DNA of 64,000 nt, from contig NZ_WBJY01000001.1 of NCBI RefSeq assembly GCF_008831085.1, positions 1,488,001-1,552,000 on the forward strand. The letters are read 5' to 3'. The position numbers and the translations under genes are program-made. The notes beneath the pieces were generated by a model. That model had not been told where the DNA came from. It worked only from the letters and a program-made list of their open reading frames with translations, and did not search any database. The DNA comes from Pseudoclavibacter endophyticus. GTDB lineage: Bacteria > Actinomycetota > Actinomycetes > Actinomycetales > Microbacteriaceae. Position 1 is the first letter of the stretch. Every line of letters begins with the position of its first letter. Of this stretch, positions 1-64,000 are shown piece by piece.

Positions 1-1
1 G

Positions 2-526
2 TCCGGCGGCGAGGTGTCCGACTACCGCGCGGGGCTCACACCGGGACGAGGTGTCGCCCGCGGCCTGCTCGTCCAGTTCCCGCTCCCTGCCGGTGCGGGC
101 GGCCGCGAGATCGCCCCGAGCGTGGCGCCGCCTCCGCTCGATCTGCTCCGGCTCGCCGAGTACGGTGCCGCCATCGTGACGCGGCGTCCGCTCCGTCGCG
201 TGGCGCAACTGTCCGCCGCGGGCGTCGCGAGCGCGCCCGTGCCCAAGCCGGGCGCGCCGAGTGGACACGACCCGCAGGCGGGAGGCACCGGGCGACCGCG
301 TGTCACGGTCGGCGAACCCGACCTTTGGCAGCAGTCGTTCGGCGCGCTCGGCCGGTTCGCCGCCGTCACCGAGGTGGTCTTCGACGACGTGCCCCCCAGC
401 GCCCTTCGCTCACTGCTCCCCGGCGAACCGCTGCCGCCGCACATCGCCGATCCATCGCGGGTCGTGCTCGTGCGCGAGCCGGGAGGGGAGCTGCGGCGGT
501 TCGCCTGGCCGTGCAGGAACGAGTAG
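2..526 (+). CDS. C-terminal fragment, possible FtsK/SpoIIIE-type protein (5' end outside window)
   Basis: This frame is open from the first bases of the window and stops with TAG at 524-526, so only the last 174 residues are seen. The fragment has a TPGRG motif followed by a hydrophobic strand (LLVQFPL), then Pro/Gly-rich linkers and a C-terminal strand-rich segment. A PGRG-type strand followed by a degenerate ATPase-like tail occurs at the end of actinobacterial FtsK/SpoIIIE-domain (EccC-like) proteins, and that is the only basis for the call. No Walker motif lies in the part seen. It converges on the asparaginase gene, with 88 bases between them. The upstream sequence would settle its identity. 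Confidence 0.45.
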   Translation, partial: SGGEVSDYRAGLTPGRGVARGLLVQFPLPAGAGGREIAPSVAPPPLDLLRLAEYGAAIVTRRPLRRVAQLSAAGVASAPVPKPGAPSGHDPQAGGTGRPRVTVGEPDLWQQSFGALGRFAAVTEVVFDDVPPSALRSLLPGEPLPPHIADPSRVVLVREPGGELRRFAWPCRNE

Positions 527-614
527 TGCGCGGCGCGAACGTCGGGCCGCGAGGAGACTGGGCAGCGAGCGGGCATCGACGCCGTGCCGCCGAGTGCGGC
601 GGAGGAACGCAGCC

Positions 615-1637
615 CTACGCGGCGTCGACTGAGATACGCGTGGGCACATCCGCCCCGACCCGAATCGCGCCGACGGCCGTTCCTCCGCCATGCACCTCAA
701 GCCCGAGGCGCGGTACGGCTCGCTGCACCTCGCTGACGTCGAGGGCACCGGCCGCCACGAGCAGTTGGAGTCCCACGAGGGTCGAGGCACGACTCGATCC
801 GTCGAGCACCTTGACGGCGACGGTCGTGCCGTTCGGCGCCGACATCGCCAGCATCCCCTCGGCACCCGACTTGGCGTACGTATTGAGCTCATCGATCACG
901 ACCGCGTTCGGCCGCGAGGGCCCGTCGATCGCCCAGCCGTGTTCGAGCGCCGCGGTCATGACGGCTGCGGCGTTGCGGAACAGTGGGAACGGCGACGATG
1001 CGTTCGAGGCTCGCAATCGCCCGACGCCGCGAGCGAGTGCGAGCAGCGGCAGCGCGAGCACGGGAGCGCCGCAGCCGTCCACGCCGACAGCGGTCGGCCG
1101 TGCACTCGTGAGGCGCTCGACCGTGTCGCGCACGTGCGCCTGCATCGGGTGCTCCGGGTCGAGGACGCTTTCGAGCGGCCATTCCTGTGCGACGCACGCG
1201 GCCAGGAACGCGGCGTGCTTACCGCTGCAGTTCATGTACACGGGCGCCGCGGCCCCACCCGCGCGCACCAGGGCGTCACGCGCGGCACGGTCGAGCGGCC
1301 AGTCGGGCGGGCAGGTCAGCGCGCGATCGTCGAGCCCGGCCCGGCCCAGAATCTCGCGCACAAGGGCCACGTGTGCGGGCGTCGCCCCGTGGGAGGCCTG
1401 CGCGATCGCGAGGTGCTCGCCGCTCAGCTCCGCGCCCGCGGTGAGCGCGGCGAGGGCCTGGAACGGCTTGAGCGTCGAACGCGGGAACACCGGCGACTCG
1501 ATGTCGCCCACCGCGGCGAGGAGCGCGCCCTCGGCGGATACGACCGCGGCCGAACCGAGATGGCGGGATTCGATGAACCCGCTGCGCTCCACCACGGCGA
1601 GCTCTGCGGCGCTGTTGGCGGCGAACGTCTCAGACAT
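615..1637 (-). CDS. L-asparaginase II family protein
   Basis: A 340-residue protein of the Asparaginase_II family, which is distinct from the E. coli AnsA/AnsB fold. Family members hydrolyse L-asparagine to aspartate and ammonia. Visible family hallmarks are the [15 protein letters not shown] block near residue 50, a CPPDWP segment, the [14 protein letters not shown] block near residue 145, and a GVDGCGAPV block near residue 185. There is no signal peptide, so it is probably cytoplasmic. The ATG at 1637 lies 9 bases after a TAGACT -10 element, so the mRNA is probably leaderless. It is transcribed away from dxr, and the two promoters overlap. Aspartase is encoded elsewhere in the window but is not linked to this gene. 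Confidence 0.88.
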
Positions 1638-1646
1638 AGACCGCCA

Positions 1647-1656
1647 AGTCTACGCT
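1647..1656. promoter_or_regulatory. interlocked divergent -10 elements of asparaginase gene and dxr
   Basis: On the minus strand TAGACT (1652 to 1647) lies 9 bases before the asparaginase ATG. On the plus strand TACGCT (1651-1656) serves dxr, whose start is 42 bases downstream with a GGAGGGG ribosome site. The two hexamers share the TA at 1651-1652. This is read from sequence; the start sites are inferred. Confidence 0.6.
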
Positions 1657-1697
1657 TGAGGGGATCGTGCCCGACGTGGGTACGGAGGGGAGACGTC

Positions 1698-2792
1698 ATG
1701 CGTCGGGTGCTCGTGCTCGGGTCCACCGGCTCGATCGGACGGCAGGCGCTGGACGTGATCCGCGACAACCCCGATCGCTACGCCGTCGTCGGGCTCGCCG
1801 CCGGCAGTCAGGCGGAAGCCCTCGCCAGGCAGGCGAGCGAGTTCGGCGTGCCGACAGCCCGGACCGCGCTCGGGGCCGCGGGTGCCGAGCGGCTCGTCCG
1901 CGAGGTCGACGCGGACGTTGTGCTCAACGGCATCACCGGCTCGGTCGGTCTCGGACCGACGCTCGCCGCGCTCGAGACGGGGCGAACGCTCGCCCTCGCC
2001 AACAAGGAATCACTCATCGTCGGCGCCGACCTCGTCCGTGAGCGGGCCGTGCCCGGGCAGATTGTGCCGGTCGACTCGGAGCATTCGGCCCTCGCCCAGG
2101 CACTGACAGCCGGCGAGCGATCTGAGGTGTCCCGGCTCGTGCTCACGGCGTCCGGGGGACCCTTCCGGGGGCGCCGACGCGATGAGCTCGAGGCGGTGTC
2201 GCCGGCGGAGGCCCTCGCGCATCCGACCTGGAACATGGGGCGCGTCGTCACCACGAACTCGGCGACGCTCGTCAACAAGGGTCTCGAGGTGATCGAGGCC
2301 CACGTGCTGTTCGACCTGCCCTTCGATCGTATCGACGTCGTGGTGCACCCTCAGTCGTTCGTCCACTCGATGGTCGAGTACGTCGACGGGTCGACGATCG
2401 CCCAGGCCTCCCCGCCGGACATGCGTCTCCCGATCGCCCTCGGCCTGGACTGGCCACGCCGCACGCCGGGTGCGACCGCCCCCATCGACTGGACGACAGC
2501 ACGGTCATGGGAGTTCGAGCCGCTCGACGGGGACGCCTTCCCGGCCGTCGCGCTCGCGAAGGCCGTCGGATCCGCGGGCGGCGCGCATCCCGCCGTCTTC
2601 AATGCCGCCAACGAGGAGGCGGTCGACGCCTTTCACAACGGTGCGATCCGGTTCACGGCCATCGTCGACACGGTGCGCGCGGTCGTGGAGTCATTCGAGC
2701 CGGATTCCGGGTCCGTGACCCGGGCATCGCTCGCGGCGGCCGAAAGCTGGGCGCGAGACGCCGCCCGCCGCCACGCGGCGAAGTACGCTTGA
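1698..2792 (+). CDS. dxr: 1-deoxy-D-xylulose 5-phosphate reductoisomerase
   Basis: Converts DXP to 2-C-methyl-D-erythritol 4-phosphate using NADPH, the first committed step of the MEP isoprenoid pathway. The 364-residue protein starts with the Rossmann motif [15 protein letters not shown]. It contains [20 protein letters not shown] (metal ligands Asp and Glu), an ASGGPF loop, the HPTWNMG motif and the NAANEEAV motif near the C-terminus, all typical of Dxr. ATG 1698 is chosen because it is preceded by GGAGGGG and begins the Rossmann strand; the frame is open further upstream only because of high GC. Its stop abuts the site-2 protease gene, and ispG from the same pathway follows that. Confidence 0.97.
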
Positions 2793-2797
2793 CCGCC

Positions 2798-4147
2798 GTG
2801 GAAGGCGTCATTCTCTTCATCGTCGGCATCATCGTGTTCGTGATCGGGCTCGCGGTGTCGATCGCGCTCCACGAGGTCGGCCACCTCGTGCCGGCCAAGC
2901 TCTTCAACGTACGCGTGCCGCAGTACATGATCGGCTTCGGCCCGACGCTGCTCTCGAAGCGCATCGGCGAGACCGAGTACGGCCTGAAGGCCCTTCCACT
3001 CGGCGGGTACGTCTCAATGATCGGGATGTTCCCGCCGAAGCATCGCGGCGAAGCGCCGCGTGAGGGCGGCACGGGGTTCGTCTCGTCGTTGATCGAAGAC
3101 GCCAGGTCGGCGTCGGTCGAGCAGATCGGCCACGACGAGCACCACCGCGCCTTCTACCGCCTCGCGACGTGGAAGCGGCTCATCGTGATGCTGGGCGGCC
3201 CGGCCATGAACATCGTCCTCGCGCTCATCGCGTTCCTCATCGTGTGCTCGGGGTTCGGCATCTTCCAGTCGACCACGACCGTCGAATCGATCTACTCGTG
3301 CGTCGTCTCGCAGGCGGAGCAGCAGGAGCAGCAGGACGCCGGTGAGGAGCCGACCTGCGACACCGTCTCACCGGCGGCCGAGGCGGGCCTGGAGCCCGGT
3401 GACCGGGTGCTCGCGGTCGACGGCGAGCCGATCGGCGACTGGAACCGTCTCAGCGAGATCATCCGCGAGAACCCCGGCGTGCCCCTGGACTTCACGATCG
3501 TGCGCGGCGGCGCCGAGACCGAGCTGACGGTCACGCCGACGCCGAACACCATGTACGTGCTCGATCCGTTCTCGGGCCAGCGCCTCGAGAACCCGGACGG
3601 GTCGTATCAGACGCAGGAGGTCGGCTACGTCGGCTTCACTCCGACCTCGGAACGGCAGCAGCAGCCGCCCACGTACGCCGTCGAACTGACGGGGTACAAC
3701 ATCGAGCGCGTCGTGCAGGTCGTGCTCACGATGCCGCAGCGCGTCGTCGACATGTGGAACGCCGGGTTCGGGGGAGCGGAGCGCGATCCCGAAGGCCCCA
3801 TGAGCGTTGTCGGCGTCGGGCGCGTGACCGGCGAGATCACGGCGCAGACGAGCATCCCGGTGCTCGACCGTGTCGCCTCGATCGTCATGCTTATCGGTTC
3901 GCTCAACATCGCACTCGCCGTCATGAACCTCGTGCCGCTCCCGCCGCTCGACGGCGGCCACGTGGCGGCGGCGCTCGTGGACGGCATCCGCCGCGGCGTC
4001 GCGAGGCTGTTGCGTCGGCCCGATCCGGGCTACTTCGACACCGCCAAGCTCGTGCCGGTGACGATGGTCGTCTCGGGTGTGCTGATCGTCCTCATGGCGC
4101 TGTTCGTGTACGTCGACATCGTGAATCCCATCGTGCTCTTCGAATAG
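2798..4147 (+). CDS. rseP: M50 site-2 (RseP/Rip1-like) membrane zinc metalloprotease
   Basis: An intramembrane protease that in this family cleaves anti-sigma factors and other single-pass membrane proteins. About 449 residues: a first membrane helix carries the zinc motif HEVGH (HExxH, near residue 23), a PDZ domain lies around residues 180-260, and a late helix has NLVPLPPLDGGH with the third zinc ligand Asp. A long insert between helix 2 and the PDZ domain contains a Gln/Glu-rich stretch and cysteines. GTG 2798 is preferred because it starts directly before the first helix; TTG 2789, overlapping the dxr stop, would add three residues. The dxr-rseP-ispG order is common in actinobacteria, with no known metabolic reason for the protease's position. 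Its substrate here is not evident. Confidence 0.93.
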   Translation: MEGVILFIVGIIVFVIGLAVSIALHEVGHLVPAKLFNVRVPQYMIGFGPTLLSKRIGETEYGLKALPLGGYVSMIGMFPPKHRGEAPREGGTGFVSSLIEDARSASVEQIGHDEHHRAFYRLATWKRLIVMLGGPAMNIVLALIAFLIVCSGFGIFQSTTTVESIYSCVVSQAEQQEQQDAGEEPTCDTVSPAAEAGLEPGDRVLAVDGEPIGDWNRLSEIIRENPGVPLDFTIVRGGAETELTVTPTPNTMYVLDPFSGQRLENPDGSYQTQEVGYVGFTPTSERQQQPPTYAVELTGYNIERVVQVVLTMPQRVVDMWNAGFGGAERDPEGPMSVVGVGRVTGEITAQTSIPVLDRVASIVMLIGSLNIALAVMNLVPLPPLDGGHVAAALVDGIRRGVARLLRRPDPGYFDTAKLVPVTMVVSGVLIVLMALFVYVDIVNPIVLFE

Positions 4148-4190
4148 CGCGGCGACGCGGTGAGCGTCCGGCGCGGCCAGGGGCCGGCCG

Positions 4191-4196
4191 TAGACT
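4191..4196 (+). promoter_or_regulatory. -10 element of leaderless ispG
   Basis: TAGACT ends 6 bases before the GTG start of ispG at 4203, the spacing expected if transcription starts at the G of the start codon. No ribosome-binding site is present, which fits. Confidence 0.6.
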
Positions 4197-4202
4197 GGCC
4201 GG

Positions 4203-5348
4203 GTGCCAGCTGTGAACCTCGGTATGCCCGCCGTGCCCGATCTTCTCGCCCCGCGTCGGCCGTCGCGCAAGATCCGCGTCGGCTCTGTCGAGGTGGGCGG
4301 CGACGCCCGTGTCTCAGTGCAGTCCATGACGACGACCCCGACGACCGACATCAACGCGACCCTCCAGCAGATCGCCGAGCTCACGGCGTCCGGCTGCGAC
4401 ATCGTGCGCGTCGCCGTGCCGAGCCGCGACGACGCTGAGGCGCTGCCCATCATCGCCCGCAAGAGCCAGATCCCCGTGATAGCGGACATCCATTTCCAGC
4501 CGAACTACGTGTTCGCCGCCATCGACGCCGGATGCGCGGGCGTGCGGGTGAACCCCGGCAACATCCGGAAGTTCGATGACCGGGTGGGAGAGATCGCCGC
4601 CGCCGCCAGGGCCGCAGGCGTCTCGCTCCGCATCGGCGTCAACGCCGGATCGCTCGAGCCGAGCCTGCTGCAGAAGTACGGCCGCCCCACGGCGGAGGCC
4701 CTCGTCGAGAGCGCCGTGTGGGAGGCGAGCCTGTTCGAGGAGCACGACTTCCACGACTTCAAGATCTCGGTCAAGCACAACGATCCCATCGTGATGGTCA
4801 AGGCGTACCGGATGCTCGCCGCGCGCGGCGACTGGCCATTGCACCTCGGCGTCACGGAGGCGGGCCCGGCGTTCCAGGGCACGATCAAATCGGCGACCGC
4901 GTTCGGCATCCTCCTCGCCGAGGGCATCGGCGACACGATCCGGGTGTCGCTCTCTGCGCCGCCCGTCGAGGAGGTCAAGGTGGGCCTTCAGATCCTGCAG
5001 TCGCTCAACCTCCGCGAGCGTCGGCTGGAGATCGTCAGCTGCCCGAGCTGCGGCCGCGCCCAGGTCGACGTCTACTCGCTCGCCGAGCGCGTGACCGAGG
5101 GACTCAAGCACCTCACCGTGCCCCTTCGCGTGGCCGTGATGGGCTGCGTCGTCAACGGACCGGGGGAGGCCCGCGAGGCCGATCTCGGGGTGGCGAGCGG
5201 CAACGGCAAGGGCCAGATCTTCGTCAAGGGCGAGGTGGTCAAGACGGTTCCGGAGGCGGAGATCGTCGAAACGCTCATCGCCGAGGCGGGCCGCATCGCC
5301 GCCGACGCGCCCGCGGGGGAGACGGGGAGTCCGCAGGTCGTCGTCTGA
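4203..5348 (+). CDS. ispG: 4-hydroxy-3-methylbut-2-enyl diphosphate synthase (flavodoxin/ferredoxin type)
   Basis: Reduces MEcPP to HMBPP, the penultimate MEP pathway step, using a [4Fe-4S] cluster. The 381-residue protein has the TIM-barrel start [10 protein letters not shown], the VNPGNI motif, and the cluster region with CPSCGR near residue 281 and the GCVVNGPGE motif near residue 318, supplying three Cys and one Glu ligand. The length matches the short bacterial form without the plant/chlamydial insert. It has its own -10 and probably a leaderless mRNA, so it need not depend on dxr-rseP transcription. Confidence 0.97.
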
Positions 5349-5442
5349 CCGGACGGGCCGAGCCTCCACCGGACCGCGCGTCATCCCCCCGAGGGTGCGC
5401 GGATCGTCGAGGGTGGTGACGAGACACGTCCATGCCATCACG

Positions 5443-5448
5443 TACCCT
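5443..5448 (+). promoter_or_regulatory. possible -10 element for the MoxR operon
   Basis: TACCCT is the best TANNNT hexamer in the 222-base gap between ispG and the MoxR gene. It would give a leader of about 115 bases. No terminator hairpin with a T-run was recognised in this gap, so read-through from ispG is possible. Confidence 0.25.
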
Positions 5449-5570
5449 CGATACTCGCGGGCCTCGGGGTGCCCGCTGTCCACCCGAGTCGCAGGTCGAG
5501 CCCGTCCTGCTCCGGCGGGCAGACATTTCCCGGCCATTTCGCCAGGTCAAACGCCAACAGGGGGAACCGC

Positions 5571-6566
5571 ATGGCCCAGCCCACCACACGTCTCGCACCG
5601 CCCGAACTGCAGGAGGCGCGACGCGTCGTCGAAGCGATCTCGGGGGCGTACGGACGCAAGGTCGTGGGCCAGGCGCAACTGCGCGAGACCCTGCTCGTCG
5701 GTCTCTTCACGGGCGGGCACATCCTGCTCGAGTCGGTCCCTGGCCTCGCCAAGACGACGGCGGCGCAGACGCTCGCGGACTCGGTGCACGGTTCGTTCCA
5801 TCGCATCCAGTGCACGCCCGACCTGCTCCCGAGCGACATCGTCGGCACGCAGGTGTATGACGCGACGAAGAACGAGTTCGTCACTCAGCTGGGCCCCGTG
5901 CACGCGAACTTCGTGCTGCTCGACGAGATCAACCGCTCGAGCGCAAAAACGCAGTCGGCGATGCTCGAGGCGATGCAGGAGAAGCAGACCTCGATCGGCG
6001 GCGCCGTCTACCACCTGCCGAAGCCATTCCTCGTTCTCGCGACGCAGAACCCCATCGAGCAGGAGGGGACGTACACGCTGCCGGAGGCTCAGCTCGATCG
6101 CTTCATGCTGAAGGACATCCTCGACTACCCGACACCGGCGGAAGAGGCAGAGATCCTCCGACGGATCGACCTCGGCGTCTACGACGAGGCGTCGCGCCCG
6201 CCCTGCACGCTCGACGACGTGCTGCGGACGCAGGAGTTCGTGAAGCGCGTCTACCTCGACCAGACCATCGTCGAGTACATCGTCGGCATCGTCTACGTCA
6301 CGCGTCACGTCGGCGAGTACATCCCGTCGGAGCTCTCGAGGCTCGTCGACGTCGGTTCGTCGCCCCGCGCATCCATCAACTTCGCCAGGGCGGCGCGCGC
6401 CCTCGCGCTCATCCACGGCCGCGACCACGTGATCCCCGAGGACATTCGCCGACTCGCGCATCGAATGCTGCGGCACCGGATCATGCTGAACTTCGAGGCC
6501 GACGCCGCAGAGGTGCGCGCCGAACAGGTCATCGACGCGATCCTCGCCGCCGTACCGACCCCGTAG
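5571..6566 (+). CDS. MoxR-family AAA+ ATPase
   Basis: A chaperone-like AAA+ ATPase that in this family acts with VWA-domain proteins to mature or assemble partner complexes. The 331-residue protein has the Walker A variant VPGLAKT (near residue 60), Walker B LLDEINRSS, sensor 1 ATQNPIEQEGTY and the C-terminal lid domain. ATG 5571 is selected for its AGGGGGA ribosome site and because MoxR homology begins with it; an upstream in-frame extension is Arg/Ser-rich noise. It heads a six-gene operon (MoxR, DUF58, membrane protein, two VWA proteins, TPR protein), the classic MoxR-VWA arrangement. The client of the system is not known from sequence. Confidence 0.93.
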   Translation: MAQPTTRLAPPELQEARRVVEAISGAYGRKVVGQAQLRETLLVGLFTGGHILLESVPGLAKTTAAQTLADSVHGSFHRIQCTPDLLPSDIVGTQVYDATKNEFVTQLGPVHANFVLLDEINRSSAKTQSAMLEAMQEKQTSIGGAVYHLPKPFLVLATQNPIEQEGTYTLPEAQLDRFMLKDILDYPTPAEEAEILRRIDLGVYDEASRPPCTLDDVLRTQEFVKRVYLDQTIVEYIVGIVYVTRHVGEYIPSELSRLVDVGSSPRASINFARAARALALIHGRDHVIPEDIRRLAHRMLRHRIMLNFEADAAEVRAEQVIDAILAAVPTP

Positions 6567-6574
6567 GGCAGGTC

Positions 6575-7468
6575 ATGACCGACTCGCTCCTCACTCGCGT
6601 CAAGTCGAAGATGTTCCTGCACTCGCGACGACGGGTGCTGCACCTGCTCGACGGCCAGTACGCCTCCATGCTGCGTGGTCGCAGCATGGACTTCGACGAC
6701 CTGCGAGAGTACGTCGCCGGCGACGAGATCAAGGACATCGACTGGAAGGCGACGGCCCGCACGGGCGGGCGTCCCCTCGTGAAGCGGTACGTCGCCGAGC
6801 GCAAGCATCGTGTGCTCTTCGCCGTGGATCGCGGCCGGAACCTTCGCGCGCGCGCAGCGGGCGGCGGCGAGAAACGCGATGTCGCCATTACGGCCATGGG
6901 CGTGCTCGGATACCTCGCGCTGCGGCATGGCGATGAGGTCGGGCTCATCACGGGCGATGAGCACGACGTGTCGCAACTGCCCTTCCGCGGCTCTCAGCGG
7001 GCGCTCGAGCGCGCACTGCACGCCGTGTACGACTCGTCCTCGATCGACGGGCCGCGCAGCGACATCGTCGGGCTGCTCGAGCGGGTTCGGCGAACGGTCA
7101 GCCGCAAGCTGTTCCTCGTCGTCATCGCCGACGAACTGCCGTGGGACGAGCGCCTCGAAGCGCTCGTGCGTCGCCTCGCGGCCCAGCACGACTTCGTGTG
7201 GCTCCAGGTGGGCGATGCCGACCCGCGCACGCGGGGCGACGGCGGCGAGCGGGCCTACGACGTCGACAGCGGCTGGTCGATGCCCTCGTTCATCGCCGAC
7301 GACCCCATGATCACGCGCGAGTACGAGTACGCGCGCGCCAAGCAGCAGCTGCACATGGAAGACGTCTTCGACCGCAGCGCGGTCTCCTACACGCGCCTCG
7401 AGAGCGAGGACCAGGTCATCGCGGCCCTGCTCCGACTGCTGAAGGAGCGCTCGCATGTCCGTCACTGA
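6575..7468 (+). CDS. DUF58 domain protein
   Basis: A 297-residue protein with the DUF58 core: the block DLREYVAGDEIKDIDWKATAR around residues 40-60, followed by a VWA-like alpha/beta fold (VLFAVDRGRNLR, then a degenerate metal site). Unlike many DUF58 proteins it has no N-terminal transmembrane pair, so it is probably soluble or peripheral. It lies 8 bases after the MoxR gene and overlaps the next gene by 14 bases, which indicates translational coupling. DUF58 proteins nearly always accompany MoxR ATPases; their biochemical role is unknown. Confidence 0.9.
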   Translation: MTDSLLTRVKSKMFLHSRRRVLHLLDGQYASMLRGRSMDFDDLREYVAGDEIKDIDWKATARTGGRPLVKRYVAERKHRVLFAVDRGRNLRARAAGGGEKRDVAITAMGVLGYLALRHGDEVGLITGDEHDVSQLPFRGSQRALERALHAVYDSSSIDGPRSDIVGLLERVRRTVSRKLFLVVIADELPWDERLEALVRRLAAQHDFVWLQVGDADPRTRGDGGERAYDVDSGWSMPSFIADDPMITREYEYARAKQQLHMEDVFDRSAVSYTRLESEDQVIAALLRLLKERSHVRH

Positions 7469-7979
7469 CGCGCTCGGCGTCGCCTGGGAGGGAGCCGGGG
7501 CCCAGACGACGCCGCCGGGAACGATCATGCCGACCGTGCCGTACAGCCCGATCTGGGGTGTGCTCGCGGCGGCACTCATCGTCGGGGTCGTGCTCTACTA
7601 CGGCCTCACCTGGCTGCTGACGAGGCCCAGGCCGGAGGCGCCGCCGCCCGCCGCCGCACCGACGCCCGTGCGGAGCGTTCCCGAGCTGCAGGGCGTCTAC
7701 CTTCATGAAATCGACTCGATCCTGCAGCGACACGCGGCCGGCGAGTTGTCGCCGCGGCGCGCACACGCCGCACTGAGCGTCACGGTCCGAGAATTTCTCT
7801 CCGAAGCGACCGGAGTGCCGGCCGACAAGATGACGCTGACCGACCTTCGTCAGACCCCGTACGTCGGAGCCACGTACGCGGTCGCCGAGTACTACCCGAT
7901 CGTCTTCGGCGCGCAGGAAGCCCAAAGCGTCGAGCACGGCGCGCACGCGGCACGGCAGGTGATCGCACTGTGGCAATAG
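7455..7979 (+). CDS. single-pass membrane protein of the MoxR operon (DUF4381-like position)
   Basis: A 174-residue protein with one transmembrane helix near residues 33-55, a Pro/Ala-rich linker, and a soluble helical domain (residues 70-174) with an ELSPRRAHAALSVTVREFL segment. ATG 7455 has a GAAGGAG ribosome site at 7441-7447. Small membrane proteins with such a helical domain (DUF4381 type) typically sit between the DUF58 and VWA genes, so the position rather than a clear motif supports the call. It overlaps the genes on both sides, by 14 and 10 bases. Confidence 0.7.
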   Translation: MSVTDALGVAWEGAGAQTTPPGTIMPTVPYSPIWGVLAAALIVGVVLYYGLTWLLTRPRPEAPPPAAAPTPVRSVPELQGVYLHEIDSILQRHAAGELSPRRAHAALSVTVREFLSEATGVPADKMTLTDLRQTPYVGATYAVAEYYPIVFGAQEAQSVEHGAHAARQVIALWQ

Positions 7980-8959
7980 CATTCTGGTACGTCACCGTCG
8001 GCCTGCTCGCTCTCGCGGCGGCCGTGGGGCTGGCGGCGTGGTTTCTCCGGCGCCGGAAGGCGACGACGGCGCGCATCCCGGTTGCGAACTCGGAGCGCTT
8101 GACGCGCCTGCCGTCATACCGGCGTGCGCTGATGAGGGCGACGGCCATGCTGTCAGTCGCGGCCGTCGCACTCGCCGTCGTCCTCGTAACGACCGCGGTC
8201 GCGTCGGGGCGATGGATCTACCAGCAGATCGAGACGCCCGAGAAGTTCAACCGCGACATCGTGCTGTGCCTCGACATCTCGGGCTCGATGATCGACTACG
8301 ACGTCGAGGTCATCGATCGGTACCTCGAGATGCTGCCGGGATTCGACGGCGAGCGCATGGCGCTCATGCTCTGGGACTCGACGGCGGCAGAGGTGTTTCC
8401 CCTCACCGACGACTACGCCTTCGTCGAGACGCAGCTCACCGAGGTACGCGACCAGATGGCCGCGGCCTCCGGCGCCGGGATCGGCGGATCGGACACGTTC
8501 ACGTACGGGACCCAGAACGCCCCGGGCGCCTCGCTCGTCGGTGACGGACTGGCCTCGTGCGTGCTCGCCTTCGACGGCGACACGGAGGACGGCCGCTCGC
8601 GCTCCGTGATCTTCGCGACGGACAATGCGGTGAACGGATCGCCGATCATCTCGCTGCCCGACGCTGCCTCTTTCGCGCAGTCGCAGGAGGTCAAGGTGTA
8701 CGGGCTCGACGCGAACACGTACGAGGACGCGTTCGCGGACGAGTACCGCACCGCCGTCGTGCAGAACGGCGGCCTCTACTACAAGCTGACCGACACGGCG
8801 AGCGTGAAGGGGATCGTCGACGAGATCACGAGCGATCAGACCTCGCTCATGCAGGGGGCGCCCCAGGTGCTCGTCGTCGACAGGCCGGCCGGCTGGCTCA
8901 TCATCATGCTCGTCGGGTTCACGGTGTACCTGGTGATCGTCTGGAGGGTTCGCCTGTGA
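7970..8959 (+). CDS. VWA-domain membrane protein 1 (BatA/BatB-like)
   Basis: A 329-residue protein with an N-terminal transmembrane helix, a second helix near residues 55-80, a von Willebrand factor A domain, and a C-terminal helix near residues 305-325. The metal-ion-dependent adhesion site is intact: DISGS (DxSxS) in LCLDISGSM. VWA proteins of MoxR operons are thought to be assembled or activated by the ATPase and to bind metal-dependent partners. The start is GTG 7970, overlapping the previous gene by 10 bases. The domain faces the outside if the first helices act as usual. Confidence 0.88.
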   Translation: MAIAFWYVTVGLLALAAAVGLAAWFLRRRKATTARIPVANSERLTRLPSYRRALMRATAMLSVAAVALAVVLVTTAVASGRWIYQQIETPEKFNRDIVLCLDISGSMIDYDVEVIDRYLEMLPGFDGERMALMLWDSTAAEVFPLTDDYAFVETQLTEVRDQMAAASGAGIGGSDTFTYGTQNAPGASLVGDGLASCVLAFDGDTEDGRSRSVIFATDNAVNGSPIISLPDAASFAQSQEVKVYGLDANTYEDAFADEYRTAVVQNGGLYYKLTDTASVKGIVDEITSDQTSLMQGAPQVLVVDRPAGWLIIMLVGFTVYLVIVWRVRL

Positions 8960-9948
8960 CCTGGAACCCGATTTGGCCCGCGTGGCTGCTCGTCGTGGTC
9001 GGCGCGCTGCTCGTCGGCCTGTGCGTGTGGGGTCTCGTGCGCGCGGGGACGAGGCGCAAGCGCGTCGACTGGATGCTGCGGGGGCTCGTCGCGCTCGTGA
9101 TCGCGATCGCGTGCCTGCGGCCTGGCATCGGGTCACACTCGGTCGAGGCGGCCCAGAGCGAACTCGATGTGCTTTTCGTCGTCGACACGACCGCGAGCAT
9201 GAATGCGGAGGACTGGAACGGCGGGCCCAGGCTCGACGGCGTCAAGCAGGACATCGCGCAGCTCGCGCTCGCTCACGCCGGTGCGAGGTTCTCCCTCATC
9301 ACGTTCGACTCCCAGGCCGTCAGGCGCCTGCCGTTCACCAACGACGCGACCGCTCTGCAGTCGATCGTCGAGCGACTGAGCCCCGAGATCACCGTGTACT
9401 CGGGCGGGTCCTCGGTGACCGTCGCGAACGGGCTCGTCAACCAGGTCCTCGGCCACGCCAAGGAGCAGGATCCGGACCGCGCGCAAGTCGTGTACTACTT
9501 CGGCGACGGGGAGCAGACGAGCAGCGACGCGCCGGAGAGCTTCGAACAGGCCGGCGGCAAGACCGACGGCGGCGCCGTCTTCGGATACGGCACCAACGAG
9601 GGTGGGCCGATGCTGGAGACCCTCGCCGCCTTCAGCACCCAGGCCCCCGAATACATCACGACGGCCGACGGGGAAACGGCGATCTCGGTGATCGACGAGG
9701 CGAACCTCCAAGCGATCTCGGAGCAACTCGGCGTGGTATATCAGCTTCGGACCCCCGATACGGCCATCACTCCTGCGGAGGTCCAGGTCGAATCGGGAAC
9801 GGGCGGCGACGTGGAAGCAGCATTCGACCTGTACTGGATCTTCGCGATCGCCGCGTTCGTGCTGATGATGCGCGAAGTCTGGGTCAACGTGCGGAGCATC
9901 GCCGAACTGCGCGGCGCGAGAGGAGCGAGCGATGTCGACGGCGACTGA
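8956..9948 (+). CDS. VWA-domain membrane protein 2 (BatA/BatB-like)
   Basis: A 330-residue paralogue of the preceding gene, with two N-terminal helices, a VWA domain and a C-terminal helix (LYWIFAIAAFVLMM). Its metal site reads DTTAS, i.e. DxTxS, in VVDTTASMNAEDW. The start is GTG 8956, overlapping the previous stop as GTGA. Two VWA proteins in tandem are usual in Bat-type loci, where they may form a heteromeric complex. Confidence 0.88.
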   Translation: MTWNPIWPAWLLVVVGALLVGLCVWGLVRAGTRRKRVDWMLRGLVALVIAIACLRPGIGSHSVEAAQSELDVLFVVDTTASMNAEDWNGGPRLDGVKQDIAQLALAHAGARFSLITFDSQAVRRLPFTNDATALQSIVERLSPEITVYSGGSSVTVANGLVNQVLGHAKEQDPDRAQVVYYFGDGEQTSSDAPESFEQAGGKTDGGAVFGYGTNEGGPMLETLAAFSTQAPEYITTADGETAISVIDEANLQAISEQLGVVYQLRTPDTAITPAEVQVESGTGGDVEAAFDLYWIFAIAAFVLMMREVWVNVRSIAELRGARGASDVDGD

Positions 9949-10741
9949 CGAGTCCGAGGCCGATGAGGTCATCACGCCGCCGGAACCGGCCGGGAACCCG
10001 GCGGCGTGGCGCGACCCGGTCGCCGAGCGGCGCGCGTACCTGCGCCGGCTCCGTCGGCGGCGCAAACGGCTCATGCTCCTCGGAATCCCCGTGGCGATCC
10101 TGGCGCTGCTCGTTGCGGCGAAGTTCCTTTCGATGACCGTGATCGCCAACCGCACCGTCTCGGCCTATGAGGTCGCGGACTACGAGTCGGCGTTGAACTC
10201 GGCCCAGCAGCAGAAGTTCCTCAACGTCGTCGAGCAGTGGAAGGCGCCGTACAACACGGGCACCGTGTACTTGCAACTCGGACTGAACCAGGAGGCGCGC
10301 ACTGAGCTCGAAGCCGCGTTGCCGCTCGCCAGCGGAGCGGACGAGTGCCCGATCAGATCGAACCTCGCCATCGCGATCGAGCGCATCGGCGATCAGCACG
10401 ATGCCGATGGTGACGGCGACGCGGCTCGGGAGGCGTGGCAGCAGGCGCTGGCGGTGCTCTCCCAGGCCCCGGCCGAGTGCCCCGACTCGACCTCGTCGGT
10501 GCCGATGAGCGAGACCCAGCAGCGGCTGGAGGCCAAACTCGATCCACCGCAGTCCTCCGACGACGCCGAGGAGCCGCAGGATCCGTCGGAAGACCCATCG
10601 GACACGGGCGACGCAGATCAGGACGCGATCGAGGACATCGGCGAGCAGCTGGACGAGAATCAGGACGATCGCCAGGACGCCATCGACGAGGAGAACGACC
10701 AGGGCGGCGGTGGTGGTGGCGGCACCGACAAGCCGTGGTGA
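9932..10741 (+). CDS. membrane-anchored TPR-like protein of the MoxR operon
   Basis: A 269-residue protein: a basic segment (RRLRRRRKR) precedes one transmembrane helix near residues 48-65, so the N-terminus is probably cytoplasmic. A helical region with TPR character follows (YNTGTVYLQLGLNQEARTEL, then LAIAIERIGDQHDADGD), and then a long Asp/Glu/Gln-rich tail ending in poly-Gly and TDKPW. It corresponds to the BatC/BatE-type TPR protein that closes many MoxR-VWA operons. It overlaps the second VWA gene by 17 bases and has an AGAGGAG ribosome site. Confidence 0.75.
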   Translation: MSTATDESEADEVITPPEPAGNPAAWRDPVAERRAYLRRLRRRRKRLMLLGIPVAILALLVAAKFLSMTVIANRTVSAYEVADYESALNSAQQQKFLNVVEQWKAPYNTGTVYLQLGLNQEARTELEAALPLASGADECPIRSNLAIAIERIGDQHDADGDGDAAREAWQQALAVLSQAPAECPDSTSSVPMSETQQRLEAKLDPPQSSDDAEEPQDPSEDPSDTGDADQDAIEDIGEQLDENQDDRQDAIDEENDQGGGGGGGTDKPW

Positions 10742-10784
10742 CCGGCCGTGGTGACCGGGGCATCCGGCGGGGGTCGCGCCTGAC

Positions 10785-10790
10785 TAGCAT
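10785..10790 (+). promoter_or_regulatory. -10 element of leaderless proS
   Basis: TAGCAT ends 6 bases before the GTG start of proS at 10797, and no ribosome-binding site lies between. Confidence 0.6.
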
Positions 10791-10796
10791 GGTCGG

Positions 10797-12611
10797 GTGA
10801 TCGAACGTCTCTCCCACCTCTTTGTCCGCACGCTCCGCGAAGACCCGGGCGACGCGGAGGTCGCCAGCCACAGGCTGCTCGTGCGCGCCGGCTACATCCG
10901 GCGCCAGGCGCCCGGGATCTTCGCCTGGCTGCCGCTCGGCTTGCGCGTCAAGCGACGCCTCGAGGCGGTGATCCGCGAGGAGATGGCTCGCACCGGCTCG
11001 CAGGAGGTCGCGTTTCCCGGCCTGCTGCCCGCCGACGTGTTCGAGGCGACGGGGCGACTGCACGATTTCGGCGACTCGATGTTCCGGCTTCACGACCGGA
11101 GGGGCGCGCCGTACGTGCTGGCGCCGACGCACGAAGAGGCGTTTACCCTCGCCGTCAAAGACCTCTGCTCGTCGTACAAGGACCTGCCCCTTTCGATCTA
11201 TCAGATCCAGGACAAGTACCGCGACGAGGCACGTCCCCGCGCCGGCCTGCTCCGGGGCCGCGAGTTCACGATGAAGGACGCGTACTCGTTCGACGTCGAC
11301 GACGAGGGCCTCGCGGCGAGCTATCAGGCGCAGCGCGACGCGTACGAGCGCATCTTCGCGAGGCTGGGGCTCGAGTACGTCATCGTCGACGCCGATGCCG
11401 GCGCGATGGGCGGCTCCAAGAGCGAGGAGTTCATGCATCCGACTCCGGTCGGGGAGGACACATTCGTCATCGCGCCGAGCGGCTGGGCCGCGAACGTCGA
11501 GGCGTACACCTCGGCGAGGCCTGATCCCGTCGACGCGAGCGATCTGCCCGCGCCCGTCGAGTTCGACTCGCCGGCCACGGCCACGATCCAGACGCTCGTC
11601 GACCACGCCAATCGCGCTGTGCCGCGCTCCGACGGGCGGCCCTGGGCCGCCGCGGACACCCTCAAGAACGTCGTGCTCGCGCTCGTCGACGGCACGGGCG
11701 AGAGGCGCGTCGTCGTCATCGGCGTGCCGGGCGACCGTGCGGTCGACCTCAAGCGCGTCGAGGCGTCATTCCCCGGGCACGAGGTCGAGCCCGCGAACGA
11801 TGCCGACTTCGCGAAGCATCCCGAGCTGGTCCGCGGATACATCGGTCCCTGGACGCCCTCGGGGCCTGTGCTCGGCGAGTCGTCGCCGAGCGGGATCGCC
11901 TTCTTCCTCGATGCTTCGATCGGCGACGGGAGCGCCTGGATCACGGGCGCGAATCGCCACGAGGTGCACGTGCACTCGCTCGTGGTGGGCCGCGATGTCG
12001 TCCCCGACGGCCGAGTCGAGGCCGCCGAGGTGCGCGACGGCGACCCGGCTCCGGACGGTTCCGGACCCATCCGCACCTCTCGCGGCACCGAGATCGGGCA
12101 TGTGTTTCAGCTCGGTCGTAAGTATGCCGAGGCAATCGGCCTGCAGGTGCTCGACCAGAACGGCAAACTCGTCACCGTGACAATGGGCTCGTACGGGATC
12201 GGCGTCACGCGGAACCTCGCGCTGATCGCCGAGGCCAACCACGACGACCGCGGCCTCGTGTGGCCGGAGTCGGTCGCGCCGTACGACCTGCAGGTCGTCG
12301 CGACCGGCAAGGGCGAGCTGCCGCTCGAGCTCGCCGAGCGACTCGCGGTCGAGGCCGAGGCTGCCGGCCTCGAGGTGCTGCTCGACGACCGTCCGAAGGT
12401 GTCTCCCGGGGTCAAGTTCGGCGATGCCGAGTTGCTCGGTGTGCCGTGGATCATCATCGCGGGTCGCGACGCGGCAGAGGGACGCGTCGAGTTGTGGGAC
12501 CGCCGCTCCGGTGAACGAGAGCCCATGCCGGCCGACGACGCGATCGCCGCGCTCCAGGCCAGACGCACGGCGCGGCTCGCGCGAGGCACCGAGCGGCGCC
12601 GAGACGGGTGA
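10797..12611 (+). CDS. proS: prolyl-tRNA synthetase, bacterial type with editing domain
   Basis: A class II aminoacyl-tRNA synthetase that charges tRNA-Pro. The 604-residue protein shows motif 1 ([12 protein letters not shown]), motif 2 with the TxE loop (APTHEEAFT and the [24 protein letters not shown] block), a YbaK-type insertion/editing domain around residues 225-400, motif 3 ([12 protein letters not shown]) and an anticodon-binding domain. The length and insertion identify ProRS type 1. The GTG start is fixed by the adjacent -10 element. In many actinobacteria rimP lies between proS and nusA; here only 96 bases separate them. Confidence 0.97.
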
Positions 12612-12673
12612 TACCGGCCCGTCCGGACGGCGGAGCGCGCCCGCGCCCTCGGCGAGGGTCGGCCGGCGTGAGC

Positions 12674-12679
12674 TAAGCT
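12674..12679 (+). promoter_or_regulatory. -10 element of nusA operon
   Basis: TAAGCT lies 28 bases before the nusA ATG and leaves a short leader carrying an AGAGGAG ribosome site. Confidence 0.5.
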
Positions 12680-12707
12680 CGTCGCTTCAGCTGAATAGAG
12701 GAGCGAC

Positions 12708-13727
12708 ATGAAGATCGATCTCACCGCCATTCGCCTGCTCGAGCGCGAGCGTGAGATTCCGTTCGAGGAACTCATCACCATTCTCGAGCAAGCCATCCTG
12801 ACGGCCTACGACAAGCACCAGACCCAAGAGGTGGGCGGCGAGTCGATCCCCGCGGGCGCACGCGTTCACCTCGACCGGAAGACCGGCGAAGTCAACATCT
12901 TCGTCCCCGAGCTCGACGACGATGGCAACGCGATCGGCGAGGCGAGTCTGCACCCGGACGACTTCGGGCGCATCGCCGCGTTCGCCGCGAAGCAGGTGAT
13001 CACCCAGCGGATGCGCGACATCGGCGACGATCGCGTGCTCGGCGAGTTCCGTGGCCGCGAGGGCGACATCGTTGCCGGCACGATTCAGCAGGGACCGAAC
13101 CCCCGCATGATCCATGTGGATCTCGGAACGGTCGAGGCGATCCTCCCGCCCGATGAACAGGTTGCAGGCGAGGAGTACCCGCACGGCAGGCGCATCCGCG
13201 TGTTCGTCACCAAGGTCGAGCGCGGCAGCCGCGGCCCCCAGATCACGGTCTCACGAACGCACCCCTCGCTCGTGCGCAAACTCTTCGCTCTCGAGGTGCC
13301 GGAGATCGCGTCCGGCGTCGTCGAGATCGTCTCGCTCGCGCGTGAGGCGGGGCACCGCACGAAGATTGCGGTGCGCGCGACCCAGGACGGCATCAACGCC
13401 AAGGGCGCGTGCATCGGCGAGCTCGGTGCCCGCGTGCGAGCCGTCACGAATGAGCTCGGGGCCGAGAAGATCGACATCGTCGACTATTCGGCCGATCTCC
13501 CCACGTTCGTCGCCAACGCCCTCAGTCCCGCGAAGGTTTCGAGCGCGTTCGTGCTCGATCGTGCGACGAAGGCCGTTCGGGCCCTCGTCCCCGACTTCCA
13601 GCTGTCGCTCGCGATCGGCAAAGAGGGGCAGAACGCCCGCCTGGCGGCGAAACTGACGGGCGCGCGCATCGACATCCAGCCCGACTCGATCCTCGACGAT
13701 GACGAGCCTGGCGGCGGCACGCGCTGA
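12708..13727 (+). CDS. nusA: transcription termination/antitermination factor NusA
   Basis: Binds RNA polymerase and nascent RNA to control pausing, termination and rRNA antitermination. The 339-residue protein has an N-terminal polymerase-binding domain, an S1 domain around residues 120-185 and two KH domains, the second ending with [18 protein letters not shown]. It lacks the C-terminal acidic repeats of E. coli NusA, as actinobacterial forms do. The ylxR gene follows after 11 bases, then infB. The ribosome site is AGAGGAG. Confidence 0.96.
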
Positions 13728-13738
13728 CGAGGAGTACT

Positions 13739-14041
13739 ATGGGGCCGGTACGAACGTGCATAGGATGCCGTTCGCGCGCCGAACGGTCGCAGCTCACCAG
13801 GGTTGTCGCCCGTGATGGCAGGCTCCTCGTCGATCGCTCGGCGCACAAGCCCGGCCGCGGCGCGTGGGTGCATCCTCTGGTCGAATGTCTCGAACTGGCA
13901 CTCGCACGGCACGCCTTCGGGCGGGCACTGCGGGCGCGGGTCACGAATGACGACGACGTGCAGAACCTCGTGCACCAGCTGGCCGCCGACCACTCGGCGG
14001 CCCGGACAGAAAAGGCTGATCGGACTATGGACAACTCATGA
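13739..14041 (+). CDS. ylxR: YlxR (DUF448) family RNA-binding protein
   Basis: A 100-residue basic protein with the family motif RTCIGCR near the start and the GRGAWVH motif near residue 40. YlxR proteins bind RNA and are linked to RNase P and ribosome function in other bacteria. Placement between nusA and infB is diagnostic. ATG 13739 follows a GAGGAGTACT segment only 2-3 bases upstream of optimal spacing. Confidence 0.93.
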
Positions 14042-14116
14042 GTGGCTCGGAATGAGGCACCTCATCGTTTGACGGTCCACTCCTGTACGAGGGGTGGGCC
14101 TCGAGACAGGAGAATT

Positions 14117-17005
14117 GTGGCTAAACCACGCGTACACGAGATCGCCGCCGAAATGGGCGTCGAATCGAAGACAGCGCTGAAGACCCTCCAGGACATGGGG
14201 GAGTTCGTGAAGAGCGCGTCGTCGAGCGTCGAGCCGCCGGTCGCTCGGCGCCTGCGCGAAGCATTGAAGAGCGGCGGCGACAATGGCGGCGCGGCCCCCG
14301 CGCCGACGTCGAACGCCGCCGGCAACGCCCGGCCGACACCCGGCCAAGCTGCGCCGAAGCCCGGCCAGGCTCGCGGCCCGAAGCCGGGCTCCCGGCCGGG
14401 TGCTCCCGCGCCGAAGGGCCGAGCCGACCAGGAGGACGGACGCCAGGCACCCGCCGGGCCGAAGCCCGGCGCGCAGCCCCGTGCCGACCAGCAGGCGAAA
14501 CCGGCCACCGAGCAACCACGTGATGTCCCGACGAGCGGTCCCGCCACCGGCGCGCCTGCCCCGGGGACACCGGCGTCGCCGGCTCCCGATGGAGCTTCGA
14601 AGCCGGAGCAGCAGGCAGCCACGCCCGCAGCTGCGGCGAAGCCGAGCACGGGTGCCCCGAAGCCGGGAGAGGCGGCCGCTGCGCCGAAGCCGGGCGGCAG
14701 CACGCCCGGTGACGCGATTCCGCGTCCCCGCGGCCCGCGTCCCGGGCCCAGGCCCGGCAACAACCCCTTCGCATCGAGCCAGGGCATGGGGCGGCCGCCC
14801 CGGCCGGGAAACAACCCGTATGCCGGCGCGCAGGGCATGCGCGGCCAGGGCGCACCCCGTCCGCAGGCCCCTGGACGTGGTATGCAGCCGCCGCGTCCCG
14901 GTCAGCCGCGTGTGCTTCCCGGAGCTCGCCCGGCGAGCACAGGACGCCCCGGCGCCCGCCCAGGCGCAGGCGGAGGCGGAGGCCGGCCGGGTGCCGGCGG
15001 AGGCGGCGGATTCACGCCGCGTCCCGGCGGCGCGCCTTCGCGTCCGGGCGGTGGCGGTCGCGGTCGCGGCGGCACGGCCGGCGCGTTCGGTCGCGGCGGC
15101 AGCAAGTCGAGGGCGCGCAAGTCCAAGCGGACGAAGCGGGCAGAGTTCGAGATGCGCGAGGCGCCGTCCATCGGCGGCGTCAAGGTTCCCCGCGGCACGG
15201 GCGAGACGCGCATCCGGCTTCGTCGCGGCGCATCCATCGCCGACTTCGCGGAGAAGATCGACGCGAGCCCCGGCGACCTCGTCACCGTGCTGTTCCACCT
15301 CGGTGAGATGGCGACGGCGACCGAGTCGCTCGACGAGGCGACGTTCGAACTGCTCGGCGTCGAGCTCGGTTACCGCATCGACATCGTGAGCCCCGAGGAC
15401 GAAGACCGGGAGCTCCTCGAGACGTTCGACATCGACCTCGACCAGGAGGCCGCGGAGGAGGACGACGACGTGCTCGTCGCTCGTCCGCCCGTCGTCACGG
15501 TCATGGGTCACGTCGACCACGGAAAGACACGACTGCTCGACGCGATCCGCAACACGAACATCATCGAGGGCGAAGCCGGCGGCATCACCCAGCACATCGG
15601 CGCATACCAGGTGTGGGGCGAGCACGAGGGCCTCGATCGCGCGATCACGTTCATCGACACCCCGGGTCACGAGGCCTTCACCGCAATGCGTGCGCGTGGC
15701 GCCAATGTCACCGACATCGCGATCCTCGTGGTGGCGGCCGACGACGGCATCATGCCGCAGACGATCGAGGCGCTGAACCACGCACAGGCGGCCGGCGTGC
15801 CGATCGTGGTCGCGGTCAACAAGATCGACAAGCCCGAGGCGAACCCCGACAAGGTGCGCGCCCAGCTCACCGAGTACGGGCTCATTGCCGAGGAGTACGG
15901 CGGCGACACCCTGTTCGTCAACGTCTCGGCCCGCGAGGGCGTCGGCATCGCCGACCTCGTCGAGGCGGTCCTCCTGACGGCCGACGCCGGGCTCGACCTG
16001 CGCGCCAACCCCGACAAGGAGGCGCGCGGCATCGCCATCGAGGCGAAGCTCGACCGAGGCCGCGGTGCGGTCGCGACCGTGCTCATCCAGTCCGGCACGC
16101 TGCGGATCGGTGACCCGATCGTTGCGGGCACGGCCTATGGCCGCGTGCGAGCCATGCTGGATGAGAACGGCCAGCAGGTCGACGAGGCGAACCCGTCGCG
16201 TCCCGTCCAGGTGCAGGGCCTCTCGAGCGTGCCGAGCGCGGGCGACACCTTCCTCGTGACCGAGGACGATCGCACGGCGCGTCAGATCGCCGAGAAGCGC
16301 GAAGCCGTCGAACGCAACGCCCAGCTCGCCAAGAGCCGCAAGCGCATCAGCCTCGAGGACTTCACCCGCGCCCTCGAAGAAGGCAAGGTCGAGTCGCTCA
16401 ACCTCATCATCAAGGGTGACGTCTCCGGTGCCGTCGAGGCACTCGAGGAGTCGTTGCTCAAGATCGAGGTCGACGAGTCGGTGCAGCTGCGGATCATTCA
16501 CCGTGGCGTCGGTGCGATCACCGAGTCGGACGTCAACCTCGCGACCGTCGACAACGCGATCATCCTGGGCTTCAACGTGAGGCCGGACCGCAAGGCCCGC
16601 GACCGCGCGGCCCGCGACGGTGTCGACATCCGGTTCTACTCGGTCATCTACAACGCGCTCGATGACATCGAGCAGTCGCTCAAGGGGCTGCTCAAGCCGG
16701 AGTTCGAAGAGGTGCAGTCGGGTGTCGCCGAGATCCAGGAGGTGTTCCGCTCCTCGAAGTTCGGCAACATCGCCGGGTGCATCGTCCGGTCGGGAACCAT
16801 CACCCGCAACGCGAAGGCGCGCGTGATCCGCGACGGGGTCGTGCTCGTCGACGGGCTCGCGATCGAGTCGCTCCGCCGGTTCAAGGACGACGTGACCGAG
16901 GTCCGTACCGACTTCGAGTGCGGTATCGGTCTCGGCAAGTTCAACGACATCCAGATCGGTGACGAGATCGAGACGACCGAGCTGGTCGAGAAGCCGCGCG
17001 TCTAG
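14117..17005 (+). CDS. infB: translation initiation factor IF-2
   Basis: A GTPase that places initiator tRNA on the 30S subunit and promotes subunit joining. The 962-residue protein has an N-terminal IF2_N module ([14 protein letters not shown]), a roughly 280-residue Pro/Gly/Ala-rich disordered region typical of actinobacterial IF-2, and a second IF2_N module. The G domain (from about residue 459) has [16 protein letters not shown] and NKID, and domains II-IV follow. GTG 14117 is chosen for its ACAGGAGAA ribosome site and the conserved N-terminus; the in-frame upstream codons from 14042 carry no homology. A hairpin follows before rbfA. Confidence 0.97.
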
Positions 17006-17013
17006 CGCCCGAT

Positions 17014-17044
17014 GCGGGGCGGGCCCGGAATAGGCCCGCCTCGC
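17014..17044 (+). terminator. hairpin between infB and rbfA
   Basis: A 12-base stem (GCGGGGCGGGCC / GGCCCGCCTCGC, one G-T pair) with a 7-base loop sits 8 bases after the infB stop. There is no T-run. It may attenuate transcription or set the infB mRNA end while leaving rbfA partly expressed. Confidence 0.5.
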
Positions 17045-17083
17045 GCCGCGCCGGAGAGGCGCGGGCAAGCACAGGAGGACACC

Positions 17084-17560
17084 ATGGCCGACCACGCGCG
17101 GGCGGCTCGGCTCGCCGACCGCATCAAGGTCATCGTCGCGACTCGTCTCGAACGCGGCATCAGAGACCCGAGGCTCGGGTTCGTCACGATCACGGATGTT
17201 CGCGTCACGGGCGACCTGCAGCACGCGACGATCTTCTACACCGTGTACGGCACGGAAGAGGAGCTCGCCGATACCGCCGCCGCCCTTGCGTCGGCGACGG
17301 GGATGCTGCGGACCGAGGTGGGCAAGAACCTCAAGGTGCGGCTGACGCCGTCGCTCGAGTTCGTCCACGATGCCCTCCCGGACAACATCAACCAGATCGA
17401 CCGGCTCCTGCAGGAGGCGCGCGCTCGTGACGCCGAAGCAGCCGAGCGGGCTCGTCGTGCCGATTACGCGGGCGAGCCCGACCCGTACATCAAGCCCCGT
17501 GACGAGGGCGACGACGCATTCGACAAGGACTCATCCGCCGGCGGCGGGCAACCCCGCTAG
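17084..17560 (+). CDS. rbfA: 30S ribosome-binding factor A
   Basis: A KH-fold assembly factor that acts on the 16S rRNA 5' region during 30S maturation. The 158-residue protein has [15 protein letters not shown] at the start and the [14 protein letters not shown] block. The middle has [13 protein letters not shown], and the end of the fold has [21 protein letters not shown]. An acidic C-terminal tail extends beyond the usual length of about 120 residues. The start has AGGAGG at 17073-17078. It closes the nusA-ylxR-infB cluster; the truB gene that often follows lies 2 kb away, beyond panE-mutY. Confidence 0.95.
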
Positions 17561-17570
17561 TCGGGCGCCG

Positions 17571-18542
17571 TCACGAGTCTGGACCGCCGGCGCCCCGCGT
17601 GGGCGCCGGCGGTTCGTCGCCCGGCAGGGCGATGCGTCCGGAGGTCTCCACGACGAGCCCGTCGTCACGCAATCCGCGCAGGGCCCGCTCGTAGCGCACC
17701 TCGTCGGCGCGAGCATCCCGCCCGGACGCAGCGAGCGCCCGCTCGCGTAGGGCGGCATGTCCCAGGCCGCCGAACTCCGCTCGGAGCACGGCGAGGATGC
17801 GCCCCCGCATCTGCCGGTCCGACCCCGCGTACGCCGCCTGCTTGCGGCGGGGCCGCCCGGCGACCGTACCGGTCGGCGCGCCGATGGCGCGCCACGCGCA
17901 TTCGTCGGCGATGGGGCACACCTCACAGCGGGGCGCCCTGGCCGTGCAAACGAGGGCGCCGAGCTCCATGGCCGCCGCGTTCCAGGCGACGGCGCGCGCA
18001 CGCGCCGCGTCGTCGCCGGGGAGCGGGAGCGGCACGAGCGCGCGATACTCCGCCTCGTCCCGCGCCGCCGAGGGCGCCCACGGCTCGGCGGCGCCGACCG
18101 CGGCGCGGGCGATGACCCTGCGCACGTTCGTGTCGACGACGGCACTCGGCCGTCCGTACGCGAACGACGCCACGGCGGCGGCCGTGTACGGGCCGACGCC
18201 GGGAAGCGCGCGGAGCGACGCGTCGTCGGCCGGTACCACCCCGCCGTGCCGCTCGACGATCACGACGGCGCAGGCTCGGAGCCATCGGGCGCGGCGCGGA
18301 TACCCGAGCCGATCCCACGCGCGCAGCACGTCGGCGTCCGTGGCCGACGCAAGGTCGGCTGGCCGCGGCCAGCGCTCGACGAACGCGCGCCATCGTGGTT
18401 CGACGCGCGCGGCCTGTGTCTGCTGCAGCATGAACTCGCTCACGAGCACGCCCCAGGGCGTCACGTGGGCGTCGCGCCAGGGCAGCGGGCGCGCCGCGCG
18501 TGCGAACCAGTCCACGACCCGGTCGACGATGCCGGCGGTCAT
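17571..18542 (-). CDS. mutY: A/G-specific adenine DNA glycosylase
   Basis: Removes adenine mispaired with 8-oxoguanine. The 323-residue protein has the catalytic Glu in SEFMLQQTQ, the helix-hairpin-helix LPGVGPYTAAAV, the catalytic Asp in VVDTNV, and the [4Fe-4S] loop C-x6-C-x2-C-x5-C (CTARAPRCEVCPIADEC). The C-terminal part is short and lacks a full NUDIX-like domain, as in many actinobacteria. ATG 18542 overlaps the panE stop by four bases, so the two are co-transcribed on the minus strand. The last codons coincide with a bidirectional terminator hairpin. Confidence 0.93.
   Translation of the reverse strand: MTAGIVDRVVDWFARAARPLPWRDAHVTPWGVLVSEFMLQQTQAARVEPRWRAFVERWPRPADLASATDADVLRAWDRLGYPRRARWLRACAVVIVERHGGVVPADDASLRALPGVGPYTAAAVASFAYGRPSAVVDTNVRRVIARAAVGAAEPWAPSAARDEAEYRALVPLPLPGDDAARARAVAWNAAAMELGALVCTARAPRCEVCPIADECAWRAIGAPTGTVAGRPRRKQAAYAGSDRQMRGRILAVLRAEFGGLGHAALRERALAASGRDARADEVRYERALRGLRDDGLVVETSGRIALPGDEPPAPTRGAGGPDS
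17583..17613. terminator. bidirectional terminator inside the 3' end of mutY
   Basis: A perfect 13-base inverted repeat (ACCGCCGGCGCCC, loop CGCGT, then its complement) lies between convergent rbfA and mutY and within the last 15 codons of mutY. There is no strong T-run on either side. Confidence 0.6.
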
Positions 18543-19540
18543 CGTTCGACGAGGCGGCTGAGCACGCCCGGCGAGAGGAACTCCCCGGTACGTTCGACCC
18601 GGTGCACGAAAGCCGTCAGCATGCGGTTCACGGGGGTCGGCACGCCGTGCTGACGGCCGAGGGCGGCGACGCGCCCGTTGAGTTCGTCGATCTCCGTCTG
18701 CTGGCCGCGTCGGATCGACTGCAGCGTCGACGCGTAGTTCGGTACGGGCCCGAAGCTCGCGCCGAGCCGGCGGGGAACGGCCATGGCGAGGCCGAGCGGG
18801 AGGTGCTCGAGCGCGCGGATGTCGACGACACCGAGCTTGCCGAGGGGCGCGAAGCGCACCCCGATCGCCCGCCCGACCGCGATCGTCTCGCGCATCGAGC
18901 GGGTCAGGATGCGGCACAGTGCGGGGTCGGCGCTCACCTCCTGCACGCTGCATCCCGTGATGGCGGGGATCGCGTTGACGTGGTTAATGAGCAGCTTCGT
19001 CCACATGGCGCCGCGAAAGTTCTCGATCGCCCTCGTGGGCAGCCCGCGGTCGAGTTCGGCTGCGATGGCGAGCGCACTCGGCGACGGCGCCTCGCGACCG
19101 GCACCGAGAAAGGTCTCCCCGCCGGCAGTGACGTGGATGCGCCCCTGTCCGCGGTTCGTGACGGCGAAGAGCGTCAGTGCGCCGAACAGCTCGTGGGCGC
19201 CGCCGAGCACCCTGGCGGCGATGTCGAGGCCGCCGAGCCCGTTCTGCATGACGACGAGCGGCACGCCCCGGAGCCGCTCACGGTTCGCGGTGAGGGCGAG
19301 CTTCGCATCGTGCACCTTGGTCGCGAGCAGGGCGAGCTCAACCCCCGCGGGGAGCACCGTCGACACCGCGTCGAACCTCGCCGTGAACGAGCCGAACTCG
19401 CCGGTGAGCTGCACACCGTCAGTGGCGATCGCATCGGCGGTCCAGGAGCGCGCGGCGATCGACACGTCATGGCCGGCCTGCTGCAACCTGGCGGCGAACG
19501 CGCCGCCGACGCCGCCCGCGCCGATCACACCGATTCGCAT
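18539..19540 (-). CDS. panE: 2-dehydropantoate 2-reductase (ApbA/PanE family)
   Basis: An NADPH-dependent ketopantoate reductase of coenzyme A biosynthesis by family. The 333-residue protein begins with the Rossmann motif GVIGAGGVGGAFA. The middle has LLATKVHDA and VVMQNGLGG, and the C-terminal helical domain carries KLLINHVNAIPAITG with the catalytic Lys. It ends with the usual EIDELNGRVAALGRQHGVPTP segment. A GAGAGGA ribosome site precedes the ATG. Members of this family sometimes act on other 2-oxo acids, so the substrate is not certain. It forms an operon with mutY, with no evident functional link. Confidence 0.88.
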   Translation of the reverse strand: MRIGVIGAGGVGGAFAARLQQAGHDVSIAARSWTADAIATDGVQLTGEFGSFTARFDAVSTVLPAGVELALLATKVHDAKLALTANRERLRGVPLVVMQNGLGGLDIAARVLGGAHELFGALTLFAVTNRGQGRIHVTAGGETFLGAGREAPSPSALAIAAELDRGLPTRAIENFRGAMWTKLLINHVNAIPAITGCSVQEVSADPALCRILTRSMRETIAVGRAIGVRFAPLGKLGVVDIRALEHLPLGLAMAVPRRLGASFGPVPNYASTLQSIRRGQQTEIDELNGRVAALGRQHGVPTPVNRMLTAFVHRVERTGEFLSPGVLSRLVER

Positions 19541-19576
19541 GCTGTTCCTCTCGCCGTCCGCTCGGTCCGCTGCCTC

Positions 19577-19586
19577 ACTCTAGAAT
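19577..19586. promoter_or_regulatory. interlocked divergent -10 elements of panE and truB
   Basis: TAGAGT on the minus strand (19582 to 19577) serves panE with a 36-base leader. TAGAAT on the plus strand (19581-19586) lies 10 bases before the truB ATG at 19597. They share TA at 19581-19582, the same geometry as at 1647-1656. Confidence 0.55.
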
Positions 19587-19596
19587 GGTCCGCGTC

Positions 19597-20535
19597 ATGA
19601 CAAGCCAAGGCCCAGCCCCCAACGGCGTGCTCGTGGTCGACAAACCGAGTGGCCCGACGAGTCACGGCGTCGTCTCCGCGGGGCGTAAGGCTCTTGGCAC
19701 GCGCAAGGTCGGCCACGCCGGCACGCTCGACCCAATGGCGTCCGGCGTGCTCGTGCTCGGCGTTGGGGTGGCCACGCGGCTCCTGACGTTCGTCGTCGGT
19801 GCCGACAAGGAGTACGAGGCCACGATCAGGCTGGGCGTTCGCACGAGCACCGAGGACGCGGAGGGCGAGTTGGTGGAGCGTGCGTCACCGGACGAGCTTG
19901 CGCCGCTCGACGAGGCCGCGATCGATGCGGCGATGGCTGACCTGCGTGGCGAGATCGATCAGGTGCCGAGCGCCGTGAGCGCGATCAAGGTGAACGGCAA
20001 GCGCGCCTATCAGCGCGTTCGCGAGGGCGAGGAGGTCGAGCTGGACGCCAGGCGCGTCACGATCTTCGCATTCGATCGTCTCGGAACGCCCGTGCGCATC
20101 CCCGGCGAACCGGGGGAGGGGCCGGTCGCGATCGACCTCCGGGTACACGTCACGTGCTCGTCTGGGACCTACGTGCGGGCGCTCGCCCGGGACCTCGGGG
20201 ACGCCCTCGGCGTCGGTGCTCACCTGACGGCGCTGCGGCGTACGCGCGTCGGCGCCTTCTCGATCGACGAGGCGATCGCCCTCGATCGCCTCGCCGGCGA
20301 CGCACCCGCCGGACTGATGACGCCATCGGACGCGGCCAGGCGCATCCTCCCAGCACTCGAGCTGCGTGCGGACGAAGCCGTCGATCTCGGCCACGGCAAG
20401 CGCATCGTCCGCGACGACGTCTCGCCGGACGTGCCCGCCGCCGCGTTCGCACCCGATGGCCGACTCGTCGGCGTCGTCACCCGGGAGGGTGGCGCCTACC
20501 GCCCGCTGATGAACCTTCCGGAAGCGCCCGCATGA
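19597..20535 (+). CDS. truB: tRNA pseudouridine-55 synthase
   Basis: Forms pseudouridine 55 in the T loop of tRNAs. The 312-residue protein has LVVDKPSGPTSHGVV, the catalytic Asp in GHAGTLDPMASGVL (near residue 45), the KEYEATIRLGVRTSTEDAEGE block, PSAVSAIKVNGKRAYQ, and a C-terminal domain of actinobacterial type. ATG 19597 fits the -10 spacing; ATG 19585 would lie inside the -10 hexamer. The following membrane-protein gene starts within the truB stop. Confidence 0.95.
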   Translation: MTSQGPAPNGVLVVDKPSGPTSHGVVSAGRKALGTRKVGHAGTLDPMASGVLVLGVGVATRLLTFVVGADKEYEATIRLGVRTSTEDAEGELVERASPDELAPLDEAAIDAAMADLRGEIDQVPSAVSAIKVNGKRAYQRVREGEEVELDARRVTIFAFDRLGTPVRIPGEPGEGPVAIDLRVHVTCSSGTYVRALARDLGDALGVGAHLTALRRTRVGAFSIDEAIALDRLAGDAPAGLMTPSDAARRILPALELRADEAVDLGHGKRIVRDDVSPDVPAAAFAPDGRLVGVVTREGGAYRPLMNLPEAPA

Positions 20536-20912
20536 TCGAGTGGTACACGTGGCTCAGCGCTGGGATCGCCGCGGCCGCAGGCCTTCTCTGTCTCGCAGTG
20601 GGCCTGGCCGGTCGCAAGCCGGGCGACGTCACCGTCTTCTCTGTCGTCCTCGTTGAGCTGCTGCTCGTCGCCCAGGTCGTCATCAGCATCGTCGCACCGA
20701 TCGCCGGAAACCAGGCGCAGGGCGACGTCATCGAGTTCTGGATCTACCTCGTGGTCGCCATCATCATCCCGCCCGCCGCCGTGCTCTGGTCGCTCATCGA
20801 TCGCAACCGCTGGTCGACCGTCATCCTCGGGGTCGCGGCCCTCTCGATCGCCGTCATGGTCGTACGGATGCAGCAGATCTGGTCGGGGAACCCCCCGTTC
20901 CTCGGCGCATGA
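20532..20912 (+). CDS. small four-helix membrane protein, unknown function
   Basis: A 126-residue protein with about four hydrophobic helices (residues 8-27, 36-58, 69-90 and 100-113) and few charged residues. It starts at ATG 20532, overlapping the truB stop (ATGA), and its own stop overlaps the next gene. I recognise no functional motif. Translational coupling to truB and ribF suggests it is a stable member of the operon. Confidence 0.7.
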   Translation: MIEWYTWLSAGIAAAAGLLCLAVGLAGRKPGDVTVFSVVLVELLLVAQVVISIVAPIAGNQAQGDVIEFWIYLVVAIIIPPAAVLWSLIDRNRWSTVILGVAALSIAVMVVRMQQIWSGNPPFLGA

Positions 20913-21409
20913 CCGGAAAGCGTTCCCCCAGCCGCACCCCTGCGACCGTCGACGCGAGCGTGGGGGCACCCCGGGCGCACGGCGGGTTCCGCGGGGCGTC
21001 GGGCGTTGGCCGCGTGCTCGTCTTGGTCTATGCGGTGCTCGCGCTCGCCGCCACCGGGCGAAGCACCCTGCAACTTCTGACAAAGTTCGACGAGGCGCCC
21101 GTCGCCTACGTGCTCTCGGCCGTCGCGGCCGTCGTCTATGTCGTCGCGACGGTCGCCCTCGTCGTGAGGGGCCGGACAGCCCACGTCGTCGCCACGATCG
21201 CGATCGCCATCGAATTCGCCGGGGTGCTCGCCGTCGGAATCCTGACCGAGGTCGTGCCCGGCCTCTTCCCCGCCGACACGGTATGGTCTCACTTCGGGCG
21301 CGGCTACGCGTTCATCCCGCTCCTGCTACCGATCTTCGGAATCGCGTGGCTTGAATCCCAGCGAACCACCGCAAGGATCACAGATGTACGTCATCACCGA
21401 CCTCAGTGA
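20909..21409 (+). CDS. small membrane protein, unknown function
   Basis: A 166-residue protein with a 30-residue Ser/Arg/Gly-rich cytoplasmic start and about four helices (roughly residues 33-52, 65-87, 92-113 and 130-146), then a basic tail. It overlaps the gene before it (ATGA) and runs 26 bases into ribF. No functional motif was recognised. Confidence 0.65.
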   Translation: MTGKRSPSRTPATVDASVGAPRAHGGFRGASGVGRVLVLVYAVLALAATGRSTLQLLTKFDEAPVAYVLSAVAAVVYVVATVALVVRGRTAHVVATIAIAIEFAGVLAVGILTEVVPGLFPADTVWSHFGRGYAFIPLLLPIFGIAWLESQRTTARITDVRHHRPQ

Positions 21410-22319
21410 GGTTCCGAGCGATGTCGCACCCTCGGCCATCACGATCGGCAAGTTCGACGGGCTCCACCACGGGCATCTGTGGGTCGTCTCGCAACTGCAC
21501 GACGAGGCGCGCGCCCGAGGCCTCAACCCGGTCGTCGTGACCTTCGACCGCCACCCGGCTGCTGTGCTCGCGCCCGAGACCGCTCCTCCGCCAATCGTCT
21601 CGACCCGGCAAAAGCTCGATCTGCTGCGCCGGCAGGGGCTGGCCGCGACAATCGTGGTGCCGTTCACGCCCGAGTTCGCGCGTCTCTCGCCGCGCGAGTT
21701 CGTCGAGCGTCTGCTCGTCAAACAGCTCGGGGTCAAGCTGCTCCTCGTCGGCCGGGACTTCCGGTTCGGGAAGGGCGGCGAGGGTGACGTCGAGTTCTTG
21801 CGGGGGCATGCGGCCGAGTTCGGATACGAGCTCATCGTGACGCGCGACGAGCAGGGGCCCGGCGACCGGCGCGCCTCGTCGACGTGGGTACGCGAACTGC
21901 TCGAGGTCGGCGACGTGCGAACCGTGACCGAGGTGCTCGGCCGGTATCACGTGCTCGCGGGCGAGATCGTGCACGGCGCCAAGCGGGGGAGGGAGATCGG
22001 ATTCCCCACCGCCAACCTCTCGCCGGACCTCGAAGGGCTGATCCCGGGCGACGGCGTCTACGCAGGCTGGTTCCACGACGGCGATGCCGTGTATCCGACC
22101 GCCGTCTCAATCGGCAATAATCCCACCTTCGATGGGGTGCCGCAGAAGCAGGTGGAGGCGTACGTCATCGGCGAGAACCTCGATCTGTACGGCAGACGGG
22201 TGCAGATCGCGCTCGTCGAGCGCTTGCGAAGCATGGTGAAGTTCGAGGGGATCGGGCCGCTCAAAGCACAGCTCGAGCGGGACGTCGAGACGACCAAGCG
22301 CATCCTCGGCATCGCCTGA
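21384..22319 (+). CDS. ribF: bifunctional riboflavin kinase/FAD synthetase
   Basis: Makes FMN from riboflavin and FAD from FMN. The 311-residue protein has an N-terminal FAD synthetase domain (KFDGLHHGH nucleotidyltransferase motif near residue 23; the block RDFRFGKGGEG; STWVRELLEVGDV) and a C-terminal flavokinase domain (GREIGFPTANL, GVYAGW, NNPTF). ATG 21384 has an AAGGA site and lies inside the end of the preceding gene, showing coupling. The next gene is convergent. Confidence 0.96.
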   Translation: MYVITDLSEVPSDVAPSAITIGKFDGLHHGHLWVVSQLHDEARARGLNPVVVTFDRHPAAVLAPETAPPPIVSTRQKLDLLRRQGLAATIVVPFTPEFARLSPREFVERLLVKQLGVKLLLVGRDFRFGKGGEGDVEFLRGHAAEFGYELIVTRDEQGPGDRRASSTWVRELLEVGDVRTVTEVLGRYHVLAGEIVHGAKRGREIGFPTANLSPDLEGLIPGDGVYAGWFHDGDAVYPTAVSIGNNPTFDGVPQKQVEAYVIGENLDLYGRRVQIALVERLRSMVKFEGIGPLKAQLERDVETTKRILGIA

Positions 22320-22355
22320 AGCGGCTCCGAGTCGCGCACCCCAGCGTCTCGACGT

Positions 22356-22394
22356 CCGGATGCCGCCGCTACGACCGGATGCCCGCCGCTACGA
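22356..22394. repeat. tandem 19-20 base duplication at the 3' end of the DinB-fold gene
   Basis: CCGGATGCCGCCGCTACGA is followed directly by a copy with one extra C. The copies overlap the stop codon of the minus-strand gene and the convergent gap after ribF. Confidence 0.7.
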
Positions 22395-23033
22395 GGGGAG
22401 CGGGATGCGGCCGTACAGCGCCGCGACGAGCTGCGCGGCGGTGCCCTCGATGGGTTCTCCGGACCCGATGCGCCACCGTGCATCTGTCGAGACGAGCGTG
22501 CGGCCTCGCGCAGCCCGCGCGGACGGCCCGAGTCGAGTCTTGAGACGCGCAACGGCGACGGCGCTCGTCGACCGGGGACTGAGCCGGAGGGGCACGCCGA
22601 TCGCCTCGAAGATGTCGATCGAGTGCACGACGGCTTCCGTCAGCTCGCCGATGCCGGTGCGTCCGCGGCGGTAGACCTTGGTCTCCGCGATGCGTCGAAG
22701 CGCGGCGATGAGATCGTCGGTCGGCGCCTCGGCCTCGCGACGCGCGAGCTCGGCGATCGCCGCGTCGAAGCCAACACGCTCGGTCATCATCGTGCGCGAC
22801 GCCGATCGCATGAGCCCGCCGATCGGCTCGCCGAGCCGCCACACCAGGTGACCCGCGACGTCGCGGACGCGCCAGCCCTCGCAGAGGCTCGGGGCCTCCC
22901 ACTGCTCTGCCACGAGCTCGGCGAGCGCGTCGGCGGTTCGATCGAGGGTCGTTGCGATGTGCGCGCTCCAGTCACCCGAGATGCGGGCTGACGGCGTGAA
23001 GGAGGGCCGTTCGGATTCGGTCGGTTCGCGCAC
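22389..23033 (-). CDS. maleylpyruvate isomerase/mycothiol-dependent (DinB-like) family protein
   Basis: A 214-residue protein of the family that includes mycothiol-dependent maleylpyruvate isomerase and many uncharacterised thiol-transferase-like proteins. The hallmark is the helical N-terminal block with PSLCEGWRVRDVAGHLVW, including a metal-ligand His in GHLVW. A C-terminal segment with TEAVVHSIDIFEAIG supplies further ligands. Mycothiol is the actinobacterial thiol, which supports the host assignment. GTG 23033 is chosen because a -10-like AATACT ends 6 bases upstream; the longer frame to 23312 is implausible in composition. The substrate is unknown. Confidence 0.75.
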   Translation of the reverse strand: MREPTESERPSFTPSARISGDWSAHIATTLDRTADALAELVAEQWEAPSLCEGWRVRDVAGHLVWRLGEPIGGLMRSASRTMMTERVGFDAAIAELARREAEAPTDDLIAALRRIAETKVYRRGRTGIGELTEAVVHSIDIFEAIGVPLRLSPRSTSAVAVARLKTRLGPSARAARGRTLVSTDARWRIGSGEPIEGTAAQLVAALYGRIPLPS

Positions 23034-23039
23034 CCGACC

Positions 23040-23045
23040 AGTATT
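23040..23045 (-). promoter_or_regulatory. -10-like element of the DinB-fold gene
   Basis: AATACT on the minus strand ends 6 bases before GTG 23033. The first base departs from TANNNT, so support is weaker than elsewhere. Confidence 0.4.
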
Positions 23046-23116
23046 CCACCGACGAGGTGTGTACGTGCTCGGCTCGCGGTCGCGAGCCGCGTGCCTGGTT
23101 CGCGCCCGGAGTGGCG

Positions 23117-23122
23117 TAAACT
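23117..23122 (+). promoter_or_regulatory. -10 element of the SNF2 helicase gene, with a long leader
   Basis: TAAACT is the best hexamer before the helicase gene. It gives a leader of about 180 bases, long for this genome. The leader contains GATC-flanked inverted segments but no recognisable riboswitch. Confidence 0.4.
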
Positions 23123-23310
23123 GTGCGGAACCGCCGCTGGGCGTCGTGATCTGAAGCGATCGGCAGCGTCGGTGATTGGCTCCGATCACGATCGCGAGCA
23201 TCGGGGCGGCCGTAGGGGCCGGCTCACTGCGGGGAGGGTTCCCGCGAGCGGCGCAGCAGGATGCGCCGCGACACCGCACTCGCGGAAGGTTTTTCGCACC
23301 GAGGAGGGGC

Positions 23311-25452
23311 ATGTCACGACAGGCTCGCGCCCACGCCGGAGGTACCGGCCAGGCCGTCCGTCATCGACGTCAGGTCGACAACACCGGCGTCATCCCGCAG
23401 CTCGCCAAGGCGGCTCGCGAAGTCGAGGCCGCGGCGCAGCGGGGCCGGGTCTCACCCGCGAACCGTACGAAGTTCCAGGTGATCGCGCTGCTCATGCGCG
23501 AAGAGCGCGCGCGTGCGCGCGCCGACACCGAGATGGGTGACAGCGAACGGCAGGAGGCGCTCAAGCGACTCGACGGGCTCGCGTCGATCCTCGCCAAGAC
23601 CGCGGCGCGCGACACGTCGCTCGTCACGCTCCTGCAGCCCGACGCACCCGTCAGCGAGCAGGCCAGGGCCCTGCGCAAGCAATTACTCTTCGCAGGCGGC
23701 GTCGACATGATCGTCGACGAGACACCGGGGCCCGAGCCGGTCAAGCGGATCGTGCCGCCAGAGATCGCCGAGCGGCAGGTCGTGCCCGTCAGCGTGAAAT
23801 CCCGCGTGCGGTCGAATCCCTTCCACGCGCCCGATCTCAATTCGCGCGCGCCCGCGCCGCACTACTCCCGGCTCAGCAACTGGGAACTCCTCGGTCCGCT
23901 GCTTCGCGCGTTCGAGACGGGCGCGGGCGGCGGAGCCGCGTCGATGCAACTGCCGCCGGCGCCGAAGTACGACCGCCTCTCACCGCCGGCGCTCGAGCTT
24001 ATGCCGCACCAGATCGGCCTGCTCGAGGCCGTTCGCGAAGGGCACCGCACGTTTCTGCTCGCCGACGAGCCGGGCCTCGGAAAGACGGCGCAGTCGGTGC
24101 TCGCCGCCTCCGTCGCCGATGCCTACCCTCTGCTCTGCGTGGTGCCCAACGTCGTCAAGACGAACTGGGCCCGCGAGGTCGCCCGCTGGACCCCACAGCG
24201 AACGTCGACCGTCATCACCGGCGACGGCCGCGACGTCGATGGCTTCGCGGACGTCTTCATCGTCAACTACGAGGTGCTCGACCGACACCTGGGGTGGCTG
24301 CTCGAGCTCGGACTCAAGAGCATGGTGGTCGACGAGGCGCACTTCATCAAGAACCTGCAGTCGCAGCGATCGCGACTCGTCCTGCAGCTCGCCGATCACG
24401 TCCGCGCATCCTCGCCCACGTCGGCTCCGCTCATGATGGCGCTGACCGGCACCCCGCTCATCAATGACGTCGACGACTTCAAAGCCATCTGGCAGTTCCT
24501 CGGCTGGCTCGAGGGCGACAAGCCGAGCCAGCTGCTGCTCGACCGTCTCGACGAGACGGGTCTTGTCCCGTCCGACCCGGGCTTTCTGGCCGCTGCGCGT
24601 CAGACGGTGATCGACCTCGGCATCGTGCGTCGCCGCAAGGTCGATGTCGCGAGGGACCTGCCGGCGAAGCGCGTCGTCGACATGCCCATCGAGCTCGACA
24701 GCGAGGAGGGGTCGTCGATCCGGTCGGCGGAGGTCGCGCTCACGCGCCGCCTGCTCGCCCGGTACCGGAGTCTCGTCGCCGCGTCGGGGCTCGAGCCCGA
24801 CACGATCGACCCCGAGCGCATCCGCATGATCGCCCGGTCCGAGGTCGAGGAATCGAAGACGGCCTCGAAGGGCGAGAGCATCTTTGCGATGCAGCGTCGC
24901 CTGGGCGTCGCGAAGGCAGAACTCGCCGCCGAGTACACCAGCCAGGTCGCGCGGTCCGCGGGGAAAGTCGTGCACTTCGCGAAGCACATCGAGGCCATGG
25001 ACATCGCCGAGCGGACCTTCGCGGAACTGGGCATCTCCTACGTCTCGATTCGCGGCGATCAGTCGAGCATCGCGAGGCAGGCCGCCATCGACGCGTTCCA
25101 GAAGGACCCGAAGGTGCAGGTGGCGGTGTGCTCGCTCCTCGCGGCGGGCGTCGGCCTCAACCTGCAGGCCGCGTCGGACGTCGTGCTGGCTGAGCTGAGC
25201 TGGACGGCGGCTGAACAGACACAGGCGATCGATCGCGTTCACCGCATCGGCCAGGAATGGCCCGTGACGGCGTGGCGGGTCGTCGCATCACAGACCCTCG
25301 ACGCGCGTATCGCCGAGCTCATCGACGCCAAGCAGGGCCTCGCCGCGCGCGCGCTCGACGGTGCCGACGACGAGGTGCACTCGAGCGATTCGATCCAGGT
25401 CGACGTGATCGCGGCGATGCTCGAGGAGGCGCTTCGCACCGAGGTCGCGTAG
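23311..25452 (+). CDS. SNF2/Rad54-family DNA-dependent ATPase (helicase superfamily 2)
   Basis: A 713-residue protein. The first 220 residues are basic and Pro-rich without a known domain. The two RecA-like domains follow, with Walker A EPGLGKTAQS (near residue 255), DEAH box VVDEAHFIKN (near residue 340), motif III TGTPLIND, and motifs V-VI in GVGLNLQAASDVV and QAIDRVHRIGQ (near residue 640). These mark the SNF2 group of double-strand DNA translocases used in repair or transcription recovery. ATG 23311 is chosen for GAGGAGG at 23301-23307. It stands alone with its own promoter; the partner is not evident. Confidence 0.9.
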   Translation: MSRQARAHAGGTGQAVRHRRQVDNTGVIPQLAKAAREVEAAAQRGRVSPANRTKFQVIALLMREERARARADTEMGDSERQEALKRLDGLASILAKTAARDTSLVTLLQPDAPVSEQARALRKQLLFAGGVDMIVDETPGPEPVKRIVPPEIAERQVVPVSVKSRVRSNPFHAPDLNSRAPAPHYSRLSNWELLGPLLRAFETGAGGGAASMQLPPAPKYDRLSPPALELMPHQIGLLEAVREGHRTFLLADEPGLGKTAQSVLAASVADAYPLLCVVPNVVKTNWAREVARWTPQRTSTVITGDGRDVDGFADVFIVNYEVLDRHLGWLLELGLKSMVVDEAHFIKNLQSQRSRLVLQLADHVRASSPTSAPLMMALTGTPLINDVDDFKAIWQFLGWLEGDKPSQLLLDRLDETGLVPSDPGFLAAARQTVIDLGIVRRRKVDVARDLPAKRVVDMPIELDSEEGSSIRSAEVALTRRLLARYRSLVAASGLEPDTIDPERIRMIARSEVEESKTASKGESIFAMQRRLGVAKAELAAEYTSQVARSAGKVVHFAKHIEAMDIAERTFAELGISYVSIRGDQSSIARQAAIDAFQKDPKVQVAVCSLLAAGVGLNLQAASDVVLAELSWTAAEQTQAIDRVHRIGQEWPVTAWRVVASQTLDARIAELIDAKQGLAARALDGADDEVHSSDSIQVDVIAAMLEEALRTEVA

Positions 25453-25514
25453 CCGGTGATGATCGTGACCGGCAACGCGCCCGCGCCTCGGGAGGAGCGG
25501 CGGGCATCCGGGGC

Positions 25515-25520
25515 TAAGGT
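25515..25520 (+). promoter_or_regulatory. -10 element of aspA
   Basis: TAAGGT lies 48 bases before the aspA ATG. The leader carries a GGAGGC ribosome site at 25554-25559. Confidence 0.4.
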
Positions 25521-25568
25521 GGTGCCGCGCGGAACAGCTCACCTCGACTCCTTTGGAGGCAGACCGGC

Positions 25569-27083
25569 ATGGCCGCTCAGTCAACTTCGACCACCGATCA
25601 CGCGTTCCGCACCGAGCGGGATTCGATCGGGGAGATGCAGATCCCCGCGGACGCCTACTGGGGCATCCATACGGCCCGCGCGGTACACAACTTCGCGATC
25701 TCTCGACGTCCCATCAGTGTCTATCCCGATCTCATCGTCGCCTACGCCCAGGTGAAGCAGGCGGCCGCGCGGGCGAACCTCGAGCTCGGCGATCTCGACC
25801 CGGTGCGCGCGGATCTCATCGACCGCGCATGTCAGGACATCATCGAGCACAAGCTCCACGATCAGTTCGTGGTCGGCGTCATTCAGGGCGGTGCCGGAAC
25901 CAGTACGAACATGAACGTCAACGAGGTCATCGCGAACCGGGCCCTCGAACTGGCGGGCCGGCCGTTCGGCGACTACGCGTACATCTCGGTTAACGACCAT
26001 GTGAACCGCTCGCAGTCGACGAACGATACGTATCCGACGGCCGTGAAGCTCGGCCTCGTCGGGGCGACCGAGCGGCTCATCAGCGAGTTCACGCTGCTGC
26101 AGGACGCGTTCCGCCAGAAGGGCGTCGAATTCAAGAACGTGCTCAAGGTGGGTCGCACGCAGCTGCAGGACGCCGTGCCGATGACGCTCGGCCAGGAGTT
26201 CCACGGGTTCGCGACCACGATCGGCGAGGACATCAGTCGGCTGCGCGACGTGCTGCCGCTGCTGCTCGAGCTCAACCTCGGCGCGACGGCGATCGGCACC
26301 GGGATCACGGCCGACCCGAACTACGGGCCCGCCGTGATCCGCCACCTGCGCGAGATCACCGCCCACGACGAGCTCCGGATCGCGCACGACCTCATCGAGG
26401 CGACGAGCGATACCGGCGTGTTCATGTCGCTCTCGAGCGTGATGAAGCGCACGGCGATGAAGCTGTCGAAGATCTGCAACGACCTGCGGTTGCTGAGCTC
26501 GGGCCCGCAGGCAGGGTTCGGCGAGATCAATCTCCCACCGGTCCAGGCGGGCAGCTCGATCATGCCGGGCAAGGTGAACCCGGTCATTCCCGAAGCCGTC
26601 AATCAGGTCGCCTACGTCATCGCGGGCACCGACGTCACGGTCGCCATGGCATCCGAGTCCGGGCAGTTGCAGCTCAACGCCTTCGAACCCGTGATGATGC
26701 ACTCGCTCATGCAGAACTCCCTGTGGCTCCGCCGCGCGGCACGCACGCTGCGCGTGAACTGCGTCGACGGCATCACGGCCAACGAGGAGCGCCTCGCGCG
26801 CATGGTCTCGACCTCGGTCGGGGTCGTGACGGCGCTGACGCCGTTCATCGGCTACGCCGAGTCGGCGAAACTCGCGAAGGACGCGCTCGCCAGCCAGCGC
26901 CCGATCGCCGAGCTCGTGGTCGAGCGGGGACTGCTCACGCACGAGCAGGTCGCCGCGATCCTCGTTCCCACGCAGCTCAGCGGCGCGCAGCCGGCGACGG
27001 GGACGATCAACCTGCTCCCGGCGGCAACCGTCGCGTCGATGGAGTCGGAACTCGACCGCGCCGACGAGCGCGAAGGGCAATAG
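25569..27083 (+). CDS. aspA: aspartate ammonia-lyase (aspartase)
   Basis: Deaminates L-aspartate to fumarate and ammonia. The 504-residue protein belongs to the fumarase C/aspartase superfamily. It has NMNVNEVIANRALE, the substrate loop SQSTNDTYPTA, GRTQLQDAVPMTLGQEF, and the signature loop GSSIMPGKVNPVIPE (near residue 328). The NPVIPE ending and the NDHVN segment favour aspartase over fumarase (NPTQCE). It is about 30 residues longer than E. coli AspA, with an extended C-terminus. It converges on the YtxH-like gene. Confidence 0.88.
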   Translation: MAAQSTSTTDHAFRTERDSIGEMQIPADAYWGIHTARAVHNFAISRRPISVYPDLIVAYAQVKQAAARANLELGDLDPVRADLIDRACQDIIEHKLHDQFVVGVIQGGAGTSTNMNVNEVIANRALELAGRPFGDYAYISVNDHVNRSQSTNDTYPTAVKLGLVGATERLISEFTLLQDAFRQKGVEFKNVLKVGRTQLQDAVPMTLGQEFHGFATTIGEDISRLRDVLPLLLELNLGATAIGTGITADPNYGPAVIRHLREITAHDELRIAHDLIEATSDTGVFMSLSSVMKRTAMKLSKICNDLRLLSSGPQAGFGEINLPPVQAGSSIMPGKVNPVIPEAVNQVAYVIAGTDVTVAMASESGQLQLNAFEPVMMHSLMQNSLWLRRAARTLRVNCVDGITANEERLARMVSTSVGVVTALTPFIGYAESAKLAKDALASQRPIAELVVERGLLTHEQVAAILVPTQLSGAQPATGTINLLPAATVASMESELDRADEREGQ

Positions 27084-27107
27084 CGGGAGCCGGGGCGCCG
27101 CGTTACG

Positions 27108-27728
27108 TCAGGGACGCTCGGGCTCAGGCTGGTCGTCGGCCGCCGCCGACCGGGCGGCGGCGTCATCCCGGTCCGCGGGCTCGAGCATGTCGTCTTCGTC
27201 GGAGACGATCTCCGCGAGCACCTGCTCGCGGAGATCCCCGGCCCAAACGAGCCCTTCGGCCTGCGACGCGCGGCCCCGCTCGACCTGTTCTTCCACGCGT
27301 TTCCCGAAGTCGTCGATTCGCTCCTCACTGCGACGCCGCAGCTCTTCGCTGCGAGCCCGGAGCTCCTCTGTCGTGTGGGTGACGCGCGCCGACAGGTCGT
27401 CGGCGCCCGTCGTCAGTCGTTCGTAGACGCCGGTGACGGTGTCGGACGCCGAGGCAGCGACGTGCTGCGCCCCTTCGCCGAGGTGCGCGGCGGCGCGCTT
27501 GGACGCTTCGCCGGCCCGTGTCGCGTAGTGCCGCGCCTGGTAGATGACGAGCGGGGTCGCTTCGTCGACGAGTTCCTGGGTGACCGCGACGCTTCGCCGG
27601 GCCTGCTCGCTCGTGGCGACGCGCTTCGTCGTTTCAACGATGCGGTCGTAGCGTTCGCGTCCGGCGCGGGCACCGAGCACATAGCCGATGCCGAAGCCGG
27701 CACCGAGCACGAGGATCACGCGTTTCAT
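27108..27728 (-). CDS. YtxH-like membrane-anchored coiled-coil protein
   Basis: A 206-residue protein: an N-terminal Gly-rich helix (VILVLGAGFGIGYVLGARAG) typical of YtxH-type proteins is followed by a long Glu/Arg/Ala-rich helical region of coiled-coil character (residues 60-150) and a disordered acidic tail. Such proteins are linked to envelope or stress functions in other bacteria, but the role is unknown. ATG 27728 lies 6 bases after a TACGCT -10 element; the longer frame through the neighbouring gene is an artefact. Confidence 0.7.
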   Translation of the reverse strand: MKRVILVLGAGFGIGYVLGARAGRERYDRIVETTKRVATSEQARRSVAVTQELVDEATPLVIYQARHYATRAGEASKRAAAHLGEGAQHVAASASDTVTGVYERLTTGADDLSARVTHTTEELRARSEELRRRSEERIDDFGKRVEEQVERGRASQAEGLVWAGDLREQVLAEIVSDEDDMLEPADRDDAAARSAAADDQPEPERP

Positions 27729-27734
27729 AGGTTC

Positions 27735-27740
27735 AGCGTA
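27735..27740 (-). promoter_or_regulatory. -10 element of the leaderless YtxH-like gene
   Basis: TACGCT on the minus strand ends 6 bases before ATG 27728; no ribosome-binding site is present. Confidence 0.55.
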
Positions 27741-27877
27741 TCGACAGAACCCGGGCAGACGCCCGGGGCGCCACGCGCGGGCCGGCGCGTTCGCCGGCGT
27801 CATCCGGCCGGGGGAGGTTTGTGCGACGGCCGACTGAGGCGGATGCCATGATCGGTGACGGCGCTGCGTCGTCGCGT

Positions 27878-27883
27878 TATCGT
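27878..27883 (+). promoter_or_regulatory. -10 element of the PrsW pair
   Basis: TATCGT lies 28 bases before the GTG start of the first PrsW gene and leaves a short leader with AGGAGG. Confidence 0.4.
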
Positions 27884-27911
27884 GGCCTCTGCGCCGCGGA
27901 CAGGAGGACCC

Positions 27912-29069
27912 GTGACCTCGTCGAACACGACCGACTCTGCCGTCATCAGGCCGCGTCGCCATTTGCCGATGGCATGGCTGGCCGTGTTCGCCGTCGCGAT
28001 CGTGTGTCTGCTCATCGTGGTGGCCTGGCTGCTCGTGACGTTGCAGGTCTCCGCGATCGTGATGGCGATCCCGGCGCTGGTCCCGTTGGCGATCGTCGTG
28101 AGCATCATCGTCTGGCTCGACCGCTGGGAGCCGGAACCGCGCATCCTGATGGCCCTCGCGCTCTTCTACGGGGCGGGGGCGTCGATCCTCGGCACGCTGG
28201 TGACCGGCAACTTCATGCTGACCGTCGCGGCTCGGTATCTGCGCACCGTCGGCGAGGTCAATACGTACGCGGTGGTTGTGCAAGCCCCCGTCATCGAGGA
28301 GTTGATCAAGGGGGTCGGCATCCTCGTCATCCTCGCCCTCGCTCGGCGTGAGTTCAACGGGCCGGTCGACGGCTTCATCTACGGCGCACTCATCGGCGCC
28401 GGGTTCGCCTTCACCGAGAACATCGTCTACTTCGCGAGCGCCGGCGATACCGGTGTGAGCCTCGTATGGGTGCTCGTCGTCCGGTGCATCCTTGCGCCGT
28501 TCGCGCACGTGCTGTTCTCCGGCCTGATCGGCATCGGCGTCGGCTGGGCGACGCGTCGCACAGGGATCGGTCGGATCGTCCTCGGATTTCTCGCAGGTCT
28601 CCTCGCCGCGATCCTCACCCACGCGTTCTGGAACGGGGGGAGCGTGCTCGTGCTGCCGATGCTCGGCATCAATCCGAACAATCCCGTCGGGTGGATCGCA
28701 TTCTACGTGCTTACGCAGGTGCCGTTGTTCGCGGCGTGCACCTGGCTCGTGCTGCGGCTCATCGACGATGACCGGGCGGCGACTCGCCACCGTCTGCGTG
28801 AATACACCGAGGCTGGGTGGTTCACGGCGAGTGAGCTGCGGATGCTGACCGATCTCGACAATCGTGCCAAAGCGCTGGCGTGGGCGCGCAAGCGCGGCGC
28901 CAGGGCGCATCGGGCGATGACCGGCTTCATTCGCGATGCGACGCGGCTCGCCTACGCGCGCGAACATGCCAGCATCGACAAAAAGGACCCAGACCGCCGC
29001 ATCGCCGAGCGAGCCCTGCTCGACGAGGTGCTCGCGCGGCGCCGTGAACTTCAGGAAGCGACGGAATGA
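27912..29069 (+). CDS. PrsW-like intramembrane protease 1
   Basis: A 385-residue polytopic membrane protein of the PrsW/CPBP-related metalloprotease group; B. subtilis PrsW performs site-1 cleavage of the anti-sigma factor RsiW. About eight helices are visible. Family motifs are WLDRWEPEP near residue 68, the paired glutamates in APVIEELIKG (residues 129-130), AGFAFTENIVYF (FTEN, about 167-170), FAHVLFSG, and THAFWNGG. A soluble C-terminal tail of about 100 charged residues follows. GTG 27912 has AGGAGG at 27902-27907. Its stop overlaps the next gene (ATGA). Confidence 0.88.
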   Translation: MTSSNTTDSAVIRPRRHLPMAWLAVFAVAIVCLLIVVAWLLVTLQVSAIVMAIPALVPLAIVVSIIVWLDRWEPEPRILMALALFYGAGASILGTLVTGNFMLTVAARYLRTVGEVNTYAVVVQAPVIEELIKGVGILVILALARREFNGPVDGFIYGALIGAGFAFTENIVYFASAGDTGVSLVWVLVVRCILAPFAHVLFSGLIGIGVGWATRRTGIGRIVLGFLAGLLAAILTHAFWNGGSVLVLPMLGINPNNPVGWIAFYVLTQVPLFAACTWLVLRLIDDDRAATRHRLREYTEAGWFTASELRMLTDLDNRAKALAWARKRGARAHRAMTGFIRDATRLAYAREHASIDKKDPDRRIAERALLDEVLARRRELQEATE

Positions 29070-30733
29070 CCTCGTACATGCCGCCCCAGCCCGGGCGACC
29101 GAACGCGCACTCGGCGCCGCCGCATCAGCAGCACGGGGTGGGGCCCGGCCAGCATCCGTCCGGGCAGTTCGCCGACCAGCGGCTGCCCCTGGGGCCGCAG
29201 TTCGTGGAGGAACTGCCGCCGAAACGCAACACACTCATGACCGTCGTGACGATCGCGATCATGGGCGTCGCATTCCTGGGCACGATCGCCATCTTGATCC
29301 TCGCACTCGTGCAGTCGAGCGTTTCGCTGGTCCTGGTATCGATCGTCCTGGCCGTCTTCACGCTCGCCTTCGTGTGGCTCGTGGTCTGGTTCATCGACCG
29401 GTGGGAGCCGGAACCGAAACTGCTGTTGTTCGGGGCACTGCTGTGGGGCGCCGGCATCGCAACGGCTGGCGCCCTGCTCTTCGGTCTCGCGGCAGAGGTC
29501 CTCTGGCTGGTGTTCGCGCTGCCGCCGCTGCCCGACTGGTGGGGCGCCGTCGTGCAGGCGCCCCTCGTGGAGGAGTTCTTCAAGGGCGTCGGGGTGCTCA
29601 TCATCTTCTTCGTCGCCAGAAAGCACTTCAACGGTCCGACGGACGGGATTGTGTTCGGGGCGCTCTCGGGCGCGGGGTTCGCCTTCACGGAGAACATCCT
29701 GTACTTCTCGAGCCAGGCGGCCGCCGGCTTCGAGCAGAGCGCCGCCGCCGGCGTCGTGTCGATCGGTTTTCAGTTCGGCATCCGGGGCGTCGCCATGCCG
29801 CTTCTGCATCCGATCTGCGCGTCGCTCACCGGCGCCGCGATCGGGTTCGCCGCCCGCAAGTGGGGCATGGGCGGCGCGATCGGCGGCTTCTTCGTCGGGC
29901 TCGCTCCCGCGGTGTTCGTGCACTTCGTCTGGAACGGCGGATCGACGCTCGCCGACTCCCTGGCTGCTGACCCGGCGCAATCGCTCGGCTACCTCGCGCT
30001 GCTGTTCTTCTTGGTCATGGTGCCCATCTTCATCGCGTGGATCATCATGGTCGTCATGCTCCGCCGCGGTGACCGGAAGCTGCTTCGCGAGCGTCTGGGC
30101 GAATACGCGCGCGTCGGCTGGTATTCGCGCGCAGAGGTCGACATGCTCTCGTCGATGCAGGGCCGAAGCGGCGCGCGCGCCTGGGCCAGGAGGGCCGGCC
30201 CGGAGGCCGTGCGCGCTATGCGAACGTTCATCGAAGAGTCGACGCGACTCGCGCACGTTCGCACGCGAGTGCTGCACAGCCCCGGAAACCAGGCGTCCTT
30301 GCGTGCGGAGCAGGAACTGCTCTCGGATCTGACACGAATCCGGCGCGTGCTGAATCGCTCACAGCCCGGGGGCGTCCAACACATGCAGGCCGCCCCCGCC
30401 GTTGCGGTTCCGACCAACGCGCCACCCCGCATGCCGCAGCCCTATCAGTCGTCTGCCGGCCCGCAATTCCAGCGGCCGCACGTGGGTGCGTCCCCGTACC
30501 AGGGCCAGCAGCAGCCCGGCGCGCATCGGCAGCCGAGTCCGTACCAGCAGCCGGGTCCGTACCAGCAACCGGGTCCGTACCAGCAACCCGGTGCGGGGGC
30601 GCCAGGCCCGCGGCAGCAGCCGCCGTTCCCGGACCAGGGGAGCCGGCCTCCTGCGTCCAGCACCGGCCAGAGCCCGTACGGACCGTCCCCGGCGGGCCCG
30701 ACGGGCCCGTCGGGCCCGCCCTCGGCGCGGTGA
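29066..30733 (+). CDS. PrsW-like intramembrane protease 2 with Pro/Gln-rich tails
   Basis: A 555-residue paralogue of the preceding gene. A Pro/His/Gln-rich cytoplasmic N-terminus of about 55 residues precedes the membrane core, which repeats the family motifs: FIDRWEPEP, APLVEEFFKG, AGFAFTENILYF, LLHPICASLTG and VHFVWNGG. The last 130 residues are Pro/Gln/Tyr/Gly-rich and include three YQQPGP repeats, then a PTGPSGP end. Such tails usually mediate protein contacts. The ATGA overlap indicates co-translation with protease 1, so the two may form a heteromer. Confidence 0.88.
   Translation: MTSYMPPQPGRPNAHSAPPHQQHGVGPGQHPSGQFADQRLPLGPQFVEELPPKRNTLMTVVTIAIMGVAFLGTIAILILALVQSSVSLVLVSIVLAVFTLAFVWLVVWFIDRWEPEPKLLLFGALLWGAGIATAGALLFGLAAEVLWLVFALPPLPDWWGAVVQAPLVEEFFKGVGVLIIFFVARKHFNGPTDGIVFGALSGAGFAFTENILYFSSQAAAGFEQSAAAGVVSIGFQFGIRGVAMPLLHPICASLTGAAIGFAARKWGMGGAIGGFFVGLAPAVFVHFVWNGGSTLADSLAADPAQSLGYLALLFFLVMVPIFIAWIIMVVMLRRGDRKLLRERLGEYARVGWYSRAEVDMLSSMQGRSGARAWARRAGPEAVRAMRTFIEESTRLAHVRTRVLHSPGNQASLRAEQELLSDLTRIRRVLNRSQPGGVQHMQAAPAVAVPTNAPPRMPQPYQSSAGPQFQRPHVGASPYQGQQQPGAHRQPSPYQQPGPYQQPGPYQQPGAGAPGPRQQPPFPDQGSRPPASSTGQSPYGPSPAGPTGPSGPPSAR
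30539..30592 (+). repeat. three tandem 18-base repeats encoding PYQQPG units
   Basis: Copies at 30539-30556, 30557-30574 and 30575-30592 differ at only one or two third positions and encode the Pro/Gln/Tyr repeats in the tail of the second PrsW protein. Confidence 0.85.
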
Positions 30734-30788
30734 TGAATGCACCGCGGCGACCAGCGCGGTCGCACCTCGAGATGCTTGGATGGTTGCC

Positions 30789-31160
30789 ATGAGCGATACG
30801 GAACGCACGAAGCCAGAGATCGACTTTCCCGAGGGCCCTGCTCCCGACAAGCTGGAGATCGAAGACCTCATCGTCGGAGACGGCGACGAGGCAGCAGCTT
30901 CCTCCACGGTCAAGGTGCACTATCTCGGTGTCGACTACGAATCGGGTGACGAGTTCGACTCCTCGTGGAGCAGGGGCGAACCCATCGAGTTCCCGCTCTC
31001 CGCCCTCGTGAAAGGGTGGCAGGAGGGCATCCCCGGCATGAGGGTCGGCGGTCGCCGCAAGCTGGTCCTCCCGCCCGCCCTCGCCTACGGCACGTCGGGC
31101 GGACACCCGCTCGCGGGCCGCACGCTGGTGTTCGTCATCGACCTGCTGGGCGTTCGCTGA
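30789..31160 (+). CDS. FKBP-type peptidyl-prolyl isomerase
   Basis: A 123-residue single-domain FKBP that catalyses cis-trans isomerisation at proline. Visible family residues are VKVHYLGVDYESGDEFDSSW, the LVKGWQEGIPGMRVGGRRKLVLPPALAYG block, and the LVFVIDLLGV end. There is no signal peptide, so it is cytoplasmic. It lies upstream of rpsO, where an FKBP is often found in this group. The ATG at 30789 lacks a ribosome site; a weak hexamer TTGGAT ends 7 bases upstream, so it may be leaderless. Confidence 0.92.
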   Translation: MSDTERTKPEIDFPEGPAPDKLEIEDLIVGDGDEAAASSTVKVHYLGVDYESGDEFDSSWSRGEPIEFPLSALVKGWQEGIPGMRVGGRRKLVLPPALAYGTSGGHPLAGRTLVFVIDLLGVR

Positions 31161-31225
31161 GCCCACCCGACGGCTCGCCGCTCCGGATCCGCGCGGCTCG
31201 CGCGCCCGGGGTGGCGTCGTTGTGC

Positions 31226-31231
31226 TAGCAT
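31226..31231 (+). promoter_or_regulatory. -10 element of rpsO
   Basis: TAGCAT lies about 90 bases before the rpsO ATG. The leader could host S15 autoregulation as in other bacteria, but I see no clear binding structure. Confidence 0.5.
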
Positions 31232-31321
31232 CGTGAGGTTGCCGTGAATCGGCCGCGGATCGAGAGCGTCTTCCACATCGGGTGGTTGACACCGCGCAAC
31301 GGACGAAGGGGAGTTCACGCC

Positions 31322-31591
31322 ATGGCATTGCCTGCCGACGTCAAGAAGTCCATCATCGAGGAATACGCTACGCACCCCGGTGACACCGGATCTCCCGAGG
31401 TCCAGATCGCCCTGCTGTCGAAGCGCATCCGCGACCTCACCGAGCACCTGAAGTCGCACAAGCACGACCACCACTCGCGCCGCGGCCTGCTGCTGCTCGT
31501 GGGTCAGCGTCGTCGACTGCTCAGCTATCTCAGCGACATCGACATCGAGCGCTACCGCTCGCTGATCGCGCGCCTCGGCCTGCGCCGCTAG
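31322..31591 (+). CDS. rpsO: 30S ribosomal protein S15
   Basis: The 89-residue S15 protein binds 16S rRNA helices 20-22. It matches the family in length, with the [14 protein letters not shown] block, [23 protein letters not shown], and [12 protein letters not shown] at the end. ATG 31322 is preceded by GGGGAGT. It is monocistronic here: a strong terminator follows, and metB separates it from pnp. Confidence 0.97.
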
Positions 31592-31616
31592 CACGCCAAG
31601 CACCGCAGCGCTGACG

Positions 31617-31654
31617 CGAACGGCCCGCATCCACGCCCGGATGCGGGCCGTTCG
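31617..31654 (+). terminator. rpsO terminator
   Basis: A perfect 15-base stem (GAACGGCCCGCATCC and its complement) with loop ACGCCC, 26 bases after the rpsO stop. There is no T-run, as is usual for high-GC actinobacteria. Confidence 0.8.
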
Positions 31655-31728
31655 TGCGCGCGGGGCAGGACGCCCATCGGTCCGCAACCCGGCGTCACAT
31701 CGATTCGTTGCCCGCTCGGCTCACCCAA

Positions 31729-31734
31729 TATGGT
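31729..31734 (+). promoter_or_regulatory. -10 element of leaderless metB
   Basis: TATGGT ends 7 bases before ATG 31742; no ribosome-binding site. Confidence 0.5.
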
Positions 31735-31741
31735 TTCCGCC

Positions 31742-32902
31742 ATGCCCGATTTCTCGCCCCTGACCCGTGCGCTCCGAACCGGCTTCGAAAGCGACACCAC
31801 GCACGGTGCCGTCGTGCCCCCGATCTATCTCTCGTCGAACTTCACGTTCGAGGGCATCGGCGCTCCGCGGCCATACGACTACACGAGGGCGGGCAATCCC
31901 ACTCGCGATCTCTTCGGTGACGCGGTGTCGACCCTCGAGGGCGGGGCCGGAGGCACGGTCGTGTCGACCGGAATGGCCGCCATCACCCTCGCCGTGTTCA
32001 TGTCGATCCGTGCAGGCGACACGATCGTCGTGCCGCACGACTGCTACGGAGGGTCGTGGCGGCTGTTCGACTCCCTGCAGTCGAACGGTTTCGCGCGCAT
32101 CGAGACGGTGGACCTCACGCAGACCGAGGCGGCGCTCGACGCCATCGCCCAGATCAAACCCGCGCTGCTGTGGCTCGAGACGCCGTCGAACCCCCTCCTG
32201 CGCATCAGCGACCTGCGGGCTCTCGCCGAGGCGGGGCACGGGGTCGGCGCCATCGTCGGCGCTGACAATACATTCCTCACGCCGCTCGGCCAGCGACCGA
32301 TCGAGCTCGGTGTCGACGTCGTCGCACACTCGGCAACCAAGTACCTCAACGGCCACAGCGACGTCGTGGCGGGCGTTGTCGTCGCGAAGACGACCGAGCT
32401 CCACGAGCGTGCGGCTTGGTGGGCGAACGTGCTGGGACTCACGGGAAGCCCGTTCGACGCCTACCTGGCATTGCGCGGACTGCGCACGCTCGACGTGCGG
32501 TGGCGGCGTCATCAGGAGGTCGCCCAGGCGGTCGCAGAGGCGATCGAGGGGCACGACGCCCTCGCCGCCGTCTACTATCCGGGGCTCCCATCACACCCGG
32601 GCCACGAGTTGGCCGCATCGCAGCAGTTCGGCTTCGGCGCGATGCTGTCGTTCGAGCTGAAGGGCGGTCTCGACGCCGTTCGCCGATTCGCCGACGGCCT
32701 CGAGCTCTTCAGCCTCGCCGAGTCGCTCGGCGGAACCGAGTCGCTCGTGGCGCATCCGGCGACCATGACGCACGCCTCGATGACACCCGAGGCCCGAGAG
32801 GCCGCGGGCGTCAGCGACGGCCTCCTGCGGCTGTCGATCGGCATCGACGCAGCAGACGACCTGATCGCCGACCTGTCGGCCGCGCTCGAGCGCGCACGCT
32901 GA
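31742..32902 (+). CDS. metB: cystathionine gamma-synthase-like PLP enzyme
   Basis: A Cys/Met-metabolism PLP enzyme that, as MetB, joins an activated homoserine with cysteine to form cystathionine. The 386-residue protein has the [12 protein letters not shown] motif, [10 protein letters not shown], the GADNTFLTP segment and the PLP lysine in [16 protein letters not shown]. These blocks resemble E. coli MetB closely. Cystathionine gamma-lyases and homocysteine synthases share the fold, so the precise reaction is inferred. It lies between rpsO and pnp with its own promoter. Confidence 0.82.
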
Positions 32903-32965
32903 GGGCAGCGTCCGCCGTGTGCCCGGACCCGCCGCGTGCTCGGCGCCGGGAAGGCACCCGGCTGC

Positions 32966-32971
32966 TAGGCT
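32966..32971 (+). promoter_or_regulatory. -10 element of pnp
   Basis: TAGGCT is a good -10 and gives a leader of about 175 bases. A second A/T-rich stretch, TATAAC at 32981-32986, is less TANNNT-like. Confidence 0.45.
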
Positions 32972-32979
32972 GGTGGGCG

Positions 32980-33145
32980 GTATAACACCACGAACACCCC
33001 AAACTCGCACGCGGGTCGGCGGGCTGCTGGTCTTCGGTGGTGGCGTTCCGGGCGTCGACGGCGAGACGTGCGGGATGCTTCGACTGACGATCAGCCTGAC
33101 CGTTTCAGGTTCTGCCCCCCGCCCTTCCTGCGTGAATGCACGTAA
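32980..33145 (+). ncRNA. structured pnp 5' leader (probable Actino-pnp type)
   Basis: The leader is long and can fold: GTCGA 33054-33058 pairs with TCGAC 33080-33084, and CCTGA 33095-33099 pairs with TCAGG 33105-33109. Actinobacterial pnp genes are known to carry a conserved leader motif, Actino-pnp, thought to take part in RNase-mediated feedback. The assignment rests on position and foldability, not on a model match. Confidence 0.45.
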
Positions 33146-33155
33146 GGAGTACCCT

Positions 33156-35411
33156 TTGGAGGGTCCAGAAATCCGTTTCGCCGAAGCCGTCATTGACAAT
33201 GGCAGCTATGGCACCCGAAAGATCCGGTTCGAGGCCGGCCGTCTCGCTCAGCAGGCGCAGGGCTCGGCCGTCGCGTACCTCGACGACGAGACCATGCTGC
33301 TCTCGGCAACGAGCGCATCGAAGCAGCCCCGCGAGGGCCTCGACTTCTTCCCGCTGACGATCGACGTCGAAGAGCGTTCGTATGCCGCGGGCAAGATCCC
33401 CGGCTCGTTCTTCCGTCGCGAGGGCCGACCGTCCACCGAGGCGATTCTCGCCTGCCGGCTGATCGACCGTCCGCTCCGGCCCTCGTTCGTCGAGGGCCTG
33501 CGCAACGAGATCCAGGTCGTCGTGACCGTGCTCGCCGTTGCGCCGGACGAGCACTATGAAGCGCTCGCGATCAACGCCGCCTCGCTGTCGACGCAGCTGT
33601 CGGGACTTCCCTTCTCGGGACCCATCGGCGGCATTCGACTTGCCCTGATCGGCGACCAGTGGGTCGCGTTCCCCACGCACACGCAGCTGCAACAGGCAGT
33701 CTTCGACCTCACGGTCGCGGGTCGCATCGTTCGCGGCGCCGACGGCAGTGAGGACATCGCCATCATGATGGTCGAGGCCGAGGCGACGGAGAGCGCCTGG
33801 GACCTCATCCAGGGTGGCGCGACCAAGCCGAACGAAGCCGTCGTGGCCCAGGGCCTCGAGGCGGCCAAGCCGTTCCTGTCGCAGCTCGTGAAGGCCCAGG
33901 AACAGCTCGCCGCAGAAGCCGCGAAGCCGACGGCCGACTACCCGGTCTTCCCGCCGTACTCGCAGGAGGCCTACGACGCTGTCGCGGCCCTGTCATATGA
34001 CCGGCTGAGCGAGATCTACCAGATCGCCGACAAGCTCGAGCGTCAGGCCGCCGACGACGCGCTCAAGTCCGAAGTCAAGGCCGAGATCACCGCCAAGGTC
34101 TCGGCGGGCGAGCTCAACGAGTCGATCGCCGCGCAGGTATCCGGCGCCTACAAGGCCGTGACCAAGGTCGTGGTCCGAGGGCGCATCCTTCGCGACGGCC
34201 AACGTATCGACGGCCGCGGAGTCGCGGACATCCGCCAGCTCGATGCCGAAGTCGACGTCGTTCCGCGCGTTCACGGTTCGGCGATCTTCCAGCGCGGCGA
34301 GACGCAGATCCTCGGCGTCACAACCCTCGGCATGCTGAAGATGGAGCAGCAGATCGACTCCCTCTCGCCCGTCACGTCGAAGCGCTACATGCACCACTAC
34401 AACTTCCCGCCGTATTCGACGGGTGAGACGGGTCGTGTCGGCAGTCCCAAGCGCCGCGAGATCGGCCACGGCTACCTCGCCGAACGGGCCCTCGTGCCCG
34501 TGCTGCCGAGTCGCGAGGAGTTCCCGTACGCGATCCGGCAGGTCTCGGAGGCGCTCAGCTCGAACGGCTCCACCTCGATGGGCTCGGTGTGCGCGTCGAC
34601 GCTCTCGCTGCTCAACGCCGGTGTTCCTCTGCGCGCCCCCGTTGCGGGCATCGCGATGGGGCTCGTCAGCGACACCGTCGAGGGGGAGACGCGCTACGCG
34701 GCCCTCACCGACATCCTGGGCACCGAAGACGCACTCGGCGACATGGACTTCAAGGTCGCCGGCACCAAGGAGTTCGTGACGGCGATCCAGCTCGACACGA
34801 AACTCGACGGCATCCCCTCTGAGGTGCTCGACCGTGCCTTGCGCCAGGCGTATGACGCCCGCGTACAGATCCTCGACCGTGCCATCACGGCGGTCATCGA
34901 CTCGCCTGATGAGTTGGCGCCGACGGCACCGCGCATCATCACGGTCAGGGTGCCCGTCGACAAGATCGGCGAGGTGATCGGGCCCAAGGGCAAGGTCATC
35001 AACCAGATTCAGGACGACACCGGCGCCGACATCTCGATCGAGGACGACGGCACGGTCTACATCGGCGCCACCGACGGACCTGCTGCCGAAGCCGCTCGCG
35101 CCGCGATCAATGCGATCGCGAACCCCACCAACCCGGAGGTCGGCGAGCAGTACCTCGGCACGGTGGTCAAGATCGCGACCTTCGGTGCGTTCGTCTCGCT
35201 GCTGCCCGGCAAGGACGGCCTGCTCCACATCTCCGAGGTGCGGAAGCTCGCGGGCGGCAAGCGCGTCGAGAACGTCGAAGACGTCGTTTCCGTCGGTCAG
35301 AAGATCCTGATCGAAATCACGAAGGTCGACGACCGCGGCAAGCTGTCCCTCGCGCCCGTCATCGAGGCGCAGACAGACGGCGCGGCCGACGTCGCCGACG
35401 GCGACGTGTAA
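33156..35411 (+). CDS. pnp: polynucleotide phosphorylase
   Basis: A 3'-5' exoribonuclease that degrades RNA with phosphate. The 751-residue protein has two RNase PH domains (the second includes [11 protein letters not shown] and the [10 protein letters not shown] catalytic block), a KH domain ([26 protein letters not shown]) and a C-terminal S1 domain ([26 protein letters not shown]). The TTG start at 33156 is chosen because AAGGAG lies at 33144-33149 and the conserved [18 protein letters not shown] segment follows directly. The leader is probably regulatory. Confidence 0.96.
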
Positions 35412-35454
35412 GGCGCACCGCGCACCCGGGCGCACCCGCGAAGGGCGGCCCCAA

Positions 35455-35493
35455 CGCGAATCGCCCCCTCGCCGAGCGAGGGGGCGATTTGCG
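35455..35493. terminator. pnp terminator, probably bidirectional
   Basis: A 14-base perfect stem (AATCGCCCCCTCGC and its complement) with loop CGA, extendable outward by about four pairs. It lies 47 bases after pnp and faces the convergent YbhB-type gene. Confidence 0.75.
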
Positions 35494-35533
35494 CATGCCA
35501 GCACCGCGCCAACGTGCGCGGCGCTGCAGTGCC

Positions 35534-36055
35534 CTACGCGCCCGTGTTCTCGAAGACCGCGTGGACGTGCCCCCGTGCGATGACGTGCTCCCTGGCCATG
35601 AAGTTCACGCGTGCACCCGTGAGATTGTCGGGGATGTCGAGAGTGGCGTCGAGTGCCGAAACCGTGAAGAAGTAGCGGTGCGGCCCGTGGCCCGCCGGCG
35701 GCGCGGCGCCGCGGTACTCGCGCCCCAGCGTCTCGTTGAAGCCGGCCTTCGCGCCCTCGGGCAGGTCGACCTCGTCGCCCGTCCCGGCGCCCTCGGGCAA
35801 CGACGTCACGCCGCCGGGAATGTTGTAGACGACCCAGTGCCAGAACCCGCTCATGGTGGGGGCGTCGGGGTCATAACAGGTCACAAGGTAGGCCGCGGCG
35901 CCATCGACGGCGTCCCACTCGAGTGCGGGCGACCTCCCCTGACCGCCGTGGCTCGGCGCGACATTCGCGTCGGGCAGTGTGTCGCCGTTCGTGAACGGAG
36001 CGCGCACGGCGAGCTTCGGCACGGGCGCGAGTTTCTCGTACGGATCGTTCGGCAT
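35534..36055 (-). CDS. YbhB/YbcL family (PEBP-like) protein
   Basis: A 173-residue protein of the phosphatidylethanolamine-binding-protein fold. Visible family blocks are GQGRSPALEWD, CYDPDAPTMSGFWHWVVYNIPG (Asp-Pro-Asp-Ala-Pro and His of the ligand pocket), GPHRYFFTVSALD and a REHVIARGHVHAVF end. There is no signal peptide, unlike E. coli YbcL. The natural ligand is unknown. ATG 36055 has GGGAGGA just upstream; a second ATG four codons earlier overlaps that site. Confidence 0.85.
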   Translation of the reverse strand: MPNDPYEKLAPVPKLAVRAPFTNGDTLPDANVAPSHGGQGRSPALEWDAVDGAAAYLVTCYDPDAPTMSGFWHWVVYNIPGGVTSLPEGAGTGDEVDLPEGAKAGFNETLGREYRGAAPPAGHGPHRYFFTVSALDATLDIPDNLTGARVNFMAREHVIARGHVHAVFENTGA

Positions 36056-36225
36056 AGGTCCTCCCATACTGGTCCGCCCCGGGATCGGAGCGAGGATTGC
36101 GTGCACGTCGATGCTGGCACAGCGTGGGCACGGCGGGCTGAGGCCGGGCCCCGGTCCGCCGCGCATTCTCGGTCGGCTCGTTCGCGGGACCGTGGCGTGT
36201 CAAGGTGGTGCAGCACGCGAGCACC

Positions 36226-36231
36226 TAGGAT
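36226..36231 (+). promoter_or_regulatory. -10 element of leaderless M16 peptidase gene
   Basis: TAGGAT ends 9 bases before ATG 36241; no ribosome-binding site. Confidence 0.5.
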
Positions 36232-36240
36232 GTCGAGGTC

Positions 36241-37581
36241 ATGTCTCCTGCTATTCCACTCCCCCTTGAAGTTCCAGAGCTCGATGTCGACGTCGCAGGC
36301 GGCGCGCGGTTTCGGCGGTCGATCCTGCCCGGAGGTGTGCGACTGCTGACCGAGCGGGTGCCGGGGGCATCGAGCGTGGCGATCGGCTACTGGGTTCCCG
36401 TCGGCTCCCGCGACGAAGCGCCGCACCAGTACGGCTCGACACACTTCCTCGAGCACCTGCTGTTCAAGGGCACGCCGACGCGGACCGCCTTCGACCTCGC
36501 CGTCTCGTTCGACCGCGTCGGCGGCGAGCACAACGCCGCGACCTCGCACGAGCACACGGTCTATCACGCGAAGGTCGGCGCGGACGACCTGGAGATGGCA
36601 ATCGCCTCGCTGAGCGACATGATCACGTCGAGCGTCATCGACCGCGAGGAGTTCGAAACCGAGCGCGGCGTCATCCTCGAAGAGCTCGCGATGGCCGACG
36701 ACGACCCGACCGATGTCCTGTGGGAACGCTTCTACCGCACGGCATTCGGCGCGCACCCGCTCTCCCGACCGATCGGCGGAACGCCCGACACCATCCGGGC
36801 CACCAGTCGCGACGACGTCTGGGAGCACTATCGCGCCCGGTATCGGCCCCAGGAGCTCATCGTCACGATCGCCGGAGCGGTCGAGCACGATGAGGCCCGA
36901 GCGCTCGTGACACGTACGCTCGCGGCGGGCGACTGGCGCCTCGACGACGCCGCGGCCCCCGCGCCTCGCCGCGACCCAACGCCGGCCGATGTCATACCGG
37001 AAGACGGCCTCGCGCTCGTCGAGCGACCACTCGAGCAGGTGGGGCTCATCCTCGGCAGCCGAGGGCTGCGACGCACCGACGATCGCCGCCATGCGCTCGG
37101 CCTGCTGCACCGCATCTTCGGCGGCGGCATGTCGTCCCGGCTGTTCCAAGAGGTGCGGGAGCGCCGCGGCCTCGCCTACTCCGTGCATTCGTTCGCCGGC
37201 TCCCACGCCGACGCGGGCGTGACCGGCATGTATGCGGGATGCGCGCCGGCGAAGGCCGCAGAGGTGGCCAGGGTCATGCGTGCGGAGGTCGAGAGGCTCG
37301 TCGCCGACGGGGTGACGGACGCGGAGCTCGACGACGCGAAGGGCGCCACGGCCGGAGCGTCCGCACTCGCGCTCGAGAACACCGAGACGCGCATGAACCG
37401 GCTCGGCCGCAGCGAGGTCTACGCCGGCGAGTTCGTCGACCTCGACAGCGCGCTCGAGCGCACGTCGGCGGTGACCGCCGACGAGGTGCTGACGCTCGCC
37501 GGCGAGCTCTTCGGCGGGCCGTTGCTCGCGACGGCCATCGGCACGCTTCCCGACGATGCGCGAGCAGAGCTGGAGCGCTGA
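36241..37581 (+). CDS. M16-family zinc metallopeptidase (mitochondrial-processing-peptidase-like)
   Basis: A 446-residue inverzincin. The zinc motif HFLEH (HxxEH, near residue 76) lies in STHFLEHLLFKGT, and the distal Glu ligand lies in ERGVILEELAMADDDPTD. The C-terminal half carries GGGMSSRLFQEVRERRGLAYSVHS, the usual second-domain block. There is no signal peptide. In actinobacteria this gene usually follows pnp; here the YbhB gene intervenes on the other strand. A phosphatase gene follows after 3 bases. Confidence 0.92.
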   Translation: MSPAIPLPLEVPELDVDVAGGARFRRSILPGGVRLLTERVPGASSVAIGYWVPVGSRDEAPHQYGSTHFLEHLLFKGTPTRTAFDLAVSFDRVGGEHNAATSHEHTVYHAKVGADDLEMAIASLSDMITSSVIDREEFETERGVILEELAMADDDPTDVLWERFYRTAFGAHPLSRPIGGTPDTIRATSRDDVWEHYRARYRPQELIVTIAGAVEHDEARALVTRTLAAGDWRLDDAAAPAPRRDPTPADVIPEDGLALVERPLEQVGLILGSRGLRRTDDRRHALGLLHRIFGGGMSSRLFQEVRERRGLAYSVHSFAGSHADAGVTGMYAGCAPAKAAEVARVMRAEVERLVADGVTDAELDDAKGATAGASALALENTETRMNRLGRSEVYAGEFVDLDSALERTSAVTADEVLTLAGELFGGPLLATAIGTLPDDARAELER

Positions 37582-37584
37582 GCC

Positions 37585-38187
37585 ATGTCGCACTACGTCT
37601 ACCTCGTGCGCCACGGCGAGCAGCGCGACGCGGAGCACGGCATCGACGACGGCCCACTGTCGGCCCGCGGCTCGGCGCAGGCGCATGCGATCGGCCGCCG
37701 GCTCGCCAGGGTGCCGTTCACCGCCTCGTTCACCTCGCCGCTCGACCGCGCGACCCAGACGGCCGACATCATGTCGAGCTACCTGCAGGGACCGCCGCCC
37801 GAGCCATCAGGGTTGCTGTTCGACTGCGTCCCGTCCGGGCCGACGCCCGAAACACCGAGCGTCTACGACAGCTACTTCTCCGGGGTCGCCGAGGCCGAGG
37901 TGGAGGCGGGAGCGGCCCAGATGGCCGACGCCGTCTCGACGTTCCTCACACGCGAACGAGAGCGCAAGCACACCCTGCTCGTGACGCATTCCTTCGTCAT
38001 CGGCTGGTTCGTGCGGGAGATGCTCGAGATGCCCGATTGGCGCTGGCTCGCGCTGCGCACGGGCAACGCCGCGCTCACGGTGCTCCGGCTGCGCAGGGCC
38101 CGCCCGAACGAGTTGCTCGTGCACAATGATCAGGGCCACCTGCCCCCTGAGTTGCGCACGGGCGGCAACTGGGACCTGCCGATCTAA
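37585..38187 (+). CDS. histidine phosphatase superfamily protein (phosphoglycerate-mutase-like)
   Basis: A 200-residue protein with the phosphohistidine motif VRHGEQ at residues 8-13, a FTSPLDRATQTADI segment with the second Arg, and the distal catalytic HSF in LLVTHSFVIGWF. The substrate cannot be read from sequence; family members include phosphoglycerate mutases, SixA-like phosphatases and nucleotide phosphatases. It lies 3 bases after the M16 gene, so it is probably co-transcribed. Confidence 0.85.
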   Translation: MSHYVYLVRHGEQRDAEHGIDDGPLSARGSAQAHAIGRRLARVPFTASFTSPLDRATQTADIMSSYLQGPPPEPSGLLFDCVPSGPTPETPSVYDSYFSGVAEAEVEAGAAQMADAVSTFLTRERERKHTLLVTHSFVIGWFVREMLEMPDWRWLALRTGNAALTVLRLRRARPNELLVHNDQGHLPPELRTGGNWDLPI

Positions 38188-38257
38188 GCCAACGACCCCG
38201 ATCCCGGCGCTGACCGGCGCGCGCCGGCTACCGAACTGCCGACCCCGGCAACCCGCG

Positions 38258-38263
38258 TACCCT
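38258..38263 (+). promoter_or_regulatory. -10 element of the leaderless 23-residue ORF
   Basis: TACCCT ends 6 bases before ATG 38270, the same geometry as at confirmed-type leaderless genes in this window. Confidence 0.5.
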
Positions 38264-38269
38264 TGGGGC

Positions 38270-38341
38270 ATGCAGTACCCCGCCGACGCCCCACGAGCAT
38301 CCGTGCCATCGAACGCCCCCGTCGCGGAGTCCGGCGCCTGA
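38270..38341 (+). CDS. short leaderless upstream ORF, 23 residues
   Basis: ATG 38270 follows a -10 element by 6 bases, and the frame runs 23 codons to TGA 38339-38341. The stop shares its last base with the ATG of the following gene, so translation could re-initiate there; the downstream ATG has no ribosome site of its own. The peptide begins MQYPADAPRA and is Pro/Ala/Ser-rich, without a run of a single amino acid that would suggest attenuation. Confidence 0.45.
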   Translation: MQYPADAPRASVPSNAPVAESGA

Positions 38342-38811
38342 TGCGCGGGCTCTTGACGAAGGTCGGCGTCCTCGTCATCACGGCGCTGCTCGCGCTGTAC
38401 CTGACGCTGACGGTGCGGCAGTCGTGGCTGCTCATCACGGGGGCCGACGCGGTCGGCGTGGGCATCGGGCTCGCCCTCATCGTGCTGCCTGCCCTCGCCG
38501 CGGCGTTCATCGCCCGCGAACTCGTCTTCGGCATGCAGGCGCAGCGCCTGACCGACCGCATGATCGACGATGACGCGCTCCCCGTCGACGACCTTCCGCG
38601 GAGCCCGAGCGGACGGGTCGAGCGTGCGGCCGCCGACGAGGACTTCCCTCGCTGGAAGGCGGCGGTCGAGGCCGCGCCAGACGATTGGCGCGCGTGGTAT
38701 CGGCTCGGCATCGCCTACAGAGCGTCAAGCGATACGAGGCGCGCGCGAGCGGCCGTGCGGACCGCGATCAAGCTCGAGCGCGACGATCGGCGCGCGCCGG
38801 CCGACGCGTAG
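38341..38811 (+). CDS. small membrane protein with a TPR-like tail
   Basis: A 156-residue protein with two hydrophobic helices (residues 8-25 and 37-58) followed by a soluble tail. The tail has DFPRWKAAVEAAPDDWRAWYRLGIAYRAS, which resembles one TPR unit, and a basic end. ATG 38341 overlaps the stop of the short ORF (TGATG). The function is unknown. It converges on the SDR39U1 gene with 13 bases between them. Confidence 0.65.
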   Translation: MRGLLTKVGVLVITALLALYLTLTVRQSWLLITGADAVGVGIGLALIVLPALAAAFIARELVFGMQAQRLTDRMIDDDALPVDDLPRSPSGRVERAAADEDFPRWKAAVEAAPDDWRAWYRLGIAYRASSDTRRARAAVRTAIKLERDDRRAPADA

Positions 38812-38824
38812 ACGCCTCACGAGG

Positions 38825-39766
38825 TTATTCCTCGATATCCGCGAAATCGGGCGAGCGAAGCGCTCGGTCGATCGCCTGCTGCGCCGTCGCCTCGCGGAAC
38901 GGCATGTCGAGCTGGAGCAGGCGCTTGGGCTCCGCGCGCTGATCGAAGAGGAAGAGCTCGCGGCCGGCTTCCCGCAGCGTGAAGCCGATGAGGCTCTTCG
39001 GCGTCTTGAGCACCCTCGGGCGCCCGAGCCGGCTCGCGAGGTGTGTCATGAACTCATCGGAGGTGCAGGGTGTCGGCCCGGCCACGATGAGGGGCCCCGA
39101 AACGTCGTCGCGCTTGAGTGCGAGCTCGACGGCGCGCACCGTGTCGCGGATGCCCACCCACGGCCAGTGCTGCGTCCCATCGCCGAGCTGCGTCAGCAGG
39201 CCCAATTGTCCGAGCGCCTTCAGGAGGGGGAGGAAGCCGCTCTCGCCCACGACGAGCCCGAACCGCACGAGCACGACCCGGGTACCCTCTGGTGCCGTGC
39301 GCGCAGCGGCCTCCCATCGCTCCACCACCTTGGGGAGAAAGCCGTCGGTCGCGACCGCGGACTCCTCGTTCAGCACCTCGTCCGGCCGATCGCCGTAGAC
39401 CCCCATGGCGGAGGCGTTGATGAGCGTACGGGGCGGCACCTCGCACGCCGCGATGGCCTTCGTGATCGTGAGGGTCGCGTTGACGCGCGATCGCAAAATG
39501 TCCTTCTTGACCGGATATGTCCACGGCAGACGCCCGAGTCGAGATCCCGCGAGGTTGACGACCGCATCGGCGCCGTCGATGATGCGGGCGTCGAGGCGGC
39601 GCCCGTTCGGATCCCAGCGCCGCTCGCGCTCACCGGCCGGCTCGCGGCGCACGAGCTGCGTCACGAGATGGCCGCTGCTCTCGAGGGACGCGATCAGTGA
39701 CCTGCCGATCAGTCCAGAGGCCCCTGCGACGACGATGTGCTTGGCGGACGACTGGTTCGTACCCAT
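38825..39766 (-). CDS. SDR39U1/YfcH-type (TIGR01777) NAD-dependent epimerase-like protein
   Basis: A 313-residue atypical short-chain dehydrogenase with the GASGLIGRSL nucleotide motif near residue 15, VNLAGSRLG, an LINASAMGVYG block with the active-site Tyr, and a C-terminal DUF1731 domain ending in AQQAIDRAL. Homologues have been tied to cell division and to epimerase-like activity, but no reaction is established. ATG 39766 lies 7 bases after a TAGCGT -10 element; the longer upstream frame overlaps the opposite gene and is rejected. Confidence 0.85.
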   Translation of the reverse strand: MGTNQSSAKHIVVAGASGLIGRSLIASLESSGHLVTQLVRREPAGERERRWDPNGRRLDARIIDGADAVVNLAGSRLGRLPWTYPVKKDILRSRVNATLTITKAIAACEVPPRTLINASAMGVYGDRPDEVLNEESAVATDGFLPKVVERWEAAARTAPEGTRVVLVRFGLVVGESGFLPLLKALGQLGLLTQLGDGTQHWPWVGIRDTVRAVELALKRDDVSGPLIVAGPTPCTSDEFMTHLASRLGRPRVLKTPKSLIGFTLREAGRELFLFDQRAEPKRLLQLDMPFREATAQQAIDRALRSPDFADIEE

Positions 39767-39773
39767 GGGAGCA

Positions 39774-39779
39774 ACGCTA
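39774..39779 (-). promoter_or_regulatory. -10 element of the leaderless SDR39U1 gene
   Basis: TAGCGT on the minus strand ends 7 bases before ATG 39766; no ribosome-binding site. Confidence 0.5.
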
Positions 39780-39820
39780 ACCTGACGCGCCGTGATGGGA
39801 GCCGAGTGTCGGCACCGCGA

Positions 39821-39826
39821 TACGAT
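39821..39826 (+). promoter_or_regulatory. -10 element of hemW
   Basis: TACGAT lies 31 bases before the preferred GTG 39858. The in-frame ATG 39825 falls inside the hexamer and so is unlikely to be used. Confidence 0.4.
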
Positions 39827-39857
39827 GCCAGGATGCAACGATCGACCCGCGCCGCCC

Positions 39858-41069
39858 GTGCCGAGCGCACTTCCTGACGGCGAGCCGTTGCCGGCCGGCG
39901 GTGTATTGCCGGCCGAGGCAGGTGCGGGGGCACGCGAGCGCGATTTCGGCGCATACGTGCACGTGCCGTTCTGCCGCGTGCGCTGCGGCTACTGCGACTT
40001 CAACACCTACACGGCGACCGAACTGCGCGGGGTGAGCCAGGCGAGCTACCACGAGGAGGTCGCCCTCGAGATCGCGTTCGCGCGGCGCGTGCTCGACGGA
40101 GTCGGAGCCGCGAGAGAACTGCGAACGGTGTTCTTCGGCGGCGGGACGCCCACGCTGCTGCCGGCCGCGCACCTCGTTGCCATGCTGGCCGCGCTTCGCC
40201 AGACCTTCGGGCTCGCCGCCGGCGCCGAGGTGACGGTGGAGGCCAACCCCGACTCCGTCACACCAGGGTCGCTCGCCGAGCTGGCGGCCGGTGGCGTGAC
40301 GCGCGTGAGCTTCGGCGTGCAGTCGGCCGTGCCGCACGTGCTGCGCACCCTCGATCGCACGCACGACCCGGCGAACGTTCCGGCGGCCGTCGCGGCGGCG
40401 AAAGCCGCCGGCCTGGAAGTGAGCGTCGATCTCATCTACGGCGCGCCGGGGGAGTCGATGGACGACTGGCGTACCTCGCTCGACACCGCGATCGCGCTCG
40501 AGCCACATCACGTGAGCGCCTATTCCCTCATCATTGAGGAAGGCACGCAGCTCGCCCGCCGCATTCGCCGTGGCGAGCTGCCCGATGTCGAGGCCGACAT
40601 GCAGGCCGACATGTACGAGGCCGCCGACGCCGCGCTCGGCGACGCGGGGTACGAGTGGTACGAGGTGAGCAACTGGTCGCGAGGCGGCGCCCATCCGTCG
40701 CGCCACAATCTCTCGTATTGGCGAGACGCCGACTGGTGGGGTTTCGGACCCGGTGCTCACTCCCACGTCGGCGGAGTGCGGTGGTGGAACGCGAAACATC
40801 CCGCTGCATACGCGCAGCGACTGCACGCGGGCGAGACCCCGGGAGTCGGCCGCGAGGTGCTCGACGAGGGCACGAAGCGCTTCGAACGCGTCATGCTCGG
40901 CGTGCGCCTGCGCGAGGGCCTCGATGCGCAGGTGCTTGTCGACCGCACGCCCGTCGCGGGCCTGATCGCCGACGGTCTGGTCGACGCCCGGGCGGCGCTC
41001 GGAGGTCGCATCGTTCCGACCCTGCGGGGCCGCCTGCTCGGCGATGCCGTCGCGCGGCGGTTGACGTAG
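39858..41069 (+). CDS. hemW: radical SAM heme chaperone HemW (coproporphyrinogen III oxidase-like)
   Basis: A radical SAM protein that binds heme and is proposed to deliver it to membrane enzymes; it is often misnamed oxygen-independent coproporphyrinogen oxidase. The 403-residue protein has the CRVRCGYCDFN cluster motif (CxxxCxxC), the FFGGGTPTLL block, VTVEANPDS and a C-terminal HemN domain. GTG 39858 (PSALPDGEP start) matches the conserved beginning of this family in related bacteria. The gene lies close to hrcA-dnaJ, a common actinobacterial arrangement. Confidence 0.9.
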   Translation: MPSALPDGEPLPAGGVLPAEAGAGARERDFGAYVHVPFCRVRCGYCDFNTYTATELRGVSQASYHEEVALEIAFARRVLDGVGAARELRTVFFGGGTPTLLPAAHLVAMLAALRQTFGLAAGAEVTVEANPDSVTPGSLAELAAGGVTRVSFGVQSAVPHVLRTLDRTHDPANVPAAVAAAKAAGLEVSVDLIYGAPGESMDDWRTSLDTAIALEPHHVSAYSLIIEEGTQLARRIRRGELPDVEADMQADMYEAADAALGDAGYEWYEVSNWSRGGAHPSRHNLSYWRDADWWGFGPGAHSHVGGVRWWNAKHPAAYAQRLHAGETPGVGREVLDEGTKRFERVMLGVRLREGLDAQVLVDRTPVAGLIADGLVDARAALGGRIVPTLRGRLLGDAVARRLT

Positions 41070-41110
41070 GGTCCGCTACGGCGCCGAGGGCGCCCCTCGC
41101 CGCTCGCCCC

Positions 41111-41116
41111 TAGGCT
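41111..41116 (+). promoter_or_regulatory. -10 element of leaderless dapB
   Basis: TAGGCT ends 7 bases before ATG 41124; no ribosome-binding site. Confidence 0.55.
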
Positions 41117-41123
41117 TGCCCGC

Positions 41124-41852
41124 ATGAGTATCGCTGTTGCCGTTCATGGAGCCACCGGCCGCATGGGGCGCTTCATCACGCGTCTCGTCGACGAGGCCGA
41201 CGACCTGACACTTCACGCCGGTCTCTCGAGCGACACGCCGCTCGCGGAGGCCGACGGGGCCGATGTGCTCATCGACGTCTCGCGCATCGAGTCGTCGGAG
41301 CGCGCCGTTTCGTATGCGCTTGAGCGCGGCATCGACGTCGTTGTCGGCACGAGTGGGTGGAGCGTGGAGCGCATCGATCGCCTCGAGGAGGAGGTGCCGA
41401 GCGGTCGGGGAGTGATCATCGTGCCGAACTTCTCGCTGGGCAGCGTGCTCGGCACGCACCTTTCGGCCGTCGCTGGCCGCTTCTTCGACTCGGTCGAGAT
41501 CATCGAGGCGCACCACGACCGCAAGGTCGACTCGCCATCCGGAACGGCGGTTCGGACTGCCGAGCGGATCGCGGGGGCCCGCGCCGATGCCGGACTCGCG
41601 GCCCTGGTGGCGCCGAATGACGACCAGGATGCCAGGGGCTCGGTCGTCGACGGGGTCGCAATCCACTCGGTGCGGCTGCGCGGGGTCGTGGCCGATCAGC
41701 AGGTGCTGTTCGGCGGCACCGGCGAGGTGCTGTCCGTGCGCCACGAGACCATCACGCAGTCGGCGTACGAGCGGGGCGTCCTGATGGCTATCCGCGCGGC
41801 CCCCGATGCGACGGGCGTCACGGTCGGGCTCGACGCCCTCCTCGGCCTCTGA
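41124..41852 (+). CDS. dapB: 4-hydroxy-tetrahydrodipicolinate reductase
   Basis: Reduces HTPA to tetrahydrodipicolinate in the diaminopimelate/lysine pathway. The 242-residue protein begins with AVHGATGRMGRFI (NAD(P) motif). It then has VVVGTSGW, VPNFSLGSVLG, the EAHHDRKVDSPSGTA active-site block with the catalytic His-His and Lys, and GEVLSVRHETITQSAYERGV near the end. It matches the short actinobacterial form. A strong bidirectional terminator follows. Confidence 0.95.
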   Translation: MSIAVAVHGATGRMGRFITRLVDEADDLTLHAGLSSDTPLAEADGADVLIDVSRIESSERAVSYALERGIDVVVGTSGWSVERIDRLEEEVPSGRGVIIVPNFSLGSVLGTHLSAVAGRFFDSVEIIEAHHDRKVDSPSGTAVRTAERIAGARADAGLAALVAPNDDQDARGSVVDGVAIHSVRLRGVVADQQVLFGGTGEVLSVRHETITQSAYERGVLMAIRAAPDATGVTVGLDALLGL

Positions 41853-41901
41853 CGGGGCGGCGCAGCGACGGGACGTGGAGACCGGCGGTCGCGCGCCCCA
41901 A

Positions 41902-41948
41902 CACGACCGCGCCGGCCGCGACACAGGGTCGCGACCGGCGCGGTCGTG
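41902..41948. terminator. bidirectional terminator between dapB and the DUF4870 gene
   Basis: A long hairpin: an outer perfect 14-base stem (CACGACCGCGCCGG), a 1-base mismatch, an inner 6-base stem (CGCGAC) and loop ACAGG. It ends 15 bases before the convergent gene's stop. Confidence 0.8.
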
Positions 41949-41962
41949 GTGGGGAGAGAGTC

Positions 41963-43114
41963 CTACTTGATGAAGCGGATGTTGACCGGGTACCGGTACG
42001 GCGTGCCCGTGTTGTTGACGTGCAGCCCGCCGATGATCGCGAAGATGATCGTCGCGATCGAGATCGCCATGGAAACGAGTCCGAACAGGAATCCGATGCC
42101 CACGAACGACAGCACCGTGAAGAGGATCCACGACGCCGCCTGAGCGATGACCACCGTGATGCCGAAGTTCGTGGCCTCCTTGCCCTCCGACTCGGCAAGG
42201 GATCCGCGTTCGCGCGTCACCAGCCAGATGATGAGCGGCCCGAGCACACCGACGATGTTCAGCAGGTGCGCGAACATGCCGATCTGCTTGGTCGCGGCAA
42301 CTGCGCCCTGCTGGCCACCGTAGGGGGCGCCGTACGCCTGGCCGGGCTGGCCGCCGTAGGGCTGCTGGCCGGGCTGGCCGCCGTAGGGCTGCTGGCCGGG
42401 CTGGCCGCCGTAGGGCTGCTGGCCGGGCTGGCCGCCGTAGGGCTGCTGGCCGGGCTGGCCGCCGTAGGGCTGCTGGCCCGGCTGGCCGCCGTAAGGCTGC
42501 TGACCCGGCTGGCCGCCGTAAGGCTGCTGGCCCGCCTGCGCGCCATACGCCTGACCGTAGCCGCCCGCCTCCGAGTGCTGCTGCCCGTAAGGCGCACCGC
42601 TCGGAGTCTGGCTGGGCTGCGCGCCGTACGCCGTCCCGCCCTGCGGCTGGGCGGGCTGGCCGTAGGCTCCGGCCTGGGGCTCTCCCGGCTGCTGGCCGTA
42701 GGACGCCGCGCCCTGGGCGGCCTCGTTCGTCTGGCCGTACGAGGAGGCGGGCGTCTGCGCCTCCGGCGTCGTGTCGGCCTGTCCGTACGGCGACGAAGTC
42801 TGGCTGGTCGGCGAACCGTATGGCGAGCTCTGACCGCCGTCGGTCGACCCGTACGACGACGCGGGGCTCGCCTCGGCCGAACCGTAGGGCGACGCTGAGG
42901 TCTGGCCCGCGTCGGACGAGCCAGAGGGGAGCGACGAGCCGTAGGGCGACACGGCTTCGGCTGCCGGGGTCGCGTCGGCCTGTCCGTACGGCGAGGACGC
43001 CTGGCCGTAGGGGGAGGCGGACGACTGGCCGTACGGCGAGGTCTGACCTGGCGTCGTCGAGGTTGCGTCGTTGCGTGGCTCCTCCGGGGAGCCCGGATTC
43101 TGCGGGTCGGTCAT
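41963..43114 (-). CDS. DUF4870 membrane protein with Pro/Gln/Tyr-rich repeat N-terminus
   Basis: A 383-residue protein. The first roughly 280 residues are low-complexity (SPYGQ, SSPYG and QQPYGGQPG units). The last 100 form a DUF4870 domain with about three helices (IGMFAHLLNIVGVLGPLIIWL, a second block beginning NFGITVVIAQ, and a third beginning LFGLVSMAI) and a basic end. Such proteins are widespread in actinobacteria and of unknown function; the tail may bind cell-division or wall proteins. ATG 43114 has an AAGGAG site. Seven 27-base repeats lie in the gene. Confidence 0.8.
   Translation of the reverse strand: MTDPQNPGSPEEPRNDATSTTPGQTSPYGQSSASPYGQASSPYGQADATPAAEAVSPYGSSLPSGSSDAGQTSASPYGSAEASPASSYGSTDGGQSSPYGSPTSQTSSPYGQADTTPEAQTPASSYGQTNEAAQGAASYGQQPGEPQAGAYGQPAQPQGGTAYGAQPSQTPSGAPYGQQHSEAGGYGQAYGAQAGQQPYGGQPGQQPYGGQPGQQPYGGQPGQQPYGGQPGQQPYGGQPGQQPYGGQPGQQPYGGQPGQAYGAPYGGQQGAVAATKQIGMFAHLLNIVGVLGPLIIWLVTRERGSLAESEGKEATNFGITVVIAQAASWILFTVLSFVGIGFLFGLVSMAISIATIIFAIIGGLHVNNTGTPYRYPVNIRFIK
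42341..42529. repeat. seven tandem 27-base repeats in the DUF4870 gene
   Basis: Seven consecutive units of exactly 27 bases encode QQPYGGQPG. The five units at 42341-42475 are identical; the last two (42476-42529) differ at one or two positions. Copy number could vary between strains by slippage. Confidence 0.9.
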
Positions 43115-43255
43115 GGACAGCTCCTTCGAGTGTGCGCCGAGAGCATTCCGTTTTCGCCCACGACGTTTGGAGCGCGTGACTCGCGCTGCACACCAGGATG
43201 CCATGCGATGCCTCGCGGGTCGCGCCCCGTCCGCGTCTGATTCCTCGGGCAGGGG

Positions 43256-43261
43256 TAGCAT
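43256..43261 (+). promoter_or_regulatory. -10 element of hrcA
   Basis: TAGCAT overlaps the first base of the CIRCE operator and leaves a leader of about 65 bases. Confidence 0.5.
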
Positions 43262-43287
43262 TGGCAGTCGAACCCGGCGAGTGCCAG
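43261..43287 (+). promoter_or_regulatory. CIRCE operator (HrcA binding site)
   Basis: TTGGCAGTC-N9-GAGTGCCAG closely matches the CIRCE inverted repeat (TTAGCACTC-N9-GAGTGCTAA), with actinobacterial-style variants and two arm mismatches. It starts at the last base of the hrcA -10, so HrcA bound here would block transcription of its own operon until heat shock. Confidence 0.75.
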
Positions 43288-43330
43288 GAATGCGCCGTTG
43301 GGATGACGACGAGCGATCGATGGGGGTGCC

Positions 43331-44362
43331 ATGGCTTCGGAACGCAGCGTCGAAGTGTTGCGCGTGATCGTCTCCGACTACATTCAGAACCGCGAGCCCG
43401 TCGGTTCGAAGACGATCGCCGATCGCCACGGGTTCGGGGTCTCGTCGGCAACGATCCGCAATGACATGGCGATCCTCGAGGACGCGGGCCTTATCGTCGC
43501 CCCGCATACGTCATCCGGCCGCATCCCCACGGACAAGGGCTATCGGCTGTTCGTCGACCGATTCGGTCATCTGCGCCCGCTTTCGAGCGCTCAGCGTCGC
43601 GCGGTCGAGTCGTTTCTCGAGGGCACCACCGATCTCGATGAGGTCCTCACGCGGGCCGTGCGGTCGCTTTCCCAGCTCACGAACAGCGTCGCCGTCGCGC
43701 AGGTTCCCTCGCTGGCAACGGCGATCATCCACCACGTCGAGTTCGTACGCCTGAGCGAACGACGGGTGCTCACCGTCGTGATCACCGACTCCGGCCGGGT
43801 CGAGCAGCGGATCGGCGAAGTTGCCGAACCCGTTGACGACGAACTGCTGACGAACCTGCGGGAACGCATCTCGCCGCTGCTGGTCGGCACGTCGGTGGGG
43901 GATGCCGCCGTCGCGTTGCGAGACGTCTCAGGGCTGTTCGCGGAGCATGACGCCGAACTCGTCTCGCCGATCATCGTCAACCTGTTCGAGCAAGTTCTCG
44001 CCAACAGGCAAGAGCGGTTTATCATTGCGGGCGCTGCGAACCTCGCACGCACCGAGCAAGACTTCCCGTCGACCATCCTGCCTGTCCTCGAGGCGATCGA
44101 AGAGCACGTGGTGCTGCTGCGCCTCTTCGGCGAACTGAGTCAGGCCGAACGGTCCGACCGCGTGTCCGTTCGGATCGGCCGGGAGCACACGCAGGAGGAG
44201 TTCGCTGAGACGGCCGTGCTCGGCACGGGCTTCGCGAGCGATCACGGCCGTTCGGGGCTGGGCGTCATCGGCCCGACCCGCATGGACTACCAGCACAACA
44301 TGGCGGCGGTGCGCGCCGTTGCGCGTTACCTCTCGAGGGCGCTCGGCGACGAAGCGCACTGA
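43331..44362 (+). CDS. hrcA: heat-inducible transcription repressor HrcA
   Basis: Represses heat-shock genes by binding CIRCE, with GroEL-dependent stability. The 343-residue protein has an N-terminal winged-helix DNA-binding domain (ILRVIVSDYIQNREPVGSK-type start; GVSSATIRNDMAILE) and the GYRLFVD block. The rest is a GAF-like/dimerisation region ending with GPTRMDYQHNMAAVRAVARYLS. It is the first gene of the operon, preceded by its own CIRCE site, and dnaJ follows after 65 bases. Confidence 0.96.
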   Translation: MASERSVEVLRVIVSDYIQNREPVGSKTIADRHGFGVSSATIRNDMAILEDAGLIVAPHTSSGRIPTDKGYRLFVDRFGHLRPLSSAQRRAVESFLEGTTDLDEVLTRAVRSLSQLTNSVAVAQVPSLATAIIHHVEFVRLSERRVLTVVITDSGRVEQRIGEVAEPVDDELLTNLRERISPLLVGTSVGDAAVALRDVSGLFAEHDAELVSPIIVNLFEQVLANRQERFIIAGAANLARTEQDFPSTILPVLEAIEEHVVLLRLFGELSQAERSDRVSVRIGREHTQEEFAETAVLGTGFASDHGRSGLGVIGPTRMDYQHNMAAVRAVARYLSRALGDEAH

Positions 44363-44427
44363 GCGACCGAAACGGACGACCCCTCCCGCGCATCCCGCGG
44401 GCAGACACGACCGAAGGAGTGCCACTC

Positions 44428-45513
44428 GTGGCAGATCACTACGCGACGCTCGGCGTGAGCCGGGACGCCTCGCCCGACGAGATCAAGCGCGCGTACCGCA
44501 GACTCGCGCGCGAACTGCATCCGGACGTGAACCCGGCGCCGGATGCCGCAGAGCGGTTCAAGGACGTCACGCACGCCTACGACACGCTGAGCGACCCGAG
44601 CCGCCGTCAGCAGTACGACAGCGGCGGGCAGCCTGGCGGCGGTTTCGGATTCAGCGACATCTTCGACACGTTCTTCGGGCAGTCGCAAAGCCAGCGAGGC
44701 CCGCGCTCGCGCGCGGAGCGCGGTCAGGACGCGCTCGTGCGGGTCGAGCTCGATCTCGACGAGGTCATCTTTGGTACGCACCGGGACATCGAGGTGACGA
44801 CCGCGGTCGTCTGCCCCGATTGCACCGGCACGTGCTGCGCGCCCGGGACGGCCCCCGTCACGTGCTCCGCCTGCGGCGGCATCGGTTCGGTCCAGCGGCA
44901 GGTGCGCTCGATTCTCGGCATGGTCGTCACGTCGCAGCCGTGCGCGCACTGCGAGGGATACGGCACGGTCATCGAGCATCCGTGCGAGACCTGCCGCGGA
45001 CGGGGACGCGTGCGCTCCGACGTCACGATTCCCGTCGACATCCCCTCGGGCGTCGACTCGGGGCTCCGCATCCACCTGCCGGGCCAGGGTGAGGCGGGGC
45101 CGGGGGGTGGCGCCAACGGCGACCTGTACCTCGAAATCCGCGTACGCCCGCATGAGGTCTTCTCGCGGGACGGAGACGACCTCCACTGCGTGCTCCAGGT
45201 GTCCATGTTCGACGCGATCACGGGCGTGCGGACGAGCATCGCCGCGCTCGATGGCGACGTCGAGCTCGATGTCCCCCCGGGCGCGCAGTCGGGCGAGGTG
45301 CTCACGGTGCGCGGCCGAGGCATCACCCGGCTCCGGTCGACGCAGCGGGGCGATCTCGACGTGACGGTGCAGGTCGTCACCCCCACGAAGCTCGACGGTC
45401 ACGCGCGGAAGCTGCTCGATCAACTCCGTGATCGCGTGGATGCTGAGGCCCCGCGCTTGGCGCGCGAGCACTCCGGACTGTTCTCTCGCATCCGCGACCA
45501 CTTCCGCCGCTAG
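44428..45513 (+). CDS. dnaJ: chaperone DnaJ (DnaJ2 type)
   Basis: Co-chaperone of DnaK. The 361-residue protein has an N-terminal J domain with the HPD motif (ELHPDVNP), a short Gly/Phe-rich region, four CxxC zinc elements (CPDC, CSAC, CAHC, CETC) and C-terminal substrate-binding domains. The first zinc element reads CPDCTGTCC, so its usual Gly-x-Gly spacing is altered. GTG 44428 is preferred over GTG 44419, because AAGGAG at 44414-44419 has correct spacing only for 44428. HrcA control of the operon is inferred from the CIRCE site. Confidence 0.94.
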   Translation: MADHYATLGVSRDASPDEIKRAYRRLARELHPDVNPAPDAAERFKDVTHAYDTLSDPSRRQQYDSGGQPGGGFGFSDIFDTFFGQSQSQRGPRSRAERGQDALVRVELDLDEVIFGTHRDIEVTTAVVCPDCTGTCCAPGTAPVTCSACGGIGSVQRQVRSILGMVVTSQPCAHCEGYGTVIEHPCETCRGRGRVRSDVTIPVDIPSGVDSGLRIHLPGQGEAGPGGGANGDLYLEIRVRPHEVFSRDGDDLHCVLQVSMFDAITGVRTSIAALDGDVELDVPPGAQSGEVLTVRGRGITRLRSTQRGDLDVTVQVVTPTKLDGHARKLLDQLRDRVDAEAPRLAREHSGLFSRIRDHFRR

Positions 45514-45521
45514 GGCCCTGC

Positions 45522-46295
45522 ATGGCCTGGCAGTACCTGCACCCAGATCTCGATGAGCGAGTCGCGCTCGGCGACGCGGTTGCGGTCACCGGCTCGGAGG
45601 CCCACCACGCCGCCGTCGTCTCGCGCGTGCGCCGCGGCGAGCGCATCCGCATCGCGAGCGGCGCGGGACTCGCCGTCGAGGGTCTCGTGGCGGCGGTGGA
45701 TCGCGACCGCGTGGAGATCCTGGTCGATGCGGTCGTTCGCGAGCCGGAGCCGCGCGTCGCCCTGTGGCTCGCTCAGGCCCTCGCGAAGGGCGACCGCGAC
45801 GAGCTCGCGATCCAAGCCGCCACGGAGCTCGGTGTCGCCGGCATCGTGCCGTGGCAGGCCGCGCGGAGCGTATCGCGCTGGCAGGGCGACAAGGTTCGCA
45901 AGGGGCTCGGACGCTGGCAGACGGTCGTGCGCGAGGCCGCTAAGCAGAGCATGCGGGCGCGCGTCCCCGTCGTCGCGGAGCCCGTCGACCTGGCCGGACT
46001 CGCTGCACTCGCCGCCGATGACGCGATGCTGATCGTCCTTGATCCAGACGGTGACGAGACCCTGCCCGCGCTCTGCGCTCCCGGCTCGCACCTCGACGGG
46101 GCCGAGCGCATCGTGCTCGTCATCGGTCCGGAGGGCGGCATCGAGCCCCGTGAGCTCGACCGGCTGAGCGAAGCCGGCGCGATCCGCGCGCGCCTCGGCG
46201 ACACCGTGCTCCGCACGTCGACGGCCGGGCCGGCGGCGATCGCGGTCGTGCAGGCGTTGATCGGGGACTGGTCGACGGCGATCGCGCCGGGGTGA
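45522..46295 (+). CDS. rsmE: 16S rRNA (uracil1498-N3)-methyltransferase
   Basis: Methylates U1498 of 16S rRNA using SAM. The 257-residue protein has an N-terminal PUA-like domain (VTGSEAHHAAVVSRVRRGE). A SPOUT domain follows, with ALAKGDRDELAIQAATELGV, VREAAKQSMRARVP, and the knot IGPEGGIEPRELDRL and TSTAGPAAIAVV. It starts 8 bases after dnaJ, in the same operon. Confidence 0.95.
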   Translation: MAWQYLHPDLDERVALGDAVAVTGSEAHHAAVVSRVRRGERIRIASGAGLAVEGLVAAVDRDRVEILVDAVVREPEPRVALWLAQALAKGDRDELAIQAATELGVAGIVPWQAARSVSRWQGDKVRKGLGRWQTVVREAAKQSMRARVPVVAEPVDLAGLAALAADDAMLIVLDPDGDETLPALCAPGSHLDGAERIVLVIGPEGGIEPRELDRLSEAGAIRARLGDTVLRTSTAGPAAIAVVQALIGDWSTAIAPG

Positions 46296-46318
46296 CGCGG
46301 GCTCTCGGCGCGCACGCC

Positions 46319-46324
46319 TAGAAT
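46319..46324 (+). promoter_or_regulatory. -10 element of leaderless HIT gene
   Basis: TAGAAT ends 7 bases before ATG 46332, giving the phoH-ybeY-corC-era part of the cluster a second promoter that does not need the hrcA promoter. Confidence 0.55.
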
Positions 46325-46331
46325 CGAGGGC

Positions 46332-46682
46332 ATGTCGAGCGACGAGCCCAGCATCTTCACCCGCATCATCAATCGCGAGATCCCCGCCGAGTTCCTCTTC
46401 GAATCGGAGCGCGTCATCGGCATCCGCGACATCAACCCGCAGGCGCCCGTGCACCTGCTGGTGATCCCCAAAGACCCGTCGTACCGCAACGTCGTCGAAC
46501 TGGCCGAGGGCGATGCCGCCCTGCTCGCCGAGCTCGTCGCCGTCGCGCAGCAGCTCGCGGACGAGCACACCGACGGGCAGTTCCGACTGGTCTTCAATAC
46601 CGGCCCCGCGGCCGGGCAGACGGTCTTCCACGTGCACGCACACGTGCTCGGCGGGAGCCTCACGGAAGGACGACTTGCCTAA
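46332..46682 (+). CDS. HIT-family nucleotide-binding hydrolase
   Basis: A 116-residue HINT-type protein with the active-site triad HVHAHV (HxHxHxx) near residue 99. It has the FTRIINREIPAEFLFE start and a LLVIPKDPSYRNVVEL block. Family members hydrolyse adenosine phosphoramidates or AMP-lysine. The phoH start codon lies inside its end (8-base overlap), so translation is coupled. Confidence 0.92.
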   Translation: MSSDEPSIFTRIINREIPAEFLFESERVIGIRDINPQAPVHLLVIPKDPSYRNVVELAEGDAALLAELVAVAQQLADEHTDGQFRLVFNTGPAAGQTVFHVHAHVLGGSLTEGRLA

Positions 46683-47754
46683 CCACGAATCGCCGATTGG
46701 CGGCGACGAGCCCGGTCCCGCGGCCGGGGAGTTCATCGAGCAGACCATCACCGTCGAAGGCATCGCCATGGTCCGCCTGCTGGGTCCGGGCGACCGGCTG
46801 CTCAAGACCGTCGAGCGGGAGCATCCGCGCGTGCGGGTGCTGGCGCGAGGCAACGAGCTGACACTCGCGGGGGAGAAGCACGACGTCGAGCGAGCGGCCG
46901 AGCTCCTCCGCGAGCTCGCGACGCTGGCGCGCGACGGCGTCGATCTCGACCCCGCGGAGGTGACGCGTTCGCAGCGCATCCTCGAGCGTGACGACGCGCC
47001 GGCACCATCCGACGTGCTTGGACAGGCGATCGTGCAGGCGCGTGGTCGCATCGTGCGACCGAAGACCCTCGGACAGAAGCGCTACGTCGACGCGATCGAC
47101 GATCACACGATCGTCTTCGGGATCGGCCCGGCCGGGACGGGCAAGACCTACCTCGCCATGGCGAAGGCCGTGCAGGCCTTCCAGCGCAAGGAGGTCTCGC
47201 GCCTCATCCTGACTCGCCCGGCCGTCGAGGCGGGCGAGCGCCTCGGGTACCTGCCGGGATCGCTCAACGACAAGATCGACCCGTACCTGCGGCCCCTGTT
47301 CGATGCGCTGAACGAGATGCTCGATCCGGAGCTGGTGGTGAAGCTCATGGCAACGGGCGGCATCGAGGTCGCCCCGCTCGCATACATGCGCGGACGCACC
47401 CTCAACGACTCGTTCGTCGTGCTCGACGAAGCCCAGAACACCACGCCGGAACAGATGAAGATGTTCCTCACTCGTCTCGGCTTCAACTCGCAGATGGTCG
47501 TGACCGGCGACATCACCCAGGTCGACCTCCCCGGTGGGGCGAGCGGGCTCAAGCTCGTGACCCAGGTGCTGCGAGGCATCGACGACATCCATTTCGCCGA
47601 GCTCACGAGCGACGACGTCGTGCGGCACACGCTCGTGGGTCGCATCGTCGACGCGTACACGTCGTATGACGCCGCCCAGATGGCGAGGCAGCAAGCCCGC
47701 GAGCGGAACCGCGACGGCGCACGTGCCGGTCGCCGGCCAGGAGGCGCGTCGTGA
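46675..47754 (+). CDS. PhoH-like ATPase
   Basis: A 359-residue PhoH-like protein (YbeZ group) with an N-terminal KH-like region and a P-loop domain: Walker A GPAGTGKTYLA (near residue 150) and Walker B FVVLDEAQNTTPEQMKMFLTR. The C-terminal half has a VTGDITQVDLPGGASGL motif. YbeZ works with YbeY in ribosome or RNA quality control, which fits ybeY being next. The start is TTG 46675, with AAGGA just upstream, overlapping the HIT gene. Confidence 0.93.
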   Translation: MPNHESPIGGDEPGPAAGEFIEQTITVEGIAMVRLLGPGDRLLKTVEREHPRVRVLARGNELTLAGEKHDVERAAELLRELATLARDGVDLDPAEVTRSQRILERDDAPAPSDVLGQAIVQARGRIVRPKTLGQKRYVDAIDDHTIVFGIGPAGTGKTYLAMAKAVQAFQRKEVSRLILTRPAVEAGERLGYLPGSLNDKIDPYLRPLFDALNEMLDPELVVKLMATGGIEVAPLAYMRGRTLNDSFVVLDEAQNTTPEQMKMFLTRLGFNSQMVVTGDITQVDLPGGASGLKLVTQVLRGIDDIHFAELTSDDVVRHTLVGRIVDAYTSYDAAQMARQQARERNRDGARAGRRPGGAS

Positions 47755-48218
47755 GCATCGAGATCAACAACGAGACGACGGCGGACGTCGACGAGGCTAG
47801 GGTGCTTCGGCTCGCGACGTTCGCGCTCGATCATCTGCACGTGCATCCGGACGCCGACCTCGCGGTGCAGTTCGTCGACGTCGGCGCCATGGAGGAGCTC
47901 CACGTGCAGTGGATGGACGAGCCGGGTCCGACCGACGTGCTGAGCTTTCCCATGGACGAACTCCGCCCCGGCTCCGTCGATCGGCTGACGCCGCCCGGAC
48001 TGCTCGGCGACATCGTCGTGTGCCCCGAGATCGCGGCGCTGCAGGCAAAGGAGGCCGGGCACTCGGCCATGGACGAGATGCTCATGCTCGTCACGCACGG
48101 CATGCTGCACCTCCTGGGCTTCGACCACGCCGAGCCCGACGAGGAACGCGTTATGTTCGGCCTGCAGCGCGAGATCCTCGTCGGTTTTCACGGCCTCGAA
48201 CGGAAACAACGCTCGTGA
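47751..48218 (+). CDS. ybeY: endoribonuclease/rRNA maturation factor YbeY
   Basis: A zinc-dependent endonuclease that acts in 16S rRNA 3' end maturation. The 155-residue protein has the zinc motif HGMLHLLGFDHAEPDE (H-x3-H-x5-H) near residue 115. A conserved Arg-type substrate groove precedes it: TDVLSFPMDELRPGS. The start is GTG 47751, overlapping phoH by four bases (GTGA). Confidence 0.95.
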   Translation: MSIEINNETTADVDEARVLRLATFALDHLHVHPDADLAVQFVDVGAMEELHVQWMDEPGPTDVLSFPMDELRPGSVDRLTPPGLLGDIVVCPEIAALQAKEAGHSAMDEMLMLVTHGMLHLLGFDHAEPDEERVMFGLQREILVGFHGLERKQRS

Positions 48219-49573
48219 CCATCGTGCTCCTGGTCGCGGCGGTCGTCGCGATGGTCGCCATCAGCGGTCTGCTCGCGGCGAGCGAGACCGCCATCGGGAC
48301 CCTGTCGCGAGCCGACGTCGAAGAATTGGCCGACGAGAGCCCGAGAATCGAGGGGCAGCTGCGGAAGATCGCCGCTGCCCCGGAGGCCCACGTGGGCGCG
48401 CTGACCTTCACGCGCGTCGTCCTCGAATCGATGGCGGCCGTCCTCGTGACGCTCATCTTCGTCGACGTCTTCGAACAACCGTGGCAGGCGTTTCTCGTCG
48501 CGGTCCTGGTGATGATGATCGTCTCGTTCCTGCTGACCGGAGCCAGTCCGAGGTCGGTCGGTCGTACCCGTCCCGCGGCGATCCTCCGCATGAGCGCCCG
48601 CTTGGCCCGGGTTTTGCGCGTCGTCATGGGCCCGTTCGCGCAGCTGCTCGTGAGCGTCGGCGACCGTGTGACGCCCGATCGTTCGAGCAGAGCGGGCTCG
48701 CTGCGAAGCGAGGAGCACCTTTTGAGCATGGTCGACGAGGCGGCCGAGCTCGAGGTGCTGGAGGACGAGGACCGGGAACGGATCCGGTCGGCCTTCGCCT
48801 TCGGCGACCGGATTGTGCGCGAGGTGATGGTGGCGCGAACCGACATGACGACCGCCGACGCGGACCTCACGACCGCTCAGGCGGTCGCGATGTTCCTGGA
48901 AGCGGGGATCTCGCGCGCGCCCGTCATTGGGCGGGACGGCGACGACGTTCGCGGCGTGCTCTACTTCAAGGACCTCGTCGCCGCCTACCTCGACGACACG
49001 AAACCACCGACGACGGTCGAGCACCTCGCTCGTCCCGCGGACTTCGTTCCCGAATCCCTGCCCGCGGACGAACTTCTCGCTCGCATGCAGCGGACGTCGA
49101 CGCACTTCGCGATGGTGGTCGACGAGTACGGCGGCATCGCGGGCCTCGTGACGCTGGAGGACCTCATCGAGGAACTGGTCGGGGAGATCACGGACGAGTA
49201 CGACCACGAGGACGACGTCGAGTCAACGGGGCCGGGGGAGTACCGGGTGCCGTCGCAGCTCACGACCGAGGAGCTCGGCGACCTGTTCGCGCTCGAGATC
49301 CACGACGATGACGTCGACACGGTCGGCGGGCTCATCGGCAAGGCGCTCGGCAAGGTCCCGGAGCGCGGCGATGTTGCGTTCGTTGAAGGCCTGCGCCTCG
49401 AGGCCGAGCGAGTCGGCCGCCGGGGTCGCGTCACGACCGTGGTGGTGCGGCGGGCCAGGGACCATGAGTCACAGCCGGGCGACGATGGCGACGAGGTCGG
49501 GCGCGACGAGATCGAAGCGGTGCTTCGCCGAAACGCGCGCGACGATGGCTCACAACCGGAACGGGGTACGTGA
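48215..49573 (+). CDS. CorC/HlyC-type transporter-associated membrane protein (CNNM/CorC family)
   Basis: A 452-residue protein with an N-terminal CNNM domain of about three helices (starting with [22 protein letters not shown]). Two CBS domains follow at residues about 205-325 ([10 protein letters not shown]..., then [29 protein letters not shown]), then a CorC_HlyC C-terminal domain ([18 protein letters not shown]). Family members support magnesium or cobalt efflux. The GTG start overlaps ybeY (GTGA), and the era ATG overlaps its stop. Confidence 0.92.
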
Positions 49574-50538
49574 TGAACGATGGAGCCGACAATTCGCAAA
49601 ACGAGGCGGAGGGTGGCGACGGCGTCGCGAACCCGGGTCACGGAGCCGTCGACGAGTACCGTGCGGGGTTCGTGACGTTCGTCGGGCGCCCGAACGTCGG
49701 CAAATCGACGCTCACCAACGCGCTGGTCGGCGAGAAGATCGTCATCACGTCGCCGAAACCGCAGACGACCAGACGGGCGGTTCGCGGGATCGTGCACCGT
49801 CCCGGCGGTCAGCTCATCATCATCGACACGCCGGGCATGCACCGGCCCCGAACCCTCCTCGGCGAGCGGCTGAACGACATCGTGCAGCAGACACTCGCCG
49901 AGGTCGACGTCGTGGCGTTCTGCGTGCCCGCGGACGAGCCGATCGGGCCCGGAGACCGCTTCATCGCGGCGCAGCTCGACGAAGCGCCTCGTGCGAAGCA
50001 GGTCGCGCTCGTGACGAAGGCCGAGGCGGTTCCGAAGGAACGGGTCGGCGATCAGCTCCTCGCCGTATCGGAGCTTCGCGAGTGGGATTTGATCGTGCCC
50101 GTCAGCGCTCTCGGCGACATCCAGCTCGACACGCTGGTGCGCGAGCTCATCGCGCTCATGCCCGTCTCACCGCCGCTCTACCCGACGGACACGCTGACAG
50201 AGGAGACGTTCGAGCAGCGCGCCGCCGAGCTCATTCGCGAGGCCGCCCTGCGCGATGCACGCGAAGAACTGCCGCACTCGATCGCCGTTACGATCGACGA
50301 AGTCGTCCTGCTGGACGATGGTGTGACGCGTGAGGTCTATGCGAGCATCGTCGTCGAGCGAGACAGCCAGAAAGGCATCGTGATCGGCCGGGCTGCCGAG
50401 CGGCTCAAGGGGATTCGGCAACGCGCACAGCGCGAGCTGACCGCGATCGCACACGCACCGGTCTCACTCTCGCTCCACGTCAAGGTGGCGAAGGAGTGGC
50501 AGCGTGATCCCAAGCAGCTCGGTCGCCTCGGCTTCTGA
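49573..50538 (+). CDS. era: GTPase Era
   Basis: A 16S rRNA-binding GTPase for 30S assembly. The 321-residue protein has G1 GRPNVGKST, the G2 region [12 protein letters not shown]3 DTPGMHRP and a C-terminal KH domain ([13 protein letters not shown] and [25 protein letters not shown]). The G4 motif, normally NKxD or TKxD, reads TKAE here, so the base-specificity Asp is Glu. The acidic N-terminal extension of about 30 residues is typical of actinobacteria. ATG 49573 overlaps the CorC stop; GTG 49570 would add one residue. Confidence 0.94.
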
Positions 50539-51952
50539 GCGCGCGCCCTCCTCCGCCCCGGGGCCGTCACGGGATGCGCGCGGCAGCGGTGCGGTGCGGC
50601 GCCGCCTGCTTGCGTTGACCGGCACTCGCGACCGTGACCCCTCGACGGTCTCGGAGACGGGGTTCGTCGGGTGGTGGAAGCGCAATACCCGCGAGATGCG
50701 GTGGATGCACTGGACGGTCGACATCGCCTTCGCTCTCCTCATCGAGGTGCTCATCGGGTGGCCGTACGTCATGCTCGCCTCGAGCCGCGTGTACCTCGAG
50801 CCCCTGCTGTTCGTGCCCTGGGTGCTGTATTTCGCGGCGATCGTGCTGCGCCGACCAACTCCCGGATTCGCCCTGTGGCTCTGCGTGATCGCCGTGCTCT
50901 TCAAGGCAGTGACCGGCACCGAGCCGCACGGCCAGGACCTCGCGATCGGCATCGTGCTGTACTCGGCCGCCGCGTACGGCTCACGGCGACTTCGCTGGTT
51001 CGCCATCGCGTTGTGCGGGCTGTTCCCGGCGCTCCTCGTCGTGTTCATATCGGTGCGGCCGATGCGCAGCTTCTTCCTCTCGATCTACGAGACCGTCATC
51101 CAGGGCGGGCCGATCCTCGTGATCGTCGTCGGGGCGGTGCTGTGGACGGTCTTCACCTTCCTGCTGCTCATGTGCTGGCTCGCAGGAACCGCGCGTCGCG
51201 CCCAGGCGAACGCGGCGGAGGCGGCGCATCGCCGCGAGGTTGCAGAGCTCGAGAGTCTGCGCAGCCGCGAGCAGCTGTTCGTCGAACAGGAGCGCAACCG
51301 TATTGCGCGCGACATGCACGACGTGGTCGCGCACTCGTTGGCGGTCGTCGTCGCGCAGGCCGACGGCGGCCGGTACGCCATGCGCGCGAACCCGCAGGCG
51401 GGCGAGCAATCGCTTGCGACGATCGCCGAGACCGCACGAGAGGCCCTGTACGAGGTCCGTGGCCTGCTGGGTCAGCTGCGCCACAGTCAGCCGGAGGGGC
51501 CGCAGCGCGGTTTCGCCGATCTGCCGGCTGTCCTCGAGCGCATGCGCGCCGCGGGGCTTCGACTCGAGATCGAGGCGAAGGGCGAGCCGCGTCCGCTCGG
51601 CAAGGCGGCCGACACCGCGATGTTCCGGCTCGTGCAAGAGGCATGCACGAACTCGCTCCGGCACGGGGATCCGCGCGCTCCAACGGTCATCAGCGTCGCG
51701 TGGAGCGATGAGCTGCACGTGCGCGTGACCAACGTCGTCAATCCCGTGCCGCCGCCGCCGCGACCCGACTCCGGGCACGGATTGATCGGGATGCGCGAGC
51801 GCATCGTCACGGCGGGCGGCAGGCTCGAGACGGGTCGGCACGGGGACCACTTCGTCGTGAGCGCGGTCGTGCCGACGGCGGCGCTCGCGACGCACGGCGG
51901 GCCGGTCGATGTGCCACCGCGCGACGACGCCGGGGGCAGACCGGCAGTGTAG
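50504..51952 (+). CDS. NarL/DesK-type sensor histidine kinase
   Basis: A 482-residue membrane sensor kinase. About five helices lie between residues 70 and 228 (the first near 70-90), followed by a HisKA_3 dimerisation domain with the phospho-acceptor His in ERNRIARDMHDVVAHS (H272). The HATPase_c domain has QEACTNSLRHG (N box) and GHGLIGMRERI (G box), and a Pro-rich tail follows. The GTG start at 50504 lies 35 bases inside era and is uncertain; GTG 50594 is an alternative that would trim 30 residues. A matching response regulator follows. The signal is unknown. Confidence 0.9.
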   Translation: MIPSSSVASASERAPSSAPGPSRDARGSGAVRRRLLALTGTRDRDPSTVSETGFVGWWKRNTREMRWMHWTVDIAFALLIEVLIGWPYVMLASSRVYLEPLLFVPWVLYFAAIVLRRPTPGFALWLCVIAVLFKAVTGTEPHGQDLAIGIVLYSAAAYGSRRLRWFAIALCGLFPALLVVFISVRPMRSFFLSIYETVIQGGPILVIVVGAVLWTVFTFLLLMCWLAGTARRAQANAAEAAHRREVAELESLRSREQLFVEQERNRIARDMHDVVAHSLAVVVAQADGGRYAMRANPQAGEQSLATIAETAREALYEVRGLLGQLRHSQPEGPQRGFADLPAVLERMRAAGLRLEIEAKGEPRPLGKAADTAMFRLVQEACTNSLRHGDPRAPTVISVAWSDELHVRVTNVVNPVPPPPRPDSGHGLIGMRERIVTAGGRLETGRHGDHFVVSAVVPTAALATHGGPVDVPPRDDAGGRPAV

Positions 51953-52004
51953 AAGCGTCGGCCCGCCCCGGCCCCGAGCGCGCGTCATGAAGCGCGCGTG
52001 CGGC

Positions 52005-52010
52005 TACGCT
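52005..52010 (+). promoter_or_regulatory. -10 element of the response regulator gene
   Basis: TACGCT lies 52 bases before the response regulator ATG, so the regulator may be transcribed apart from its kinase. Confidence 0.4.
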
Positions 52011-52062
52011 TGTGCCTATTGGGCCCGCCGACGACGGCCGAGGCCATGCAAGGGAGTCACGA

Positions 52063-52734
52063 ATGTCGAACGCGCAGCCAGGGGGCGCGCCCATCAGGGT
52101 CGCGCTCGTCGATGACCAACCGTTGTTCCGCGGCGGCATTCGTATGCTCGTCGACAGCCAGCCCGACATGACGTTCGTGGGCGAGGCGAGTGACGGGCGG
52201 CAGGCCATCGCCCTCGCGGTGCAGCTGAAGCCGGACGTCATCCTCATGGACGTCCGGATGCCGGTGCTGGACGGCCTCGAGGCGACGCGCGAGATCGTCG
52301 CGCGCGGCGTCGAATCGAGGATCCTCGTGCTTACGACGTTCGACCTCGACGAGGCAGTCGCGAAGGCCGTCGCAGCGGGCGCAAGCGGGTTCGTGCTGAA
52401 AGACGCGGACCCGGAGTTCCTGCTCGCCGCGATCCGCACGGTGCGCTCGGGCGCCGAGGTGTTCGCCGCACAGGCGACGGCAGACCTTATTCGCCGATTC
52501 TCGCAGTCACCGAACCGACTCGGCGGCGAGCCCGAGGAGTTCGGCACCCTCACCGAGCGTGAGCGGGAAATGTTCTTCCACGCCGCGAAGGGCCTCTCGA
52601 ACGGCGAGATCGCAAAGCAGGAGTACCTCAGCGAGGCGACGGTCAAGACGCACATCTCGCGAGTGCTCACGAAGCTCGACCTCCGGGATCGCGTGCAGCT
52701 CGTCGTGTACGCATACGAGCACGGCCTGCTCTGA
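52063..52734 (+). CDS. NarL/FixJ-family response regulator
   Basis: A 223-residue regulator with an N-terminal receiver domain (VALVDDQPLFR; phospho-acceptor D63 in VILMDVRMPVLDG; Lys in VLKDADPEFLL) and a C-terminal LuxR-type helix-turn-helix (LTEREREMFFHAAKGLSNGE, then the block beginning LSEATVKTHISRVL). ATG 52063 has AGGGAG upstream. It pairs with the kinase immediately before it. The target genes are unknown; the downstream ABC-like gene is a candidate by position. Confidence 0.93.
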   Translation: MSNAQPGGAPIRVALVDDQPLFRGGIRMLVDSQPDMTFVGEASDGRQAIALAVQLKPDVILMDVRMPVLDGLEATREIVARGVESRILVLTTFDLDEAVAKAVAAGASGFVLKDADPEFLLAAIRTVRSGAEVFAAQATADLIRRFSQSPNRLGGEPEEFGTLTEREREMFFHAAKGLSNGEIAKQEYLSEATVKTHISRVLTKLDLRDRVQLVVYAYEHGLL

Positions 52735-52740
52735 GGCCGC

Positions 52741-52754
52741 GGGGAGGCCTCCCC
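52741..52754. promoter_or_regulatory. perfect 14-base palindrome after the response regulator
   Basis: GGGGAGGCCTCCCC reads the same on both strands and lies 65 bases before the -10 of the next gene. It could be an operator, for example for the adjacent LuxR-type regulator, or part of a terminator. Nothing in the sequence decides between them. Confidence 0.35.
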
Positions 52755-52818
52755 ACTCATCCGCGGGGATGACCTCGCGCCCGAAGTGTGGCTGATGCTC
52801 GGCCCGGGCGGTGCCCCG

Positions 52819-52824
52819 TAATCT
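52819..52824 (+). promoter_or_regulatory. -10 element of the leaderless ABC-ATPase-like gene
   Basis: TAATCT ends 6 bases before ATG 52831; no ribosome-binding site. An intact promoter argues that the gene is expressed. Confidence 0.55.
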
Positions 52825-52830
52825 CGGGGC

Positions 52831-53640
52831 ATGACGGTCACCACCGACGGGCTCGGCGCCTCCACCGACACGGTCGCCCCGGACGGCGCTGTCGTCGTGC
52901 GCCTCGACGAGCTCGTCGCAGCAGAGGCCGGTCCCGCGAGTTTCGACCTGTATGCGGGCGAGGTCACGATCATCGTGAGCCGCCCCGAGGATGGCGGCCC
53001 AGCGCTGATGCGCACGGTCGCAGGTCTTCGGGCCCCTGATGCGGGACGCGTCACCATCGCCGGCCGTGACCTCGCGGTGCTTGACCCGGAGGACGCACGG
53101 CAGGCCCGCTACGAGCTCGTTGGCTACGTGCTGCGCGACATCGGTCTGACGCCCGAGCTCACGGTCGCCCAGAACATCGCCGCGCCCCTCGGACTCGTGC
53201 GGGATGGCCGCGTGCACGACGGTGCCGGCTGGCTCGCGCGACTCGCCCGGAGCCTCGGCTTCGAGCCCGATCTCCAACGACCGGCGGGAGCGCTCGATCC
53301 GGGCACCCAGCAGCGCGTGGCGATCGCCCGGGCGCTCGCCACTCGTCCCGCCCTCGTGTATGCCGATGAGCCCATAGCCCGGCTGGGCGAGCGGGACGGC
53401 CGCGTCGTGCTCGCGCTGTTGCGGACGATCGCCCACGAGTTCGGCATCGCGATGGTCATCTGCACGAGTGACCCGGCTCTGGTCGGAAGCGGCGAACGGG
53501 CGATCGCCGTGCGCGACGGACGCGTCGTCGGGGACCGCCGCGGCGCTTCGGCGGAATGGCTTCGGCGGATGCTCGACGGCGACGAGCTCGGCGTGCCCGA
53601 CGCGGGCGCAGCATCCCCGGATGGGAACGGCTCGCCGTAG
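52831..53640 (+). CDS. degenerate ABC-transporter-type ATPase lacking catalytic motifs
   Basis: A 269-residue protein whose overall pattern follows LolD/MacB-type ABC ATPases (strand order, AGLRAPDAGRVTIAGRDL, ELTVAQNIAAPL, QQRVAIARALATRPALVYADEP). However, Walker A (GxxGxGKS/T) is replaced by SRPEDGGPA (about residues 50-58). The Q loop lacks its Gln (YVLRD). The signature LSGGQ reads LDPGT (155-159), the D loop reads ARLGE, and the H-loop His is Ser (CTSDP). Only the Walker B Asp-Glu remains. The frame is intact with normal codon use. No permease is adjacent. It probably has no ATPase activity and may act as a regulatory or structural partner; that is inference. Confidence 0.8.
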   Translation: MTVTTDGLGASTDTVAPDGAVVVRLDELVAAEAGPASFDLYAGEVTIIVSRPEDGGPALMRTVAGLRAPDAGRVTIAGRDLAVLDPEDARQARYELVGYVLRDIGLTPELTVAQNIAAPLGLVRDGRVHDGAGWLARLARSLGFEPDLQRPAGALDPGTQQRVAIARALATRPALVYADEPIARLGERDGRVVLALLRTIAHEFGIAMVICTSDPALVGSGERAIAVRDGRVVGDRRGASAEWLRRMLDGDELGVPDAGAASPDGNGSP

Positions 53641-53697
53641 TCCTGCCGCGTGCCGCGCACGGGCGGTGGCACCTCCATGAGGCCAGGGGGACGGTGT

Positions 53698-53703
53698 TAC
53701 GCT
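53698..53703 (+). promoter_or_regulatory. -10 element of the leuA leader peptide
   Basis: TACGCT ends 6 bases before the leader-peptide ATG at 53710. Confidence 0.55.
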
Positions 53704-53709
53704 ATCGGC

Positions 53710-53766
53710 ATGCTGTTCGGCATGCTCCTTCTTCGCTGCCGCGACGAGGCTTCGTTCAAAGCCTGA
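53710..53766 (+). CDS. leuL: leucine leader peptide of leuA
   Basis: An 18-residue leaderless ORF (MLFGMLLLRCRDEASFKA) placed 99 bases before leuA. It has three consecutive Leu codons, CTC CTT CTT (53725-53733), plus CTG at codon 2; CTT is rare in this GC-rich genome, which would make stalling sensitive to charged tRNA-Leu. A strong hairpin follows within the ORF. Leucine leader peptides before leuA are known in actinobacteria. Confidence 0.75.
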   Translation: MLFGMLLLRCRDEASFKA

Positions 53767-53776
53767 CTCGTCGCGG
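53739..53776 (+). promoter_or_regulatory. attenuator hairpin of the leuA leader
   Basis: A perfect 10-base stem, CCGCGACGAG (53739-53748) with CTCGTCGCGG (53767-53776), carries a smaller inner GGCTT/AAGCC stem. It begins 5 bases after the Leu codon run, so a ribosome stalled there would open it. A second weak hairpin (GCCCC/GGGGC) lies near 53822-53839, before leuA. Confidence 0.6.
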
Positions 53777-53796
53777 AGGTTTGCCGTGGGCTTTGA

Positions 53797-55638
<1,842 letters not shown>

Positions 55639-55726
55639 CCACGACGTCCCGCCCGGCGGCGAGCATCACCGGACGTACCGTCTGGACGCCGTCTTTCAGC
55701 CTCGACGGTGTTCGAATGTTCCGAGC

Positions 55727-55753
55727 TGTCGATTTCGACGATCGTTCCGCGAC
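55727..55753 (+). promoter_or_regulatory. ECF42-type promoter of the DGPF-sigma operon
   Basis: TGTCGA (55727-55732), a 17-base spacer, then CGAC (55750-55753). ECF42 sigma factors are reported to recognise TGTCGA at -35 and a CGA-type -10, so the module probably regulates itself. The start of transcription would be near 55760, about 40 bases before the first gene. Confidence 0.65.
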
Positions 55754-55799
55754 ATCATGGTGACGGGGAAACGCGCCGTCGCGATGATTGGAGAAGGTC

Positions 55800-56153
55800 A
55801 TGAAATATTTGGTGCTGCTCATTGGTGACGGTGACGAGCCGGACTGGGCGACGATGACGGAGGCGGAGCAGGCTGCCGCGATGCAGAGGTTCGCCGACTT
55901 CGACGCCGTGTGCGCCGAACGCGACGGCGTGTCGATCCTCGGGGGCGAGGCGCTCGAAGGAGCCGACGCGACGACGGTGCTGCGCACCCGCGACGGTCAG
56001 CGGTCCGTGACGGAGGGGCCCTACGCGGAGGCGATCGAGGGCCTCGGCGGGTTCTATCTGATCGAGGCGCCCGATCACGACGTGCTCATCGAGCTGCTGG
56101 GCGTGCTGCCGGCGTACGACATGCAGGTCATGCCCGTTTCCGTGCTCGGGTGA
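55800..56153 (+). CDS. YCII-related (DGPF-domain) protein
   Basis: A 117-residue protein with a YCII/DGPF fold: a MKYLVLLIGD start, an ILGGEALEG segment, and the family motif as EGPYAEAIEGLGGFYLIE (near residue 67). Its role is unknown, but DGPF proteins are the hallmark partners of ECF42 sigma factors, and one is encoded next. ATG 55800 is chosen with a GGAG site 6 bases upstream; TTG 55788 is possible. Preceded by an ECF42-like promoter. Confidence 0.85.
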   Translation: MKYLVLLIGDGDEPDWATMTEAEQAAAMQRFADFDAVCAERDGVSILGGEALEGADATTVLRTRDGQRSVTEGPYAEAIEGLGGFYLIEAPDHDVLIELLGVLPAYDMQVMPVSVLG

Positions 56154-56181
56154 TAGTGCACTCACTGCCCGCGCGCGTTCG

Positions 56182-57582
56182 ATGACCTCGGAGTCCCGAA
56201 CCGGTTCGGCGGCGGCGCCCTCATCGGCGCACGCCGCCGAAGCCGCGCTGGCCCGCGCCATGCGCGAGGACTGGGGCCGGATTCTCGCACACCTCATCCG
56301 GGCATCGGGTCGCGCAGACCTCGCTGAAGATGCGTTGGCCCAGGCGTTCAGCGAAGCGACCGCGCAATGGCGACGTGCGCTGCCCGAGCGTCCCTCGGCG
56401 TGGCTCGCCACGGTCGCGCGGCGGCGGCTGCTCGACGCGATCCGCGCCGACCGGACGCGGCTGCGAAAAGCCCACTTGGTCGCTGCGCCAGCGACGATGC
56501 CGGGCCCCGGGCCCGCCGAGACGGCGCTCCTGTCGGAGGCCTCCCCGCCGGGGAGCGAGCGCGACGAGCGCGTCGCGCTGTTGTTCCTCGCGACGCATCC
56601 CGCACTCGACGTGGACGTGCGCGCGGCGCTCGCCCTGCGTTTCGTGCTCGGCGTCGAGACATGGCGCATCGCGCGGCTGTTCCTCGTGCCCACGACCACG
56701 ATGGCGGCACGGCTGACTCGCGCGAAACGTCGAATCGTGCGCGCGGGCATCCCGCTCGCCGCGCCCGCTCGCGCGATGTGGCGCGAACGCGTCGATGACG
56801 TGGCGAGGTCGATCCTGCTGGCGTTCACCGCCGGCTACGCGCCCGGTGACGAGTCGACTGTGCGGGCCGACGTGGCGGGCGACGCGGTGAGGCTCGCGCT
56901 CGTTGCGCACGAAGCGTTGCCCGAGGAGCCCGCGCTGCAAGCCCTCGCCGCGCTCGTGACCATCCAGCACAGCCGGCGCGACGCCCGCACAGGGCCGGAA
57001 GGGGAGCCGATCGTGCTGGCGGACCAGGACCGGACGCGCTGGCACCGAGACGAGATCGCCCTCGGGCTCCGGCTCCTCGAGGGACTCCCATCCGAGAGCG
57101 GAGCTGCCGCCTGGCCCGGCACCGCCGCCAGTCGCCGCGACGAATCCGCCTACGCCGAGGAGCTCGGCCTGCAGGCGGTGATCGCGGCGGTGCACGCTCG
57201 GGCCCGGCGAGCGGGCGACACCGACTGGCGCGCCATCGCGGTGGCCTACGCGCGGCTCGAGTCGCTTACCGGATCGCCCGTCGTCCGGCTCAACCGGGCC
57301 GTAGCGCTGGCGGAGGTCCACGGTCCCATGGCGGGACTCGCGGTGCTCCGTGCGGCGGGTGATGCGCTTCCGGGGCACCACCGGGTCGAGCTCGTCCGAG
57401 CCGAACTCCTGCGGCGTGACGGGCGAGTCGACGACGCGCGCGTGGCTTACCGGCTCGCGATCGAAGCGTGTCCGCCGGGCGCGGAACGACGCCATCTCGA
57501 GGGGCGGTTGCATCAGCTCGGTGAGGAGCCGGGCGCGTTCCGTGGGGGACCGCGCGCCGGATGCAGTGGCGGCGAAGGGTGA
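56182..57582 (+). CDS. ECF42-family RNA polymerase sigma factor with TPR-rich C-terminal extension
   Basis: A 466-residue sigma factor. Sigma-2 (residues about 20-95, with RADLAEDALAQAFSEA and WLATVARRRLLDAIR) and sigma-4 (about 125-185, with LRFVLGVETWRIARLFLVPTTTMAARLTRAKR) come first. A helical C-terminal extension of about 280 residues follows, rich in TPR-like repeats. It has the GYAPGDES region, the HRDEIALGLRLLEG and LGLQAVIAAVHARA blocks, and VRLNRAVALAEVHGP. No anti-sigma gene is adjacent; the extension itself is known to be needed for ECF42 activity. Activated by an unknown signal. Confidence 0.9.
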   Translation: MTSESRTGSAAAPSSAHAAEAALARAMREDWGRILAHLIRASGRADLAEDALAQAFSEATAQWRRALPERPSAWLATVARRRLLDAIRADRTRLRKAHLVAAPATMPGPGPAETALLSEASPPGSERDERVALLFLATHPALDVDVRAALALRFVLGVETWRIARLFLVPTTTMAARLTRAKRRIVRAGIPLAAPARAMWRERVDDVARSILLAFTAGYAPGDESTVRADVAGDAVRLALVAHEALPEEPALQALAALVTIQHSRRDARTGPEGEPIVLADQDRTRWHRDEIALGLRLLEGLPSESGAAAWPGTAASRRDESAYAEELGLQAVIAAVHARARRAGDTDWRAIAVAYARLESLTGSPVVRLNRAVALAEVHGPMAGLAVLRAAGDALPGHHRVELVRAELLRRDGRVDDARVAYRLAIEACPPGAERRHLEGRLHQLGEEPGAFRGGPRAGCSGGEG

Positions 57583-57615
57583 GGAAGGTCGCCGCCGAAT
57601 GCGGCGATCGAGGTG

Positions 57616-57621
57616 GATACT
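57616..57621 (+). promoter_or_regulatory. -10-like element of leaderless recO
   Basis: GATACT ends 6 bases before ATG 57628; the first base departs from TANNNT. Confidence 0.4.
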
Positions 57622-57627
57622 TGACAG

Positions 57628-58428
57628 ATGCCGACCTACCGCGAGGAGGCCGTCGTCTTGCGCACGCAGCGCCTGGGCGAGGCCGATCGCATCGTGACCC
57701 TGCTCGGGCGCGAGCGCGGGGTCGTTCGTGCCGTCGCGAAGGGCGTGCGGCGCACGAGCTCCAAGTTCGGGGCCAGGCTCGAGCCGTTCATGGTCGTCGA
57801 CCTGCAGCTCTTCGAAGGGCGACAACGGGAGGGGCGGAGTCTCGATACGGTCACGCAGGCGGTGACCATCAGCCCCTACGGCGCCGACATCGCGGCCGAC
57901 TGGGATGCATACGCCGCGGCATCGTCCATGGTCGAGGCGGCCGAACGCCTCGCCGATGCGGCGGACTCGACGCACGCGGCAGAACAGCAGTACGTGCTGC
58001 TCGCCGGCTCGCTGCGCGTGCTCTCCAGGGGTGAGCGCCGATCCGACGGCGTCCGCGACGCCTATCTGCTGCGTGCGCTCTCGCTCGCCGGATGGCGGCC
58101 GAATTTCGCCGCCTGCGCCCGATGCGGCACCGCCGGCGGCTTCGAGCGCGTCTCGCTTGCCGCAGGGGGCGCCGTGTGTGACGCCTGCGCGCGGGAGGCG
58201 GGGCCGACGATCGCCGTGTCGGTTGACGCCATGCGCGTGCTGTGGGCGTTGCTCGCCGGCAACTGGGGCGTCGTCGAGGCCGCCGGCTCAGCGGATCGCG
58301 ACCGGGCGTCGACCGTCGTGGCCGCCTACGCGCAGTTTCATTTGGAGCGGGGCCTGCGCTCGCTTCACGTGACCGACGCCGAGCGTCGCTCGACGCTTCA
58401 CGAACCGATGCGGTCCGACGAGGTGTGA
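57628..58428 (+). CDS. recO: DNA repair protein RecO
   Basis: RecFOR-pathway mediator that helps load RecA onto SSB-coated DNA. The 266-residue protein has an N-terminal OB fold ([21 protein letters not shown], then [10 protein letters not shown]) and a helical C-terminal domain. The zinc site is the pair CARCG and CDAC near residues 165-190. It resembles typical actinobacterial RecO in length. In related genomes leuA, recO and uppS tend to be close; here two accessory modules separate them. Confidence 0.94.
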
Positions 58429-58528
58429 TGCCCAGGCACGCTGTCGACGCGCCCGGGTAGCTCGACGACGGTGGCGAGACGTCGGCGGGCCCTGTCAGCT
58501 CGTTCGGCGACGACCGTGGCGAGGCCGT

Positions 58529-59098
58529 TCAACGCAGCTGTGCGGCGATCGCATCGCGAATGAGCTCGAGGCACTCGGCCGGATCCAGATCGGCGATCAA
58601 CGCACGAGCGGCGAGACCATCCGCGAGAGCGATGAGGCAGCGGGCGCCGAGAACGGAGTCCGGTCGTCCGCTCAGCTCGGCGAGGAGGCCAGCGACCTCG
58701 CGTTCCTGATTCGTCTTGGCGCGGGCGAGGATGTCGGCCGCTCGGGCATCCGTGGTGCTGAGGGCGAGAAACGCGTGCCATACGGCAGCGCCGCGGCGGG
58801 CGGCATCGGAGGCGGGGACCGCGTGCGAGAGTGCGTGCTCCAGCGCTTCGCGGGGCGACTCCACCCGCCGATATTGGGTTGCGGCACGAGCAACCATCAA
58901 ATCCATGCTGGCGTGCAACAGGTTCTCGCGGGTCGAGAAATAGTGCTGTACCAGGCCCGTCGAGACCCTGGCCTGCGCCGCAACGGACCGCATTGACACG
59001 CCGGCAACGCCGCGTTCGGCGATCACCGCCCAGACGGATTCCGCGATATGTCCGGGGCTCCGCGCTGACGGTGTCGCGCGGGTCGTTCGCTCTGCCAT
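58529..59098 (-). CDS. TetR-family transcriptional regulator
   Basis: A 189-residue repressor-type protein. The N-terminal helix-turn-helix is visible in VIAERGVAGVSMRSVAAQARVSTGLVQHYFSTRENLL (in two halves of the usual TetR_N domain); the C-terminal ligand domain is helical, in the style of TetR_C_6/BetI-like proteins. ATG 59098 is 6 bases after a TAGGTT -10, so it is probably leaderless. It is divergent from a hydrolase gene across a shared promoter with a nearby inverted repeat, which suggests control of that gene and of itself. Confidence 0.88.
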   Translation of the reverse strand: MAERTTRATPSARSPGHIAESVWAVIAERGVAGVSMRSVAAQARVSTGLVQHYFSTRENLLHASMDLMVARAATQYRRVESPREALEHALSHAVPASDAARRGAAVWHAFLALSTTDARAADILARAKTNQEREVAGLLAELSGRPDSVLGARCLIALADGLAARALIADLDPAECLELIRDAIAAQLR

Positions 59099-59104
59099 GA
59101 TGAG

Positions 59105-59114
59105 AACCTACAAT
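59105..59114. promoter_or_regulatory. interlocked divergent -10 elements of tetR and hydrolase genes
   Basis: TAGGTT on the minus strand (59110 to 59105) lies 6 bases before the TetR ATG. TACAAT on the plus strand (59109-59114) lies 20 bases before the hydrolase ATG, which has a GGAGGA site. They share TA at 59109-59110. Confidence 0.6.
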
Positions 59115-59126
59115 ACGAGTGTATCG
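59111..59126. promoter_or_regulatory. probable TetR operator
   Basis: CAATAC-GAGT-GTATCG is an inverted repeat with five of six arm pairs matched. It overlaps the plus -10 and lies over both start regions, so a bound repressor would block both genes. Confidence 0.45.
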
Positions 59127-59134
59127 GAGGAGCG

Positions 59135-60019
59135 ATGTCCCTGGGAGCCTTCCGCAGCGCGAAGGGGCGCGCGACGTATGTCGCTGCGTACGAGCGTGCC
59201 CTGGCCGAGATGCCCGCGCCATCGCGCACGATCGACGTGCCCACCGGGTTCGGTGACGTACGAGCATACGAATGGGTGAGCGGCGAAGCGCCTGGCACCC
59301 CAGTCCTGCTGCTGCCAGGACGTGGCTCTGGAGTGCCGATGTGGAAGGAGAACCTTCCCGAGCTGCTGCCTCACCGTCGCGTCATAGCGGTCGACGCCCT
59401 CGGGGATGCCGGGCTCTCGACGCAGACCGCGCCCATGAGCTCGATGACCGATCAGGCCACGTGGATCGACGAGGTGCTCGGCGGTATGGGAGAGGAGTGC
59501 GCACATGTCGTCGGTCACTCCTTCGGCGGCGCGACGGCCGCCGCCCTCGCGGTGGAACGGCCTCGTCGCGTGGCGTCGCTGGCGCTTCTCGAGCCGGCGT
59601 TCACGCTCGCGCTGCCGCCTGTGTCGACGTTCTTACTGACGGTCATCGCGTCGCTTCCGCTGCCGCAGGCGTTGCGAGACCACGCGCTGGCGAGGATCGG
59701 CGGCATCGACGTGGCGGAGGTGCGCACCCGGTCCGCCATCTCGGAGATGATCGCGTCCGGGTCGGCCGAGTTCCGTGCAGCCCTCCCCACGCCGAAGCCG
59801 CTCACGGACGCACAGGTCAATCGACTATCGATGCCCGTCTACATTGCGATCGCCTCGCGTTCATCGCTCGTCGGCGGCGAGCGCGCGCTTCGCCGAGCCC
59901 GCGGAATTCCCGGCGCTCATGTCGAGGTGTGGCCTGACACGACGCACTCGCTCCCCATGCAGGTGCACGCGGCACTCGCGGAACGCCTCGCCGCGTTCTG
60001 GAGCGGCGTCGACGCGTGA
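59135..60019 (+). CDS. alpha/beta hydrolase
   Basis: A 294-residue alpha/beta-fold hydrolase with the oxyanion-hole region LLLPGRGSGVPMWKENL, the nucleophile elbow GHSFGG (Ser near residue 129), an Asp-containing strand near residue 260 and the catalytic His in DTTHSLPMQ. There is no signal peptide. The substrate is not predictable; control by the divergent TetR protein suggests a small-molecule ester or a toxic compound. Confidence 0.87.
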   Translation: MSLGAFRSAKGRATYVAAYERALAEMPAPSRTIDVPTGFGDVRAYEWVSGEAPGTPVLLLPGRGSGVPMWKENLPELLPHRRVIAVDALGDAGLSTQTAPMSSMTDQATWIDEVLGGMGEECAHVVGHSFGGATAAALAVERPRRVASLALLEPAFTLALPPVSTFLLTVIASLPLPQALRDHALARIGGIDVAEVRTRSAISEMIASGSAEFRAALPTPKPLTDAQVNRLSMPVYIAIASRSSLVGGERALRRARGIPGAHVEVWPDTTHSLPMQVHAALAERLAAFWSGVDA

Positions 60020-60082
60020 CGCACCTCACCGGTGCGTCCGACGACCCGAACGTCGGTGAACGACCGACCCCGAGATCACAAC

Positions 60083-60088
60083 TAGCCT
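60083..60088 (+). promoter_or_regulatory. -10 element of leaderless uppS
   Basis: TAGCCT ends 6 bases before ATG 60095; no ribosome-binding site. Confidence 0.55.
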
Positions 60089-60094
60089 GACGGC

Positions 60095-60904
60095 ATGAGT
60101 TCGGCTTCCACCTCGCACTTCAAGCCCGTCGATTGGACGGGTGAGCAACCGCCGGACGTGCCGGCGGCCGCGGTGCCGGAGCACGTCGCGATCGTCATGG
60201 ACGGCAACGGCCGATGGGCCAACCGGCAAGGACTCCCGCGCACGGAGGGCCACCGTGCCGGCGAAGCGGCGCTGCTCGACGTCGTCGCGGGCGCGCTCCA
60301 GATCGGCGTGCGACACCTCTCGGTCTACGCGTTCTCGACCGAGAACTGGAAGCGGGACGCGGCCGAAGTGCGCTTCCTCATGGGGTTCAACCGCGAGGTG
60401 CTGCACCGTCAGCGCGACCAGCTCAACGAATGGGGCGTCCGAGTGCGGTGGAGCGGCCGCGAGCCGCGTCTCTGGAAGTCCGTCATCAAGGACCTCCGTC
60501 TCGCCGAGGACCTGACACGGGACAATTCGCGCATGACCCTCAACATGTGCGTCAACTACGGCGGTCGCGGTGAACTCGTCGACGCGGTGCGCGACGTCGC
60601 GAGGGAAGTGGCGGCAGGGCGGCTGAATCCCGACCGCATCAGCGAGCGGCACCTCGCCGGTCACCTCTACCAGCCCGAGATCCCCGATGTCGATCTTTTT
60701 CTCCGTTCATCGGGCGAGCAGCGCACCTCCAACTTCCTGATCTGGCAGTCGGCCTACGCCGAATTCGTGTTCCTCGACACGCTCTGGCCCGACTTCCGCC
60801 GTCGTCACCTGTGGGCGGCTATCGCCCAGTACGTCGGTCGCGACCGCCGGTTCGGCGGCGCCACCGACGCCCCGTCGCCCGAGCCGACATCGGTGCGCCC
60901 CTGA
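60095..60904 (+). CDS. uppS: cis-prenyltransferase (polyprenyl/decaprenyl diphosphate synthase, UppS family)
   Basis: Makes the long-chain cis-polyprenyl diphosphate carrier for cell-wall synthesis from MEP-pathway units. The 269-residue protein has the catalytic-Asp motif [12 protein letters not shown] (D36), a HRAGE motif, [22 protein letters not shown], the block beginning [13 protein letters not shown], and [11 protein letters not shown]. Actinobacteria often have two such synthases with different chain lengths; sequence alone does not fix the product. It is linked in function to dxr and ispG in this window. Confidence 0.92.
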
Positions 60905-60909
60905 CCCAA

Positions 60910-60915
60910 TAGACT
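60910..60915 (+). promoter_or_regulatory. -10 element of glyS
   Basis: TAGACT, just after the uppS stop, gives a leader of about 67 bases to the glyS ATG, with GAGGAG upstream of the start. No T-box specifier structure was recognised. Confidence 0.45.
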
Positions 60916-60988
60916 TGCCGCCTGTCGTCGGCCGGCCCGCCGGCGCACCGCCCCACGACACCGTCCCCGCCACGAGGAGTTCCGCCAT

Positions 60989-62368
60989 ATGGCTCAGTCC
61001 ACGCTCGATCAGGTCATCGCGCTCGCAAAGCGGCGCGGATTCGTGTTCCAGGCGGGCGAGATCTACGGGGGCTCGAGGTCGGCGTGGGACTACGGGCCAC
61101 TCGGCGTCGAGCTGAAGGAGAACATCAAGCGGCAGTGGTGGAACACCTTCGTCCGGGGCCGCGACGACATGGTCGGCCTGGACTCGTCGATCATCCTGCC
61201 GAAGGCCGTCTGGGAGGCGTCCGGCCACGTTGAGACCTTCACCGACCTGTCGGTCGAGTCGAAGCTCACGCACAAGCGGTACCGGGCGGACCACCTGTGG
61301 GAGGCGTTCGAAAAGAAGCACGGTCGCGAGCCGAACAGCTGGGACGAGGTTCCCGACCCCGAGACGGGACAGCGGGGCAACTGGACCGAACCGCGCTCGT
61401 TCTCAGGCCTCATGAAGACCTATGCCGGCGTCGTCGACGATGAGTCCGGCCTGCACTTCCTGCGCCCAGAGACGGCCCAGGGCATCTTCGTCAACTTCAA
61501 CAACGTGCTGAACGTCGCACGCCGCAAGCCCCCGTTCGGCATCGGCCAGGTCGGCAAGGCGTTCCGCAACGAGATCACGCCAGGCAACTTCATCTTCCGC
61601 ACACGTGAGTTCGAGCAGATGGAGATCGAGTACTTCACGGCGCCCGATGACGCCCAGACCTGGTTCGAACGCTGGGTCGAGGACTGCTGGGACTGGTTCA
61701 CCGACCTCGGGTTGCGCGAGGAGAATCTTCGCCGGTTCGACGTGCCGGCCCAGGAGCGCGCCCACTACTCGGCCGGAACGATCGATTTCGAGTATCGGTT
61801 CGGCTTCCAGGGCGGCGAGTGGGGCGAACTCATGGGAGTCGCCAACCGCACCGACTTCGACCTGTCATCGCACTCGAAGGCCTCCGGCACCGAGCTGTCG
61901 TATTTCGACCAAGCGACCGGCGAGCGCTACACGCCGTACGTGATCGAGCCGAGCTTCGGCCTGACTCGGTCGATGATGGCATTCCTCATCGACGCGTTCA
62001 CCGAGGACGAGGCGCCGAACGCGAAGGGCGGGGTCGACGTGCGCACGGTATTGAAACTCGATGCGCGGCTCGCGCCCGTCAAGGTCGCCGTGCTGCCCCT
62101 CAGCCGCAACGAACGGCTCTCGCCCGCCGCCAGGGATCTCGCCGACGCCCTCCGCAAGCACTGGAACGTCGACTTCGACGACGCGCAGGCGATCGGCCGC
62201 CGCTATCGCCGCCAAGACGAGATCGGCACGCCGTTCTGCGTCACCGTCGATTTCGACACGCTCGACGACCAGGCCGTCACGATCCGCGGGCGCGACACGA
62301 TGTCGCAGGAGCGCGTCTCGCTCGATCAGGTCGAGGCCTACCTCGCGCCGAAACTCATCGGCGCCTGA
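60989..62368 (+). CDS. glyS: glycyl-tRNA synthetase, dimeric alpha2 type
   Basis: A class II synthetase that charges tRNA-Gly. The 459-residue protein has [41 protein letters not shown], motif 2 with [23 protein letters not shown] (in two parts), the [14 protein letters not shown] block and motif 3 ([15 protein letters not shown]), then an anticodon-binding domain. It resembles the eukaryote-like dimeric form found in actinobacteria, not the alpha2beta2 form. GAGGAG precedes the ATG. Confidence 0.96.
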
Positions 62369-62431
62369 TCCATCGCGGTTCGCCCGCGGGGAGGCCAGCG
62401 CGGACATTGGCAGTCGGCCGATCACCGGGCG

Positions 62432-62437
62432 TACCTT
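62432..62437 (+). promoter_or_regulatory. -10 element of leaderless nitronate monooxygenase gene
   Basis: TACCTT ends 6 bases before ATG 62444; no ribosome-binding site. Confidence 0.5.
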
Positions 62438-62443
62438 CGAGGC

Positions 62444-63544
62444 ATGATCGACCTCCGTTCGCTGCCGATCCCCGTCATCGGTGCACCGATGGCGGGCGGT
62501 CCGTCCGCGCCGACGCTCGCCGCGGCGGTCACACTCGCCGGGGGGCTCGGGATGCTCGCCGGGGGATCGATCCGCGCCGACGCGCTGGCAGCATCCGTGA
62601 GGGCCGCTCGCGACCTGTTGGCGACCGCCGGCGCGCACGACGCCCCCATCGGGGTCAACCTCTTCGTGCCCCGTATCGCGAACGTCGCCGAGCGGCAGAT
62701 CGCCGACCTCGCGGCGCACGTCGCAGCGATCGACCGTTACGCGACGCACCTGGCCGCGAGCGCGCTGGCGGCGAGGCTGGGCGTCGGGCGGGCCGACCTC
62801 GGCGCCTTCAGCACCGATGACGACGAGGACTGGGACGCGAAGTTGGCGTTCCTCGAGACCGAACCGGTTCAGGTCGTAACCTTCACGTTCGGACTGCCGG
62901 ACCTCGCCGTCTTCGAGCGGCTCCACGCCGTCGGCTCGGCGGTCGGTGTCATGGTGACGAGCCGATCCGACGCCCTTGCGGCGGCGTATGCGGGTGCCGA
63001 CGTCGTCATCGCGCAGGGCGTGCGCGCTGGCGGTCACCGATCGACGTGGCGCGTCCAGGAACAGCCCAACGCCGACGACACGCTGGTCGTCGTGCGCTCC
63101 ATCGCGGAGGTGCGTCACGGCCCGGGCCATCCCCGTCCCGTGATCGTCGCGGCCGGCGGCATCGACGGGCCCCAGCGATACTCGGCTGCACGCGTGGCCG
63201 GCGCCGACCTCGTGCAGGTGGGCACGGCCCTGCTTCGCGCCGACGAGGCCGGAACGAAACCGACCGTGCTCCGGGCGCTGACCGACTCCGGCCTTGGCGA
63301 GACGGTGACGACGCGCGCGTTCAGCGGACGGTTCGCGCGCGCCATCCGGAACGAGTTCACCGATTGCGTCGGCGCGCTCGCTCCCGCCGCCTATCCCGAG
63401 GTCAATCAGCTCACGGGGCCACTGCGCGCCGCCGCCGAGGCGGCGGGCGACGTGCACGGCGTGAGCGCCTATGCGGGCGAGCGATGGCGTGCCGCCCGCG
63501 CGGCGCCCGCGGCCGAGATCCTGCGCGAACTCGTCGGCCGGTGA
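62444..63544 (+). CDS. nitronate monooxygenase (2-nitropropane dioxygenase family)
   Basis: A 366-residue FMN-dependent TIM-barrel enzyme that in this family oxidises propionate-3-nitronate or related nitronates. It has the PVIGAPMAGGPSAPTLAAAV start, a LGMLAGGS block, GVRAGGHRS (phosphate/FMN region, near residue 190), the IVAAGGIDG block, and AGADLVQVGTALLRADE. Some members act on other substrates, for example as enoyl reductases (FabK-like), so the substrate is not certain. Confidence 0.85.
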   Translation: MIDLRSLPIPVIGAPMAGGPSAPTLAAAVTLAGGLGMLAGGSIRADALAASVRAARDLLATAGAHDAPIGVNLFVPRIANVAERQIADLAAHVAAIDRYATHLAASALAARLGVGRADLGAFSTDDDEDWDAKLAFLETEPVQVVTFTFGLPDLAVFERLHAVGSAVGVMVTSRSDALAAAYAGADVVIAQGVRAGGHRSTWRVQEQPNADDTLVVVRSIAEVRHGPGHPRPVIVAAGGIDGPQRYSAARVAGADLVQVGTALLRADEAGTKPTVLRALTDSGLGETVTTRAFSGRFARAIRNEFTDCVGALAPAAYPEVNQLTGPLRAAAEAAGDVHGVSAYAGERWRAARAAPAAEILRELVGR

Positions 63545-63592
63545 CTGGCGCGGTCGCGCACCCGGCGGGCTGCACGAAGCCGTGAAACCTGG

Positions 63593-63598
63593 GAGAAT
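63593..63598 (+). promoter_or_regulatory. -10-like element of dusB
   Basis: GAGAAT lies 9 bases before ATG 63608; there is no ribosome-binding site, so the mRNA may be leaderless. Confidence 0.35.
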
Positions 63599-63607
63599 AG
63601 GCCGGTT

Positions 63608-64000
63608 ATGACGCAGACGATGACTCAGCAGATCCGCGCGGGCGCCGCGTCCGGCGTTGCGCCGCTGCGCATCGGTCCTTTCGAACTGACAACGCCCGTT
63701 GTGCTCGCTCCCATGGCCGGCATCACCAACGCGGCGTTCCGGCGCCTGTGCCGCGAGTACGGCGGCGGGCTCTATGTGAGCGAGATGATCACCTCGCGCG
63801 CGCTCGTCGAACGCAATGCCGTCACGATGCGCCTCATCGAGCACCACGAGTCGGAGGAGATCCGCTCGATCCAGCTGTACGGGGTCGATCCGGTCACGGT
63901 GCGCGAGGCCGTGACCATGCTCGTGGCCGAGGGGCGTGCCGACCACATCGACCTGAACTTCGGCTGTCCAGTGCCCAAGGTGACGCGCAAGGGCGGCGGC
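63608..64000 (+). CDS. dusB: tRNA-dihydrouridine synthase (3' end outside window)
   Basis: Only the first 131 codons are present. The family flavin-binding start LAPMAGITNAAFRRLC, the EMITSRAL block, and the active-site region DLNFGCPVPKVTRKGGG (catalytic Cys in GCPVPKV) are visible. Dus enzymes reduce specific uridines in tRNA with NADPH. Position after glyS is common in this group. The DusB assignment is by general resemblance. Confidence 0.9.
   Translation, partial: MTQTMTQQIRAGAASGVAPLRIGPFELTTPVVLAPMAGITNAAFRRLCREYGGGLYVSEMITSRALVERNAVTMRLIEHHESEEIRSIQLYGVDPVTVREAVTMLVAEGRADHIDLNFGCPVPKVTRKGGG

Follow-up and report, generated by a model that had tools for sequence, protein, structure and literature searches.

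A degenerate ABC-type ATPase retained beside a two-component system in two genera of Microbacteriaceae, a possible nucleotide-independent regulator

Introduction

What could an ABC-type ATPase be kept for once the residues that contact ATP are gone? ABC ATPases are among the most abundant bacterial protein families. Degenerate members are known mainly from functional transporters, in which they make up one of the two halves (PMC7756269). Our searches of open-access papers, a set without most subscription journals, turned up no account of a bacterial ABC ATPase family that is both stand-alone and fully degenerate. The question is posed by gene P0001, which lies in a 64,000-nucleotide stretch of the Pseudoclavibacter endophyticus genome (the window) downstream of a two-component gene pair.

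Results

A degenerate ABC ATPase downstream of a two-component gene pair

Residues 36-183 of P0001 match the Pfam family ABC_tran (E 9.8e-16, 59 bits against a cut-off of 25), and no family beyond it was found in Pfam at E 0.001. The ABC_tran cut-off was also passed by five of the six other members scanned (25.9-38 bits), P0013 giving no match. The best NCBIfam matches are LolD, DevA and MacB, each far under its curated cut-off, and the scores (104.9 against 307.75 bits for LolD, 89.2 against 264.85 for FtsE and 95.9 against 966 for MacB) place P0001 outside equivalog membership. The protein resembles ATPases of the MacB/LolD/FtsE type (type VII ABC) in length, in the order of its conserved segments, in Walker B and in the signature helix, and MacB, YtrE, YbbA, FtsE, LolD and BceA chains are among the 60 best PDB matches of a profile of its orthologues (A3, see below). 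Unlike those ATPases, it has no adjoining permease and falls below the NCBIfam cut-offs, and it lacks the Walker A Lys, the Q-loop Gln, the LSGGQ signature and the H-loop His, the residues by which an active ABC ATPase is recognised.

Table 1. Features of the locus, with positions in the window
Feature	Position	Strand	Description
era (presumed)	49570..50538	+	left syntenic anchor
Membrane sensor histidine kinase	50504..51952	+	DUF7134, HisKA_3
NarL-type response regulator	52063..52734	+	78-89% identity across the 12 further genomes that have a full-length copy
Upstream box TGATG	52793..52797	+	putative activator or -35 site
Predicted -10 element TAATCT	52819..52824	+	6 nt before ATG; probable leaderless start
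Pseudo-ATPase gene P0001	52831..53640	+	269 aa, ATG start, open frame; ABC nucleotide-binding domain
Degenerate Walker A, residues 50-57	52978..53001	+	SRPEDGGP against GPSGSGKS; Lys replaced by Gly56
Q-loop position, residue 102	53134..53136	+	Arg102 where relatives have Gln
Degenerate ABC signature, residues 155-159	53293..53307	+	LDPGT against LSGGQ
Retained Walker B, residues 176-181	53356..53373	+	VYADEP, Asp179 and Glu180 present
H-loop position, residue 213	53467..53469	+	Ser213 where relatives have His
Leu-rich ORF	53710-53766		18 aa, before leuA
leuA (presumed)	53866..55638	+	right syntenic anchor

The motif columns of P0001 were read against an alignment of 59 intact relatives (Table 1), in which the D-loop reads NLDS where P0001 has RLGE. 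An initial sequence-only reading had stated that every catalytic motif except Walker B was lost. The column check bears this out for the motifs named, but the helix QQRVAIARAL that follows the signature survives as well. P0001 descends from an ABC-type ATPase and, judging from its motifs, would neither bind nor hydrolyse ATP productively.

The same reading had noted an open frame with normal codon use, no adjoining permease and a two-component pair upstream, all of which we also found: the gene comes after those for a HisKA_3 kinase and a NarL-type regulator, and GC by codon position (0.81/0.54/0.84) resembles that of the histidine kinase gene (0.71/0.52/0.88), so that codon use appears near normal. 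The open frame is weak evidence by itself since the genome is GC-rich and neutral runs often stay free of stops, as did 239 of 400 simulations over the distance between P0001 and its orthologue in genome G003 (substitutions only, without indels); in several of these genomes the same simulation produced few stops under neutrality. A scan of window positions 50000-56000 against Rfam gave no match at E 1.

Orthologues in two genera share the motif loss

Two genera of Microbacteriaceae, represented by 21 genomes, have syntenic orthologues, each just 3' of this response regulator. The 14 genomes with a copy are 4 of the 10 from the window's genus (the one that includes Pseudoclavibacter terrae) and 10 of the 11 from the Gulosibacter genus. 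A search of 60 genomes with P0001 returned non-self matches of no more than 41% identity among the matches listed. Nineteen loci upstream of leuA were read, with no genes called in G019 and G022. The match in G003, from the window's genus, is degenerate too and lies between the regulator and leuA, and further degenerate copies of this genus were found in G008 (279 aa, P0002) and G009 (249 aa, P0004); the regulator-leuA slot contains no pseudo-ATPase in G001, G002, G004, G005, G006 and G007. A search for the regulator across 349 family genomes led to the second genus, where a copy fills this slot in six of the seven genomes of that draw and is missing from G320.

Profile A3, built from 11 copies, was run on the 11 Gulosibacter-genus genomes and on 199 family genomes. 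Among the former it recovered the known copies together with two from outside the profile, in G375 (282.8 bits) and G376 (325.6 bits), the G374 copy being already part of it as P0013 (locus L094). The copy in G377 scored 140.7 bits, inside the non-member range, and was recognised by its place beside the regulator; the score gap of A3 therefore misses some copies. This copy (L225, G377:C259) ends in an unrelated C-terminal stretch, which reflects either a recent lesion or, as this genome is in about 390 contigs, faulty assembly; it is outside every count of the 13 full-length copies given here. The 199 family genomes produced five matches of at least 252 bits, all of them rows of the profile itself, and the next best reached 185.2 bits among the matches listed. 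Every non-member locus checked from the A3 searches (35 of 35) holds an intact ABC frame within its flanks, and hence no further degenerate copy was seen outside the two genera in this sample of the family.

The Walker A Lys, the Q-loop Gln and the H-loop His are each absent from all 13 full-length copies, and not one of these copies fits the pattern for Walker A, the signature, the Q-loop or the H-loop. The first signature Gly is likewise missing throughout and the second occurs once, in the window copy, while the Walker B Asp is present in six copies and the Glu in three. The P-loop of the Gulosibacter genus has acquired a new consensus, SxDGSG in most copies, and among eight copies of this genus (the near-copy in G376 dropped) the P-loop (0.63) and the signature helix (0.62) are the most conserved segments.

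Recent decay in the window strain, of which intact orthologues had been named as the sign, is ruled out: 14 of the 21 genomes carry a degenerate orthologue, and the 13 full-length syntenic copies of the two genera are all of this kind. The simplest reading is a single old motif loss that would predate the split of the two genera; repeated independent losses could produce the same pattern less simply. A tree of 49 rows, for which some of the intact copies were selected, separates the 13 copies from all other rows by a single branch (97/98). Long branches such as those in this tree can group sequences spuriously, and we therefore give synteny preference over the tree.

Intact modules occupy the slot in other genera

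Named genomes were scanned with the regulator as query, and the best 80 loci were analysed. An ATPase lies just downstream of the regulator in 61 of these, accompanied by an FtsX-type permease in 57 of the 61. Pattern matches were obtained in these 61 ATPases for Walker A (60), signature (59), Walker B (60), H-loop (57) and Q-loop (60), and the 59 full-length intact ATPases show no variation at the Lys, Gln and His positions. Two copies are without Walker A or signature: L157 is cut off by a contig end, and L165, from Cryobacterium adonitolivorans, is truly broken. At the latter locus (L165:4700-5700) the broken ATPase and a shortened permease frame occupy the same slot, in contrast to the open pseudo-ATPases.

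Both presumed anchors, era and leuA, were in view in 29 of the best 80 loci, of which 18 hold ATPase and permease, one the ATPase alone and 10 no intact type; these 10 include the pseudo-ATPase locus L094 as well as L095 and L096, which match G005 and G001. The slot between the HisKA_3/NarL-type pair and leuA in Microbacteriaceae often holds an intact MacB/LolD-type ATPase with an FtsX-type permease. Intact relatives in the slot were seen only in other genera, a distribution that fits an intact ATPase as the ancestral state.

Three Leifsonia loci and one Diaminobutyricibacter locus have an esterase-like gene after the intact ATPase-permease genes, and a lysylphosphatidylglycerol-synthase-like gene as well in three of the four. 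In G003 and G009 homologues of both genes likewise come after the pseudo-ATPase and before leuA (L069:9654-13588 and L076:7149-11191). Such neighbours are a hint of envelope or cationic-peptide stress.

The pseudo-ATPase keeps the promoter layout of the intact module

The -10 element reported six bases before the ATG by the sequence-only reading was found there, as TAATCT. A TANNNT element lies 6-7 nt before the ATG in all 13 degenerate copies, compared with 3.2% of shuffled stretches, where earlier in-frame starts exist in five of the 13 (G003, G131, G283, G376 and G191) and the start was chosen partly by the -10. Of 46 intact copies, for which several starts were allowed, 35 have TANNNT (shuffled 1.8%) and 11 have none. 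An upstream [CTG]GA[CT] box, expected by chance in about 5% of sequences at two given distances, stands 25-26 nt before the -10 in all 13 degenerate copies and in all 35 intact copies with a -10, the box having been scanned for solely in the intact regions with TANNNT. In 11 of these 35 intact copies a possible second GA[CT] box lies upstream of the first, at a distance of about 16-17 nt. The layout of GA[CT] box, TAGCGT and ATG was also observed at many Microbacteriaceae loci and some from Rhodococcus and Knoellia (L097-L173).

Transcription is predicted to start at the ATG itself. From the position and conservation of the promoter we infer that it is driven by the neighbouring two-component system.

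Linkage to the two-component system

Across 13 genomes the sensor kinase (35-96% identity) diverges much faster than its regulator (78-100%). On the other side of the gene, the Leu-rich ORF MLFGMLLLRCRDEASFKA has TACGCT 6 nt upstream and is followed by a hairpin with a strong predicted fold (z -3.3). ORF and hairpin together are likely a leuA attenuation leader, a kind known in Actinobacteria (PMC1262725).

The strongest of the alternatives to a function within the two-component system, although a rather unlikely one, is that the pseudo-ATPase took on a new and unrelated role, for example as a scaffold, and merely stands at the ancestral address. The kinase-regulator pair is present without the gene in 7 of the 21 genomes, and the pseudo-ATPase is therefore not essential to the pair. 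A mirror-tree comparison with the kinase detected no excess co-variation (partial r 0.13, permutation p 0.18), the residual correlation being higher with LeuA (0.69), a neighbour of no expected link. These observations suit an unrelated role, which has against it that the gene adjoins the regulator in all 14 genomes with a copy and that the promoter layout is kept in all 13 examined.

The gene is kept without a cognate permease

No permease was found in the regulator-leuA slot of either genus, and the 21 genomes of the two genera were searched with the G011 permease as the query (E 1e-20). Each of the 10 genomes of the window's genus has one homologous FtsX permease away from the slot, which in G000 lies beside an intact ATPase paralogue (L002). 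None of the 11 Gulosibacter-genus genomes matched the cognate permease at E 1e-20, more distant permeases being outside this test, so that the 10 of them with the pseudo-ATPase keep it without a cognate permease.

These results bear on the proposal, made in the sequence-only reading, that the protein could pair with an active ATPase. It would then be the dead half of an asymmetric ABC transporter and share a permease with a paralogous ATPase that is active. The FtsX permease in each genome of the window's genus agrees with this. Heterodimeric exporters with one degenerate site are well known, and according to PMC7756269 substituted catalytic residues are tolerated and conserved in TAP, TmrAB, TM287/288 and CFTR, where the degenerate site is one of a pair in a working transporter. 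P0001 differs from these in being a stand-alone gene that has lost nearly all motifs, with no cognate permease found in the Gulosibacter genus. The helical subdomain is where nucleotide-binding domains dock the permease. In the eight Gulosibacter-genus copies compared above, this presumed docking segment is the least conserved, by a narrow margin (0.33, the next being 0.35). The lack of a permease match in the Gulosibacter genus disfavours an asymmetric transporter with a cognate permease, so that pairing with an active ATPase is not supported as a general role, and we regard this explanation as improbable.

Purifying selection acts on the pseudo-ATPase

A pairwise codon model was fitted to four genes in five pairs of genomes. 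In three close Gulosibacter-genus pairs the dN/dS of the pseudo-ATPase is 0.013 (G131-G376; dN 0.018, dS 1.38), 0.030 (G131-G283) and 0.029 (G376-G283), values that are approximate because dS is high (1.4-2.2), and the likelihood ratios against dN/dS = 1 are 258.9-272.4. The same pairs gave 0.001-0.007 for the response regulator and 0.011-0.040 for LeuA, and the kinase gave 0.012 in the one pair with moderate dS. The kinase in G131-G283 (dS above 5) and three fits with runaway dS (the kinase in G376-G283 and the pseudo-ATPase in G374-G375 and G240-G191) were left out of the ratios. The pseudo-ATPase is under strong purifying selection in these three pairs, its dN/dS, which the sequence-only reading had named as a check, falling far below 1. 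In two wider Gulosibacter-genus pairs the gene changes faster than its neighbours, with a higher dN (0.196 against 0.048 for LeuA and 0.111 for the kinase; 0.356 against 0.087 and 0.216).

No direct dN/dS can be given for the window copy because its synonymous sites are saturated. It shares 35% identity with its nearest same-genus orthologue, in G003, while the maximum in 400 neutral simulations was 22%, a comparison that spans the whole path between the species and not the last branch. Identities to nine Gulosibacter-genus copies are 25-35% for the window copy and 25-30% for the G003 copy, and they too span whole paths; on this measure the window copy seems to decay no faster than the G003 copy. 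Selection on the window's own copy is thus indicated only indirectly.

The three ratios, and frames of which only one in 14 is altered (the C-terminus in G377), set the family apart from pseudogenes, for the window lineage by indirect tests. A selected pseudoenzyme, in which conserved loss of catalytic residues is combined with purifying selection, is a well-supported reading, the selection being direct for the Gulosibacter genus only. The earlier claim of a selected non-catalytic protein, as opposed to random decay, accordingly stands for the Gulosibacter genus by dN/dS and shared loss, and for the window copy only indirectly, by an identity above the neutral maximum.

The weakest alternative, which we hold to be very improbable, makes the gene a slowly dying remnant of permease loss, open only as GC-rich neutral drift seldom makes stops: the few stops in the neutral simulation, the altered G377 copy and the truly broken intact-type copy in Cryobacterium would agree with it, as would the window's genus, where absence from 6 of 10 genomes, a P-loop segment only 17% identical between copies and whole-copy identities of 26-38% allow relaxed constraint, but it is contradicted for the Gulosibacter genus by dN/dS and is at odds with the window copy's excess over the neutral maximum, with a shared motif loss that most simply predates the genus split and with the persistence of promoter layout and length.

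Discussion

The reading that we prefer, and that quite possibly holds, is that of an old ABC pseudo-ATPase, maintained by selection, made from the promoter of the module and active independently of ATP; its simplest role would be to regulate the two-component system through protein contacts. The ancestral slot would have held the two-component pair, an intact ATPase and an FtsX-type permease. In the two genera no permease was found there, and the ATPase has lost every ATP-contact motif save parts of Walker B; 13 genomes retain it at full length in an open frame. Firing of the two-component system would switch on the pseudo-ATPase gene through the promoter of the former transporter, and the protein would act as a cytoplasmic protein-interaction part, its presumed partner being most simply the sensor kinase or the regulator.

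There is a likeness to the Bce-type modules (BceAB-BceRS), which also combine a two-component pair with an adjacent ABC module. In these, according to PMC7828314, the transporter signals to the kinase and BceAB keeps BceS inactive. The locus described here differs in having a NarL-type regulator with a HisKA_3 kinase, a degenerate ATPase and no remaining permease. Binding might use the surface through which the ancestral transporter would have exerted feedback on its kinase, in the manner of BceAB and BceS, and the signal would be tuned without transport.

On a more tentative view of the same history, a stand-alone family of fully dead ABC ATPases may have persisted beyond the loss of its transporter and now serve solely to regulate, independently of nucleotides, the two-component system that once controlled this transporter; the feedback part of a flux-sensing module would have stayed when the pump went. 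If this is true, an ABC ATPase can turn into a pure protein-interaction module. The natural series of intact module, pseudo-ATPase and lost gene would then offer a test of how ABC transporters and sensor kinases talk to each other.
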